Positions 1-64,000 of a DNA stretch of 64,000 nucleotides are shown here, piece by piece. Under the pieces are notes generated by a model. That model was not told the origin of the DNA and did not search any database. It saw only the letters and a list, made by a program, of their open reading frames with translations. Within the stretch, counting starts at the first letter, position 1. Every line of letters starts with the position of its first letter. The position numbers were made by a program, and so were the translations under genes. Source of the DNA: Odontesthes bonariensis (Eukaryota > Chordata > Actinopteri > Atheriniformes > Atherinopsidae); NCBI RefSeq assembly GCF_027942865.1, contig NC_134509.1, positions 7,602,254 to 7,666,253 on the forward strand, written 5' to 3'.

Positions 1-1672
1 TCTCGTCGCCAAGGCTCAGGCTTCGCTGTACATGAAACTGCATCGGAGCAGGCGGCACTGTCACTGAGCATCAAATGTTAATTAACTATGAACAGATGAG
101 GACTCTACTTGACCCGTTTACTACAGTGGTCCACGCAGGACATTTCTGACTCTTGTTAGGACTCTGCGCACAGTTGCTGTGACGGATATAAACAGTCAAA
201 CTAGTGTAGTAGGCGTAGATGACAGCGAGATACAGGCTGGAGATTGTATTGCTGCAATTATGATTCGCTATGGTGAGATGCATGAGCGGCGATGTATTAT
301 TGTACGCCGTTGTTGTGGCATCTGTTCTCCTGCCCAGAGCTAGAAGTGTGCACGCAATCTGAACAGCAAGAGCTGCCACTGCCAGAAACTGTGCTCTGTC
401 ATGTATTATGTATGCTCAGAAGAATCTATGTGAGCATACAGCACACCGCGTTAGTCCGTACAGCTGGATGTGGCTGCTCGGTACACTGCTTCTGCCATCA
501 ACTCTTTAGACCTTTCTCAGGAAAAAGAGTGGAGACAGAGAAGGGGGGAGGAGAGGTAAGTGAACAAGTCTTTCTCCTTTATTGTCCCTGCAGCTGTCTC
601 CGTGCGTCGCTCAAGCCTGTGAGCGAAAGGGACAGGTGTCCACAGAACAGTTGCCCCTCTCTTTTTTTTTTTTTTCTTTTTTTTTTTTTTCCATTAGTCG
701 CTCTTACTTTCTCTTGCTCCCCTCTGCATCTCTTGTATTGAGCTTACAACACCTCCTCACTGTAATTTCTTCGTCACACATTTCACAAACACACAGAAGC
801 TGAAGCACACAGTGGGCTGCAAAGTTGGTGCATGAAGTGTCAGATTCATATTACGTTTCAATTGGTTTGAGTCAGGGCGAGTGTGTGTGCGCTTCTTCCC
901 GTCTTTGCTGGCATGTGCGTACCTCTTTTTCAGCTGTACCTTTGGATTCCTGCTCTCTTTACTGTTTGACCTCTTTTCTCCCTTCTCTTGCTCTCCCTGG
1001 GGCCCTGGCAGCTGTTATCTCAATGTTTTCCTTTAAGAGCCCCTGGAAGAGAGGGGGATGGGCTGGAAAGGGGGTAGAGAACGGGAGCATGAGAGCAGGA
1101 AATAGATTTTTAAGGTGATGGGACACCCTCGGACAGTCACCGCATAAGCCCGCAGGTGAGGAGGCTTGATGCAGAAAAGGACAAATGAGGTGAAAGACAT
1201 GGAGAGCAACACAGAAATGGGACAATACTGTAGGTCAGCTGGAGAGGGCTAGGTTGCTCAGTGAAGCTCTTTCACACCACAGAGCTGACTTTGCAGTTGG
1301 TGTGTTTAAGTGTGCAGAGTATGATGGGGGGTAATTTATTAGCTCTGTAATAGCGCTACTGCTAATAATGTCAGCCTGTGCGAAAAGAGTTAAAGCAGCA
1401 GGTCGGGTTCAAAAGACAGAAATATTTTCTCAAGCCCCACCTTAGTGTGTGCCCTAAGGCAAGGGAGAGACGCCTACCTGCTGCCAAAGCTAAGCACATA
1501 CTGCCACGCTTGCATAAACTGTAAACGGGTCGTGAGGATTCAAACCTCCCCCTTCTTGCCCCCCCCCCGTTTCTCTGCATTCTCCCACCCGGTTGCCTCC
1601 ACCTCCCAAATCTTGTTATTGATTCTTTGCCGAGTTTACAATGATGGTTGTTAAATGATCCCAATGAGCCAC

Positions 1673-1703
1673 GTTGCCGTAGCAACCTGCATGAGTCACT
1701 CAT
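1673..1703. promoter_or_regulatory. RFX X-box next to an AP-1-like site
   Basis: GTTGCCGTAGCAAC at 1,673-1,686 is a full palindromic X-box (GTTNCC-NN-RGNAAC), the dimer site of RFX factors. It is followed directly by TGCATG and by an AP-1-type core in ATGAGTCACTCAT. Motif matching only; no conservation or occupancy data. Confidence 0.4.
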
Positions 1704-2302
1704 TTTGTGCTGATTGTTAGATGGTTCGAGGCATGAGGAAAATGTTGATGGGAGAGCTGTGAGAGGTTAAGCACCTTTTTGGACTAAGCTTGTGGAAGAA
1801 TAGTTCTGAAATTGCTTCATTCTTGAGCTGCCGTGACAGTTTTGCCTCCTTCGCAGCCATTCGCGTCTCGTAACTGCTCTGGAAGTTCTCCCTGTGAGGC
1901 TTTTAAAAAAACCAAAAAAACCAAAACAACTGCCTTTGAAACAGATAGGGGGTTGCCCTCGCCGGCTCTTCGCAGGGTGCTGTTGACAGTGACAACAGCG
2001 TCCTGCTGCTGGCTTGAGTTCATCTTGAGAGCTCGCTGGACTACATGACATGTGTTGTATTATTACAGAGCCCTTCTTAAACAAGACAAACTGGTTTCAT
2101 GGTCATGCCTAATGTATCGGAGGCGGCATTTGCACATTGGGTAAATACATATCTGTCAATTAGTTTGTGTGCTCACCTGCTCATGTGTTTGTCCGTGGGC
2201 CATCCTCTCTTTTGTTTTGGACTGTTTATCTTTCATAAACTGCCGCAGTGGTGCCGAACAGACCAGCGACAGAGCCAGCAAGGAGTTGACGGGGAAGGTC
2301 GG

Positions 2303-2304
<2 letters not shown>

Positions 2305-2386
<82 letters not shown>
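2305..2386. repeat. (TG)n microsatellite followed by (GA)n
   Basis: About 71 bp of uninterrupted TG dinucleotides, then about five GA units. A typical teleost intronic microsatellite, likely length-polymorphic. Confidence 0.95.
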
Positions 2387-5300
2387 TTCCTGTGCTCATC
2401 TATGAGGAAGGGGAGACCCTACAAGGCCAAGGATGGGGAATGTTATGGGAGGGGTTTGTTTGACAAGCAGATGTGTTCCCCTATAAGGAGATGAAGAAGA
2501 GTATGGTGGGAGGAGCTTGGACGCCGTTGGTATCCTGTTGCTACGGGGCAAATGGCCTTGATTGACGTGTGAGGGGGCGGGACGCATGCAAGGGTCCCGT
2601 CTGGATTTTATGAAGCGTAAAGAAGTGAAGCACACAGCAGAGAGAGTGGGAGGAAAGGGAGAACAGCAGCTAGAGGAGCAGAGAGGAAGAGCAAGAAGGG
2701 GAGGAGGCAGGGCGATGGAGGGGGAGGAAGAGGGGGTTGACGTGGGATGGAATAATTTAACAAGAGGGTGTCTCCTGGCTCATAAGTATGCCAGGGACAC
2801 GTCGTAAACGTTTCTCCAGCTGTGTGCAGCGTGGGTAACGGCACAGGAGCAAAAGCCAGAAAGCGAGCTGAACACTGAACTCACCCAGTTAATCCGATTA
2901 TTGAGCCAAAGTGTGAGCTGCTGCTAACAACATGAATCACGCTTTCCATAGCCGAGTTAGCTGAATTGGCCTATACACCAGTGCTGGCGGCCGGAGGAAG
3001 CAAGATCCTGAAATGTCATTATTCATGTGAAATGACCCAGTGATGGCCTAGTTAGCTGTTAGCCATGATTCCTCTCCTCTCCTCCTTGTTTGCGCTCATC
3101 TCCTCTTGTTTCTCGTGCAGCATGGCGAAGCCGCCCGTGGACGAGCACACTTCATAACATACATCCTCAGACGCACTTGGAGCTGCTAACTGACCCGAAA
3201 AGAAGCCAGCCACAGCTACCGCTCTGAGTCACTGGCTTTGCCCGGCCAACACATACACTTACACAATCCCCTCAGCGTCCTAACACCAGGGGAGTGCACG
3301 CACAAAGAACGTACACTTAAACAGCACTCACACAAACCTGAGTGCTGACACAAATGCTCACCACATTGAGTTTGCTTTCTTCCAATTGACCAAGGATGCC
3401 CTCCCTCTGTGTCTTTGTGTTCCACCTCTTATCTGTGTGCATTTATTCAGTAGATGCTTTTATCCTGATGCGATGCACAAAGGCCACTCGCAGTCAGCAA
3501 AAGGCCCAAAGCTTGACGGGTTGAGCGAGCAGAGGGTAAAAAGTGCCACACATGCACATACCGTTTGTGTATATACCGAGCTATTGACACAGTGTATCAG
3601 GTAGAGAGAGGACTGTTGAGATGCGGCCAAAATGGGTCTCCTCTGAAAAGGCCAATCGTGCAACACAAATACAAGGTTGTTTTTGGCATGTATTCCCGCT
3701 TCTATTTCTGTCTGGCAGAAGGAGCTGTAACAGCCGGGGTAGTCCATTCTCCTACTGGCTGTAGTCTGTTTGAGCATTAGCAACAACAGTAAGCGGACGA
3801 GAGTGATTGACGGAGCTATGATCAGATCAGTGCTTTAATACTGTGGAAATTGCAGCGTATCAGCCAAATGATCTAAACCAAGTTCAATATATCAAGCCCC
3901 AAGAGTGCGGTGTTGAAATGCAAATCACTATCTCGCTGCCCAGTTCCATCATAACTTGTCAAGTCCAAGACTGACTCATCCGTAGTCGAGTGAAATGTGT
4001 CATGAGTCACCAATGTTGGGACTCGAAAACGACAACACAGGAGCTGCGATGAACATTTAGCTGCACGGCAGGAGGGAAGTTTTCCCAACAAATGGGTCAA
4101 AAGGTAGAATTTTTATCACACTCAGTGTGTCCTGCTCAGAAATATTCTCAATGCGAACCGCCGCATCAGGCAGGTCCGTGGATAAAGTTTCCCAAAGCAT
4201 TTTATTTGCTTTGATTTTGCTTTATCACTTCAGTTCAGGACTTATTGTACAGCAGAGAGCCATTCATTCTGCAGCAAGCAGTCACTTAGTATAAAAAGAT
4301 ATCCTTGGATGTTTCACAAATGTAAGGCTGCTTATATATGTTTTAAGAAATGCTCTTGATACGGTTAATAAATGCCTCGGAACACAAAAATGTTAGACTT
4401 CAGATTATGGTGGACTGTTGACGCTTCACAGATTGATCAGCTGGTGATCGGAATTGAATGTACAGGCACACGCTTACATGTTGTCGACATGGAGGATCGT
4501 CACTGTAAATTAAGTTATTCTTGTAACGGAGCAGTCTCTTCTCCCAGAGTTTGAAGCGTGCTGCACCACAGAATCAAACTTCTGTGGAAGTCGAAAGCGC
4601 AAAAAAAAAAAAGAAGCTTCCTCACACTTGCAAAAAAAAAATAAAAAATGTTAACACTCGCTTTAGGTGTTTTTCTTTAGGTGTTTAAATAAAAAAGCGA
4701 GACTTGATGCACGTGAGGACAGATGGAATCTCCTCATAAGACTTGGGTCTAATGTAGGGGATTTGTTACTCTTGACTGGCATGAAAGAATAAAACAACAT
4801 AAACAGCTGATAATAATTTCTGAAGTCCCTTCTTTATTTTTCTAGGATATGTATCGTCAAGGAGACCAGTTTGCTTGACCGTTTATGAAAGAATGTAGCC
4901 TAGTTTCCAGTTTTAGAATGTAAAACTGAACTCTAGAGTGGTGCCAATATAGTGTGTTTTGAGTATATTCTTCATTGTTTTTTTTTTCATAAGAACTGAT
5001 CTTTAAAAACATTTTCTGGTCTGGATCCTATGCCACTTAAAGGATTTCTGCCAGTGAATTTTTGTTGTTTACGTTCGGAAGTAACTGATTGAGCTTTCTG
5101 ATGCCAAAGAGAGACCTCATGGATGCAGGGAAGGAGCAAAATGGAGGGAAAGGAGAATGAAGATTAAGCCATTTCTTTCTTGATCGTCATGGGGAATGTG
5201 ATACGTCTGGCATATAAAATGGATGAGTCCAAAGTGCAAACATGGACATAGAGGAAGTATCAGGATTTTTGTATTCTGTGTTTCACTGAGACGTGTATGT

Positions 5301-7097
5301 AGGAACGTCCTCGTGGCTTTCAGACAATACAGACAGACAGAGACTGCAGACAAAGCGGAAAGAGTAAAGGAGGAGGGAATGCAGCAGTTGCTAAGAACAG
5401 TTGGTGTAATCCAGGATGTGTTACTAAGTAGTGTCTTGGTAGTGCCCCATATATAAAAAAGTTTCTGTCCATGCTGTACTCGCTGATGCTGCATGTGATG
5501 TCATCAGCTCGGCTGTTACTCCTCTCTCTCTCTGCTACACTTTCACCAGCTGATTTTGTTTTATTGATTTATTTTTCCTTTTTTAGCCTATCATTTATAT
5601 TCAAATTATATAATTCTCCTTTTTGGGATTGATGGTATTATTCCAAATCTGTAGAGTTATTTAATACTCAGGTAGCTGAACTAGTTAAGTCGTATGCGGG
5701 CTGAAGATCCTAGTCACAGAAGGCCTGGATTAGAGTGCCGATCCATGGCCTTTTACTCCATGACGTCCTCGTCTCTCCCCACATTCAGTTCCATTGAATT
5801 TGTCTGAACTAATAATGGCGCCGGATGAAAGTTTGAAGGCTCGCCTTAAGTTTTCTTAACCCTTTTGGGTGTCGATGAATGTGCTATTACATTTCAGTGG
5901 TGGATAAGAACAGAAAGGTCACTATTGTGATCCATAGGAAAATAAAATAAAGTTCAACTTTTCTGTATCCACATGCTTACAGAAAAGTTTCCCTCATTGC
6001 TGAAAAATGCTGTCCGTGTATCATCCCCTTCCTACTTTTCCATTTCGCCACTTCACCCAAGCTGGGTGATCAACTTTCCGTCTCTGGCTCTACAGGAGCA
6101 GCTCTAGTTTCTTTATTCCTGTTTGTTATCCAGGTTAGCTCCTTCCTGGTGACCCAGAATGACTTTCTCCACCCACTATCTTTTTCATGTCTGTAAATGA
6201 ATTTAATCTAAGGTGGGCTGATGCAAGGTGACGTCACCCCGTGTTCCATTTAGGTTACAATGATTTTTCTTTTTTTTCTTTTTTCTCATCATGCAGTTAA
6301 AAGCCTCATCTAAACTGAAAAATTCCCTGTTTCTGTGTCTGTGAGCCAACCAAATGTAATGAATTCAGTGCCTCATCAGAGGATTGCAGCTCATGTTCAC
6401 ATTATTACCATCGGTTATGTAACAGATTGAATTTCTTTATACAACAAGGAGAAAATTCCTCACATATTAATGATGTTCTGGTCTATTTTTAAACTTTCAT
6501 TCATTCATTAGAGCATAGAATTATAGCAAGAAAAACACCTCGAGGGCAGCATGTCTTTGTGCAGGAATCATCGCAAATGACTGAATATGAATATCAATAT
6601 GATTCTGCATATTGGTTTGAGCATCTTCTATTCTCAGAAGGCGTAATAGCCACTGCAACAGCCCAGGCAAACAATAAGCATCTGTTGGCAAGGTACAAGG
6701 TGGTTGAGTTGCTGCAGGACAGGGAGGCAAGGATGTGAGGGATGTTATCACTCAGCAGAATCTTAATTTGGATGCTTGTGGGCAAGATTGGAAGAGGTTC
6801 ATACAGCTGCGGGGTTTAGATGAGCGGACACAGCTGCTATCTGAACATGTGAATGAAGTTAAACTTGGACACTGCGGTCAGTAATCTGGTGGCTGTATGG
6901 CTTGAGTGCCGGGCACTGAGGACGGAGAACATGGTTTCTGTTCTGAGACGCATCACCTGGCAGGCGAGCACAAGGAGCAGTTCTGGTATTTCTGTATGAA
7001 AAGAGGATGTGTGCATTGAGTAGTTTGGCAGCCCAGCGTGGTACCAGGCTTACAGTGTTGAGATTAATGACACACATAAATTTACTGCTTGTTATCG

Positions 7098-7156
7098 AGG
7101 AGGAGAGGAGAGGAGAGGAGGGGGGGGAGGGGGGAGGGGGGGGGGGGGGGGGGGGG
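7098..7156. repeat. G-rich purine tract ending in a run of 21 G
   Basis: Repeated GAGGA units pass into runs of 8, 6 and then 21 consecutive G on the + strand. It is purine-only for nearly 60 bp, so G-quadruplex or triplex formation is plausible. Its length is likely unstable in vivo and hard to sequence. Confidence 0.9.
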
Positions 7157-8439
7157 CAAGATAACAGGATTTCTGGTTGTGATTACGCTGCTGAAATCAC
7201 AAGAGGCAGACCAGTGCTGCAGTCATTAAAGGTTAGTTTCAAGGCATTTCTCTTGAAACGCTGATACTGTCTGCTTTCGCTTTGCATCAGCAGGAAAAAG
7301 AAGCACAGCTGCCAGGGGAAGAAGTTTCTGCTTCTTGTAGTGGCCGAAATGACTGAATGTTGCTGAAGGAAGAAAAGAGTCTTTATTTGTTTTTTGCTTT
7401 GCTGCTGGTAATAACCAGAACCCCCCCCCCCCTCACTGTCTGCTGGGTGCTGCTCTCCTGAAGCTGCTCTTATGTCACAATATTGAAGTGATCCATGTCG
7501 ACCGCGTGCATCCCCTGGTTTGTTACCGAGTCGCGGGCCGGACCGCAGCGTTCACAGGTGTGACTCTGAGAAAAAGGTCAGAAGTTGGGAGACAGATGGC
7601 ATACACACACACACACACACACACTTTTAACTCTCTCAAAGGGACAGTGATCTATGGTGCAGCTCAGATGGGCATCACTGCACTCACGCACACACATGCA
7701 GACGCACACGCACACTAACCAAGCAGATGTCATTTGATAAAAGGGACATCAACTATTATTGTTGCCAATAAATCATTTTGATCACTGTCTTCTTTTTGTG
7801 CAGCGCCATTACTGCTGTTATAACAAACGATGATAAGAATAGTGGAAAGATTTATAATGTTGATAATAACCTGTAGTACAGGAGAGATCAAGGGAAAGGA
7901 CAGGCCCAACAGAGACAAAAAAAAAAAACAGCTGCTAGATTGTATTTATAGTCTCATATGTTTTTACTTTGCCTGATAGGAATTTCTATTTTTAAGTGTG
8001 TTTGATGCTTTTTTTATTTTATTTTTGTCGATTGTTCATTCATATGAATCATTTGTCAGTTTTTAATACACAGTGTCTCTGTGTCAGACCCAGTCTGTCT
8101 CTTGAACGGTGATGCAAAAGTCAAAGAACTAATGGTTCAGGGTTTTTTCCATTTTTGTAAGCAAGGCCTCTAATGTCACTGATGGCAGGTAAGAGTAAGA
8201 GGCAGCCGGTGGTTGTTCCACACTGAAATATCTGAAGAAAATGCTGCATTTTCATGGTCCCCAGTAGATGAATCCTGTTGATTTCTTACATTCACTATAA
8301 AGGAAAAAGAAACTTTTTATGAATGAGATTGTGGTAACCTGGTAAACATCAGTGTGGCAACAATGTTTTACGTAATTTGGTTTAAATTGCACTTATGCTG
8401 GCCATTGTGGCAGTTTTGCTCCCAGAAATGTTGGTAATC

Positions 8440-8640
8440 AAATTTTTTTTGGATCGCTGGAGGCCCGAATCTGCTGTGGAAGATTGCTGCGCTTACGTAC
8501 GTCTCTACCACCCATTAATGCAGGAGCGTAGGGATTCCAAGATGGCGCCGATCATCGCCTCATGTCACCTCAAACTGTTTATATTCCAGAATTGTATTTA
8601 TCTGAGGCGTCGTCAAGTGGGCGCTGAGACGGCCATTTAG
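8440..8640. other. Candidate conserved noncoding segment with a YY1-like site
   Basis: In contrast to the AT-rich sequence around it, this part is balanced in composition and free of simple repeats. It contains CAAGATGGCGCC, the classic extended YY1 motif. It shows no coding signature on either strand. Only an alignment could show conservation. Confidence 0.2.
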
Positions 8641-9401
8641 CGGGCTGACTTGAGCATTTACCTGAAAGTACAACTGCATCAACCAAAATATTCCCTCCGT
8701 TTGTTAGTCAGATTTATAAATAGATCTGAAAGACGGATGGTTTATCTGTGCAGCTATGGATCAGAGCCGGTCCATGCCTCTTCTATCAGTCACCACCTTT
8801 TATCGTTCATCCCCTCTTTCCTCTCCTTCCCTGCTGTCTCCCTTCACTCTCTAACTATTACCATTTAGGGTATCCATGCCACACTGCCAGTAGCAAGGAA
8901 TGTGCGCACGTGTGTGTGTGTGTGTATATTTGCGGACGCCTGTATTGTTCTCTGCCTTGCAGTTAAATGTTGGTAACTTAAACAATTATGTTGTGGGGTA
9001 ATCGTGTGCAAAATACTCGGGCAGGCTTACTAACAGTTGGTCTTTGTGTGAGCGTTTAGGTGTGTGGGTGTTTGCGAGTCAAAGGTGATCTGTGTGCAGA
9101 GGCGTTCGTTAGTGTGTGTGCAGGAATTAGACACTCATCGTTTTACAACACACAGAGCATGGAGGCACCTGACCCTCAATAATAGATGTGCTGCAGTGAA
9201 TATTTAATGGGGTGGGGGGGTGCACACACATGCACACATTTACACATTTACACATATGGGTAATTTTAGTACCCATGCCTGTTTGAGTTTTAGGCTGAAG
9301 CAGGGAAACTGGTCTCTGTATATTTGGGTGACGCTCTCAGTAAGGACATAATGTTAAGTTTTGCTAGCTGGCTACTTTAGCTTAAGCAGCCCCCTCAGTC
9401 T

Positions 9402-9427
9402 TCTTTCTTTCTTTCTTTCTTTCTTTC
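9402..9427 (+). repeat. (TTTC)n microsatellite acting as a polypyrimidine tract
   Basis: Six to seven TTTC units end five bases before the CAG of the 3' splice site at 9,430-9,432. The repeat therefore is the polypyrimidine tract of the first visible rbfox2 exon. Clustered UUUCU/CUUUCU is also the type of sequence PTB binds. Confidence 0.85.
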
Positions 9428-9432
9428 GACAG

Positions 9433-12400
9433 GGCTCTCAGGATAGTGCTGGCGGTCAGGAGGGACTTGTGCCCCCACCTTTCTCTGCGTTCCCACCTCC
9501 TCCACCACCGCCCCCCCAGAACGGCCTGGCCCTGGATTACGGGGGCAGCCTGTATGCAGCAGGGGCCGTGCAGGGCCCCGTGGAAGCCGGCGGAGCAGGG
9601 AGCATCGCAGCCAACGCCGCCAACAGCCTCAGTGTCCAAGTGAGTTCCAGCCTCTTCCTCGGGGTGCGGCCCACATCAGGTTTTTTCCTTCAGAGGGTGC
9701 AGAGAGCAACTGTGTGGATGCATGGGACAGAATAATAAGATGGTTGTAAATATGCAAAGTCCTAATGCTGATGCCAATAATTAGACTACTCAGCGATACA
9801 GATTACAGGTTCGACATCCCTGTTACATTACAAAATATTCACTATCAGTGTTGAAGCTTTCTTACCCGCTATTTACTCGAAATGTCAACGGCGATACAAA
9901 AAAATGGCTCTTAAATTAAAAGTGTGGAACAATTGCTGGTCAATTTGGAGATGGCAAGCATCTCAAACGCCACCCACCAATTATCTGGCAGCAAATCGCA
10001 TCTATATTGATTCATTAGCCGTTGCCTGTCCTTGAATTAGGTAAGAGTACGTAAGCATGATCCTCTAATTCTTAAAGGTGGGGTATAAGATCTTGGAAAA
10101 ACGGTTCATGCAAGCTATATTTTTGAAAATACACAACCTTGCCTCTCCCTTCAGCCCACCCCTCGAAACCCGCCTTCAAAACACATGAACGAGTCACGAG
10201 TCTGTGAACGCGCAGGGGTGAGGGGTGAGGGGGGCTGACGGTTGATTGGCATGTCAGAATCCAATAGAAGTAAGTCATCATTACTTCTATTGGTCAGACA
10301 TTTCCTCTTGCTACACCCTCTACAATGGACTAAAATATAATTTTTTTTTTCCAAACATTCTATTTTAGTGGGTGCAATGGGGTCGTGAGGAGGTTTTCAG
10401 ACAATATGATAAAAAATGCTCCAGAAAACATCTCATACCCCACCTTTAAGTCTATGCTCTCAAACGTTTCACCAAAGGAATCCATACAGCTGCGTGACCT
10501 TTTTTTTAAATCTATTTATTTTTTATAGCTCTGCCAATCTTTAGTGTTGTGGAGAGGGGGAAAAAAATGCCAACAACAAATATAACCAAAAAAAAAAAGG
10601 ACTCAAAAAACAAGTGCTTAAAAACCTTCTGATGCTCTTTCTGTTTAGAGGAATAGTTTGACATCCACCACATGCTGGCCAAGAAAAAGTCCAGCGCATA
10701 ACCCACACGATGTCCATTTACTAATCAGTTAGAAGTTTGAGGAAAATACTCCCAGGAATGATTAATCTCTGAACCACTTCTTGTATTTTGATTATATTTG
10801 TTGGATGTGAATTTTATTTCAAATGTTTATTTATTTAACAAAATCTAAGCCAAAGTACAGAAGCAGTGTGCGGGGTCTAAACTAAGTAAACTCCTACTGC
10901 TAGCATAGAAATGAAAAGGTTAAAGTAGCAGCCAGATGCTGCTAATCAAATCCGTTTGATTTTTTTTTTTTTGGATCGTCAGCAGGTGTCAGCAGCTCTA
11001 TAGAAGCATTTTAAAAGAGAAGAATGTGCTAATCCATGGTGGAAAATGTTAGCTACAGGCCTACTAAGACCTCTACATCTATAACAGATGCTGCTCAGTT
11101 TATGGTGTCATGGTGGGTTATAGCGTGTCTTTGCAACCCTAACAAGGCATCTTTATTTCTTCCTCTATGTTTTCTTTCGCGTCCTTTTGTGTCCGCCTGG
11201 CTCTGCAGGCGGATGGGTCCTCCCAGATTGACGGTCAGTCTGGAGTTGGCTCGGGAGGCGGGGGTGGCGGTGGGGGCCCTGGAGACGATTCAGATGCCAA
11301 GGGGACCCCGAAACGCCTCCATGTATCGAACATCCCATTCCGCTTCCGAGACCCTGACCTCCGACAGATGTTTGGGGTATGAAGACCAAAATATTTTCTC
11401 TTTTTCACTCGTAACAACTGTATCTTCAGATCCAAAGGATACGGTTAAAAATATTTGATCTGTCGGAGTCTGTTCAACGACTTTTCAATAAATGAATAAA
11501 ACACAAGGTTCCGTCATGTCTGTTTATGCTAAGACGAATCAATAAAACAGGAATCTAGTTATTATTCAGAATTTCAACCTGTCAGCAGGTTGTTTGAAAG
11601 CAGATGTTGTAATCAGGCCTTAAGCTCGGCTGTTTTGTAAGAGGAATGCCTCTAAAATACATCCTGAGAAAAGAGCAGAGACACGGAAGATGTGGGAGAA
11701 GACCAGAGCTGGCTCAGCTCCAGCTCATCATCACTGAACAGTGCTGACCCCCTGTGGCGAGCATGCGATGCTTCTTCAGCCTCCTTATTTTCCTCATCTT
11801 CTTTGTTGTTTCAGCAATTTGGCAAAATCCTTGATGTGGAGATCATTTTCAATGAGAGGGGCTCCAAGGTAGGAAACTGGAAAAAAAAACTCTCAAACAT
11901 TTCAACATTTATGAACAAAAATGAGCTCAGCAAGAGCTTAACTGGCATTTTCGCCCGTCTCTCCCTCTGCGGCTGCTTCTCTTTCTCCATCACCCCCCTC
12001 CCCCCCCCCCCCCTCCTCTGCTTGCAGGGCTTTGGTTTTGTAACGTTTGAGACGAGTGCAGACGCAGAGAGGGCCAGAGAGAAGCTTCACGGTACGCTGG
12101 TTGAAGGACGTAAAATCGAGGTAAGTCAGCACCCTCAAAACAAAAAACGGTGGCCATTTTCTCCTCTGTCTCCCCTCCATTTCTAGCAGTGACAGTGAGG
12201 ATATAATGGCTGTTTCTGCCCCAGAGAAGGTTTCCGGATGGCTGTTTTGTGTTCAGCTCTTCCCCCTCTGGCTTCACTATAGCATGGTGCAGTGGTGCCG
12301 CACGCGCAGGCGTCTCTTTAGACGGCACTTCCTGTTGATGTTGTCATTGTTGATGTTGTCATTGATGTTGTGGGCTGTCCATTGCACCTTGATCTTTAAG

Positions 12401-15400
12401 CTGTGTGGTTTGCAAAGCTTGCTGGGTGGAGTGGCTACACAACAGGCATGGCTGGTGAGACGTCCCTACGACACGATTGCTGACAATTTCCGCTTCCTGT
12501 CACAGCATGTAGGAATCTTTTTTCTTTTCTTTTTTTTTTCTCTCTGTTTTCCTGCACCTTTTCCATCCCCATCATCACTTCTTCCATGATCATGACGAGT
12601 GGCTGTTTTTGGTTTATGGTTGTGTTTTAAGACGGGCAGTTAAAAGCCTCTGTTGTTTTCCTCTGGAAAAAAAATAAAAGTGCCTGCCGGTGTCTGTGAG
12701 AGGCTACTGTATGTTGCATGGTCGGAACATAAGGTCAGATGTTGCCAAGGAGTTTTTTCACTCTTTCACTTAACATTATGCGGCTTCCTCTGGGGTCACA
12801 GTTTTTGATGTTTGCCGTGTTCAGAGATTGATGCATGACGGGAGCATTTTCAGGGCGAAGGGGGGAAGGGTGGGGGGTGCAGTTGGGGAGGAATGAGACT
12901 GCTGTGAGAAGTGTGGTGTCATTTCAGATTTATTTTTCCTCCCCCCCCAAAAAAAAAAAAAAAAACCGAAAAATTACATTTCAGATATGCAAGATGGATG
13001 GTAAAAATAAAAGAAGCACTTATTGTTTACGCACACACTTGCATCCACCGCTCTTGGAAAAAGAAACACCAGATCTCATGGAAGTGCATTTTGTTGTGAC
13101 AACTTTTCTTTTGATTTGTCAGCATGAGCTCAGACTTCCGTTGCAAATGGCCTTGGAGATCAAACACACCATGCTTTCGCCATTTGCTCTGGCTCTTGAT
13201 CTTAAATCCTGCTTTTGTTTTGTTTTCTTTCTTGCTGCTAAAGCTCTTCTGCATGGTATTTTTGAATGTCCTGCACTCTTCTCTGTGTCTGTGTGTTGGT
13301 GTGCAGAATTAAAAAAAAAAAAAAATGGAGGGCGGAGAAAGAAGTTGATGAGAATGCCGGAGATATCTCTCTCGTTTCCTCTCCTTTTTTTTTGTTTTGA
13401 TTTGTTTAATCGGCTCTCCTCCACCTCTTTCCTCTCTTTTTCACCAGGCCAGTCTGTCTGTCTGTCTCTCCCAGTTTTTGTCTACATTTCTGCTGTACAT
13501 CCCTCCCCCCACCCCCATATCTCTGTCCATTTTCCTGTTCTGGGTTGTAGTCGGGTAGCATAAACATTGGAGAGTGGGATTAAGATTTTGAGTGATTTCT
13601 TTCTTTCTTTCTTTCTTTCTTTCTTTTGTCAGTTATTTGATTATAACCTGGCTAATGATAGTCTGTAGTGTCCCTAGATGTAATTTTCTCTCCATTTGAT
13701 TGCTCCCTCTCCAAAACCTTTCTGATCTGTGTTCGTAGCGGGTTTGTAGAGTCTAGGTTGTTGTGACGCGGCTGATACTTGTAGGTGACTGTTACATCAC
13801 TTCCTCTCTACCACAGGGTGGGGGTTGCTTTTCATTACCTCGTTTTGTTTGTTCTTTTTTTTTTTTTTTTTTTGGGTTCATCATTTCTTTCTTACATATA
13901 TTTTCTCTATTTCCCTGATGATTTTTGTATGTTGTTGTTGTTGTCAGTCTCCACGGTAACTGCTCGCGTGTCCTCACGCCGTTTCCCTGGCAACGGTAAG
14001 TCGTGTACACATGGCATCATCTTTGAATGACCCCTCCCCCCCCCCCCCCACCCCCATCCGTCCAGAACAAAAATAAAAATGCACCCAACACCCAAATGAA
14101 GGACTCCTTTGCTGAAGGGAGCTTGATTGACTGATTGATAGAACCTGATTGGCTAATCCTGTGGTTGATTGATTGATTGGGGAGGTGGTGAATGAAACTA
14201 TTACGAGATTAGCCATTGACCGCATGGCATTATAATAAGGCCACTTGTGTAACTGAATGTACTGCATCTATCTGCAAGTGCAACAACTATGACTACCACT
14301 TCTTATGCATTCATTCCAATCACCTCTCTAACTGCATTCAGCATATAATTCCAGGGCTGTATCCTGCATGGTTTACTCTCTTTCTAGTCATCTGTATGAC
14401 GTCATATAGTACTATGTCATCTCTCTGTGTCATGTGTTAGGCAATAGCTGCATTTTTTGCACCTTAGTGGGACAGCATGCTGAAGCATGAGTGCTATGTT
14501 AGCTTTACTGGAGAGGGGATAATAGCTGTCTGTTTATCAAGGTGTGCTGCAGTACCCGATTATTTCTTCCTGCACCAATGTGTAGACCCGCTGTTAAGGT
14601 ACAGCTGTGCAGACTCAACATTCAAATTGAATACATGTATGTGGAAGAGTATTTGGTTACCCAAAATGGGCTGCAAGCATACAGAAATTGAACGCAAATC
14701 TACGTCTGTTACACGAGACAAAAAGCTGCCCTGAGACAATTCTTAGCGGACTTGAACGTTTCCAGCAGTGGCAGCGTTTCCTTGTCACTGTTCTGATTTC
14801 TGTGAGGAGGTGTCTTTGATTTACTTTTTGATCTGTTTGGTTCTGGATGGTGTGTGTCGGTGGTTGTGTGCTCCAAGGTGTTTCTGGTGTGCGACACTGA
14901 TCTGAAATGCCTGGCAGTGTTTCACAGCCACGGTTCCATTTGGTATTTTAATTTCTTTTACCTTTTTTTGAGGAATGATATTTGCATCCCCCATCCTCTC
15001 TGTCTCTTATCTTAGCCTCTCCCCTCTCTGTATTCGTTCTAGCGCCATTCATTCTTTCGCCATCATTGCCCATGTATAGTTAGATCCAATGCAGGCAAAT
15101 GCTCAGATATGTGTGTGTGTGTGTGTGTGTCGCATCTTATTGTTTGTTCCTTCCTTAGAAGGACTGCATCTTTGGATGGATTGTTCACTCTCTGCCTCTC
15201 TCTTCTCCACCAAATGTCTGTATTTTTCTGTGTCTTTTCACGTGGACTGGCATCTCCTTCTGCATCCCTCTATTTCTGTCTTTTCTCTGTTCTCTCTTCC
15301 TCCTCTCCCTCATCTTTCTTCTGTATGATGTGTATTCGATTGGGAGGGCGTCCAACCTCTTTTTGATTGGTCTCTTGCTGCATTCGATGCTTGCTGATTG

Positions 15401-18400
15401 GCTAGTTTTGCTCACCTCTGGAGATGTGATGCGCTCCTGATTGGCTGTATGTAATTTGTGTACAAACTCTTCGATCTTTGTGGGTTTTTTCTTTCTTTTT
15501 TTTTTTTCTTTTGCATTGCGTTCAACTGATGAATCTGCTGCTTAATTCACCTTCTTTCCCCCTCCTTCATTTAGCAGCAATATAATGGTCTTGGATTTTC
15601 TTTTGAATGCTTTTGCTCTGAAATGTTTTTGCTGTTTTCTTTGTTCTCTGTGCCAATGGTTGCATTGTTTTGTGCGCAAAACTGCCTGACTACTCACCAG
15701 GATCCTCGTTTTCTGTGTCTTTCTCCTTCAAAAGAAGCGCATGCATCAATTACCATTGCTGCTCATCAACAGAATTAACCCCGTCATGAGTAAAGAACTG
15801 TTAGAAGAATAAATGACACCTCACACGAAAAAGCAGACGTTTACTATGAAGGCCCCAGTCTTCACTCTCTTTAGGCCAGATTTGATTATGCGACACTTCT
15901 GTAGCTTTTCAATACCTTTGAATCGACTGAAATGTGTTCAATTTGGGCTCTGAACCTTTTTGTTTGGCGTCCAGGTCAATAATGCCACAGCCAGAGTGAT
16001 GACAAACAAGAAGATGACCACACCGTACTCTAACGGAGAGGGCCTCGCTGCACTACCATACGGTAATGCATTTTGCTCAGTTAGACCTGTGACAGATGGA
16101 TTTCTTTCCCCATTGACTTCATGTCGCAATGTGTCAGATTTTCATAGACGCCTGAGAAAATCACTCGTATTTCTTTTAATGCAGGGAATTGGATTTAGTT
16201 GACCTCAGAGGGTATGAGCGTAGTTTGGTGCTGGGGGCGTGTCCACTGAAGACACGGGGGGAGGAGATGCATTGCCAGTTGAACATTGACAAGGTCGACT
16301 TTTGCTCGCATTAAATCAGAGAGCTGCTCCGCCATGGATCACTGACTTTAGACTTGCCTTAAAAGTCCTGAACAGAAAATCAATAAACCATTTAACAGTT
16401 CGACTTCACAATCAGGTAAAAACCTAGTTTCAGTCTTTTATAGTGTGGTGGAAATTTTAGTAAGGCACAGAGTCAGTTAATTTCTGAGGAGATGAGATGC
16501 TTTTAATAATATCTTGCAAGAGAGAACAACACAGTACAGAGTACAGAGCTGCTCTGACCACTTGGGCAAAAACAATTCAGTTATAATACAGATTATTACG
16601 TAATCGCTCCTTTGAGGTTATACACAGTAACACTCAATACAATGCATATAGGAATACATTTTTACCTTACAATAGCATCTTTTAAGCAGCTATTGTCTAA
16701 CACATATATCATATTTCTATGCAGAGCTCTGAATTGAGTTTTTCCTCGAATGTTGCGTTGATGCTGTAATCTTTGTTCATTACAGCTGGTTGGAAGTTGA
16801 GTCCGATGGTTGGAGCCATGTACAGTCCTGAGCTCTACACAGGTAAGACACCAAGAACTATCTTCTTTTGTTTTTTTTCAGTCTCTTTGCTTTTGGCTGC
16901 TTTACAGCTTTTCAGGGAGCAAAAAATGTTCCCGTTTCCAGTCGTAATCAAAGGTTATGATCAGGCTCTTTTCTCAAATGTGAAGATGTAAATGCCTGTC
17001 TTCGTCAAAGTGATACAGGAGTGGATATCTTTTTTTTTTCAATCCTACACTACACTCCTATCCTATGATAAATTATACAGGCATTTACTGCCTTCTCTTC
17101 AGCTCAAATGATGAATTGAGAGAATAATCTGCAAATGAATTGATACATGTTCATCTCCATTGGTATTATTTGGAATAAAAGTGGGAGCTACTGGTTCAAA
17201 CGTAACCCGTCTCCCCATCTGTGACTCTCTTGTGTCAGTACCAGGGTTTCCGTACCAAGCGGCAGCGGCTGCCGCCTCCACTGCTGCGACCTTTCGGGGC
17301 GCTCATCTCCGCGGCCGCGCTCGGCCCGTCTACAGTGCAGTTAGGGCAGCTGTCCCGCAGGCTGCCATCCCTACATACCCTGGGTAAACATCACTCAGAT
17401 GGACATTTTCATAAGAAAAGAAAAACCTGTGAACTAATGAATAATAAAAAGTAGTCAGCTGCCTTCTTTGAAAGCATGGCTTCACTTATTATCAAGTTAG
17501 TATTTCATAATGATGCTTGCTGTGTGTTTGAAGAGATTTTTATTCAGGTATTGACTTTGATAGTTTGCTGAGCTGAAATACCATTTCCTTGTATCTCTGA
17601 ATTGGTGCTGATCCCTTAGAGTATTTGAATTGAATGATTTCTTTTTGGCGGTTTTGTTCTCCCACCGGCTGAAGTAGCAGTAGTATCACTTGAAAGTCTG
17701 AGCATCTGTATACAAAGAGGTGGTATTTTGTCTTGCATGTTGCACGGTGTGTAATAATCTCACCCTTCTTTCTCTTCTCTCTCTCACAATCTGTTTGGCA
17801 CCGTTTTCTCACCCCCCCCCCCCATCGTCACCCTTGTTTGTTTTTCTCTGCACTGCCCACACGGTGGCGCATCACACCATTTTTTCCCCTCATTTTTCTT
17901 TTTCGTTTTGTTTTGTTTTGACATCCTACCACCGCTCCTACTCTCTACCTTTCCTTCCTTTCCCCTTCTTTGTCATCTGTCTCCTTCTCAGTGTGATGGC
18001 CTATCAGGATGGCTTTTACGGTGCAGCTGATCTCTACGTAAGTATTCCTGTCTCTCCTCCAGTGCCTCACTCGTCACCTACGTTTCCCTCCTCTTTGCCT
18101 GTGGGTTTTCAAGTGTGAAATAGCACGGATCAAACCCATAGAGGCGTGTACTTTTGGGTGTTTGGATTCATCCCCACTCCACATTTCATGTTATGACTGA
18201 ATCTATGATTATGAGTTCAGATTTTTTTTTTTTGGATTACAGTTACATTTTCCACTTCTCTAAAAGCACACAATGTACACTCTCATGTGGAATGTTCCAT
18301 TAGTGATGTACAGAATTTCACTGCCCAAATACGATCGCCCCCCAGTGCAGGACACACTTAAATCACACGCTCATTCACGAGTAGACTCTTCTAGGGTTTG

Positions 18401-21400
18401 TTTCTGTGCATTTGTGAGTAAGTCTTGTACCAATGTGATTATGAGTGTGTGCCTGTGTGTAATAGTGTGCGCGTGTGTGACCAGGTTGACAATAGCTGTT
18501 TCTGTTCTCTCTGTAGACTAGTGTTTCAGGACATTAGTGGCAGATTGCCCCAGGTAGGGTTTACACACTCTGTGTGAGAGCCAGTGTGCATCCTCCTCGT
18601 CTCCAATGATTGCGTGCTGCTAGACATTATTGACCATCTGAGATTGAAATGCCTCTGTCTTCTTCTACTAACTCACTGGATTCTGACATGGGTGGAGTTA
18701 CGGAAGGGGGAGAAAAGAATTCAGCTCAAATCTGATTTGATCAATAATACAATATTCCTCCAAGTGATGTGGACATGGATTTTTTTATTATTTTTTTATT
18801 TTTTATATGGAAGTAGCTCCAGTGTAATGCAACTGAGATCTCAGAATATTATTTCGTAAGATTTAGGGAAACTAAATCCAACCAGATCTATGTTATACAT
18901 CCAGCCGAAGTTGAAGACTTTTATTTGTTTGCATTTACGTAAAAAAAGATGGATGAAAATGGTACATTGCAAAGAACTTTAGCCGGCCCTTATTTCTTTA
19001 CATTTTGCTTCCAAGCAGCCAGACTTTCTTGTAACCTTTTAAGATGGTCTTGAGCTTTCTGAAAGTTTTCTTTGGACATTGGCTGCTTTCTCACTAATTT
19101 TTAGTCCAGCCCATTTTCAGAGGAATGTGTTTTTTTTTTTTTTTTTATTTGTGAAACCACTTAACACTGATTTATGGATTATTCAAGCATAAAAAGGGCA
19201 TCTAACCTATAGATGGCATAGAACCAATTCTGTAATTGTAGCTTTAGGCACTTTTTCAACTAGCAGATGTCCCAAAGACACATTATTTGTTCACATTTCC
19301 TTAGCTGCATCTACAAAAAACCTCAAAGTTGACAGTTTTATAGACATAAAAAAAAAGCAGTTTTTTTCACCTTCAATTTAATTCCGAAAGAGATATTGGC
19401 CACAATCTTGACATATTTCTGGTAAAAATGCCAATCCTGACCGTAAAAATGTTACTTAATAAAATTGACGAATGAACAATTGCGCTGGGAAAAATACTCT
19501 CCGTAATTTAGTCATCTGATAATTCTGCACCCTGATAATGTTCCCCTGAGGACAATAAAACTCATCTTTCCTTTGTTCAGCGTTGACGTTATAGGTCTAG
19601 TAACATTTTCAATTGACCTCAGAGCCTGGTTCGGTTCAGAAGTTAAATTGCCTAATATTTACTCAGCCTCGCTATGGATGGATCACTAAAAGGATGTATT
19701 TACATGATAAAGAAAGACAAGACTATATGACAAGAGATCTGATGTAGCACTGGGTGTACACTGGCAGTCAAAGGATGTACTGTAGGACAATGATATTCAT
19801 CCAATCTGCAGTTAATTCAGACCCCTTCCAGGAATCTCCCTATCTGTTTCACCTGTGGCATGCTAACTGAATCAGTGTCAGCATGCGGACGTACTTACAA
19901 GGCTGACCCCCTCCCCAACCCTCTCCTACTTCCTCCCACCTTTTTCCATTTAAAAAAAAAAAAAAAAAAGTCAACTTTTCATGTGTTTTTTTTTCTCTTT
20001 CTCCGTCTTCTTCATTTGTAAAGTAGCTTTACTCTCCATCACCTCACTCTGGTCATTTTCCTTTTCTCGTACATTTTATCATTATTCTCTCTCTTACAGT
20101 CCAGTTTAGTTTCTCAGACTCTTCTACCTTTCTGCCATTTTACAACACCACCCCCATCTCCTCTTCCCTCTCCTTCCCAGTCCAGCCTTCCTCCCATAGC
20201 AGCAACTGTGTGGTCCTGAATGCAGGGACTTGGTCGTGACTGATTCTTTAGGGTAGAATGCAGTGGTGTGCGCTGTTTGTTTTTATTTTATTTTTTTTAA
20301 AGGGTGTTATGACCTAATACATGTTCTGAGTTTGGGAAAGCATGCTGTGTCTGTCAGTGATTGGTTGCTGGCCACGTGAGAGTGAGCGTGTTTGCCCCTT
20401 TTTTTTTTTTATCCAACTGGCTGACTGTCTTCTTACACCTGTAGTTTTCTTTTATTTTCCTTTAGTGCGTCCGTTCATCAGCTGTTCATCCAAACATAAA
20501 TAATGACACAATCATCCTGCCACCCCTTCCCCTTTCTCTAACTGTGTGTTTTTGGAAGGGAACGGGGGTGGGACACGGATATGGCTATGAGCTCTCTCTC
20601 CCTCTCTGTCGAACTCACAGAAGGGAAGATGAAGCACTCGAGTGCTGCAAACAGTAAAAAGCACCGTGTACGATTCAGGCTATTTTTGCTGAGTTAGTCA
20701 TGGAGTGAGAGAGCCACACAGAGCCTGAGCTACATTCTTGTGAATGCCGTACTGCACCAGATTATCCAGTTTTGCTGACTGTCTGCTTGTTAATCTTCGC
20801 TCTTCTCTGCAGTTTTCTCTCACAATGTAACCCTTTAGATTCACTACTAGTGTTCTACTCTGCAGAAGAAATGGCAGACATTGAACAGGAGTCTCATCTT
20901 CTTTCTGTCCCTTTCTGCCAATCCCTTCATTTCCTCTCTCTCTCTCTCGCTTTCCTCCACCTCCCTCCTTTTCATCGCCTCCTCACAGGGTGGTTATGCA
21001 GCGTATCGTTACGCCCAGCCGGCTGCTGTAGCGACTCCTGCAGCTGCAGCCGCCGCAGCTGCCGCTTACAGTGACAGGTGAGTCGACTGTTCAGAACATC
21101 TCAGTTCCCTTCTCTTAAAGACCAAAGTTTCAGGTTGCAAGTGGGAGTAGTTACCCGTAAAGCTAGTTACTACCCGAGTTCCCGAGAATTACAAAAATGC
21201 ACCACATGTAAATGCATGTACAAGAATGCGCCGACGAGCAAATTTCATAATATTCACAATGGTATGTAGCCAATGTTTTAGTGTTTTATGAAAAATAATA
21301 GCTCAACCTGGGACAGAGGCAACAAAAGGCTGGAAAAGCAAGTGTTGCTAGAAAGAATCAGCTGGAGGAGCGTGTTGCAACTAATTAGGTTAATATAACA

Positions 21401-23103
21401 GGACTGGGTATACAAAAGAATACCTTAGAGAGGTAGAGTCTCTCAGAAGTAAAGATGGGCAAATGTTTCTCAACTGATGACTTTGAATATTCCGTCATTT
21501 ACAGTACATGATGTCATCAGAAGAGTATCTGGACACACTGTAGAGAATCAGTTTAGGATGCCTGTGATCTTCAGCCACTGCATGGCTCAGGAACGCCTCC
21601 AGAAATCTCTGTATCTGAACTCTGTTCAGTTTGCTGTGCCATCCACAAATGCGGGTTAAAGCTCGATCATGCAGAGAAGGAGCCATACGTGAACACAATC
21701 CAGAAGCTGTGCCTTCTTCTTTGGTCCAAAATATCATTTTAAAGTTGACTGAGACAAAGTTGAAAACTGTTCGGTGGTCAGAATAATAGAATTTTGCATT
21801 TCTGTTTTGGAAATCATGGGCTGGGTCCTCCAGACTAAAGAGGAGAGGAACCATCCAGCTTGGTATCAGTGCTGAGTTTCAGATTCTGCATCTGGACTGA
21901 TGCACCTGCAGTCCAGACCTTTCACCTATTGAAAACGTTTGTGGCATCACGAAACGCAAAATATGATGAGCAGTTAAAATCCTATATCAGACAAGTATGT
22001 GACATAAATCCTTTCCTGAGGGTGCAGCAGCTGGTCTCAGTTCCCAGACGTTTACAGGATAGTGTGGTAAACATGTCTCTGTCCAAACTTAAAAAAAAAA
22101 AAAAATTTAAGGTGTGTTGCTCTCATCAAAAGTCAAATGTCTCATTTTCAACATTTGATATGTTTCCTGTGTTCGATTGTGAGCAGAATATTGCTTTATG
22201 GGATTTGGGGATTTGGAGATTGCGTTCTGTTTTATTTATATTCACACAGTGTCCCATCTCTTTTGGGACTGAGTTTGAACATTAAACAAAATGCGTGAGT
22301 AACTTTGTCCAGATTATGAAGAGAGAAGATTTAAAGTACTTTGGGCTTTCCCACCAAACAGGGAAACATTCCTTTCTCTGGCAGTGACGAAATGTTTTGA
22401 ATCTAATTTTCCTTTTCTTTTTTTCCCTCTAAAACATTCTGTGATGTTTCTTACAGCTATGGACGAGTTTACACGGCAGACCCCTACCATGCTGCACTTG
22501 CTCCGGCTGCCTACGGCGTTGGAGCTATGGTAAGAAAATGACACCATACACAGAAGGTTTCTGGAGTTCATAGCGTAATCAGTTGGCCAATGATCCCACT
22601 CAAAATAAAAACTACTTGCTCGTTCTTTCACTTATAAACGGGCATTAGGACCTACTGGAGCCTCCACCTCACCATCATACCACTTTGGTCTCTTTGAAGT
22701 GGAGTTGTATAAATGGTTCAGCCATGAGCACATACTATGCACTTAGCTTCAGAGCATACCAACACCACAGGTGTTTACTTTGTGTCTCTTTCACAGCAAC
22801 ATTATTCCACTTCCACGAACTAAAGCCTCTTGTAATTAAATCACAGACTCGTTGGGCTCAGCGGAAAATGCAACAGACGGGAAGCCCAGTGCTGAACATG
22901 ACATTGAAAGGATCGATTTGTTTTTGTGTGTTTTTTTTTTTTGTTTGTTTGTTTTTTTCATGATTTATTGAACGCTGAAATGAAAATGTGTGGTAAATCA
23001 CTGGGTGCACCCTGAGATGAAAGCATTCTAAATGTCTGTCTCCTCTCTTGTTTTATAGGCCACGCTGTACAGGGGAGGCTACAGTAGATTCGCCCCTTAC
23101 TAA
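9433..23103 (+). CDS. rbfox2: RBFOX2-type RNA-binding splicing regulator, N-terminus missing
   Basis: Nuclear RNA-binding protein that recognises (U)GCAUG and controls alternative exons. Eleven exons with matching GT/AG phases were read by eye: 9433-9639, 11209-11376, 11815-11868, 12028-12120, 15975-16062, 16786-16842, 17239-17383, 17992-18037, 20989-21077, 22457-22529, 23059-23103 (354 residues plus TAA). The RRM starts in exon 2 ([20 protein letters not shown], containing RNP2), continues in the invariant 54-nt exon ([12 protein letters not shown]) and includes RNP1 GFGFVTF in the 93-nt exon. The C-terminus has [28 protein letters not shown] and ends [29 protein letters not shown] and [13 protein letters not shown] fit RBFOX2 better than RBFOX1 or RBFOX3. 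Oddities are a Gly-rich linker instead of the usual Q/S/T-rich one before the RRM, an EGLAALPYA insertion before GWKLSP, and RGRARP where mammals have RGRGRT. No brain/muscle alternative exon was seen between 16,842 and 17,239. The family is nearly certain; the paralog is inferred. Confidence 0.9.
10071..10450. mobile_element. TTAA-flanked MITE of about 370 bp
   Basis: The two ends are imperfect inverted repeats: TTAAAGGTGGGGTATAAGAT on the left and ATCTCATACCCCACCTTTAA on the right. Both abut a TTAA target duplication, as in piggyBac and Kolobok-type elements. The interior has no transposase reading frame, so it is non-autonomous. It lies in the intron between the first two visible rbfox2 exons. 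Confidence 0.8.
12028..12120 (+). other. rbfox2: 93-nt RRM exon of rbfox2 (candidate autoregulated cassette)
   Basis: Exactly 93 nt, phase 0 at both ends, coding [20 protein letters not shown] and on to GRKIE with RNP1. In mammals the equivalent exon is skipped under RBFOX control, giving an RRM-deleted dominant-negative protein. Length and phase here allow the same. The upstream tract is very C-rich (runs at 11,994-12,013). The following intron carries TGCATG at 12,715, 12,832 and 13,250. Regulation is inferred from the family. Confidence 0.8.
13597..13626. repeat. (TTTC)n microsatellite
   Basis: About seven TTTC units in the intron after the 93-nt rbfox2 exon. The same intron (12,121-15,974) also has poly-A tracts at 12,949 and 13,310, poly-T at 13,855, poly-C at 14,035 and a short TG tract at 15,111-15,130. 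Confidence 0.9.
13947..13995 (+). promoter_or_regulatory. Two RFX X-box-like sites, or a cryptic 48-nt exon
   Basis: GTCTCCACGGTAAC (13,947-13,960) and GTTTCCCTGGCAAC (13,981-13,994) both fit the RFX X-box pattern and lie 34 bp apart. The same bases are bounded by a good 3' splice site (pyrimidine-rich stretch, then GTTGTTGTTGTTGTCAG) and a consensus donor (ACG|GTAAGT). That would define a 48-nt exon at 13,948-13,995 whose fourth codon in the rbfox2 frame is TAA. The two readings compete and neither is proven. Confidence 0.3.
21273..22283 (+). pseudogene. Decayed Tc1/mariner transposase remnant in an rbfox2 intron
   Basis: Matches the remembered consensus of a common teleost Tc1/mariner family in order: the GGGACAGAGGCAACAAAAGG 5' leader, the helix-turn-helix part near 21,480, the central part with CATGGCTCAGGAACGCC and the C-terminal DDE part near 21,915 (CCAGACCTTTCACCTATTG). 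The reading frame is broken by frameshifts, stop codons and at least three internal deletions, so it is dead. The left terminal repeat is missing and the right one is degenerate. It lies between the exons ending at 21,077 and starting at 22,457. Confidence 0.8.
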
Positions 23104-25121
23104 AGACACTTCATTTCCCAGGAGCTCCTCTCTTCCATTGAATTACTCTGTAAGAGCTCCCCCTGATGTTGTGGAGGTGGACTGCACCCCATTTTAAGTG
23201 TGGAGTTGACCACAACAAAGAAATTTCAGATCCCATCCCCAGAGCAGTCTCTACGTTTTCTTATATACGCTACTACAAAAATAGAGGAATGCTGTATTAA
23301 AGACTGAAGGATGGCCTTTACATTAAAAAAGAAGAAAAAAAAAATTAAGACTGAAAATGGCCACCTTCCCTATTGCACGGCTGTATTATAGTCTCCCCCC
23401 TCCCCTTCCCTCTTCTTCCCTCGGCACTCAGCAGCACAAGATTTGGGGACGGAGCCCAGATGTTCTTCCAAAGGCTGTATGTGGATACTTGACATTTCAA
23501 CAGCTGTCATTAATGTATGAGAAAGCTGAGAGCTGCGTGGCGTGCTCACACTTGTGGATGTAAGGAAAGAAAGAGAGGGAAAGGAGCAATCGAGGTGTCA
23601 ACAAAACATCAGGGCGGTAGAGGGAAAGAAGTAAGGTGCCTGGAGAGAGAGAGAGAACGCCTGAAAACATTTTGACCCAGAATGAACGAGTCACCAGTAT
23701 GATAAAGCACCCACTGGTGGATTTTAGTGAGTTTTTTTTCCTCCTGAACGTGGGCGGATAGTAAAGACGAGAGTTCCAGCCCTGCTGCGTTCTGCTTCGA
23801 AGGCGACCGGACACGGCAGATCGGAGGGATTATGGAAAGCTGAAGGAGGGAGGGTCTATTTAGAGCTGTTCCTTACCTCAAGTTTTCTTAGTATGTGGAA
23901 ATGGTAAACCTTTAAACTTACAATTGTTATGATATGCAAAGAAATTAGTTTAGAGAAAAAAAAAGTTACCAAATTATAATTATTATTATTATTATTACTG
24001 TTGTAATTATTCTCATTACATGAAAGCATTGGGGGTTTTTTTTTGTTTGTTTGTGGGTTTTTTTTACCCGGCTACACAGCAGTCGCTGCTGTGATGGAGG
24101 TTCAGCAGTTGAACCATGGGGTTGAAATCAGAAAAATCACTATCGATATTACAAATACTCCACATTTCGACTATATAACACAACTATGTCTCACATGTTC
24201 CTGGTACACATTTCTCAATATGTGTGACCGTCACTTAACACTACGAGAAGTGCGACACTACACTGCAAACATCTTCTTGTTGAGTTTACATCCAAATTAG
24301 ATCATCGAGCTGCAGCCCTGGGATTCAGGTATCTGTTGAGCGTGTAATGATCCTTTTAATGTAGAGATGCCCCCCCCCCACCCCACCTCGTGCTCCATCT
24401 TTTATAGAGTCAAAGCACCGGACGAGTCTTCCTGAAACATACTTTTAGTGGGTAATTGCGATTTTAAGATGCTGCCAACAGCAATTACTGAGCAAGAGAG
24501 AAATTCAGTTAGAATTCATAGTGAATATTTAAATGCAAAACACATTATTATTGTGCATATTTCTATACTGTTGTACCCTATATTTCCAGAACGTGGCTTT
24601 ATTGGCTTTTGTTTTTGTTCCAAAGATTTGTAGAAAGCACATTTTTCTGCCGTATGTATAAATATATTATCTGTGTTATTGTTATCATAATCTTATAGCT
24701 GTCTTTATTTACCTTCTTTTCGTTGTTTTTTTTTTGTTTTTTTTTTAAATATATATAGATATATATAGATATATATATATATATATATACATAAAAGTGT
24801 TGTTCCTTCTTTAGCAAGGTGCACATTTCAAGTTTTGTTTCTTTTGCTTTGGATTAAAGTTCCTGAGCTATGAGCAGACCCAAGTTGTGACAGTTAAAGG
24901 TATGCAGGTAACTTTTTTTTTTTCTTCTTTACTTAAATTCTCAGTTAAATATTCAATCAGTCCAGGTTGTTTTTTTTGTTTGTTTGTTTGTTTTATTTGC
25001 TGTTGTTCATTTATTTTAATTTTTTTAACTTTTGATTGATCATAAGATCCGGCCAGCATTACCACCTTCTCTTATACATTTCACAATATACAAAAACAAC
25101 TGTTTTGTTTTCTTTCTTTCT

Positions 25122-25167
<46 letters not shown>

Positions 25168-27060
25168 CCATATTTTGCTGGTGAGACATTTGGAACGAAT
25201 GAGGGTAGGTCTGTGGCGTTTTGTTTCAAATCAACTGTGTTCCTTTCTTTTAACATTTAATAGTCTTCTTTTGTTATTGATTTCAAAGCAGATTCCTTAC
25301 ATTTCAGTGGCTAAATCTGTCGGCTTTACTGGTGTGGTTTTGTCCAGGTTTGTTTGAAGGTAAAATTTCCGAAAGTGTTATCACTCGCACATACGCAGGT
25401 TGATATTCCAGCCCGGTGAAAAGCTAAACATCAGTGTGGGATGTGATCTATGGATCTGTGTAAAGTGGGAATGTGATTTAAACTCATTTCAGCGCTAACT
25501 CTGTGTTTTCCTCTTCTCGACTCGGAAAAACATGCAGGACAGTCGTGTTTTTGTACTCGTGGCATGAAACACTTCGTCTTTTCTTTTTCTTTTTTTTTCT
25601 TTTTTTTTCATTTTGAAAAAACGTCTTCATATTTTGCTCTGGACAAAATTTTAAAAGAGAAAAAGAAGGCGCCAGCCAAAGACGCTAACAGTCCCCAGCA
25701 TGTTCTGGTTCCCAACTTAAAAATTGCTACAAAAAAAAAAAAAAAAGATTTAAAAAAAAACACACAAAAATGGACTTTTGGAGCCACTGACGGCATGGAC
25801 AGACCAGCATGAGCGATACTTGTCAAGTTTTAAAACAAAAAAAAAAGAAAAAAAAAGTTTTGCATGAATCTTGTGTCTTTTTCATATTTGCCTCCTTAGC
25901 AGCAGTGTCCAGCTGCTTTTTTTTTTTTCTTTACCACTAAACTTGTTGACGGGCAGCTGGCGGTTTGACGCCGGTTAACACGACAAAGAGCACAGTGCTA
26001 TTTGGCAAAAAAGGCCTGTTGACAAACAAAATGGTTGCTGCGACAATAACATGTTGCAGCTTCATTTTCCTGTCACGGTTTTCTTCTGTATAATAGAAAA
26101 CTATGTGGTCATTCTTCATAGTAGCTTTGGTTTTCTCAATGAACAGTCCTCTCCCTCCCCTGTCTGTATCCCCCTTGACTGCCATTATGTTTTTTTTTGT
26201 TTTTGTTTTTGTTTTTTTTTGTTATTTTTTTGTTATTGAATGTCCATATAAAATGTTTTATATAAAATGTTATGTTGTGAATGAGCTTCCTGTGGGTCTT
26301 TAATATTTTATTTATTTATATATGTAAAGTTATTCATTTACTCAAGAGAATTAGCTGTATTGTATAATTCAGCATGCAGGAAAGGCTGGAAGTTGATTGA
26401 TCTCCATATGAAGTAACTAATACTGTCGCCTAGTGGCAGTCGCTGACCTTTTTTGGAACTTGGAACCAGTTGAAACATTTTCATAGCAGTAAACATAAAG
26501 CGAGACGTCACCTCCGAAAAGAACATTTTGGCTCCCACTTGATTATTTCCAAGGGGTGTGAAGATTCAGCTATGGATCAGATCCCATTTTTAAGTTCTTA
26601 TTGTTAAACGATACACTGACTCCTGGTCCAATTCCACTGTTAAACAGACTAAAGTCAGCTGTATAAAGTTTTGCACTGAACCTGCTTAACATCAGTTGCT
26701 GGGTGTCGGTTCACGAGCGAAAACATATCTGAAGCTTTTATTTCCTTTTTTGAAAAGCTGCAAACAAGACGTAAAGTGGACATGTCCGGAAAAACGGCAG
26801 TGAGTCAGGTGAGTGTATTGTTTGGTGAGCTCATTTTCTTATTTGCCAGCTCAGATGGGATTCACAGAGTCGTTTCCGTTCCTCCTAATGTGCATCCTAG
26901 TAAGTCAGTCTCATAACAGGCTCTCGTGTTGTTGCTCGCGATTCAAAAAACACAAGCGTGTCAAACGACGTCATCATAGTTTTCAGTGGCCCTTTTGAAA
27001 TCATAATTCTTGGAGACCTTTGTATTCTATAAGAAGGAAAAAATAAAATGTCTGTTCACT
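23104..27060 (+). other. rbfox2: 3' UTR and downstream flank of rbfox2
   Basis: No further coding exon follows the TAA. The stretch is AT-rich with long T and A runs, an ATT repeat near 23,978, AT repeats at 24,750-24,790, a (GT)n tract at 25,124-25,166 and one TGCATG at 25,861. Possible polyadenylation signals are ATTAAA near 23,295 and 24,853 and AATAAA at 27,042. The last would give a 3' UTR of nearly 4 kb, as is usual for RBFOX genes. The true end cannot be fixed from sequence. Confidence 0.55.
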
Positions 27061-27437
27061 GGCAGTGTCTGTAGAGCATCAGTCATTGGGTGAGAAGGCA
27101 TGGTGAAAGATCTGCAGAACCTGTGGATGCTGGCGCAAGCAGGAACAGCATTGGAGACACAAAGATAGCTGGGATAGACTCAGCCCCAAATTGGGTGAAG
27201 TGGGTATATATTTGCACCTTTTCAACTTATTAAACTGTTTCTTCAGTAACATGATCCCCTTGCCTGTTGCCGATTGTCTGTTGTTTGTAGAAACGCTACA
27301 AAGCAAACTAGGAGGCCATCATGATTTTTATTTTTTTTTCCCACGTTGCGCATCAAAACAAAAAAGGTCAAAGAGGTCATTCTCAATTCCCAGGTTGCCT
27401 CCAGAGAATTTGGAATAACTTTTGATGATCGCTCTAC

Positions 27438-27946
27438 TAGAGGTGGAACGATATACTTTGGTCACGATTCGATTGTATCACGATTCTTGATAATTGCAAT
27501 TCTACAAGTATTGCGATTCGATATAATCAGTAATTGCAATTTTCTTCCTCCTTAAAAAAACAAACAAGTTGAATCATACGCTCCTAGAATGAATGTCGTT
27601 CCCATAAACCAGGGGTCCCCAACCACCGGGTCGCGGAATTGCATAAACGATGCACATAAGTCTGTGTCAGTCAGTCCAGCAGCTGATATTTATTTCAACT
27701 CAGACAAAAAGAGGTACTTAACATGTACAGCCTTTTTTAAAGTTTACAGTTACAAAATGAATTGAAATGTCCACACAGCACAAATGTGGGCTAGTTTTAA
27801 CATAACTTAATGTAATGAATTGATGAAGTTTTTCTGGACACGGATATGATGTAATATAATCGATTCTGGGGAGAAAAATCGATTTTTAAAATCATCCCAT
27901 TAAAAGTCGCGACATGTACATGAATCCTTTTTTTCACCCGCCCCTA
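27438..27946. mobile_element. hAT-like non-autonomous DNA element
   Basis: The ends TAGAGGTGG and CCGCCCCTA are imperfect inverted repeats. They are flanked by CGCTCTAC and CGCCCTAC, 7 of 8 matching, the 8-bp target duplication expected of hAT elements. The interior has CGATTCGAT-type repeats and, near 27,610, the phrase CAGGGGTCCCCAACCACCGG, itself known from another teleost repeat, so the copy may be nested. No transposase is present. Confidence 0.6.
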
Positions 27947-28007
27947 CGCCCTACTGTAAACACTTGGTAAATTAAACTGCTGCCTTTGTACCACACAGTC
28001 ATGACTT

Positions 28008-28373
28008 AATCTAGGGCTGCACGCTGGTGTGGTGGTTAGAACCGTCGTCTCACGGCACAAGGGTTCCAGGTTCAATTCTGTGTGGAGTTTGCATGTTCTC
28101 CCTGCGTATGTATGCATGGGTTCTCTCCAGGTACCACCCCCCCAAAAAAATATGCATGTTAGGTTAATTGGTGATGCAAAATTGTTCCTAGGTGTGAGCG
28201 CCCAGCCACCGGGGAATGCAAGCCAGTGTATTTCTATTTATCCGGTCCCAAGCCCGGATAAATGGGGAGGGTTGCGTCAGGAAGGGCATCCACCGTAAAA
28301 CTTGCCAAATCAGTGATGCGAGATCGACTTGCTGTGGCGACCCCTGATAAAGGGAGAGGCCGAAAGAAGAAGA
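28008..28373 (+). mobile_element. tRNA-derived SINE-like retroelement with target duplication
   Basis: A perfect 11-bp duplication, AGTCATGACTT, flanks it at 27,997-28,007 and 28,374-28,384. The head has an A-box-like GTGGTTAGAACCGTCG and a B-box-like GGTTCAATTC. The body carries the teleost repeat phrases GTTTGCATGTTCTCCCTG and CTGTGGCGACCCCTGATAA. It ends in an (AAG)n tail. The tail plus target duplication shows retroposition. Confidence 0.75.
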
Positions 28374-28384
28374 AGTCATGACTT

Positions 28385-29450
28385 GGTCTACAATCATGCC
28401 AGCGACTCCTGGAGCACTTAAGAACAGTGATATTTTGACCTACTTAAATACCCATACTGACAATTACAATCTCATCCTTTGCAACTGTACTTAGACGGTT
28501 AAAACTGCAATGTGTATCCGTCTCCAGCACAGCTGAGGCTGATCATTTTTGGCCATCATTTTGCTGGTGCTTGGCTAGGAACTTCTCGAGATTTAACAGC
28601 TAAATGATCAACGTTCAGCAAAAATCAAATCAGCCAGCCGACCAGATTTCTACATGGATGACAACATATTTTGATCCAAAACACAATGCGAAAGGTGGTG
28701 CTGAAGGGCAACTCCAGGGAGTCCGTGCATAATGTTGTACCAAGCCAACGATTAGATGTTGAGTCATTTTTACCAGATAAATGAAAACTTTTCCAGTGAA
28801 ATGAAAAATGTACGAGATCACCAAAGTCAATTAAGTTCGACCTCGAGGATCACAGTGTTGTGTGTAGAATTTATTGGTTGAATTATTTCAACGAGATGGA
28901 GCGACTGCTCAACATAACCATCCCTCAAGACATTAGCATGGCTAATTACAGCAGCTTTAATGATGCATAATTGTACATTACATCATCTAGAATTGGTTAC
29001 AAGTTTCTCTTACAGTACTGTCTTCAGGATCAGATATGAATTGCCTGAGAGTTTAACTTTATCACTCCGTGTGAGTTTGGGGTTTGAGACGAGACATAAT
29101 TTCTTGGGGAAAATATTTCAGACATAATTCTGTACTCACGTTTCACATTGATAATTCATAAAAATATATATCTTTCATAAACGGCTGTACATTAAGAAGA
29201 AATAGCTCCAAAGAGGGGGAGAGAGATGGAGACAAAGGCAGAAGAGAGGAGAGAAAGGTAAAAAGTGATAAAGTTACAGCACTGATCAGTCTTGATTTGT
29301 CCTACGACAGTCTCTCAAAGAAGCATCAGTGGAGTGCAAAATACTGGAGAGGAAGTCTGGGGCTACCGCTTGAAGCGTGGAAACCTCAATGAAGCACATA
29401 TAAATAAATAATCACAATTTATATATATATATTACAGATTGTATTGCTAT
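28385..29450. other. Gene-free interval between rbfox2 and pde6h copy 1
   Basis: No coding exon seen on either strand. TTTATT at 28,869 (AATAAA on the - strand) is a possible polyadenylation site for pde6h copy 1. If it is used, much of this interval is its 3' UTR. Confidence 0.4.
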
Positions 29451-29601
29451 TTTGACACATCTCTGAGACAGCTGAGTTTTGGTGCATTATAACAAACATG
29501 AGGTCAGGTAACTCGGGAGGCAAAGGGGAACAGGGCCAGATGGGTGCAGCAACAGTAGTGCAGGTGGGTAACACGGGTGGGGTGAAGACATGGGAAGGTT
29601 T

Positions 29602-30208
29602 CTAGACGATTCCATATTTCGCCAGGTCGCTGAGCTCCATGTCCCCGAAGGCTTCCCATGGGCAAACCACTGTGATGTCTGTGCCAAGGCCCTCCATGCC
29701 GGGGATGTCGTCTCCGAATCTGCAACGAAAAAAACCACGATTTAACTCCCCCAAATCTTTTCCATTGTTGTGTGACTTTTAAAGGAAGAACGAGCTCTCG
29801 TGTGTTGTTATCATCAGCATTATTTTTTATTTTTCCAATTAAAACACTGTTTCAGGTAAAAGCAAAATAATTCAAAAGCATCAAAATCATTTTACATTAA
29901 ATTACTAATGGGTGTGAGAGGAATCTAAATTTTGTAGATCGCAAAAGGTCTTTCGTTCAATCCGAGGTGGCCACGAAATGAATCGTGAATCAAATGGAGA
30001 AGGAGAAACAAAACAGTCTCGCCTCACAAAACTTCTTCCATATATTGGACCTTTCTATGTTATCACTGATGATGTTGTTTTAATGTTGTTCTTATGTTTC
30101 TTACCCCTTCTGGCCTGGTTTTGGGGCCTTGCTCTTGAAGGTACGAGCAGTCCTCTGCTTGAACTTGGGAGGTGCCTTCTTGTCAGCGGGAGTTGCGACA
30201 TCTGCCAT
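29602..30208 (-). CDS. pde6h: Cone PDE6 inhibitory gamma subunit, copy 1
   Basis: Small inhibitory subunit of photoreceptor cGMP phosphodiesterase, released by activated transducin in the outer segment. Two coding exons on the - strand, 30208-30105 and 29719-29602, joined in phase 2 across a 385-bp intron, give 73 residues. Seen: the polycationic stretch [41 protein letters not shown], and the C-terminal LAKYGIV tail that plugs the PDE6 catalytic site. It is about 10 residues shorter than mammalian PDE6H, at the N-terminus. It differs from copies 2 and 3 only at residue 65 (Ser for Gly), with several silent changes. The choice of pde6h over pde6g rests on the neighbouring erp27 and Gla-protein genes. 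Confidence 0.88.
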
Positions 30209-31771
30209 TTTGCTGGTTTGCTGAAGGTTTAGAAGAAGCAAGAGCAAAATATATAAGTTCCCAATACATTGCACTGTTTATAAACCCAGGCTATAAACTT
30301 ATCTATTTTGCCAGTCATTGAAAGGTTTGGAACGGCTGCAACGGCTGTGTCTGCCATCTTTTATGCTCTGAGATAGACCGAAGTAACAGTTTTTTAGTTA
30401 ATCTTGATCTTTAACAGCTTTTCCCCTTCATCCTGATCCTCCTCTTCTAAGTTCCAACTCCCCCGCCCCTCGATGATGTAACTCTTTCAGGGGAGGTGAA
30501 ATTATATGTCGCAGCGCCTTAAGACCCTGTTACACAAAGAGATTTGTCTATTTTTACAACTTATAGCTTTTAAGATTCTTCTTGGCATAGTTATAGACCA
30601 GAATATCACCTATTTCAAAAGCAAGACTTAAGTCAATACACTTACTGTGCGTCAATAAACCCTATGATCCTATAAGAAGATTTTCCACTTAACAACTAAT
30701 TTTTAATCTACTTTAATCTGTCAAACAAGCACATCTTGAGGGAAAGCTCAGCAGTGCTCGGCATTTGACCTCAGATGTACTTGGACTTGACTGATGTCTT
30801 CTCTGGACGCATAGTAAATGGGTTTTCGATTTCACACCCGAATTTCTTTTTTTCACACTTCTCAGTGAGGTTCAAGCCTATCTTGATGTAAAATTCGAAT
30901 TATTCCTACACTTTTATTTGACCAGGATATCTCGTTATCGATCTAGATCTCTTCTTCTGGTGAGTCCTGGCAATTACTGCAGCACATCTTATTTAACAGG
31001 AAACAGAGCAGATTCAACCCTCACTTAATGGTGGAAGAGCATAAAATAAGGTTGGTGATCAAACGCGGTGCAATTTTAAAAACATTTACAAAACGTGACT
31101 TTTACAGATGTTTCCTCTGTGTTTTAACATTTCTCCACTTTTTTTAATGTATGTTTAAACAATCTTTTTTTGTGGCTTTTCACTTTTGTTAGTAAAGCCA
31201 GCGTGTGTTGCTTTTTCAGAGAACATTCAAGCTTCTGTTTACTGTAATATGAAATGTCTTGTAAGATTAAAAACACTTTACTAAATGTTTAAAGGATGAA
31301 AGTCCAAATTTGAAATTTGATGACGTGGTGTTTATCATTTATATTTGCCAAATGTATTTTTAATATCCCTGAAATAGGGTAAAATACATTTCTATAGGAT
31401 GCCTACCCATGGCTGAATGCAGTTACTGTCGTGAAAACGACCAGGTGGCTTAAAAAGGATTTAAATGAGCTTTCGAGTCGACTTGCGTTCTTTTCTATTG
31501 TTAAATTAGTTTGTGCCAAAACTGAAAAATTGAAAAAAAGTGTATTTGATAAGACTTCAGCCTCCTGACTGTTCCCAGCTTTCACAGAGCGCAAATAAGT
31601 TATCACATCAACTTCTGTAATACCTCTCAACAATTTCTGATGAAACATCAAACACTTGAGTTTTTTTCTAAGGAAGAGTATGTGAGTGCTGATTCCGTCT
31701 GTATCTGAGGCTAACACCGCTTTCCCTGCACAGCTGAAACAGCATTGTAAAAGTCGGAGTGTCAGTCTTAC

Positions 31772-31892
31772 CTTTTCCTGCAGTTGGACTGTTGGTTACT
31801 TGTTGGTGTTGCTCTGGTCAGCTTCAATCTGTCTGGTCTCTCTCTTGTCCCCCTTTTATATGCCTATACTCCCTCCCCCTTTTCTCTAATCC
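31772..31892 (-). promoter_or_regulatory. pde6h: Promoter and noncoding first exon of pde6h copy 1
   Basis: Read on the - strand: GGATTA (complement of TAATCC at 31,887), a CRX/OTX photoreceptor site; then TATAAAAGGGGG (31,860-31,849), a strong TATA box; then a probable noncoding exon ending at 31,772 with the donor GAAAAG|GTAAGA. The acceptor would be CTTCAG just before the ATG exon. Arrangement and spacing resemble copies 2 and 3, although the sequence itself is not obviously homologous. Inferred, not tested. Confidence 0.6.
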
Positions 31893-33944
31893 CCCGCCTT
31901 AATGCGCCCTGCCATGTGAAGATGACTGCCACCTTACATAATGAGGCATCACTGTGAAAAGTAAACAACTCTGTTTCCCACCATAGAAATACTATTTTGT
32001 GAATACTTTTTTTTAAGGTAAATATTGTGTATTGTTGTCATTATCAGCCCCATTAAAAACAGTGCATTTGATTGTTTCAGTCGCAATAAAAACAAGATGA
32101 TAAAGTGTGGGAGGACTCTGGAAAAGCAATGATGAAGCCTTTGAATGAAGAATGGCCTAAAATAAGATGAGATAAGGGAGGAAAGTGTGTCATACAAATA
32201 GCATGATTAATGTTTTACTATCTCCTGAGTTTTTGTGACATGGGTCATTGGTCATTTAAGGATCCACTTACAGTCTCAGCATTGCTCTTTAACCTCAGGC
32301 CATGACATGAGGGGACAGCTTAAGAGCTGAATAGTTAAGTATTCTTTATCCCTCTCCATGTGGCTGATCTCCTGAGAAGGGTTCAAGATGCCTCATCTCT
32401 TATATCACATGCTCCAAATCTATATGCAGGTGATATTAGGACACGTTTGTTTACAAATACAGTCGAAATGTATCCCTGTCTTTAGTATTTCATTATCTCT
32501 GCTGATTTTGTAATCTTTCTTATCGTTTATAAGCACTCAAACCTTTCTAGATTTAGATGCTTTTATGTAACATTTTGGTATAAATGTCACTATATAAAAG
32601 AATGAGATCCATCAATTAATCACTTTTTATACAAAGTGAGAACACTCTACACAGTTCAAATGTCATGTAAAATGTATAAATAAATACACACACGCACATA
32701 TTTTTATATGTATATATATTAAAGTAGAACTTATAAAAAAAGAGTTTTAAAATCAATACCTTTCAACCTCCCGATCCAATTCTAAAATCCTAAAAGGGCT
32801 CTATAAAGTTTATTAAATTTAAAAAAAAAAATGTATTTAACTCATGAAATACAAAAGGGATAAACAGATATGCCCGTTAATAAAACATTCATCTATCCAT
32901 CCTTCCATTTTCTAAAAAGCTTAATCCGCAAATACCATAAGTAAAACTGGCTAAATGTTATGAATGCATAGTCAAATAAAAAACTAGAATTAAGTTATCA
33001 GCCAGACTGAAGAAGTGGGTTTTAAATATGCTTTTAAAAACATCAACACTGTGCTGCCCTCAGTTCTTCAGGAAGGTTGTTCCACAGTTGGACTTTAAAG
33101 GCCGCTTCCAGAAGACCTGGAGGCTCTGGAAGGTTTCAATGACAAAAGCAAATCCAATTAATAGGCAGCACAATGTAATTAGGAGTTTTGTAAACCAATC
33201 CCAGAACCTTAAACAATACTAAAGCCGACACGGGGCTAATTTAAAGACTTTAAAATCCGTGTGACATGAGCTCTCTTTCTCTAAACAACATCCATGCTGA
33301 TGAATTTTGAAGAACTATTACAGCAATCAATCCTGAAGGTAGCAAAAGCCTCTCGTGTCATGTTTGACCATTGTTTCATCCACAGTTCCTTCAGCTACAA
33401 GATGTGTGATGCAATCCTTGATTGATTTACTGGCGCGCTCGGGGTCATTATATTTATAATTTAACTTCCAGTTAAACTTCAGTTTTCAGACAGACGGCTT
33501 GACATTTTCCACAGACATTCTTTGACCTGATGCTAGATTCAGAGTTGAATCGCAGACTGCAAGCTGAGAAGAAGTGAAGCAAATCTAATCCATAACAATT
33601 CCATCACCATGCTTCACGTGTGGTTTGAAGTTCTTGTTAAAAGATCTACGTCAACACTTCGACTGTTACTGTGTCCCAAAAGCTCCCAACATGTTCATGC
33701 TAAACCACTGGACCAATAACTTAACGTCAGTTTTCACAATCTATCACTTTCCCAACAGATATAGAAAATATATTTTCATTATCAGCTCCTCAATCCTTAG
33801 TTCAAATGCTACAGATATGGTCTCAGACATTCTGTGGATACTAAATATAAACGGTCTTAAATGGTGTCCAGATATGTCAAACAATCAAACGATGAGTCCT
33901 CAATGACATCTGTTCTCTAATCAAAATCACGATATTCAATCAAA
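31893..33944. other. Gene-free interval, includes a probable repeat remnant
   Basis: Separates the divergent promoters of pde6h copies 1 and 2. It is AT-rich with no coding exon. About 33,000-33,240 (around GGAAGGTTGTTCCACAGTTG) resembles a dispersed teleost repeat I have seen before but cannot classify. The CATCTATCCATCC phrase near 32,890 also belongs to common repeats. Confidence 0.45.
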
Positions 33945-34616
33945 AAAGGACTTTTTAAAAAAGATTTTCTAATTCCTTACCAGACTCACAATTAAACCTT
34001 TATCTCAGGACCTCTTTTGATCTTACCATGTTGACATCACACACCTCAGTAGCCTCAATTACAAAGAGAACACCAGGGCAAAGATGTCAGAGGTATAAAT
34101 AGAACTAATTGGAATTATTAGCAACTAATCTGGAACACCTGATTTTATGGTTTTCAACATGTGTAGAGGTGCACATTCTTTTGTTTCCCATGAGACTAGT
34201 CAGTTTTTTTTTAAATTTAATTTATTTTTGTTCAGTTAATTACCAAATGTAAATTTACTGTCTGATTTGAGTGTGTCAGCTTTATCAACAGGCACAGTTT
34301 CAAGGGTTTGCTCGTTCATGTCTTACAAAGGTGAACAGTTTACATTTGGTGCACATATTTCTTTACGCGTATATAAAGCTTTAAAAACACAAAGCTGTTG
34401 AGCTTCTCTTTAATCATCTCATTTTAATCACTGCTGCCAGTAAATGACACCTCTCCACTTCACTTGAATTTGAACGTTTGACACGTGTGTCCAGCTTGAA
34501 ATGCATTTTGTGTTTACATCAAGCTTTCCTTTATCTCACCTATTTGTGGCTTAGCTGCTGCAAAGGAGGGCTGAGCAGAGCTGTTACATGAAAGAGTGAC
34601 AGAATGTACATTAAGT

Positions 34617-34728
34617 GGATTAGCAGCTGGGGAGGAGTTTAAAAGGAAGCCTCGGACCGACAGAGGAGCACCACAAGTGAGAAACCGACAGGCTCAACAC
34701 ACAGCTTCAGATAAACGCTGAACAAAAG
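34617..34728 (+). promoter_or_regulatory. pde6h: Promoter and noncoding first exon of pde6h copy 2
   Basis: GGATTA (34,617-34,622), the CRX/OTX photoreceptor site, lies 15 bp before a TATA-like TTTAAAAGG (34,638-34,646). A noncoding exon starting near 34,670 would end at 34,728 with donor AACAAAAG|GTGAGA. The acceptor is CCTTCAG, just before the coding exon. Confidence 0.6.
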
Positions 34729-35306
34729 GTGAGATGAAACTGCAATTTTGTCAGCTCTTGTACGAGGAGCTTTAACTGCTTTTATAATGTGCATCGTCCT
34801 GGGATGTTTAAAGGGCTTCTAAGGACTTCGTATTGCATCAGATTTCTTTCTGCTTTTCATTTGTTTCCTTATAGAACAGAATACAGTTTATTTGCTTGAT
34901 TATCCCAACTGAAATGGAGCCCAGATTGGATGCTTTATGAGTCGTTCTGTGTGCTGACCTTTTTGTTGGTACTCGTCAGCTTCCTCTCTCTATTGTTTGT
35001 CAGAGTTCTTTGGATTTAAACAAACACAGATATGTTCAGAGAACTGGTTGTCCATTTTATTTTCAAGGGTTAGTGCATTTCTCTCTTGCTGACTGGTGTG
35101 AATGTTTCCAAGAGGCTGAGAAATATATTGAACAGAAGTTACAGTGCAGCTTTACTGGAAAGTGCAAGTCATGAGAGAGAATGCTCAAACCTTTCAATAA
35201 CTGGCAAAATAGATAAGTTTAATGCCTGGGTTTATAAACAGTGCAATTTATTGGGAACTTATATATTTTGCTCTTGCTTCTTCTAAACCTTCAGCAACCC
35301 AGCAAA

Positions 35307-35659
35307 ATGGCAGATGTCGCAACTCCCGCTGACAAGAAGGCACCTCCCAAGTTCAAGCAGAGGACCGCTCGCACCTTCAAGAGCAAAGCACCTAAACCAG
35401 GCCAGAAGGGGTAAGGCTGAGATATTTCTATGATCACACTCGCAAAGTAAACATTTTCGGGCAATCTTTCCTCCTTCAATCAACAACTGCCACATCTGTG
35501 TCGCAGTTTTTTAATCAAAGCTTCTCGTATCTATGGTTCAGATTCGGAGACGACATCCCCGGCATGGAGGGCCTTGGCACAGACATCACAGTGGTTTGCC
35601 CATGGGAAGCCTTCGGGGACATGGAGCTCGGCGACCTGGCGAAATATGGAATTGTCTAG
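35307..35659 (+). CDS. pde6h: Cone PDE6 inhibitory gamma subunit, copy 2
   Basis: Two coding exons, 35307-35410 and 35542-35659, joined in phase 2 across a 131-bp intron, encode 73 residues from [11 protein letters not shown] to LAKYGIV. Gly is at residue 65 (copy 1 has Ser). The polycationic region, transducin-interaction region and C-terminal inhibitory tail are all present, so it looks functional. The start is the first ATG after the acceptor at CTTCAG. AATAAA at 36,117-36,122 is the likely polyadenylation signal. It is transcribed towards the centre of the inverted repeat, converging on copy 3 and divergent from copy 1. Confidence 0.88.
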
Positions 35660-36986
35660 AAACCTTCCCATGTCTTCACCCCACCCATTTTACCCACCTG
35701 CACTACTGTTGCTGCACCCATCTGGCCCTGTTCTCCTTCACCTCCCAACTCACCTGACTCCTTGTCTGTTATAATGCACAAAAACCCCAGAGCTGTCTCT
35801 GAAATGTGTCAAAATAGAGCCCTCTGTCCTCTGCCTTTACACATCTAACCGCTTCACCTTTCCCTGCCTTTCCACTGAATCGCCATCATCCCCTCCCACT
35901 TCCTCCCCACCTCTTCCACCTCTCCCTCTTAACCTTGCACAGAGGAAAAAAAACTCTTCTCCTCAAAGCTGCTGATTCATTGTGCACAGAAGTTTGTTAT
36001 TGTACTCACAAAATGACCTTTTGTTTCTTATGAGAAGTCTGCAATTCACATCATGCTGTACCGAGTAAGACCAGCTCTGTTTCTCAGTCGAGAGAAAGTT
36101 GCATGATAAGAAACCCAATAAATGTGACAATTTTCCACAGAAACATCTCATTGTGTTCTCATTATTGACAGAAATATATGCCGACACTGCAACTTTCATG
36201 CATTCAAACTGTAGAAATAAATCAAGGAGAGAGTGAACTGAAACATAGAGGGCAGAGAATATAAGTGAAGCCTCTGTTGCCATGGCTGCCAGACCCGCTT
36301 ATTCAAATAAGTAGTGTTTTTTGCCTCCTTCTGTAAAGAGTAAATTTTGACTGAGAACAACATTTCAAAAGTCAAGAACAATACAGTACAGCATCTGTTT
36401 AATTATCAAAATAATACCACAGACGCACCTAACATTTAAATGCACATACGCAATGCAGAACTAATGTATGAAGGGATAAAACAGATGGAAACTTGCTGTC
36501 CTGCTCCTCTTGTCCTAATTCTGACTTTTTTATACTTTTCACCAACTGACCATTCTGCTGCTTGTTTATGTTTACGTATCATGTTAATGATCAAAATGCA
36601 AAGGTACCATTTCACTGGTCACAATGCAGAATATAGAGTTACATGGAAAAAGTTAGGCAGTAAAAGTAAAGAGAGAACACAATACTTCCAATATGAATAG
36701 ATTTTATATATCAGTTAACTTCTTATAAAGTGCTGTACATTGGATTTAAGAGCAAATCGACATGGCCACAAGCAGCAACGGCTTCAATTTGTGATTGAAA
36801 ACATTCCACATCGACACAATAATTGACAACATCCTGCTGGTTTGGCATTTTGTGAAATATTTTGGAGAAAATCCTTACAGGACTAATCGCAGCCAGATTA
36901 CAGATTTCACTGCGAACTCACTGACATATCTGAACACCATCGGACGTGCGATAGCTACGGTTCAAAGAATGTCTGTCGATTTTGCT

Positions 36987-37208
36987 TGAATTTGACAGGT
37001 TTGTGGAAATCCATCCATCCATTGACAACCATGCATGCTCACAGTCACACCTGCTGGCAGTTTACAATCCCCTGTTAACCAAACAGATGCGTCGTTGGCC
37101 TGCAGGAGGAAGGTGGAGCACCCAGAGAAAACTGAGGCAGGCAAAAGTGAGAACATGGCTGTGAAAATGTAGATATTAATTAACTTTTACATATTCTCTT
37201 TTAAAGTA
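36987..37208. repeat. 222-bp segment present only in the left arm
   Basis: The left arm breaks from the right after GTCTGTCGATTTTGCT and resumes at TACAGTGATG. The extra 222 bp include CCATCCATCC, CACAGTCACACCTGC and GGAGGAAGGTGGAGCACCC, phrases of a common teleost dispersed repeat. Either it inserted here or the right arm lost it. Confidence 0.75.
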
Positions 37209-37365
37209 TACAGTGATGGACTTCTGAATTGATTATAGGTTCCAGTGATGTAATTGTGGTCAATTCAGTTTCGCATACAGGTCATTTGTTTGGGTGTTAG
37301 GGTTTTTTTAGATGTGTTTTAATTAGATTAGATTACAGTATGCCTTTTATATTAATGTCACATTT

Positions 37366-37654
37366 ACCACGCTCACACTCACTCCCAGAGTCAATTTAGA
37401 GTCACCCATTCACCTAACATGCATGTTTTTGGATGGTAGGAGGAAGCCAGAGTACCTGGAGAGAACTACAGGCTCTCACCAAAATCTCAGGAGATCTTGC
37501 CCAAATTTGATGATTAAGAGGATCAATGCAAAGATGCTACACTGGACATACAAAGTAGAGAAATGTGGCCAACGAATGTGAAAGGGTTTTATCTTAAAAC
37601 TGCTTCCATAAATTTGTACAAATTCAGATTATTATCATTACTTAGTCAATCCAT
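37366..37654. repeat. Spacer of the inverted repeat, containing a dispersed repeat
   Basis: About 290 bp of single-copy loop between the arms. It contains CAATTTAGAGTCACCCATTC and AGGAGGAAGCCAGAGTACC, the same teleost repeat family and orientation as the 222-bp insert. Confidence 0.75.
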
Positions 37655-39150
37655 AAAATGTGATATTAATATAAAAGGCATACTGTAATGTAATATTATT
37701 AAAACACATCTAAAAAAAACAAAAAAAAACAAAACAAATGACCTGTATGCATAACTGAATTGACAACAGGTACATCACTGGAACCTATAATCAATTCAGA
37801 AGTACATCACTGTAAGCAAAATCGACAGACATTCTTTGAACCGTAGCTATCGCACGTCCGATGGTTTTCAGATATGTCAGTGAGTTCGCAGTGAAATCGG
37901 TAGTCTGGCTGCGATTAGTCCTGTAAGGATTTTCTCCAAAATATTTAACAAAATGCTAAACCAGCAGGATGTTATCAATTATTGTGTCGATGTGGAATGT
38001 TTTCAATCACAAATTGAAGCCGTTGCTGCTTGTGGCCATATCGATTTGCTCTTAAATTCAATGTACTGCACTTTATAAGAAGTTAACTGATATATAAAAT
38101 CTATTCATATTGGAAGTATTGTGTTCTCTCTTTACTTTTACTGCCTAACTTTTTCCATGTAACTCTATATTCTGCATTGTGACCAGTGAAATGGTACCTT
38201 TGCATTTTGATCATTAACATGATACGTAAACATAAACGAGCAGCAGAATGGTCAGTTGGTGAAAAGTATAAAAAAGTCAGAATTAGGACAAGAGGAGCAG
38301 GACAGCAAGTTTCCATCTGTTTTATCCCTTCATACATTAGTTCTGCATTGCGTATGTGCATTTAAATGTTAGGTGCGTCTGTGGTATTATTTTGATAATT
38401 AAACAGATGCTGTACTGTATTGTTCTTGACTTTTGAAATGTTGTTCTCAGTCAAAATTTACTCTTTACAGAAGGAGGCAAAAAACACTACTTATTTGAAT
38501 AAGCGGGTCTGGCAGCCATGGCAACAGAGGCTTCACTTATATTCTCTGCCCTCTATGTTTCAGTTCACTCTCTCCTTGATTTATTTCTACAGTTTGAATG
38601 CATAAATGTTGCAGTGATTTCACTGTCGGCGCAGATTTCTGTCAATAATGAGAACACATTGAGATGTTTCTGTGGAAAATTGTCACATTTATTGGGTTTC
38701 TTATCATGCAACTTTCTCTCGACTGAGAAACAGAGCTGGTCTTACTCGGTACAGCATGATGTGAATTGCAGACTTCTCATAAGAAACAAAAGGTCATTTT
38801 GCGAATACAATAACAAACTTCTGTGCACAATGAATCAGCAGCTTTGAGGAGAAGAGTTTTTTTTCCTCTGTGCAAGGTTAAGAGGGAGAGGTGGAAGAGG
38901 TGGGGAGGAAGTGGGAGGGGATGATGGCGATTCAGTGGAAAGGCAGGGAAAGGTGAAGCGGTTAGATGTGTAAAGGCAGAGGACAGAGGGCTCTATTTTG
39001 ACACATTTCAGAGACAGCTCTGGGGTTTTTGTGCATTATAACAGACAAGGAGTCAGGTGAGTTGGGAGGTGAAGGAGAACAGGGCCAGATGGGTGCAGCA
39101 ACAGTAGTGCAGGTGGGTAAAATGGGTGGGGTGAAGACATGGGAAGGTTT

Positions 39151-39503
39151 CTAGACAATTCCATATTTCGCCAGGTCGCCGAGCTCCATGTCCCCGAAGG
39201 CTTCCCATGGGCAAACCACTGTGATGTCTGTGCCAAGGCCCTCCATGCCGGGGATGTCGTCTCCGAATCTGAACCATAGATACGAGAAGCTTTGATTAAA
39301 AAACTGCGACACAGATGTGGCAGTTGTTGATTGAAGGAGGAAAGATTGCCCGAAAATGTTTACTTTGCGAGTGTGATCATAGAAATATCTCAGCCTTACC
39401 CCTTCTGGCCTGGTTTAGGTGCTTTGCTCTTGAAGGTGCGAGCGGTCCTCTGCTTGAACTTGGGAGGTGCCTTCTTGTCAGCGGGAGTTGCGACATCTGC
39501 CAT
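39151..39503 (-). CDS. pde6h: Cone PDE6 inhibitory gamma subunit, copy 3
   Basis: Mirror copy of copy 2 in the right arm: exons 39503-39400 and 39268-39151 with a 131-bp intron, and the same 73-residue protein. Splice sites, start and stop are intact. The likely polyadenylation signal is AATAAA on the - strand at 38,693-38,688. Transcription runs towards the centre of the repeat, tail to tail with copy 2. If the assembly is right, the fish has at least three intact pde6h genes in 10 kb. Confidence 0.87.
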
Positions 39504-40081
39504 TTTGCTGGGTTGCTGAAGGTTTAGAAGAAGCAAGAGCAAAATATATAAGTTCCCAATAAATTGCACTGTTTATAAACCCAGGCATTAAACTTATCTA
39601 TTTTGCCAGTTATTGAAAGGTTTGAGCATTCTCTCTCATGACTTGCACTTTCCAGTAAAGCTGCACTGTAACTTCTGTTCAATATATTTCTCAGCCTCTT
39701 GGAAACATTCACACCAGTCAGCAAGAGAGAAATGCACTAACCCTTGAAAATAAAATGCACAACCAGTTCTCTGAACATATCTGTGTTTGTTTAAATCCAA
39801 AGAACTCTGACAAACAATAGAGAGAGGAAGCTGACGAGTACCAACAAAAAGGTCAGCACACAGAACGACTCATAAAGCATCCAATCTGGGCTCCATTTCA
39901 GTTGGGATAATCAAGCAAATAAACTGTATTCTGTTCTATAAGGAAACAAATGAAAAGCAGAAAGAAATCTGATGCAATACGAAGTCCTTAGAAGCCCTTT
40001 AAACATCCCAGGACGATGCACATTATAAAAGCAGTTAAAGCTCCTCGTACAAGAGCTGACAAAATTGCAGTTTCATCTCAC

Positions 40082-40193
40082 CTTTTGTTCAGCGTTTATC
40101 TGAAGCTGTGTGTTGAGCCTGTTGGTTTCTCACTTGTGGTGCTCCTCTGTCGGTCCGAGGCTTCCTTTTAAACTCCTCCCCAGCTGCTAATCC
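40082..40193 (-). promoter_or_regulatory. pde6h: Promoter and noncoding first exon of pde6h copy 3
   Basis: Mirror of the copy 2 promoter: TAATCC at 40,188-40,193 (GGATTA on the - strand), the TTTAAAAGG TATA-like box, and a noncoding exon ending at 40,082 with donor AACAAAAG|GTGAGA. Confidence 0.6.
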
Positions 40194-41308
40194 ACTTAAT
40201 GTACATTCTGTCACTCTTTCATGTAACAGCTCTGCTCAGCCCTCCTTTGCAGCAGCTAAGCCACAAATAGGTGAGATAAAGGAAAGCTTGATGTAAACAC
40301 AAAATGCATTTCAAGCTGGACACACGTGTCAAACGTTCAAATTCAAGTGAAGTGGAGAGGTGTCATTTACTGGCAGCAGTGATTAAAATGAGATGATTAA
40401 AGAGAAGCTCAACAGCTTTGGGTTTTTAAAGCTTTATATACACGTGAAGAAATATGTGCACCAAATGTAAACTGTTCACCTTTGTAAGACATGAACGAGC
40501 AAACCCTTGAAACTGTGCCTGTTGATAAAGCTGACACACTCAAATCAGACAGTAAATTTACATTTGGTAATTAACTAAACAAAAATAAATTAAATTTAAA
40601 AAAAAACTGACTAGTCTCATGGGAAACAAAAGAATGTGCACCTCTACACATGTTGAAAACCATAAAATCAGGTGTTCCAGATTAGTTGCTAATAATTCCA
40701 ATTAGTTCTATTTATACCTCTGACATCTTTGCCCTGGTGTTCTCTTTGTAATTGAGGCTACTGAGGTGTGTGATGTCAACATAGTAAGATCAAAAGAGGT
40801 CCTAAGATAAAGGTTTAATTGTGAGTCTGGTAAGGAATTAAAAAATCTTTTTTAAAAAGTCCTTTAAAACTCAAATAAAACCTTCCACTGTAAAGAAAAT
40901 AATTGACACAAAGAACAAACCTTAAATGGCCAGTTTTTCAAAGATTGTGCTTACCTAGAGTATTCACCCTAAGGAGCAGAATTTTAGTTCTTGATATAAA
41001 TCTTGATAAAACCAATACGGCCTCAAGCAGCAAGGTAGGAGACCAAAGCAGATTGGAAGCATTTGAATCATAACACGGACCTATGTTTTCAGATGAAAAC
41101 ACATTTTTATTCTTATCTTCTTTCATGATGAGGCAGAACTGAGGTACCGAGGTAACTTAAAAGGGTAACAGCAGTAAACAGTTTAATTGGATTATATTAA
41201 TACAACGCTGCAAATGATCATAAATCAGACAGTTGTGCTTGTGTTGACATGAACTTTGGTGAAGTGTCATCAAACATTCGGCAAAAACAGCAAATGCTGG
41301 TTGGACAT

Positions 41309-41965
41309 TACAACCCAAAAAAGTTGCGATGTTGTGTAAAAATGTAAATAAAAACATAGTGAAAATTATTTGCAATTCACATAAGCCAATATTGTATTCA
41401 CAGTGTTAAAAATATTTGATGGCACCAACAGGTCGCAAGAGTTGGAACGGGGCAACGAAAGGCTGTAAAAGTAAAACAGCTGGAAACAGCTGGAGGAACT
41501 TGTTGCAACGAATCAGGTTAACTGGCAACATGATTGGATATTGAAAGAGCACCTTAGTGAGGTAGAGTCTCTCTGAGATAAAGTTGGGCAGAGGTTTAGG
41601 AATCTGCCAAAAAAATAAAAAATGCACCTGCAAATGATAGAGCAGTGACGTTCCTCAATGACTTTGAACATTTCATCATCTACAGTGCATAATATCATAA
41701 AAATATTCTGGGATCTGGAGACATCTCTGTGCGCAAGGGACGTGACCAGAAATCAATATTAGATACATGCGATCTTCAGGCACCTCATTAAAAACTGACA
41801 TGATTCTGTCATGAAAACTGAAAACATTTGGAGCTTCATGAAACAGACCCAGGACTGTTGAGTCACAAAATAGCAAAAGGTCTCACTTTCAACATTTGAT
41901 GTGTTTTGAGAGTAAAATATCAGTTTTTGATTGAATATCGTGATTTGTTTGTGCATTGCTTGGCA
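41309..41965 (+). pseudogene. Tc1/mariner remnant, heavily deleted
   Basis: Starts with the terminal phrase ACAACCCAAAAAAGTTGCGA, then GGGGCAACGAAAGGCTGTAA, CAGCTGGAGGAAC and GGTAGAGTCTCTC, in the order of the same Tc1 family as the copy at 21.3 kb. Most of the transposase region is gone and the rest is frameshifted. Confidence 0.75.
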
Positions 41966-44900
41966 TTGGACCCAAAGTTACATATAAATTGCATAACACA
42001 TTTGTAAAACACGTGTAATCAATATCAGAAAAAGTTCCCTCCATCGGTTGGTCTCTATATATCTGTCGATTTGACTGTTTTACATAGAAATGTTTAGTTG
42101 AGGAATTATTAAATCTTCCATGTGGCCAAACATGAAAAAATCTCAAAACCTTTGTTGACTATCGCTGATTTTTTCTTTTCTTTTTGTTTTTCTGCTTACA
42201 CACACAAAAGTACCATCAAAAAGAATACAGTGTTACTGCATTGAATGAGTCACAAAACAACGGTTGCATTTTGAGGTCAGAGTGGTCAGGGGATGGAGCT
42301 CAATTAACAACTGTGAAGCCGTGCAACCAAGTTTGATACAGGTCCTAAACACTTACGCATTAAAGACTTCACATATATTACAAACTATTCAGGTTAAGTT
42401 TAGGAAAACATCTTGGTTAGCATTAAAACAGGCACTGTCTTAATGTATGGCATTGAAATATCCTTTTCTTTAATATATCAGCTGCCATACCCCCATTTCA
42501 AATGAACCATGAGACCAGGCTCAGTGTCTACTGGCCTCACGGACTACACCGTTCTATTTCTGCCACTTTCAACACACATAATCTACAAAAGAAAAATAAT
42601 ACAATCCCATCGAAACAAGATTTAAGTAATAAAAACAGGCATCTAAACTAATATGTCAAACTTGCTATCGAACTTTTTTGTTTTTAATGTCGCAGAATAA
42701 TTGGAGATAATCCGTGCAGTTTAACCAGGAGGAAACCTGTTCCTGATGCTATGCTGCTATGCCACAAGACCATGTCATCAAATCCAAATAAAGTGTGCTT
42801 GCGGCCTCTGGGCAGCAATGTGCATTTGTGTCACTGCATCTGCTTAATGTTCAAACCTCTGAACAGCGAGGGCACAGACGAGACGTTTCCCACAATTTTG
42901 GCATTGAAATAACAAAGAATTTGCTGGAAAGTTTTGGCCGGTTCATTTACAGCAACCCGAGGCAGAGATGTGGAAGGTTGAGAGGGAAAAGTGGAGGATG
43001 TGTTACAGGGTCTGAGCAAGGGAGATGTTCAAACATGGGGCTATTTCAGCAAAGTGCTGTGACAAAAGCAAAGGGATAAAACTCTGCTGAGCACGGTGCA
43101 ATCAGCAGTGGTTTTTGTACAGTTTTTTTGTGACATTCATTATTTAAATTAAGCTATCTGAACAATTTACAAATTCCAGATCAATATGCCAATAATTCAC
43201 ATGAACATTTGCAGAATTCAGCTACTCTTAAGTGTATTTACAGATGGCCGGAGGAAAAATAACAACCACTGACTACTTTGTCTTCCCTGGAATAGGATTA
43301 GACTTTGCAAAATCACAGTTAGCACATTGCACTGTAATCATTCAGGATTAATTACTTTGTGCACCTTACTTTGTGTCCTAATTGACTTTACAATCATTAT
43401 TAACTCTGCAAGGATTCATTTCTAGCAGGCAAGATCCATTTGAAAATCCCAGGGCAACTTAATAACCTACATTTGTCCTAAAGCACAGACAAAGACCACA
43501 TGTATTCAGTGTAAATCGTCAGGCACCTGTAACGGGTAAGTGTACAGAAATCTTCTGCATTAAAGTCTGAGTCATCAGCCTGCTACTCAAACTGCTGCCT
43601 GCTGCTGCCACAAACTGTATTTCTTCACATAAATGTCAATTTTGTTTATAAAACGAGCAGTAGCTCCTGAAAAGCCTATAAGTAGGGAGTACTCCTCCTA
43701 TGAAATGACAACAAAATTGATGGACTAAGTATTTGTCTCTCAGTGTCACAATCAGAAATGTCCCTCTGTCCGAAGTCTGAATCAGAATCCAGTTTGAATG
43801 TTCCCATTTCTTCAACAATTCTGCCAGAATTCCAAACTGCAGGAACAATTATGCAGCTTTTCAGATTATGAAACACCTTGCTTTGCCTTGCATTTTCAGA
43901 TCATGCTGTTCCACCTCTTCCTGAGCTCTCGTCTTTTACCTGCGGTCACAGAGATGTCAGACCAGAAAGCAAAGTGACACCTCATGATGAGAAATTCCCT
44001 CTTCTACATCACAGAGTAGAGTAACACTCAGTACTCAGGTCATCACCATGAAGTTTGAGTGAGTATGTCTTATTAAGCTCCAAGTGTATAGATACAGATG
44101 TGTGACAACATGTGTTTTAAGATATCTGCAGCAGTTCAGTGTCATATAATAAAATCATCCACACACAGCAACATGAATGTACTCCTGGAATCACCCACAA
44201 AGTACAGTGTGTAGAAGAACAACCATTTATTCTTACGTGCAACATGAAGTGTGAATGTTTCTGTTTTTCATGTTTTATCTTATTTCACAGTGTATTCTTT
44301 TTTTATGGTATGCAGGTTTGTTATTCAGAAAACAAGAGTGAGCTCAGTGCAGAAGCTAGACTGGCCCGGGAAAATGATCAAAGTTTGATTTTTAACCTTG
44401 AACCAGGGTCTACGAAGAGCTTTACAATGTGTTTCTGATTCACACCCATACAGTGCTTCTTATTATATGTGTGCATTCTCAGATCAGCGGTGTCACCTTG
44501 TTTTGGCATGAAGCTGTGACTCCTCACTCTGAAGCTGGCTGAGCTGGCAGCTTACAGGCTGTAATTGGATTAGGACCTGTCCACATGGGTCAGGGCAGAT
44601 GGGCGTTGTGACTGCCAGTTTTGTGCTTTTTTATTTGATTCTGGTCTATTGCTTTTTACAAGTCAAGCTGTTGTTTTTTTTTACCATTCTTACAATGAAA
44701 ACTTTTTAACCATTAAAACTGGACGAAAACTTTTTTTTGTTTTAAAAGTTTTCATGCATACCAGTAAATAACTTATCCATGATTAAACATGCAATCAAAG
44801 TTTCACTTAATTTTCTTCTTTCAGCATTCACTGTTTAATTCCCTTCATGTAAAACATAGACATTTAAAATGATTTGTTCCTAGAACAGCATCAAATATTA

Positions 44901-46770
44901 CATATGAAAGATAATCAAATGTAGCATTTACCGTGCAACAGATGCTCCACATATGTTACTACAGGCTAAAACACAAGCTAAGACAAAAGCAAAAGGGACA
45001 AAATGAACAGGACACGGTGACTTGTTAAGTTTGCCCGTCCTTTACTTGCTTTAATGAATCAAAACGTCAACAGCTACTGAAAATGTTCACATTGTGTCAT
45101 GCTAATAAGCTTTATGTAGATGGAAGTGGTTACGTATTTCCTGTTAAATGTTAGCCAGTTAGGCTAACAGTTCTGCTTTGCATTACTGTAGCTGGATTTG
45201 AGTATGCTATCATTATTTTAGGAGTATTGTGTGAATTATTTTCAAGAGCCTTTAGCTGTACAAGATTAATTGTATCAATATGATTCACTGATACTCAAGC
45301 AGATGAACGAGCACTGAACCTGCAGGATAGCTTTCTCTTACACTCAAACTGTGAGACTTTTGACTTTTCCCCATAGATCTGTAGCATTCAGACTTAATAG
45401 CAATCTCCCCTGTCGTCGAATCTTTGTTTGAAACTGAGACCGATAATGATCTTTGAAGTTACAGAGCTAAAATGCTGTAGCCATCTATAGAACACCTGTG
45501 GTGCCATATTGAGCTGGCTGACACGTGACGTGGAAGAGAATGTCCACTTAGGCAATTACTGAGTCCTTATGGTTTATTTGAGTTTAATTTTTGTTTTGAA
45601 AACAATAGCAGACATTTCACAACATTAGCCGGCAGATAACCTGAGCAGGCACGATCAAAAGCAACCACAGCAAAGACACCCCTCAAAAAAAGTCAGACAG
45701 ATGTTCATTTAAATGACTTAGTAGATTTTATTTTCACCAACAGAGTAAGAAGAAGCTCGTCCATTCTGGGACCGTGACAAAGCCTAACAGGGTTAAAACT
45801 TATGTAACTGATGGTTGAAAAATAACCTGGCCATGGTCTTATTAGCAATAATCCATCAGCCTCAGGTTTACCTGGCTTACATCACTGATCTTTCTGCTAA
45901 ACTCTCCGTATGTATGTATGTCAATCCTTGGTGTGACGGGACTGCGTACGTATGTCTTAGGAGAACACGATTAGAGTAAGAAAACAAAAATACGTTACTC
46001 TTGCTTCTGTATCAATGTCCATGAAAGTTTACTGTACATAATGTTTATTTCTGCTCATCTGTACATTAAACATTTGAAACGAGAAAAAAATAAAAGATAA
46101 ATGTGAAAAAGATAAACAAATGATTTATAACATACATAGACGTACTTTAACAGTTCGTTCAAACTGTTTAATTGCCTGTGTAAAATGTGGTTAACATCAA
46201 CTGCATTTATGTTGTGTAGAGGCAAAGCTGCATGTCTGTTGTGCATCAAAAGAAGTCTTTCAGCATCAAATGTATATTTGAGAAATGGAAGATCATTGTG
46301 CAGCCAGTGTTCCTTAATTAGATTGTTTGCAAACTTTTTTTTAGACCTTTTTAATTAGCCGTGATCGTCATGAAATAATTAATTAAATAGTGAAATAATT
46401 CTATTTTTTTTTTTTACATAAAATGAATTGGTATTTTAATGAATTAATGACACATTTAAATAATTATTTAATGATTTATGTATCTAATTCCAGTTTAATT
46501 ATTAATTAATGACATATTTAAGTAATTATATAATGATGTATTTAATTTTTTTTTTTTTTTGGCACTTTTACTCCTCCACAGTATTCTGGTGATCATGTGA
46601 CCTGTTTTGCATTCGTGTTCTGCAAAGAAGTAACAACAGATTGAGGACAACAAGCTTTTGCCAAGCTCTGTGCTTACTTTGGTAATTATCTAGAATAAAA
46701 TGATCTTCTTGGTGTAGTGGTAATAATTTGGATCACACAAATTTATTTAATTTTCTTGAGTTTATCAAAT

Positions 46771-46813
46771 CACATTACACAACAAAACTGTTACAGTTTT
46801 GTTGTGTAATGTG
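46771..46813. repeat. Perfect 20-bp inverted repeat with 3-nt loop
   Basis: CACATTACACAACAAAACTG, then TTA, then its exact reverse complement. It could be a terminal pair left by an excised or collapsed MITE. Confidence 0.85.
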
Positions 46814-48454
46814 TTTATTTATGATCTATTTTAAAGCTAACTTGATGTGGGTCTTGTCTCATCATAAATCCCTGTAGGAAAACACTACGCCTGTAAAACA
46901 AAGCTGACTTTTTTTTAAATTCTTTTTGTGTGTACTGTAGCCATCACTTCAGCTTTGTTCCTTTGAAGCACCAGCTATATGAGCCACCGAGCCTCTAATT
47001 TCATCCTGAACTGGGTGCTCTGGGAGCCTGTTGAACATTTAACACAAGTCCACAATGGGGAAATGACTGATTTATTCCTGTCCTCCCTGCTCTTTCCAGC
47101 TTGCCTGGCATGCTTTGTGTCAGGAATGTTATAAAAAGAAGAATTTTTGTCGAAAGCGTATGTGTCAGTGCTCTCGTAACTTTAAGATGGTAAAATGCCA
47201 TTATTGCCTTGAAAGAAATACCACAGGAGACATTTATGCAGAGCTAAACACAAGTAAGATGGTTATATTAAACTCATGAGAAGGAATCACACATAAGGAA
47301 ATGTGGAATACTTAAATCAAAGAAACATGGATTTTCCCGCTTGGAGTCAGCAGAACATTTTATACCTCAAAAGTTATATCCCATCTTCAATTATTAAGAT
47401 TCCAAAACGTTAGATTCCACAAGTTAAGGTGTAATTTTCACAATATTTGCACAAAATATTTAAATATTCCATTTGAACAATGACAAAAAACATATCAATT
47501 GGACTTTATGAACGGGTTAGTCTACATGGTTTGGAGATTTAAAATAAAAATAAAAACCTGCTGAGGTTGTAATTCCCATTGATTGTGCATGAAATCTACT
47601 CTCAGTCTGATTTCCTCAGTTGTGATGTTTCAGGGCACGTTGTCATCACCAGGCTGACTCACATGCAAGGGTACTTACTCACATAGATGTATGTATGATG
47701 AACTGTTACACTGTTTGGTGCATGAGTAATTGTGTGTTGTTTCTCTAGTATTTTTGTGCAGTTCCTTCAGTAGTAACCTAAAGCGTTAACCTTGTGATGC
47801 ACCATTATGTTGTTTACATGACCTAGAATTGCTGGTAAATGTTCTTCATCTTTTTTTTTTTTTTTTATCTTTGGCTATGTAGTACTGAGCACTTCCCAAC
47901 GTGTGCATCCTGCATCAGCCCAGCCTCAGAACTCACAAAGGAACAAATACAGGAGTGGCTAAATTTGTCCTCAAATCCTTTTACTTATTGGTAAAGGTCA
48001 GAGTTCAGTGTTGTAATGTCAAACTGTCAAACCATGTCCAATATCATCAATATTTAAGCCAAACCATGTTTGTTTTTTTTATCCCCAACCCTAATTATGT
48101 ACGTATTAATATCTGACCAATTTTTTTTTTTTTTTTGTACATTTGCTACACTTTAACATAAGACTAAATGTAATCTTGATTCAGTTTTCAAATGAAACTT
48201 CTGGAATGTAATGTTTTTTGGAGCCTGGAAGATTGTGTAAAATTTTAATCATACGGGACAGTTTCAGATCATGCGATAGTTAGACATGGTTCAGCTCTAA
48301 ACAGCACACATATGTCACGATGTCAGAGCCCAGGATGTGCAGTCATTTCTTACATTGTTGAGCCTTTATTTTGGTCCTTATCATGTAAATGTGCGCTTTG
48401 GACCGAAGTAGCTGTTGCACATTCTGGAGACAGCATTGCTTGGACATTTATAAA

Positions 48455-48570
48455 ATCCATCCATCCATCCATTTTCTATACCCACTGAATCCGTCGGTCG
48501 GGTCGCGGGGGGGCTGGAGCCTATCCCAGCGGTCATCGGGCGAGAGGCAGGGCACACCCTGGACGGGTAA
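48455..48570 (+). repeat. Dispersed teleost repeat fragment
   Basis: Begins with (ATCC)n and reads through GGCTGGAGCCTATCCCAGC and GGGCACACCCTGGACGGG, a phrase found at thousands of loci in teleost genomes. It is only a fragment; no target duplication was found. Confidence 0.7.
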
Positions 48571-48669
48571 TTTATAAAATCATACCAAATAATTTTTTTT
48601 TTCATTTTGAATAAAATATTAGCAGACCTTAAAATGTTGCTGCTATTTACAGTCAGACACACACACACA

Positions 48670-48722
48670 CAAATATATATATATATATCTATCTATATAT
48701 ATATATAGATAGATATATATAT
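48670..48722. repeat. AT/ATCT microsatellite, self-complementary
   Basis: AT dinucleotides with CTATCT in the middle, mirrored by AGATAG, so the tract can fold on itself. Confidence 0.85.
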
Positions 48723-50584
48723 TTCTACATATTATGGTGTTAATGAAAAGAATAACTGCGATATGCTTTCAGTACCTGACAGTGTTTCAAACTAATCGGA
48801 CTTAGTACAATCATACACATATGTTAAACTGTGGGTCAAGTGTTTGTGAAGCTTTAATGTGGTGTGTGCCCTCCCCTGAGAACAGCTTCGTGCCCACACT
48901 GCAGGTGTCAAGGCAGCTTTGAAGTGTTGCCCTAATCTGCCGAATTAGTGTCTCTCTGCTGCCTGTTCAGCCTCATGGGAACACGCATCATACACTCCTG
49001 ACCTGTAAATAACAAAAGACTACATGGAGTCGCATGAAAACATGAATAAATGTTCATAGTGTTGTTCCTGCTTCCATACCTGTATAATCCTCTTGTGTTT
49101 TAGTTCTCTGAGTCTCTGTTCTGATTATTTAGGCAGTTCACATTCTGGTCTTTTGTCTTTGTACATCAAATGGACTGCCCCCTTTCTTTAGTGGTATTTA
49201 GTTTTTTCTTAAACTACAGCAGTTTACGAGTGGGCTTTCTCATCACTGCATTCACAAGCCTGCTTCTTACTTTTAGAAACACCCTTTAGAGTAACTCAAA
49301 GCAACACACAGCAAAAAATGGGATTTTATTGATACAAAAAAAAGGTAATGAATTTCAAGCAACACTATTTTGTCCTGTCTTGTATTTTTTTGTTCCTTTG
49401 GTCGCTTTTTATGTGCAGCGTGAATGCCGTTTTAACAGTGTTGTTGAGTCAAATATCCGACCTCCCATAAATTGTTAACTGAATTATTTATATAGTTTTG
49501 TTTGACAATTGCTTTGGTGCTTTTATGAATAAATCTGCATTTCAGAAGATTTTTTTGTAGTTGTGGGAGCTGCTCTACGTTTGTGGGCTTTTTCCTGTTT
49601 CTCCGTTTGATCTATTGGCGATAAAAAAATATTAAAAAAAACATATTTACACCAGAGAGGGTTTGATGACATCATTATAAGTTCTTCACAGCACATCCAC
49701 AGTCAAATCATACATTTTAAGACCTGACAATGACAAAGCATTACGGTCCATTTTAAAGATGACGAGCGTACGTTACTTTAAGATGTGGGGATGATGCGTA
49801 ACTGAGATAATTCTCAAGAAAGCCTGCTTTAAACTGATTTTAGTGCGAAGAAACATTATTCAGTTGAAAAAACACATTCTAGTGCACTAAGATTAACTTT
49901 TCAGGATGAAAACATAACAATAGAAATGATGTGCAACAGAAATCAATGGTTTCTTGTCATAAAACTGTAGCATGTATCCTTCACATCACTGTTAAGTGCA
50001 AAATTGGCTTTGACTGCGAGTTGATGGATAAATAGGATTTGTGTCCCTCATGTGGTGACAATACAAAAGTACAGCCCAGTTAATCTCTGGTCCTCCACAG
50101 GTCACACAAGCCTCTTCACAAGCTACTTGCAGCCAGCCAGCATGTGTGTAAATAATGAGTATCAACCTACCTGTTCTTCTCCCTACTGATTTATGTGACA
50201 CATTTCAAGACAAAGTTAAGACAATTCTTCTAAAGAGATGTCCAGACACAAGAAAAAGTGTGTGATGCTGCACAAAAGATAGACAGGACTAAATTTCTCA
50301 GTTTACCATAGAGGTGACAAACACAGGCGTGTCCCCTGTGGCACATTGACACGTAGTCCAACGTCCCTGCACCCCTAACTTATCAAGAGCACCTGGCTTG
50401 TTCCCACAAGGCTTCCAATCACAACCCACAGAAGTTGCAGCAGCGCCAGCCGGCTGCCATGTGGCGGCCATCAGAGATAGAGCCAAGGTGACAAGCGTCT
50501 TTGTTAAAGGTCAAAAAGCCACAGAGTCTCCTGGGCTTTCCTCGGTTTGTCATCTGTTTCTTTCTCCGTGTGAGTTAAAACAAC

Positions 50585-53500
50585 ATGCTGATCACTCTGG
50601 CCCTCACCCTCCTGGTGTGTTCTGTAACTGCCAAAGAGAAAGGTAACCTCTTTTATGTATTCTCTGACCTCTCCGTAGTTTTATGTTCTGTGATTCTTTT
50701 CAACTAATGTTCTGTACAGTTTAGTGCACCTCCTGCAAAAGACTGTCTGCCTGGTTTGTGCTGCTTTCTTCACTTTGGAAAAATCTGAAAAAACAAAGAA
50801 TAGATAATCATGACACTTTTTTTCGGACATTCTCAAAATACGAATGCGAATAACTTTGGTGATCGGCAGACTTTCCCTTAAGCCTCACTGAGTGAAAAAC
50901 ATTGATCTACGTGTATATATGAAAGGTATACGGGTCAGAATTGTTAATCTCATATATGATCACTTCCTTGAAAAACTAAATATTATTCCACTAGTCTCGG
51001 CTTTTAATTTGAGCTCAGATATCTAAGCGTACTAACAGGCAAAGCTAGAATGATCACTACGTCCTAATCTACGAATTTTATTGTCAAAATCCTTCAGCAG
51101 AGTAGAAGTAATTATTTGCAAATCAGCACAAGCCATGACTCTTCAAAGACTTTGTCATCATATCCCAGTCAAAATATGAAGTATTATTGTGTATTTATTA
51201 GCCATGCCATAAAGATGACTTTTAAGTTTGCTACGTAACTCACCTGCTGAATGTATTAGGCTTAAAGTTGTGCCTAATTAAGCTCTTGGCTGCTTGAGTG
51301 ACAGGCGAATGCCATGACTGCCACCCAACATTAACCTAACCTAACCCAACGCATTATTTCCGTGAGTTCTCAGTGTGATCTCTCCCTTGCAAATGTTTTT
51401 TAGCTTCACATCTAAAATGGCAACAGGTTTCGAACCCGTTGTCCACACCAGTGGCCAACCAGAGTGTCTGTCCTCTGCGGTCTGCGGTTGTTGGTCCACC
51501 AATTTGGGTCAAACTGAAATATTTGAACATTTATTTGATGCATTTTGTTAAAGGTTTGTACTGTCAAATTTGGCCCCAGAGGATAAATACTACCAATACA
51601 ACACATTCTTACTCTCAACTTGTTGCATGCTGACTTAAGTCAGGAGCCCTTGGCGTTATCGTTTGTCTGTTTCATCCGTTTTTATCATTTATAGATTTGC
51701 AGGGTAATGATCTACAGCAGCATCTGACTGTGCAAATATAAGGACACAGGACTTTCAAGCAAAAGTTGTGTGTCTTGTGTGGGACATTATTAAAGCTTAG
51801 ATGTATTTTTTTTTTTAACAGTTTGCAACCAGAACTGCAACCCTTTGACAACATCTACATTTCCACTGACAAATATTTTGTCAGTTTGATTGAAATCATT
51901 CTGAATACAGACAGACAAAACTAAAGGATTTGCATCAACACACAATAAAGAGATATAAGCTATGTGTTCACATGCTCCAAAGCATTTAATCAGAAAGAAA
52001 ATTTGTGAAACATCTGCCAATTTGGCGGCAAATACAACAACAAAGAAGGATGAAACCTTTGTTTACTCAGACTATATATATGAAAGTCAGAGAAAAAAAT
52101 CATATCAAGTGAAAACATAGTTACATTTCCTTGCTGATTTGAGTAGACCATGGTGTTTCCCATATGGCCACCATCTAAACAAGATTTTTAGTTGTTTTTT
52201 CTTTTTCTATGAACACTTCAGTTTGAGATTATCATACCTAAGCAGTAGGACGGTGTTATGTTTCACGCGTTGTCTTTGTGAGCATGCATATCTACTGATG
52301 TTAGGCCCAAAGCATTGCTCTGTCTTCGAACTGTTTGTTTGCTGTTTGTAAACCAAGCTTCTTTGTTTTGTTGAGACAGTAAAAAGCTGTAAAAAAAATC
52401 TGCGCTGGGTTGTGTGTGTGTGTGTTGTATTTCTCATGGCTTTCTTCCTCAGATGGTGCCCTTCCCAGGCTTAATGACACAAAAGCTGTTGAAGCCTTCA
52501 TTGACTCTGCTGAAGTGACGGTCATTGGATTCCTTGAGGTCAGTCGAGTAAATAGCACATAAAAGGAGGTTTCCTTTTTTGGCCTAAACGGGTTGCTAGA
52601 TCACTTACTTTATTGTGCATCATGAATGTGGCAAACCAGACATGATCAGACAAATTAGCTAAGAGTGAGTGGTGAAAGCACTCATTTGCACCTTGATCTT
52701 GGTGATGCCGATGTCACAAATAGATTTTGGAGAAGATTATATTTCCCGTGGCCACACCTTTGGCAGTGCCCGGGCTGCGAGGACAGAGCGCAGCTTGCTA
52801 TTCCACAGAGACAACTTCTTTGGCCAGACTTTGTGCGGAGGAAGATGGCAGGCTTGACAGGAAATACATACATATCTGAAGACTTGTGGGATTGGCTCGA
52901 CTGACCCTCGTGTAATCAAGGTTCATGAGAGGGGAGTGGAGGAGAGAGAGAAAGAGAGCACATAAGGATAGCGCATAGCTGGGCCGTGTTGCTGAAGACA
53001 ACAACAGACCAAAATATTGGTGCTGTGACTCACTGAGAATGAACGCATAAAGGCTTCAAAATAAGGAAAATAAGATTGCCAGAGCTCATGAAACAGTCTC
53101 ACAGAAATAGCAATGATTCACTGTTCTTTGAGGCAACCACATTCCTCCTCTTTCTATATTTCTCAGTTTTTCCTTCCACCAAAGAGTTTCTAGTGTTCCC
53201 TCCAAACAACAGGCTTGGTCAGGCTGCATAAGATTTATATAAGTTGTAAGAATAATTGCAATTTTTAAGGAAAACGAGTAGACATTTTGCTGAAATAAAT
53301 CATCACAAATTTTAGAGAATTGAATGCACATGGGTTGATTCACTATCTCACTCTCTGTTTCAGAGTGAGGAGAGTCAAGGCTATAAGGAGCTTGTGGCAG
53401 CTATGAAGCGAGTTGACTCGGTTCCTGCAGCTATTTGCACTGTGAAAGAGGTGTGGGCTGACTACGGCCTCTCCTCGGACACCATCAGCCTCTTCAGAAA

Positions 53501-56423
53501 AGTACTCTATGCCATCACCACCACGCAGGATTTCCTGTAACATCAGTACTGAGTACATGAGTAATGTTGGGTTTCGTGAGGGTGACTCTATGATGACATG
53601 TGTTTTTCTGTTATCCAGGCAGATGACCACCAGGAGAACCTTGTTCTCGCTGAGGCCAAGAAGATAGAGGCCGAGGGACTTGTTTACTTCATCACCATCA
53701 ACGAGGTCCGATACATCACAGAGTACAATCAAGTGGTAGGTGAAATGCTCTTGTGGAAACAAGTGTCTGCTTCTCTCTTTTGTTAACTCTTGAGCTTGAT
53801 CTTTTTTATTCTCTATTTTTTCATTTAAATTGGAAAATTAGCAGAAAGCAAACAAGTGTTAATAAGCACACAAAGCCAGTACAAAAGACTAAAAACACAC
53901 TCACACACTGTGTTTGAGGTGAGAGGTCTGAAAAGCAAGATCATTGCAAGTGCGAACGCTATGTCTGACATCTTAACACTCTTTTTCTACTCTTTTTCTA
54001 CTCTTTTTTTTCTCTCTCCATGTCTTCTCAGACAGCAGTGGGCCTGTTCAATTCAGAGGTGAAGTCACACCTTTTGCTCTTTGCCAACAGGGGGAGTAAA
54101 GAATACACTGAACTCAAAAAGCTATTGGGAGCGCTCGCCCCTGACTTCACAGGAAAGGTGAAGATATTCAGAAACTAAATTCACCCACAAGAGTTTCAAC
54201 AGTTGCAAATCAATCTGCACATTTTAGAGGTTCGATAAGTTCACAGAGAAGAATCTGGTGAACTAGAGAACAAGTAAGCTCAGTATATGTTTAATTTATA
54301 TCTACATATAACAATTGTGTTCCAGTTCTTATTCGTGCTCATTAATGGAGCTGTGAAGTCCAACTTTAAGTCACTCAACTACTTTGGCCTTAAGTCCAAG
54401 GACCTCCCACAAGTTGGCATTTATGATGGAAATTCTGACATGAAGTGGCTCCTACCTGAAGGAGAGATTTCCACAGAGCGAGTGCAGGAGTTCTGTCAAT
54501 CCTTCCTGCGAGGAGAACTGAAAGTGAGTAGCCATTACCAGAACAACAAAGTCACTTGGTTTCCATCAACGTTTCATGATTCAGTGGAAAAGGGAAGAAA
54601 GAAAAGAAAAACTACATTACGTGAAAGCATTTTCTCGCTTATCTTTTTTAGTTGTTCTTATAATTTTGACAAAGATATAACGGGGAAACATCTCGGACAT
54701 TTGCATCCCACGACCGATGACGTGAACTATCAGCTGTCTCCACTGCCACAAAAATGAGCATGACCAATACTCAATAATTGGTTCTACATTTACTATCAAA
54801 AGAAATCTGAAGCAATCTTTTGAAAAGACAAAAAAAGGAAATTAGGCAATGTAGTGTTGGTAGAGGCTACAAGATCAACATATCCCATACTGCAACCACC
54901 ATAGTAGAAGGTGTCCTAGCTGGAAACTGACCTCCAAGAAAAAATTACAACAAATATTTTTGTTTTTTTTAATTTTACCAATTCCATTCATCTTTTTTTG
55001 TCATATCTAATAGATAGAAAAAGAAAAAAATACAAAACAGCCTAGTTTATTTGCTTCAAACTGTTTCTGGAAATGTGTCCGATTTCTACAACATCTCAGA
55101 GGTTCACCTCAAACTTGTTTGACATTTGGATAGAAACACAGCTACAGCTGATTTGTGTAGGTATTGCTTACTTTGTAATCTGTCAGGTAAAACGACCTTT
55201 TACAACTACTAGTTTCGAATGTTGCCGCGGCCACAGGGCAAAAGTTTACAATTTCATTATAAATTTGTGATTATGTCCAATTTATTTTTATTTGTACTTA
55301 AAAATGCAAATTAGCAACACAAAAAGATGAATGAAAAATACACATATTCTAATGCTATTCGAAGTTACACTACAGTAACAAAAGAGAAAAGATTTACAAG
55401 CAGTTTTGGCTGTGACTGTGTTTGCTTTGCGCCAAACGAAAATACAGGAAACGGCCAACTGGGTGTTGCAGTCTGGGGCCCGACTGATCAGAGTTTGTGC
55501 CTCACAGTTTTATGTTCAACTCTGGAGCCAAAAGTTCTGAATTCAGATACATTATATTCTGTGGATAAGTGGAAATAAATAGTATTCACAGAAAGTATTT
55601 AGATAATGTTACTTAAATCAGATAATTTTTTACTTTTAGTCTGGAATTCAAAAGTTTACTTCATTTAGAGAAAAAAGAATAAGAAAATAACCGTTGCACT
55701 TAAAAGCTTCTCTCACAGGAACTTCTTTCATGACTGTCACATTGTGTGACCGACAAACTCACTGTTATCACAAACAATTCAACAAACTTGTGACACACAT
55801 AACACAAACCCTAGTCTACTCTGAAAAGCATGTCTTAGAAGTCTGTAGCCATTTTACAAATTTCTAAGAGACCCACATCTCAAATGAATTGAAGAGCTTA
55901 TAATATAGAGTGATCATACATTTGGCATGGAGGAGTCATGGCTCAGGTGCTGGAGTCATCTCTTCCACTTGCAAGATTGGTGACGTGATCTCAAGCCCCC
56001 TAAAATCAATGATGGGTCATTTGGAAAGACTTGACAAGAATCCCTCATTGCCTCTGATGTGCTCACTGGCGAGTGATTGTGCAGAAAAAAGCGTTGCGTA
56101 TCCCTTTAATGTCCTGCTCTTCCATTTAGATAAGAGCACGTTTTTCAGTGACTATATTGTATCTTACTACAGATTTGTGGTAGTAAACCTGCCGGAGCTA
56201 TCTTTACTGTTTGATTTTGGTATGTAATCTCAGCCACTTGGTGAAAACAAGTTGAAACATTACTTTGAGCTCTCCTCCAAAGGAAACTTTGTGTAATAAT
56301 AATTAGTTTCAAGTAAAAAAAGTTATACGTGGTGCTGTATAGTTTGCCGTCTTTAACTTATTGATTTTCTACATTTTTCAGGAGGTGAAGCAAGCAGGAG
56401 AACAGCCCAAAACGGAGCTTTAG
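50585..56423 (+). CDS. erp27: ERp27-like endoplasmic reticulum protein
   Basis: Non-catalytic member of the protein disulfide isomerase family. Mammalian ERp27 has two thioredoxin-like domains (b and b'), binds unfolded substrates and recruits ERp57. Seven exons in consistent phase: 50585-50642, 52453-52538, 53364-53501, 53619-53735, 54032-54157, 54326-54523, 56382-56423, giving 254 residues (human 273). Seen: a signal peptide (MLITLALTLLVCSVTA); a b domain with AVEAFIDSAEVTVIGFLE and TISLFRKADD; the EYNQVTAVGLFNSEVKSHLLL junction; a b' domain with FLFVLINGAVKSN and YFGLKSKDLPQVGIYDG; and a C-terminal KTEL, a KDEL-type retrieval signal (human KVEL). There is no CXXC motif, so no oxidoreductase activity is expected. 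The acidic EWD region that I recall as linked to ERp57 binding in human is not conserved (MKWLLPEGE), so that partner is uncertain. Position next to pde6h agrees with human 12p12.3. Confidence 0.92.
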
Positions 56424-56461
56424 GACTCCAAAAACAAATGTAAATGAATTGTTTTACACTG

Positions 56462-56480
56462 AATAAAAAATGGAAATAAA
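56462..56480 (+). terminator. erp27: Polyadenylation signals of erp27
   Basis: AATAAA at 56,462 and again at 56,475, 39 and 52 bp after the stop codon, implying a very short 3' UTR. Confidence 0.7.
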
Positions 56481-58362
56481 TGGGGGGAAAGGAGCATCTG
56501 ACTCTCTTGCAAGTTCATCCTTTCTGCACAAGAAAAGTTTGCAAAGTTCACACTACCAGCCTCACTTATGTCCCAGTGCATGATAGGTTTTGTATGTTTA
56601 CGCAAGTGTGAGCCCGTTTGTGGTCTTCTGTGCTGACCACAGAGTACTGGCCACAAGTCCCAGTGATGTGGCGGAGTTTGTTAGTATATCCACAAACGTT
56701 AGTGTCCAAACCACAACACACCAACCTCAGAGAGACTGACAGAAAGCAGAGGGGGAAGATGGGGATGGAAGCAGTCAGGACACAGTAGTCGGTGCTCGTT
56801 TATCATATGATTCAGTCTGAATGAGCGAGAATGTAAAAATGACAATAAAACACCGAACATGCTTCACAATCCTAATGTAGAATGTTAAGAAATTGTAGTA
56901 AGCACCCATAGTCAAAAACTAGAGCATCTAATTGAAATTCTGCTCGATATTTTGACTCAAAAACTTATCTGTCTGGTTAAATATGGACGAGAAGGGAGAT
57001 TATTTAGCTGTAAAGGCTGTAAAAGCTCTATAAAAGAACAACAGATGGGTTGTAGACATCAAGAGAGAAAAAGTTTGGGCTAGTCCCAAAAATATTCCCT
57101 CAAGCAAGAAGGGAATTTCAAGGCCCAGACTGGGATCAGTATAATTAGTGGTGCTGCACTGCCAAGCGGATACATCCGGCAGAATTGGGAAAGCCTGGCA
57201 GGTGACTGTTTCTCAGGGAGCAGATGGAAATGTTCTGTAAGTGCCGCCTGCCATCCGAGCTTGTTTACAGCTGCAAGTGAGACGGCTGACAGATTAGACA
57301 GCACTGACTGAGGAGCTGATGGGGTCGAAGGGGGACAGAGTTGAAGGTGTGTTTTTAGTTTTATAACATCAGAAGGCAATGTTGAAAATCCCCCTAGCAC
57401 TTAGCTTCTATTTACATCTGATTTGAAATAATGGACCCAGAAACACGACGCAGGGAGGCAACAGTGATAACCAATGACCTACCTTAACATGCACCTTTAG
57501 CCATTTTCTAACATACGGTACGTTGACATTTATAATGTTGTGACTCCTAACGTTTTGTGCTCATCCGTTTTTTAACCTTTAAACTTTGCGAATTCCAAAA
57601 AAAAAACAAAGAGAAAAAACCTTTCGAGTATTTTTTCTTTCTCACAGCTCTTATGACTGCTGTCAGATCACAGGAACTTTTTCATCCTTCCTCAGCTATT
57701 TGAGGACCTCTTTTTTTATGCCCACGCCTCAGGTACATAGACTGTAGTTCCAAGAACCTGGTCTGTGGAGTCTGTTTTTACTTTTACCTCAGTGAAAGTC
57801 CTCCCCCAGAATTGGGGGAGCAATCTGTACGGTGGCTGGTCTAGATGGGATTTTACTTTGACTGATTGAACACATAAATGCAGTACTGACGGCTCCCATT
57901 ACAAAAAACCATAAAAGCATCATTAAAGTGTCAGCAGCGCTTAAAGTGGGTCCTAAAAAAATTGAATGTAGAAATAGACTGATAGTGAAGTCCAGGGTTT
58001 ATTGAGTTTGTATGCTTTGTGAGAAATCCAACATCATTTGGATGTGTCACTCAACTACCAGCCAGCTGTTACATCACTTCAGCGTTCCCTTCAGAGGTGC
58101 AAATGCACAGAAAGAAAAAAAAAGCCCCTTGAAGGTATGCTGTTGTAAATTAAGCTTGCAGCGCCCTGGGTGTTCATTATCGGTTGAAAAGTGCCCACAT
58201 CCTCCAAAAAACAACCAGCAGCCACCATTACACTTTTCCACAACATGCTCTGCCTGTTCAGGAGACATTTTGACCACATTGACTTTCAAAATCTTTTTAT
58301 ATATACTTTTTATACACTTTTATATACCACAACTTGTACTTTTCTAGAAAGTTTTCTGAATA

Positions 58363-58423
58363 CATGTCACTTATTTGACTCAAAGCATTTCACTGAAACG
58401 CTTTGAGTCAAATAAGTGACATG
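58363..58423. repeat. Perfect 24-bp hairpin with 13-nt loop
   Basis: The arms 58,363-58,386 and 58,400-58,423 are exact reverse complements (core ACTTATTTGACTCAAAGC); the loop is ATTTCACTGAAAC. No target duplication was found. It is not obviously part of a known element. Confidence 0.85.
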
Positions 58424-58741
58424 AAATTAAATTAAATGTCATGAAATGTAAAAAAATCAAAATGTTTTATATTTTTGATATACTACCATAATGTTGTAGT
58501 TTAATGTTGGTTATCAGTGAAACAAAAAGAAAATGAAGATTCTCAGACATCCAGGTAATGGTAATCATGGGAGCTTGAACAGGGGCAACTGAGATCCAAG
58601 AAGAAGTCCAATTGCCCTTATTCAAGCTATCAAACAGAAAAGAAAGTCACAAATTTGGCCGCTTACGTTTTTTATTTTAATTATTGTCAGTGTGGAGCTT
58701 ATGGGTTACATCATAAAACCCTGATGTTTTTTGCTGCTCTT

Positions 58742-59420
58742 TTAAAGGGATAGTTCGCCTCTTTTGACATGAAGCTGTATGACATCCCATATTAGCAATA
58801 TCATTTATGAACATTTTCTTACCCCCCGCTGCGTCCTTGTGAGCAGAGTTCCAGCCTCGTTTTGGTGTTGACGAAGGTAGTCCGGCTAGTTGGCTGGGGC
58901 TTAAAAAATAAAGCGTTTTGCTTCTCAAATCAATATGCGTTCAAAAGAGTAATACATTTGCATCACAAAATCGTTAGCCAGAAAAAGTCAGACCTCACAT
59001 CGCTTGGCGCTTTTTTTGCCTCCCTTGATATCAATGCGTCCAGCCACCTGATGATAGCCGCACCTGTTACGGTGTTTGCTGCTCGGAAGCAGGGGAGAGC
59101 TCGGTCTGCACAGTTTTACATTGGACGCATTGATATCAAGGGAGGCAAAAAAAGCACCAAGCGATGTGAGGTCTGACTTTTTCCTGGACAACGATTTTGT
59201 GATGCAAATGTATTACTCTTTTGAACGCATATTGTTTTGAGAAGCAAGACGCTTTATTTTTGTGGCCCCAGCCAACTAGCCGGACTACCTTCGTCAACGC
59301 CAAAACTCAGCTGGAACTCGGCTCACAGGACGCAGCGGGGTAAGTCAATGTTCATAAATGATCTTGCTAATATGGGATGTCATACAGCTTCATGTCAAAA
59401 GAAGTGAACTATCCTTTTAA
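58742..59420. mobile_element. TTAA-flanked foldback MITE, 679 bp
   Basis: Almost the whole element is a long imperfect inverted repeat: arms of roughly 300 bp and a central loop of about 70 bp near 59,050-59,120. The ends read TTAAAGGGATAGTTC on the left and GAACTATCCTTTTAA on the right, with TTAA at both borders as for Kolobok or piggyBac-type elements. Opposite-strand reading frames in the two arms are mirror images, not genes. Confidence 0.85.
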
Positions 59421-60238
59421 GGTTCATGAATATGAAGAGGTATATTGGAACTTTTAGAGTTAAGAGAAGTTGTGCGGTCATAATTTTTACCCCTGCATCT
59501 CACCTAATATCCAGACTCTGAGAGCGAGGCAGTGGCAAAGAATATCTGAAGAGTGGGTTTTACAAACATCCTGAATTATTTTACCATCACGAAAGCCATC
59601 TGCAGGCAGTGCTATTTCAAATGTCTTCAAGTTCCTCAACCCAAGGGAGGAGTGTTCGTTGTTGCTAAACAAATGATAGAAAAGTAAAAAGCATTTATTG
59701 TTCAAAAAGAAAATCAGAGCAACGTGACAACATGAATATGTAGACTGAGTTGTCCCACTACAGTAACAGCAACACATGTATTTGCAGTAGGAGAAGAAGC
59801 TTAAACCAAATGTGGGACATTGTGATTTAAATTTAAACATAAAAAAAGAGTGTGAATGGTGGTCCAGAGTCAAATCCTGGAAGACATGTTGCTCTGGGCA
59901 TGAAATACTTTAAAAAATCCCCTAACATTCTGCAAATGAGAATGTTTTTCTCTGAACTTTGGTTGAAAATTTGTTGCAAACTATGCCAGAGACAGATGGG
60001 TTTTTTTCTGTTGAGGTGGATATTAGTTTCTGAGGCCACAGACACGCTTCCTTTTCCCACACAATATTCCATCTTGTGATATGTGTGTTCAATAAATGAT
60101 TGAAAAAGGCGTTTTCTTTGTGGTTGTATTCCTTTACACCACCTTTATCTGTATGAAGTGTGTAAATAATGATCTTTGCTTGTCCAAATACTTTAAAAAA
60201 AAAGATAAACTTTCAACTTGACTGACTTTATAACATGC

Positions 60239-60894
60239 ACAACCCCAGTTCCCAAAAAGGCTGGGACTTTGTAAAATGTAAATGAAAACAGAATGCAACG
60301 ATTTGCATGTACAGTACATAAATCAATATTTCATTCACAATAAAAGCATATCAAATGTTGGAAACGTGACGATTTCATGAAAATGGATGGCTTGTCTCGC
60401 AATTTATGGCAGCAGCACATCACAAAAAAGTTGGAAACAAAAAGCTGGGAATGTAGGTGGTGCGAAAAAAAAAACAGCTGGAGGAACATGTTGCAACAAT
60501 TAGGCTAGTTGCAGCCGAGTCTCACAAAAAAACACAAAATAGGCCCAGCAAAGGAAAACTATGTATTTTATAAGAGCCTGTCATGGTACGCCCTGGACAG
60601 GACAGGCGTACCATGCCTCTCGCCTGATGGCAGCTGGGATTGGCTCTGGCACTCCTACCCCTAACCCTGAATACGATAAAGCGGGTGCAGGAAATGAATG
60701 AATGAATGTATAATATATTAAAAGATTTCTATTTACACAGGACACAGATGACAATTACCATTTGATACCGGTGATCTTTGGGCCGTCAGACAGCACAGCA
60801 AAATCAAATAGCAGTTAGTGAGATTTGCAACTTTCTGTTTTCACTTTCAATTTACAATTTTGCACAGCGCCCCAACTTCTTTGGAATTGAGGCT
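60239..60894. mobile_element. Tc1-derived MITE interrupted by another repeat
   Basis: Left end CACAACCCCAGTTCCCAAAA and right end GCGCCCCAACTTCTTTGGAA are the terminal phrases of the Tc1 family also present at 21.3 and 41.3 kb. The interior is short and partly replaced by a separate repeat at 60,582-60,716. No transposase remains. Confidence 0.75.
60582..60716. repeat. Dispersed teleost repeat inside the Tc1 MITE
   Basis: CATGGTACGCC and GGCGTACCATG form an 11-bp inverted repeat near the left end. GCTGGGATTGGCTCTGGC and GATAAAGCGGGTGCAGG are common teleost repeat phrases. A (GAAT)n tail ends the copy. Confidence 0.65.
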
Positions 60895-62940
60895 ATATTT
60901 AGTTCAGAGTTGTCAAATTTTTTTAACAAAATAATCAGTTATTTTACAGTTTTTTTGTATGAATGACTAAATATAACTTTACCTAGAATAAGTGATCAAA
61001 TTAGGAATAGCCCTATCTGAGGCAAAATCATGTGTCAAAATAGATTGAGACTCAAGGAGAGCATGATGGACGTTGGGGAAAGTGAATCAAAATCAAGTAA
61101 GAATAGATTTTTTCAAAAAGTGTGGAAAACTGGCACAGTCCATATGCGACTTCATTCAAATGGAAAGCACTGACTCTGACTCTCCTGTCTTCTCTTCTTC
61201 CCCTTCATCATCCTCATCAGAGTCAGCCAGTGCTGAGGATATGTAGATGTTTGTCATCAGAAAATGTTTTGTTTTTTTATCAAATGAAAGTAGTTGTGAA
61301 GGACAGTATTGTTTTTTCACCCGCCAGGATGTTCACCACTGAAAAAGATCATTCATTGCCCAGCATCTAAGACATATAGTCAGGACACTGGATAGGTCAG
61401 GGCCGGCAGAAACCTGGAAAAACAGTAAAACAGAAACTGAGCCTAATTCACTGGCGAGCAACAAAAACAGAACTCATCCAAAGCAGAAATTCCCTAGACG
61501 CTGTATTTCCTGCCTTCAGGGACATTATGGCAATTGTTTTCTACTGCTGCGTCCCCCACACACTGAAATGCATCCACGAAAAGGGACACTGAACCAGACA
61601 TTGAAATTACACGGCACATTGTCCAAAACAAATCACTGACACCAGGAATAACGCTAGACTATGATACGTTGAGGACACAGAGGTCACTCGGCAGCAGGCT
61701 GAATCTCCCACTACATGACAGATGAGGCTGGTCTGGGGCCTTCGGAGGTATTTATATGTTAAGTGATACGAGTGCATAAACTGTTTCTAATCTAGACACC
61801 ATTCAAGATGCACTATGGTTTAAGTCGGAGCTGCAAACTCTACGTTTCACTTTTTATCAAAAAAACGCAGCGAAAGCCACACTTGGACCGGATCGTACAA
61901 ACAGAAAGCTGCAGCCAAACCCGCATGCATAGCGCTGTGCATCCAACACATGGGGGTTGCCTAAATTTGGTTCCATATATGCTGAAATACCTCTAGCGAG
62001 GCTGTGTGCCGGGCCACCGGTTGGTGTTTGTAAGCTGTGGCCGTGTCCTGGATCTGTCCCGGGACCTGGGCCGAAATGGATCTGTAAATAGCAACCGACT
62101 GCGGTTCAAGCTGGACTCTGCAACACTCTAATTAAATTCTGTTGCATAATGAGGCTCTCTGCTCTTCCGTGTCACTCGATTAGTAGCTTGTGGTCATCTC
62201 AGACTGTAGTTTGGGGTTTGTGGGGGTGGGAGATCACATCTGGGGCAAAGAGTATAGTAACAAAACATAAAGTGGCAACCTTGATGTCAAAAGACACGGC
62301 CAGCACTGGGTCTCCCAGATTAAAATCCAATTACATTTTATGGGTATTTTATAGAAGTCTTGTAACACCAGTTTGGATTTTCAGGGTTTGTTGCATTATT
62401 TATACCTCAACGTTGAGGGGTGAAGATTGAAAGGATTTTGAAGGAGGAGGTGTATGGGATTGGCAAATAGGACGGGTATTAAAAAGGATTGGTCTGACCG
62501 CAGAAAATGATTGGCAGGGAAAAGATGTCATTTTTGTTGGGGTAAGTATGAGAAGAAAATTATTCATTTTACCCACAGGGTGAGAAAGAACATAGTTTAA
62601 GCCGATGGTTCCCGGAAATAATTTTGACACTTATCTACAGGTCATATGACCTCTTTCTTCTATTTTTTATTTTTTTTAAAAAAGTAAACTCGTGCATCAA
62701 AGAGAGAGAGAATCTGCTGAAGAAAGAGTGAAGTTAATCATGCTCCTTTTATCTTTTACCTTTACAGTCAACTGAAAGTTTGCAAACATATATAAAGGAT
62801 TACATGCCATACTATGTATTGTACCTACAATGTCAGGAATGTTTGTGGCTGAGCATAGACTCGGTGCCAGGGGATGCGTGGGTGTTTGTGGGAGCTTTCA
62901 TGACAAGTGGAAGCGGAAACATTGATATTTGATTCCCCAG

Positions 62941-63006
62941 CCAATCAGAGGGTTATCTTAATGTGTGGGTCTGGTCTGACAAAAGAGGTGGACTTCAGTA
63001 TATATT
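62941..63006 (+). promoter_or_regulatory. Promoter of the osteocalcin-like gene
   Basis: CCAAT at 62,941-62,945 and a TATA-type TATATATT at 62,999-63,006, about 100 bp before the ATG. Transcription would start near 63,030, giving a 5' UTR of about 75 nt. Confidence 0.55.
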
Positions 63007-63104
63007 GACCTGGACTTAGGGCAGAGAAACAGAGCACGCCACTGAAGCAAAGCAAAGAACTGCAAGCAGAAAAGAAAGCGTTGAGTCGCTAACTACAAGT
63101 CATC

Positions 63105-63820
63105 ATGAAGACTCTGGCTCTCCTCTCCATCTGCGCTCTTCTGTCAGTCTGCTGGTCCATGGGAGGTAAGGAAAAACTCCTCTACTTCTCTCTGCATTAT
63201 TTGGGGCAATGCAAGCTCCTTGGCGACGTTTAACAAATGTTTTTGCTTTCTGTGTTCATCAGCCGTGGAACCTGAGGTCGTCGTGGATCCTGCGGCTGAC
63301 ACAGCTGCTGACACAGCTGCTGAAGCTGCACCTGCTGACCCCACAGCTGCCGCCCCAGATTCATCCTCCTCTTCCTCCTCCGAGTCTGATTCATTTTCGT
63401 CCTCTGCATCAGACTCTTCAGCATCTGATTCCAACTCTAGCTCAGACTCATCAGCCTCCGATTCAAGCTCAGAGTCCTCCTCCTCCTCATCCTCCTCCTC
63501 TGAATCGTCCTCCTCTGAGTCCGACTCCTCTGCCTCTGACTCCTCAGCGTCCGACTCCACTTCCTCTGAGTCCTCTTCGTCATCTTCCTCGTCGTCATCA
63601 GAGTCCATCAGTGTTGAAGGTGAGTCGCTGTTTGTTGCATGGTTTTGAAATGAAAGTTGTTTTGCTATGACTGCAAAACAAGAAAACTCACAAAAACCTC
63701 TTCCTTTTCCTTAGTTCCTTTAGCTTCTGAGGTGATTATGAAGAGAGACCTGGCCGCTGTTCTCCTGAGGAGTAGAAGAGCTGCTCCAGGAGGAAACCTC
63801 AGCCCTCTGCAGCTGGAAAG
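63105..63820 (+). CDS. Osteocalcin-like (OC2-type) Gla protein precursor, 3' end off the window
   Basis: Secreted vitamin K-dependent bone-matrix protein. Exons 63105-63165, 63263-63619 and 63715-63820 join in consistent phase; the last ends in phase 2 at LE-AG|GTACAG. The Gla exon (expected to begin SLREVCE or similar) lies beyond or near the window edge and was not found in the remaining 180 bp. Seen: a hydrophobic signal peptide (about residues 1-20), an Ala/Pro-rich stretch, then about 85 residues that are almost only Ser, Asp, Glu and Ala with many S-x-E/S-x-D acceptor patterns for secretory casein kinase (Fam20C-type). These are followed by a docking-like segment (VIMKRDLAAVLL), furin site RSRR and the mature N-terminus AAPGGNLSPLQLE. 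The Ser-rich propeptide is the mark of teleost osteocalcin isoform 2. MGP is unlikely: nothing resembles its body. Confidence 0.82.
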
Positions 63821-64000
63821 GTACAGTCAGTGGATAAAACAGGCTCAAAGAGCATGATCACACATTGTTAGCTTTTGTTTTGCTTGACCTTTGTGACAAT
63901 TCATTTAGGGGATCCTACCTTGTCAAATCATAACATTTTCTTTTTTAAACAAGTAAAAAACAGGAACAAAGAGCACGTGGTTTCACATGTTGTCTGACCA

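Follow-up and report, generated by a model that had tools for sequence, protein, structure and literature searches.

Three pde6h-type genes in Odontesthes bonariensis, two of them within an imperfect palindrome

Genes of the pde6h type encode a product that limits how cone cells respond to light. In the genome of Odontesthes bonariensis, two such genes converge on each other within an inverted repeat, which raises the questions of whether the repeat is a real duplication, what has kept its halves so alike, and what additional copies would do. We examined these questions in the window, by which we mean the whole stretch of 64,000 nucleotides that was analyzed (C4:7602254-7666253, on a 43.25-Mb contig; the genome comprises 945 Mb in 187 contigs).

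The 73-aa product of the convergent genes matches Pfam PDE6_gamma (PF04868) over residues 8-73 with 135.3 bits, compared with a curated cut-off of 25. PDB chains of PDE6 gamma from both cone and rod, one of which is named cone P gamma, match the product from residue 8 or 9 to residue 73. Judged by the neighboring genes (rbfox-, erp27-, and osteocalcin-type) and by the absence of the last coding intron, the locus is the teleost pde6h locus. The rbfox-type gene lies upstream and has Fox-1_C and RRM_1 domains (Pfam, with a query joined by hand); it is probably rbfox2 rather than a paralog. The neighbors downstream are an open frame with an erp27-type exon, which serves as a syntenic marker (54278..54754, + strand; Pfam Thioredoxin_6), and the start of an osteocalcin gene of the bgp1b / OC2 type (63108..64000, + strand), with a signal peptide, a long Ser/Asp-rich propeptide, and a Gla exon at the end of the window. 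The names erp27 and bgp1b are partly presumptive. According to passages of one study, bgp1b goes together with erp27 in the screened teleosts, and Asian bonytongue carries a pde6h paralog at each of two duplicate loci (PMC8006282); compared with that account, the window has the synteny with erp27 and bgp1 that is used to recognize PDE6H. Passages of another study describe PDE6H as having lost its last coding intron in teleosts except zebrafish and cave tetra (PMC4906994). The same intron is missing here, as all three copies in the window and a relative on C26 have one coding intron.

That relative came from a protein search of the genome, which returned 11 rows: six in the three genes of the window, two each on C26 and C1, and one on C28. 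The C26 gene is a full-length pde6h-type relative with a single coding intron. The C28 gene is pde6g-like and keeps the intron, with one exon ending in GLGT and a separate exon beginning with DITV; we presume this exon split to be the pattern expected of pde6g. On C1 are two more divergent gamma-like genes, located ∼26 kb apart.

The convergent genes lie in an imperfect palindrome that spans positions 33945-40865 and was found, with the same arms, both by self-BLAST of the window and by a repeat finder. With two-sequence alignment added to these methods, the left arm is placed at 33945..37365 (+ strand) and the right arm at 37656..40865 (- strand), separated by a unique spacer of 290 bp (37366..37655, no strand). 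The first ∼100 bp of the spacer resemble a dispersed repeat that also occurs at 37034-37133 (66%) and 28120-28198 (72%). In the self-BLAST, the main repeat pairs 33945-36987 with 37814-40865 on opposite strands over 3052 columns at 98.8% identity, the differences being 27 mismatches and a single gap of 9 bp, and its E-value of 0 excludes chance. An inner pair, 37209-37365 and 37656-37814, has 88.7% identity. Long inverted arms of high identity (3.05 kb at 98.8%) around a spacer this short give the structure the form of a gene palindrome. An earlier note, made from the letters of the window, had described near-identical inverted arms that differ in length by 9 bp and 222 bp, and alignment of the arms bears out each of these points. 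The 222-bp stretch is present only in the left arm (36987..37208), and the 9-bp gap falls in the left arm between 36184 and 36185, with the extra 9 bp of the right arm at 38617-38625. The inverted repeat of 6.9 kb in the same note is also present, with the qualification that 6.9 kb measures the palindrome from end to end and not one arm.

Both arms carry an intact pde6h-type gene (copies 2 and 3), and the two are arranged tail to tail with two coding exons each. Those of copy 2 are at 35307..35410 and, with the stop codon, 35542..35659 (+ strand); those of copy 3 are at 39400..39503 and, with the stop codon, 39151..39268 (- strand). The 222-nt coding sequences are identical and specify the same 73-aa protein. 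An AATAAA follows in copy 2 at 36117..36122 (+ strand; a second at 36216) and in copy 3 at 38688..38693 (- strand; a second at 38585), and the nearer signals of the convergent copies are ∼2.6 kb apart. Complete frames, identical coding sequences, and an AATAAA in each gene thus uphold the proposal of two intact, convergent pde6h genes. Upstream of copy 2 is a TATA-like box, TTTAAA (34638..34643, + strand), with GGATTA at 34617; a TATA-like box with GGATTA upstream of it stands in front of copy 2 and copy 3 alike. We take GGATTA near such boxes to be a photoreceptor motif of the CRX/OTX type. A putative noncoding exon 1 of copy 2 was read from the sequence at 34660..34728 (+ strand), with an estimated start and a donor, GTGAG, at 34729. 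Copies 2 and 3 differ in exon 1 by a G/A substitution (34687/40123).

A third intact gene, copy 1, is on the minus strand and was overlooked in the earlier note. Its coding exon 1 is at 30105..30208 (- strand) and its coding exon 2, with the stop codon, at 29602..29719 (- strand); a TATAAA is at 31855..31860 (- strand), with GGATTA at 31892. The protein of copy 1 is one residue apart from that of the arms, with Ser65 for Gly65. Two blocks are common to copy 1 and the arms. The first, of 230 bp at 95.7% identity (30100..30329, - strand), consists of coding exon 1 with ∼112 bp of intron 1; the second, of ∼279 columns at 92.5% identity (29447..29722, - strand), consists of coding exon 2 with a portion of the 3' UTR. 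Short-word alignment of copy 1 with the arms found no likeness beyond these two exon-centered blocks. Homology of noncoding exon 1 and the promoter between copy 1 and the arms was rejected, as the score of 5 is within those of 300 shuffles (mean 2.0, maximum 14). Pseudogene status for any one gene is ruled out by reading frames that are intact in three of three copies. Further pde6h remnants in the window were likewise rejected, since each of the six rows returned by tblastn at E 10 falls inside one of the three genes.

The palindrome could in principle have been made by the assembly, if a second haplotype or a fold-back read had been attached the wrong way round, and an arm divergence of ∼1% is within the range of heterozygous fish. 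Such a join is at odds with the spacer of 290 bp, with the length differences of 222 bp and 9 bp, and with the 88.7% identity of the inner stretch. It also sits poorly with unique flanks on both sides, those of the two arms being unrelated to each other, and with a 43.25-Mb contig in an assembly of 187 contigs. When compared with the whole genome, a 656-bp stretch of the outer arm has full-length matches only in the two arms, plus one 45-bp match of 87% on C2, and an 801-bp stretch of the inner arm has two matches, both in the arms. Because these stretches are found at full length only twice in the genome, no loose alternative haplotype is visible. In addition, the separate copy 1 next door shows that the locus does duplicate. 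We consider a haplotype or fold-back join highly improbable; an assembly error of any kind is unlikely, and only reads can exclude it. A simple mirror artefact is rejected on the length and base differences, the spacer, and the genome context, the same grounds on which the preference of the earlier note for a real duplication is sustained.

If the duplication is real, the distribution of differences between its arms bears on how they have stayed alike. Within the gene (34638-36140, limits that were set after the mismatches had been seen), 4 of 1503 positions are mismatched, compared with 23 of 1540 elsewhere in the outer arm (p = 0.0003, Fisher test); merging mismatches within 10 bp leaves three events in the gene and 16 outside (p = 0.004). 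The longest identical run between arms is 952 bp (simulated p = 0.00075). At the other extreme, the inner stretch has 10 differences in 138 positions when a homopolymer is left out, compared with 27 in 3043 outside it (p = 2e-6), or, after merging and again with the homopolymer left out, five events in 138 positions versus 19 events outside (p = 0.003). Because the mismatches avoid the gene and are unevenly spread, gene conversion between the arms is favored; the unevenness supports conversion and does not prove it.

A recent inverted duplication could also account for the arms without conversion, provided that they are young and that mismatches cluster by chance or through uneven mutation. 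Overall divergence over the outer 3 kb is indeed only ∼0.9% (27 of 3043 aligned bases). Moreover, under stricter merging, within 22 bp, 14 events remain and significance is lost both for the longest run (p = 0.079) and for dispersion over 250-bp bins (p = 0.105); the claim that conversion has kept the arms similar is favored by the uneven spread but not by this stricter test. However, 10 differences in 138 innermost positions and 4 in 1503 within the gene are hard to fit to one age, and the neutral introns of the arm genes are as identical between arms as the exons. We regard duplication without conversion as unlikely and favor conversion between the arms. The inner stretch also differs in the kind of change. 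Counted from the alignment, transitions make up 18 of the 27 substitutions in the outer arm; transversions make up 13 of the 16 differences in the inner stretch and 7 of 10 outside the homopolymer. Given this excess of transversions, unlike the outer part, the inner stretch may have a separate history or be poorly aligned.

Copy 1 appears to have a more patchy relationship to the arms. The Ks between the arms and copy 1 is 0.156, and the Ks values of the C4 genes relative to the C26 gene are 0.85 and 0.73. In codons 9-19 and 30-64, 0 of 138 nucleotides differ between the arms and copy 1, and all seven coding differences, the last at codon 72, are in codons 20-29 and 65-74 (7 of 60 nucleotides), these codon blocks having been chosen after the data were seen. 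Five of the differences are within 28 nt (simulated p 0.014). Introns at a Ks of 0.156 should align throughout; those of copy 1 and the arms align only beside coding exon 1. Such a patchwork of identical and diverged stretches is what short conversion tracts would leave, and it supports conversion between copy 1 and the arms but does not prove it.

Selection on codons and splice signals, in place of conversion, might have kept copy 1 like the arms, and the common blocks are centered on exons, with one ending at a splice donor. Nevertheless, the C4 genes have diverged from the C26 gene at silent sites, as their Ks values indicate, and in codons 9-19 and 30-64 the arms and copy 1 are each separated from the C26 gene by 14 differences in 138 nucleotides. 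The ∼112 bp of intron 1 and the part of the 3' UTR that copy 1 and the arms have in common also argue against selection, which we consider possible though somewhat doubtful. The C26 sequence suggests that the newer state is in the arms at codons 27, 28, 65, and 72 and in copy 1 at codon 22. At codons 20 and 29, it points neither way. Conversion through a spliced cDNA was dropped, since intron 2 is retained in both genes and they have intron 1 sequence in common.

Considered jointly, these data make it probable, in our judgment, that the window contains a real three-gene pde6h-type cluster formed by an older duplication, a later inverted duplication, and ongoing conversion, with a likely effect on dosage or redundancy. 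An older local duplication would have separated copy 1 from the ancestor of the arms, and a later inverted duplication of that ancestor would have produced the convergent copies 2 and 3. Gene conversion would then have carried sequence between the arms, mainly across the transcription unit and to the smallest extent next to the spacer, and shorter, exon-centered exchanges probably also involved copy 1. All three copies are predicted to be made in cones, and because their proteins are nearly the same, an effect on dosage or redundancy would be the likeliest. The supply of the cone PDE6 inhibitory subunit would most likely become larger or more robust. PDE6 inhibitory subunits determine how active photoreceptors are in the dark and how they recover; in zebrafish, the daily expression of the duplicates is not the same (abstract of PMC4906994). 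A fish with three pde6h-type genes at one locus, including an identical pair in a palindrome, could serve as a natural test of cone sensitivity or speed against dosage of the inhibitory subunit. More tentatively, and with somewhat less than even confidence, we suggest that the cluster evolves in concert: the palindrome would homogenize whole transcription units, copy 1 would join through short exon-centered patches, introns and promoters would diverge freely, and two kinds of promoter would supply one protein at an increased dosage.

Local duplication of pde6h is already known, and the palindrome and the triplet are the additions made here. Passages of PMC4906994, published in 2016, report local duplication of one teleost PDE6H duplicate, and these PDE6H genes resemble those of the window in being local duplicates without the last coding intron. 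The passages contain no species carrying the local duplicate, orientation, palindrome, or conversion, whereas the window has a palindrome. The teleost Erp27/bgp1b locus, as presented in passages of PMC8006282, resembles the window in combining pde6h, an erp27-type exon, and a bgp1b-type osteocalcin but has one pde6h per locus in contrast to three. A pde6h-like locus is named for deepwater cichlids, without copy structure in the passages concerned (PMC12210959). In the literature searched, judged by title or the start of the abstract, we found neither a pde6h palindrome nor pde6h gene conversion. Gene palindromes of sex chromosomes have inverted arms, usually much longer, whose genes are kept alike by arm-to-arm conversion. 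The arms in the window are shorter, and nothing here marks contig C4 as a sex chromosome. The palindrome would offer a compact and uncluttered example of conversion from one inverted arm to the other and would matter most if related species keep it. Among cone genes, passages on the poeciliid LWS opsin cluster describe S180-2 and P180 as tail to tail, with conversion proposed, much like the convergent genes of the arms (PMC3087554). Those two genes are 3,718 bp apart and of distinct subtypes, whereas copies 2 and 3 are identical and in a near-perfect palindrome.

The third pde6h-type gene of the window, copy 1, is intact and lies on the minus strand at 29602-31860. It has a promoter of its own, separate from those in the two arms of the palindrome, and its introns no longer align with the arms. 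A dispersed repeat occurs near this gene (28120-28198), again within the extra 222 bp of the left arm (37034-37133), and a third time in the spacer between the arms (37368-37467); these copies might have played a role in the formation or trimming of the palindrome. Where the two arms are compared, at least five substitutions and the 9-bp gap are packed into ∼22 bp (36176-36197 and 38604-38634), as if produced by one complex mutation or template switch.

Elsewhere in the genome, contig C1 carries two divergent PDE6-gamma-like genes spaced ∼26 kb apart (C1:45145931-45146008 and C1:45172021-45172128; loci L015, L017, L025, and L026), both with unusual C-terminal ends.

Farther along the window, a 0.69-kb fold-back at 58742-59420 is 86.5% identical to its reverse complement, and its termini resemble those of a known fish fold-back transposon. 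An osteocalcin gene of the bgp1b/OC2 type, located at 63108-63645, encodes a very long, Ser/Asp-rich propeptide.
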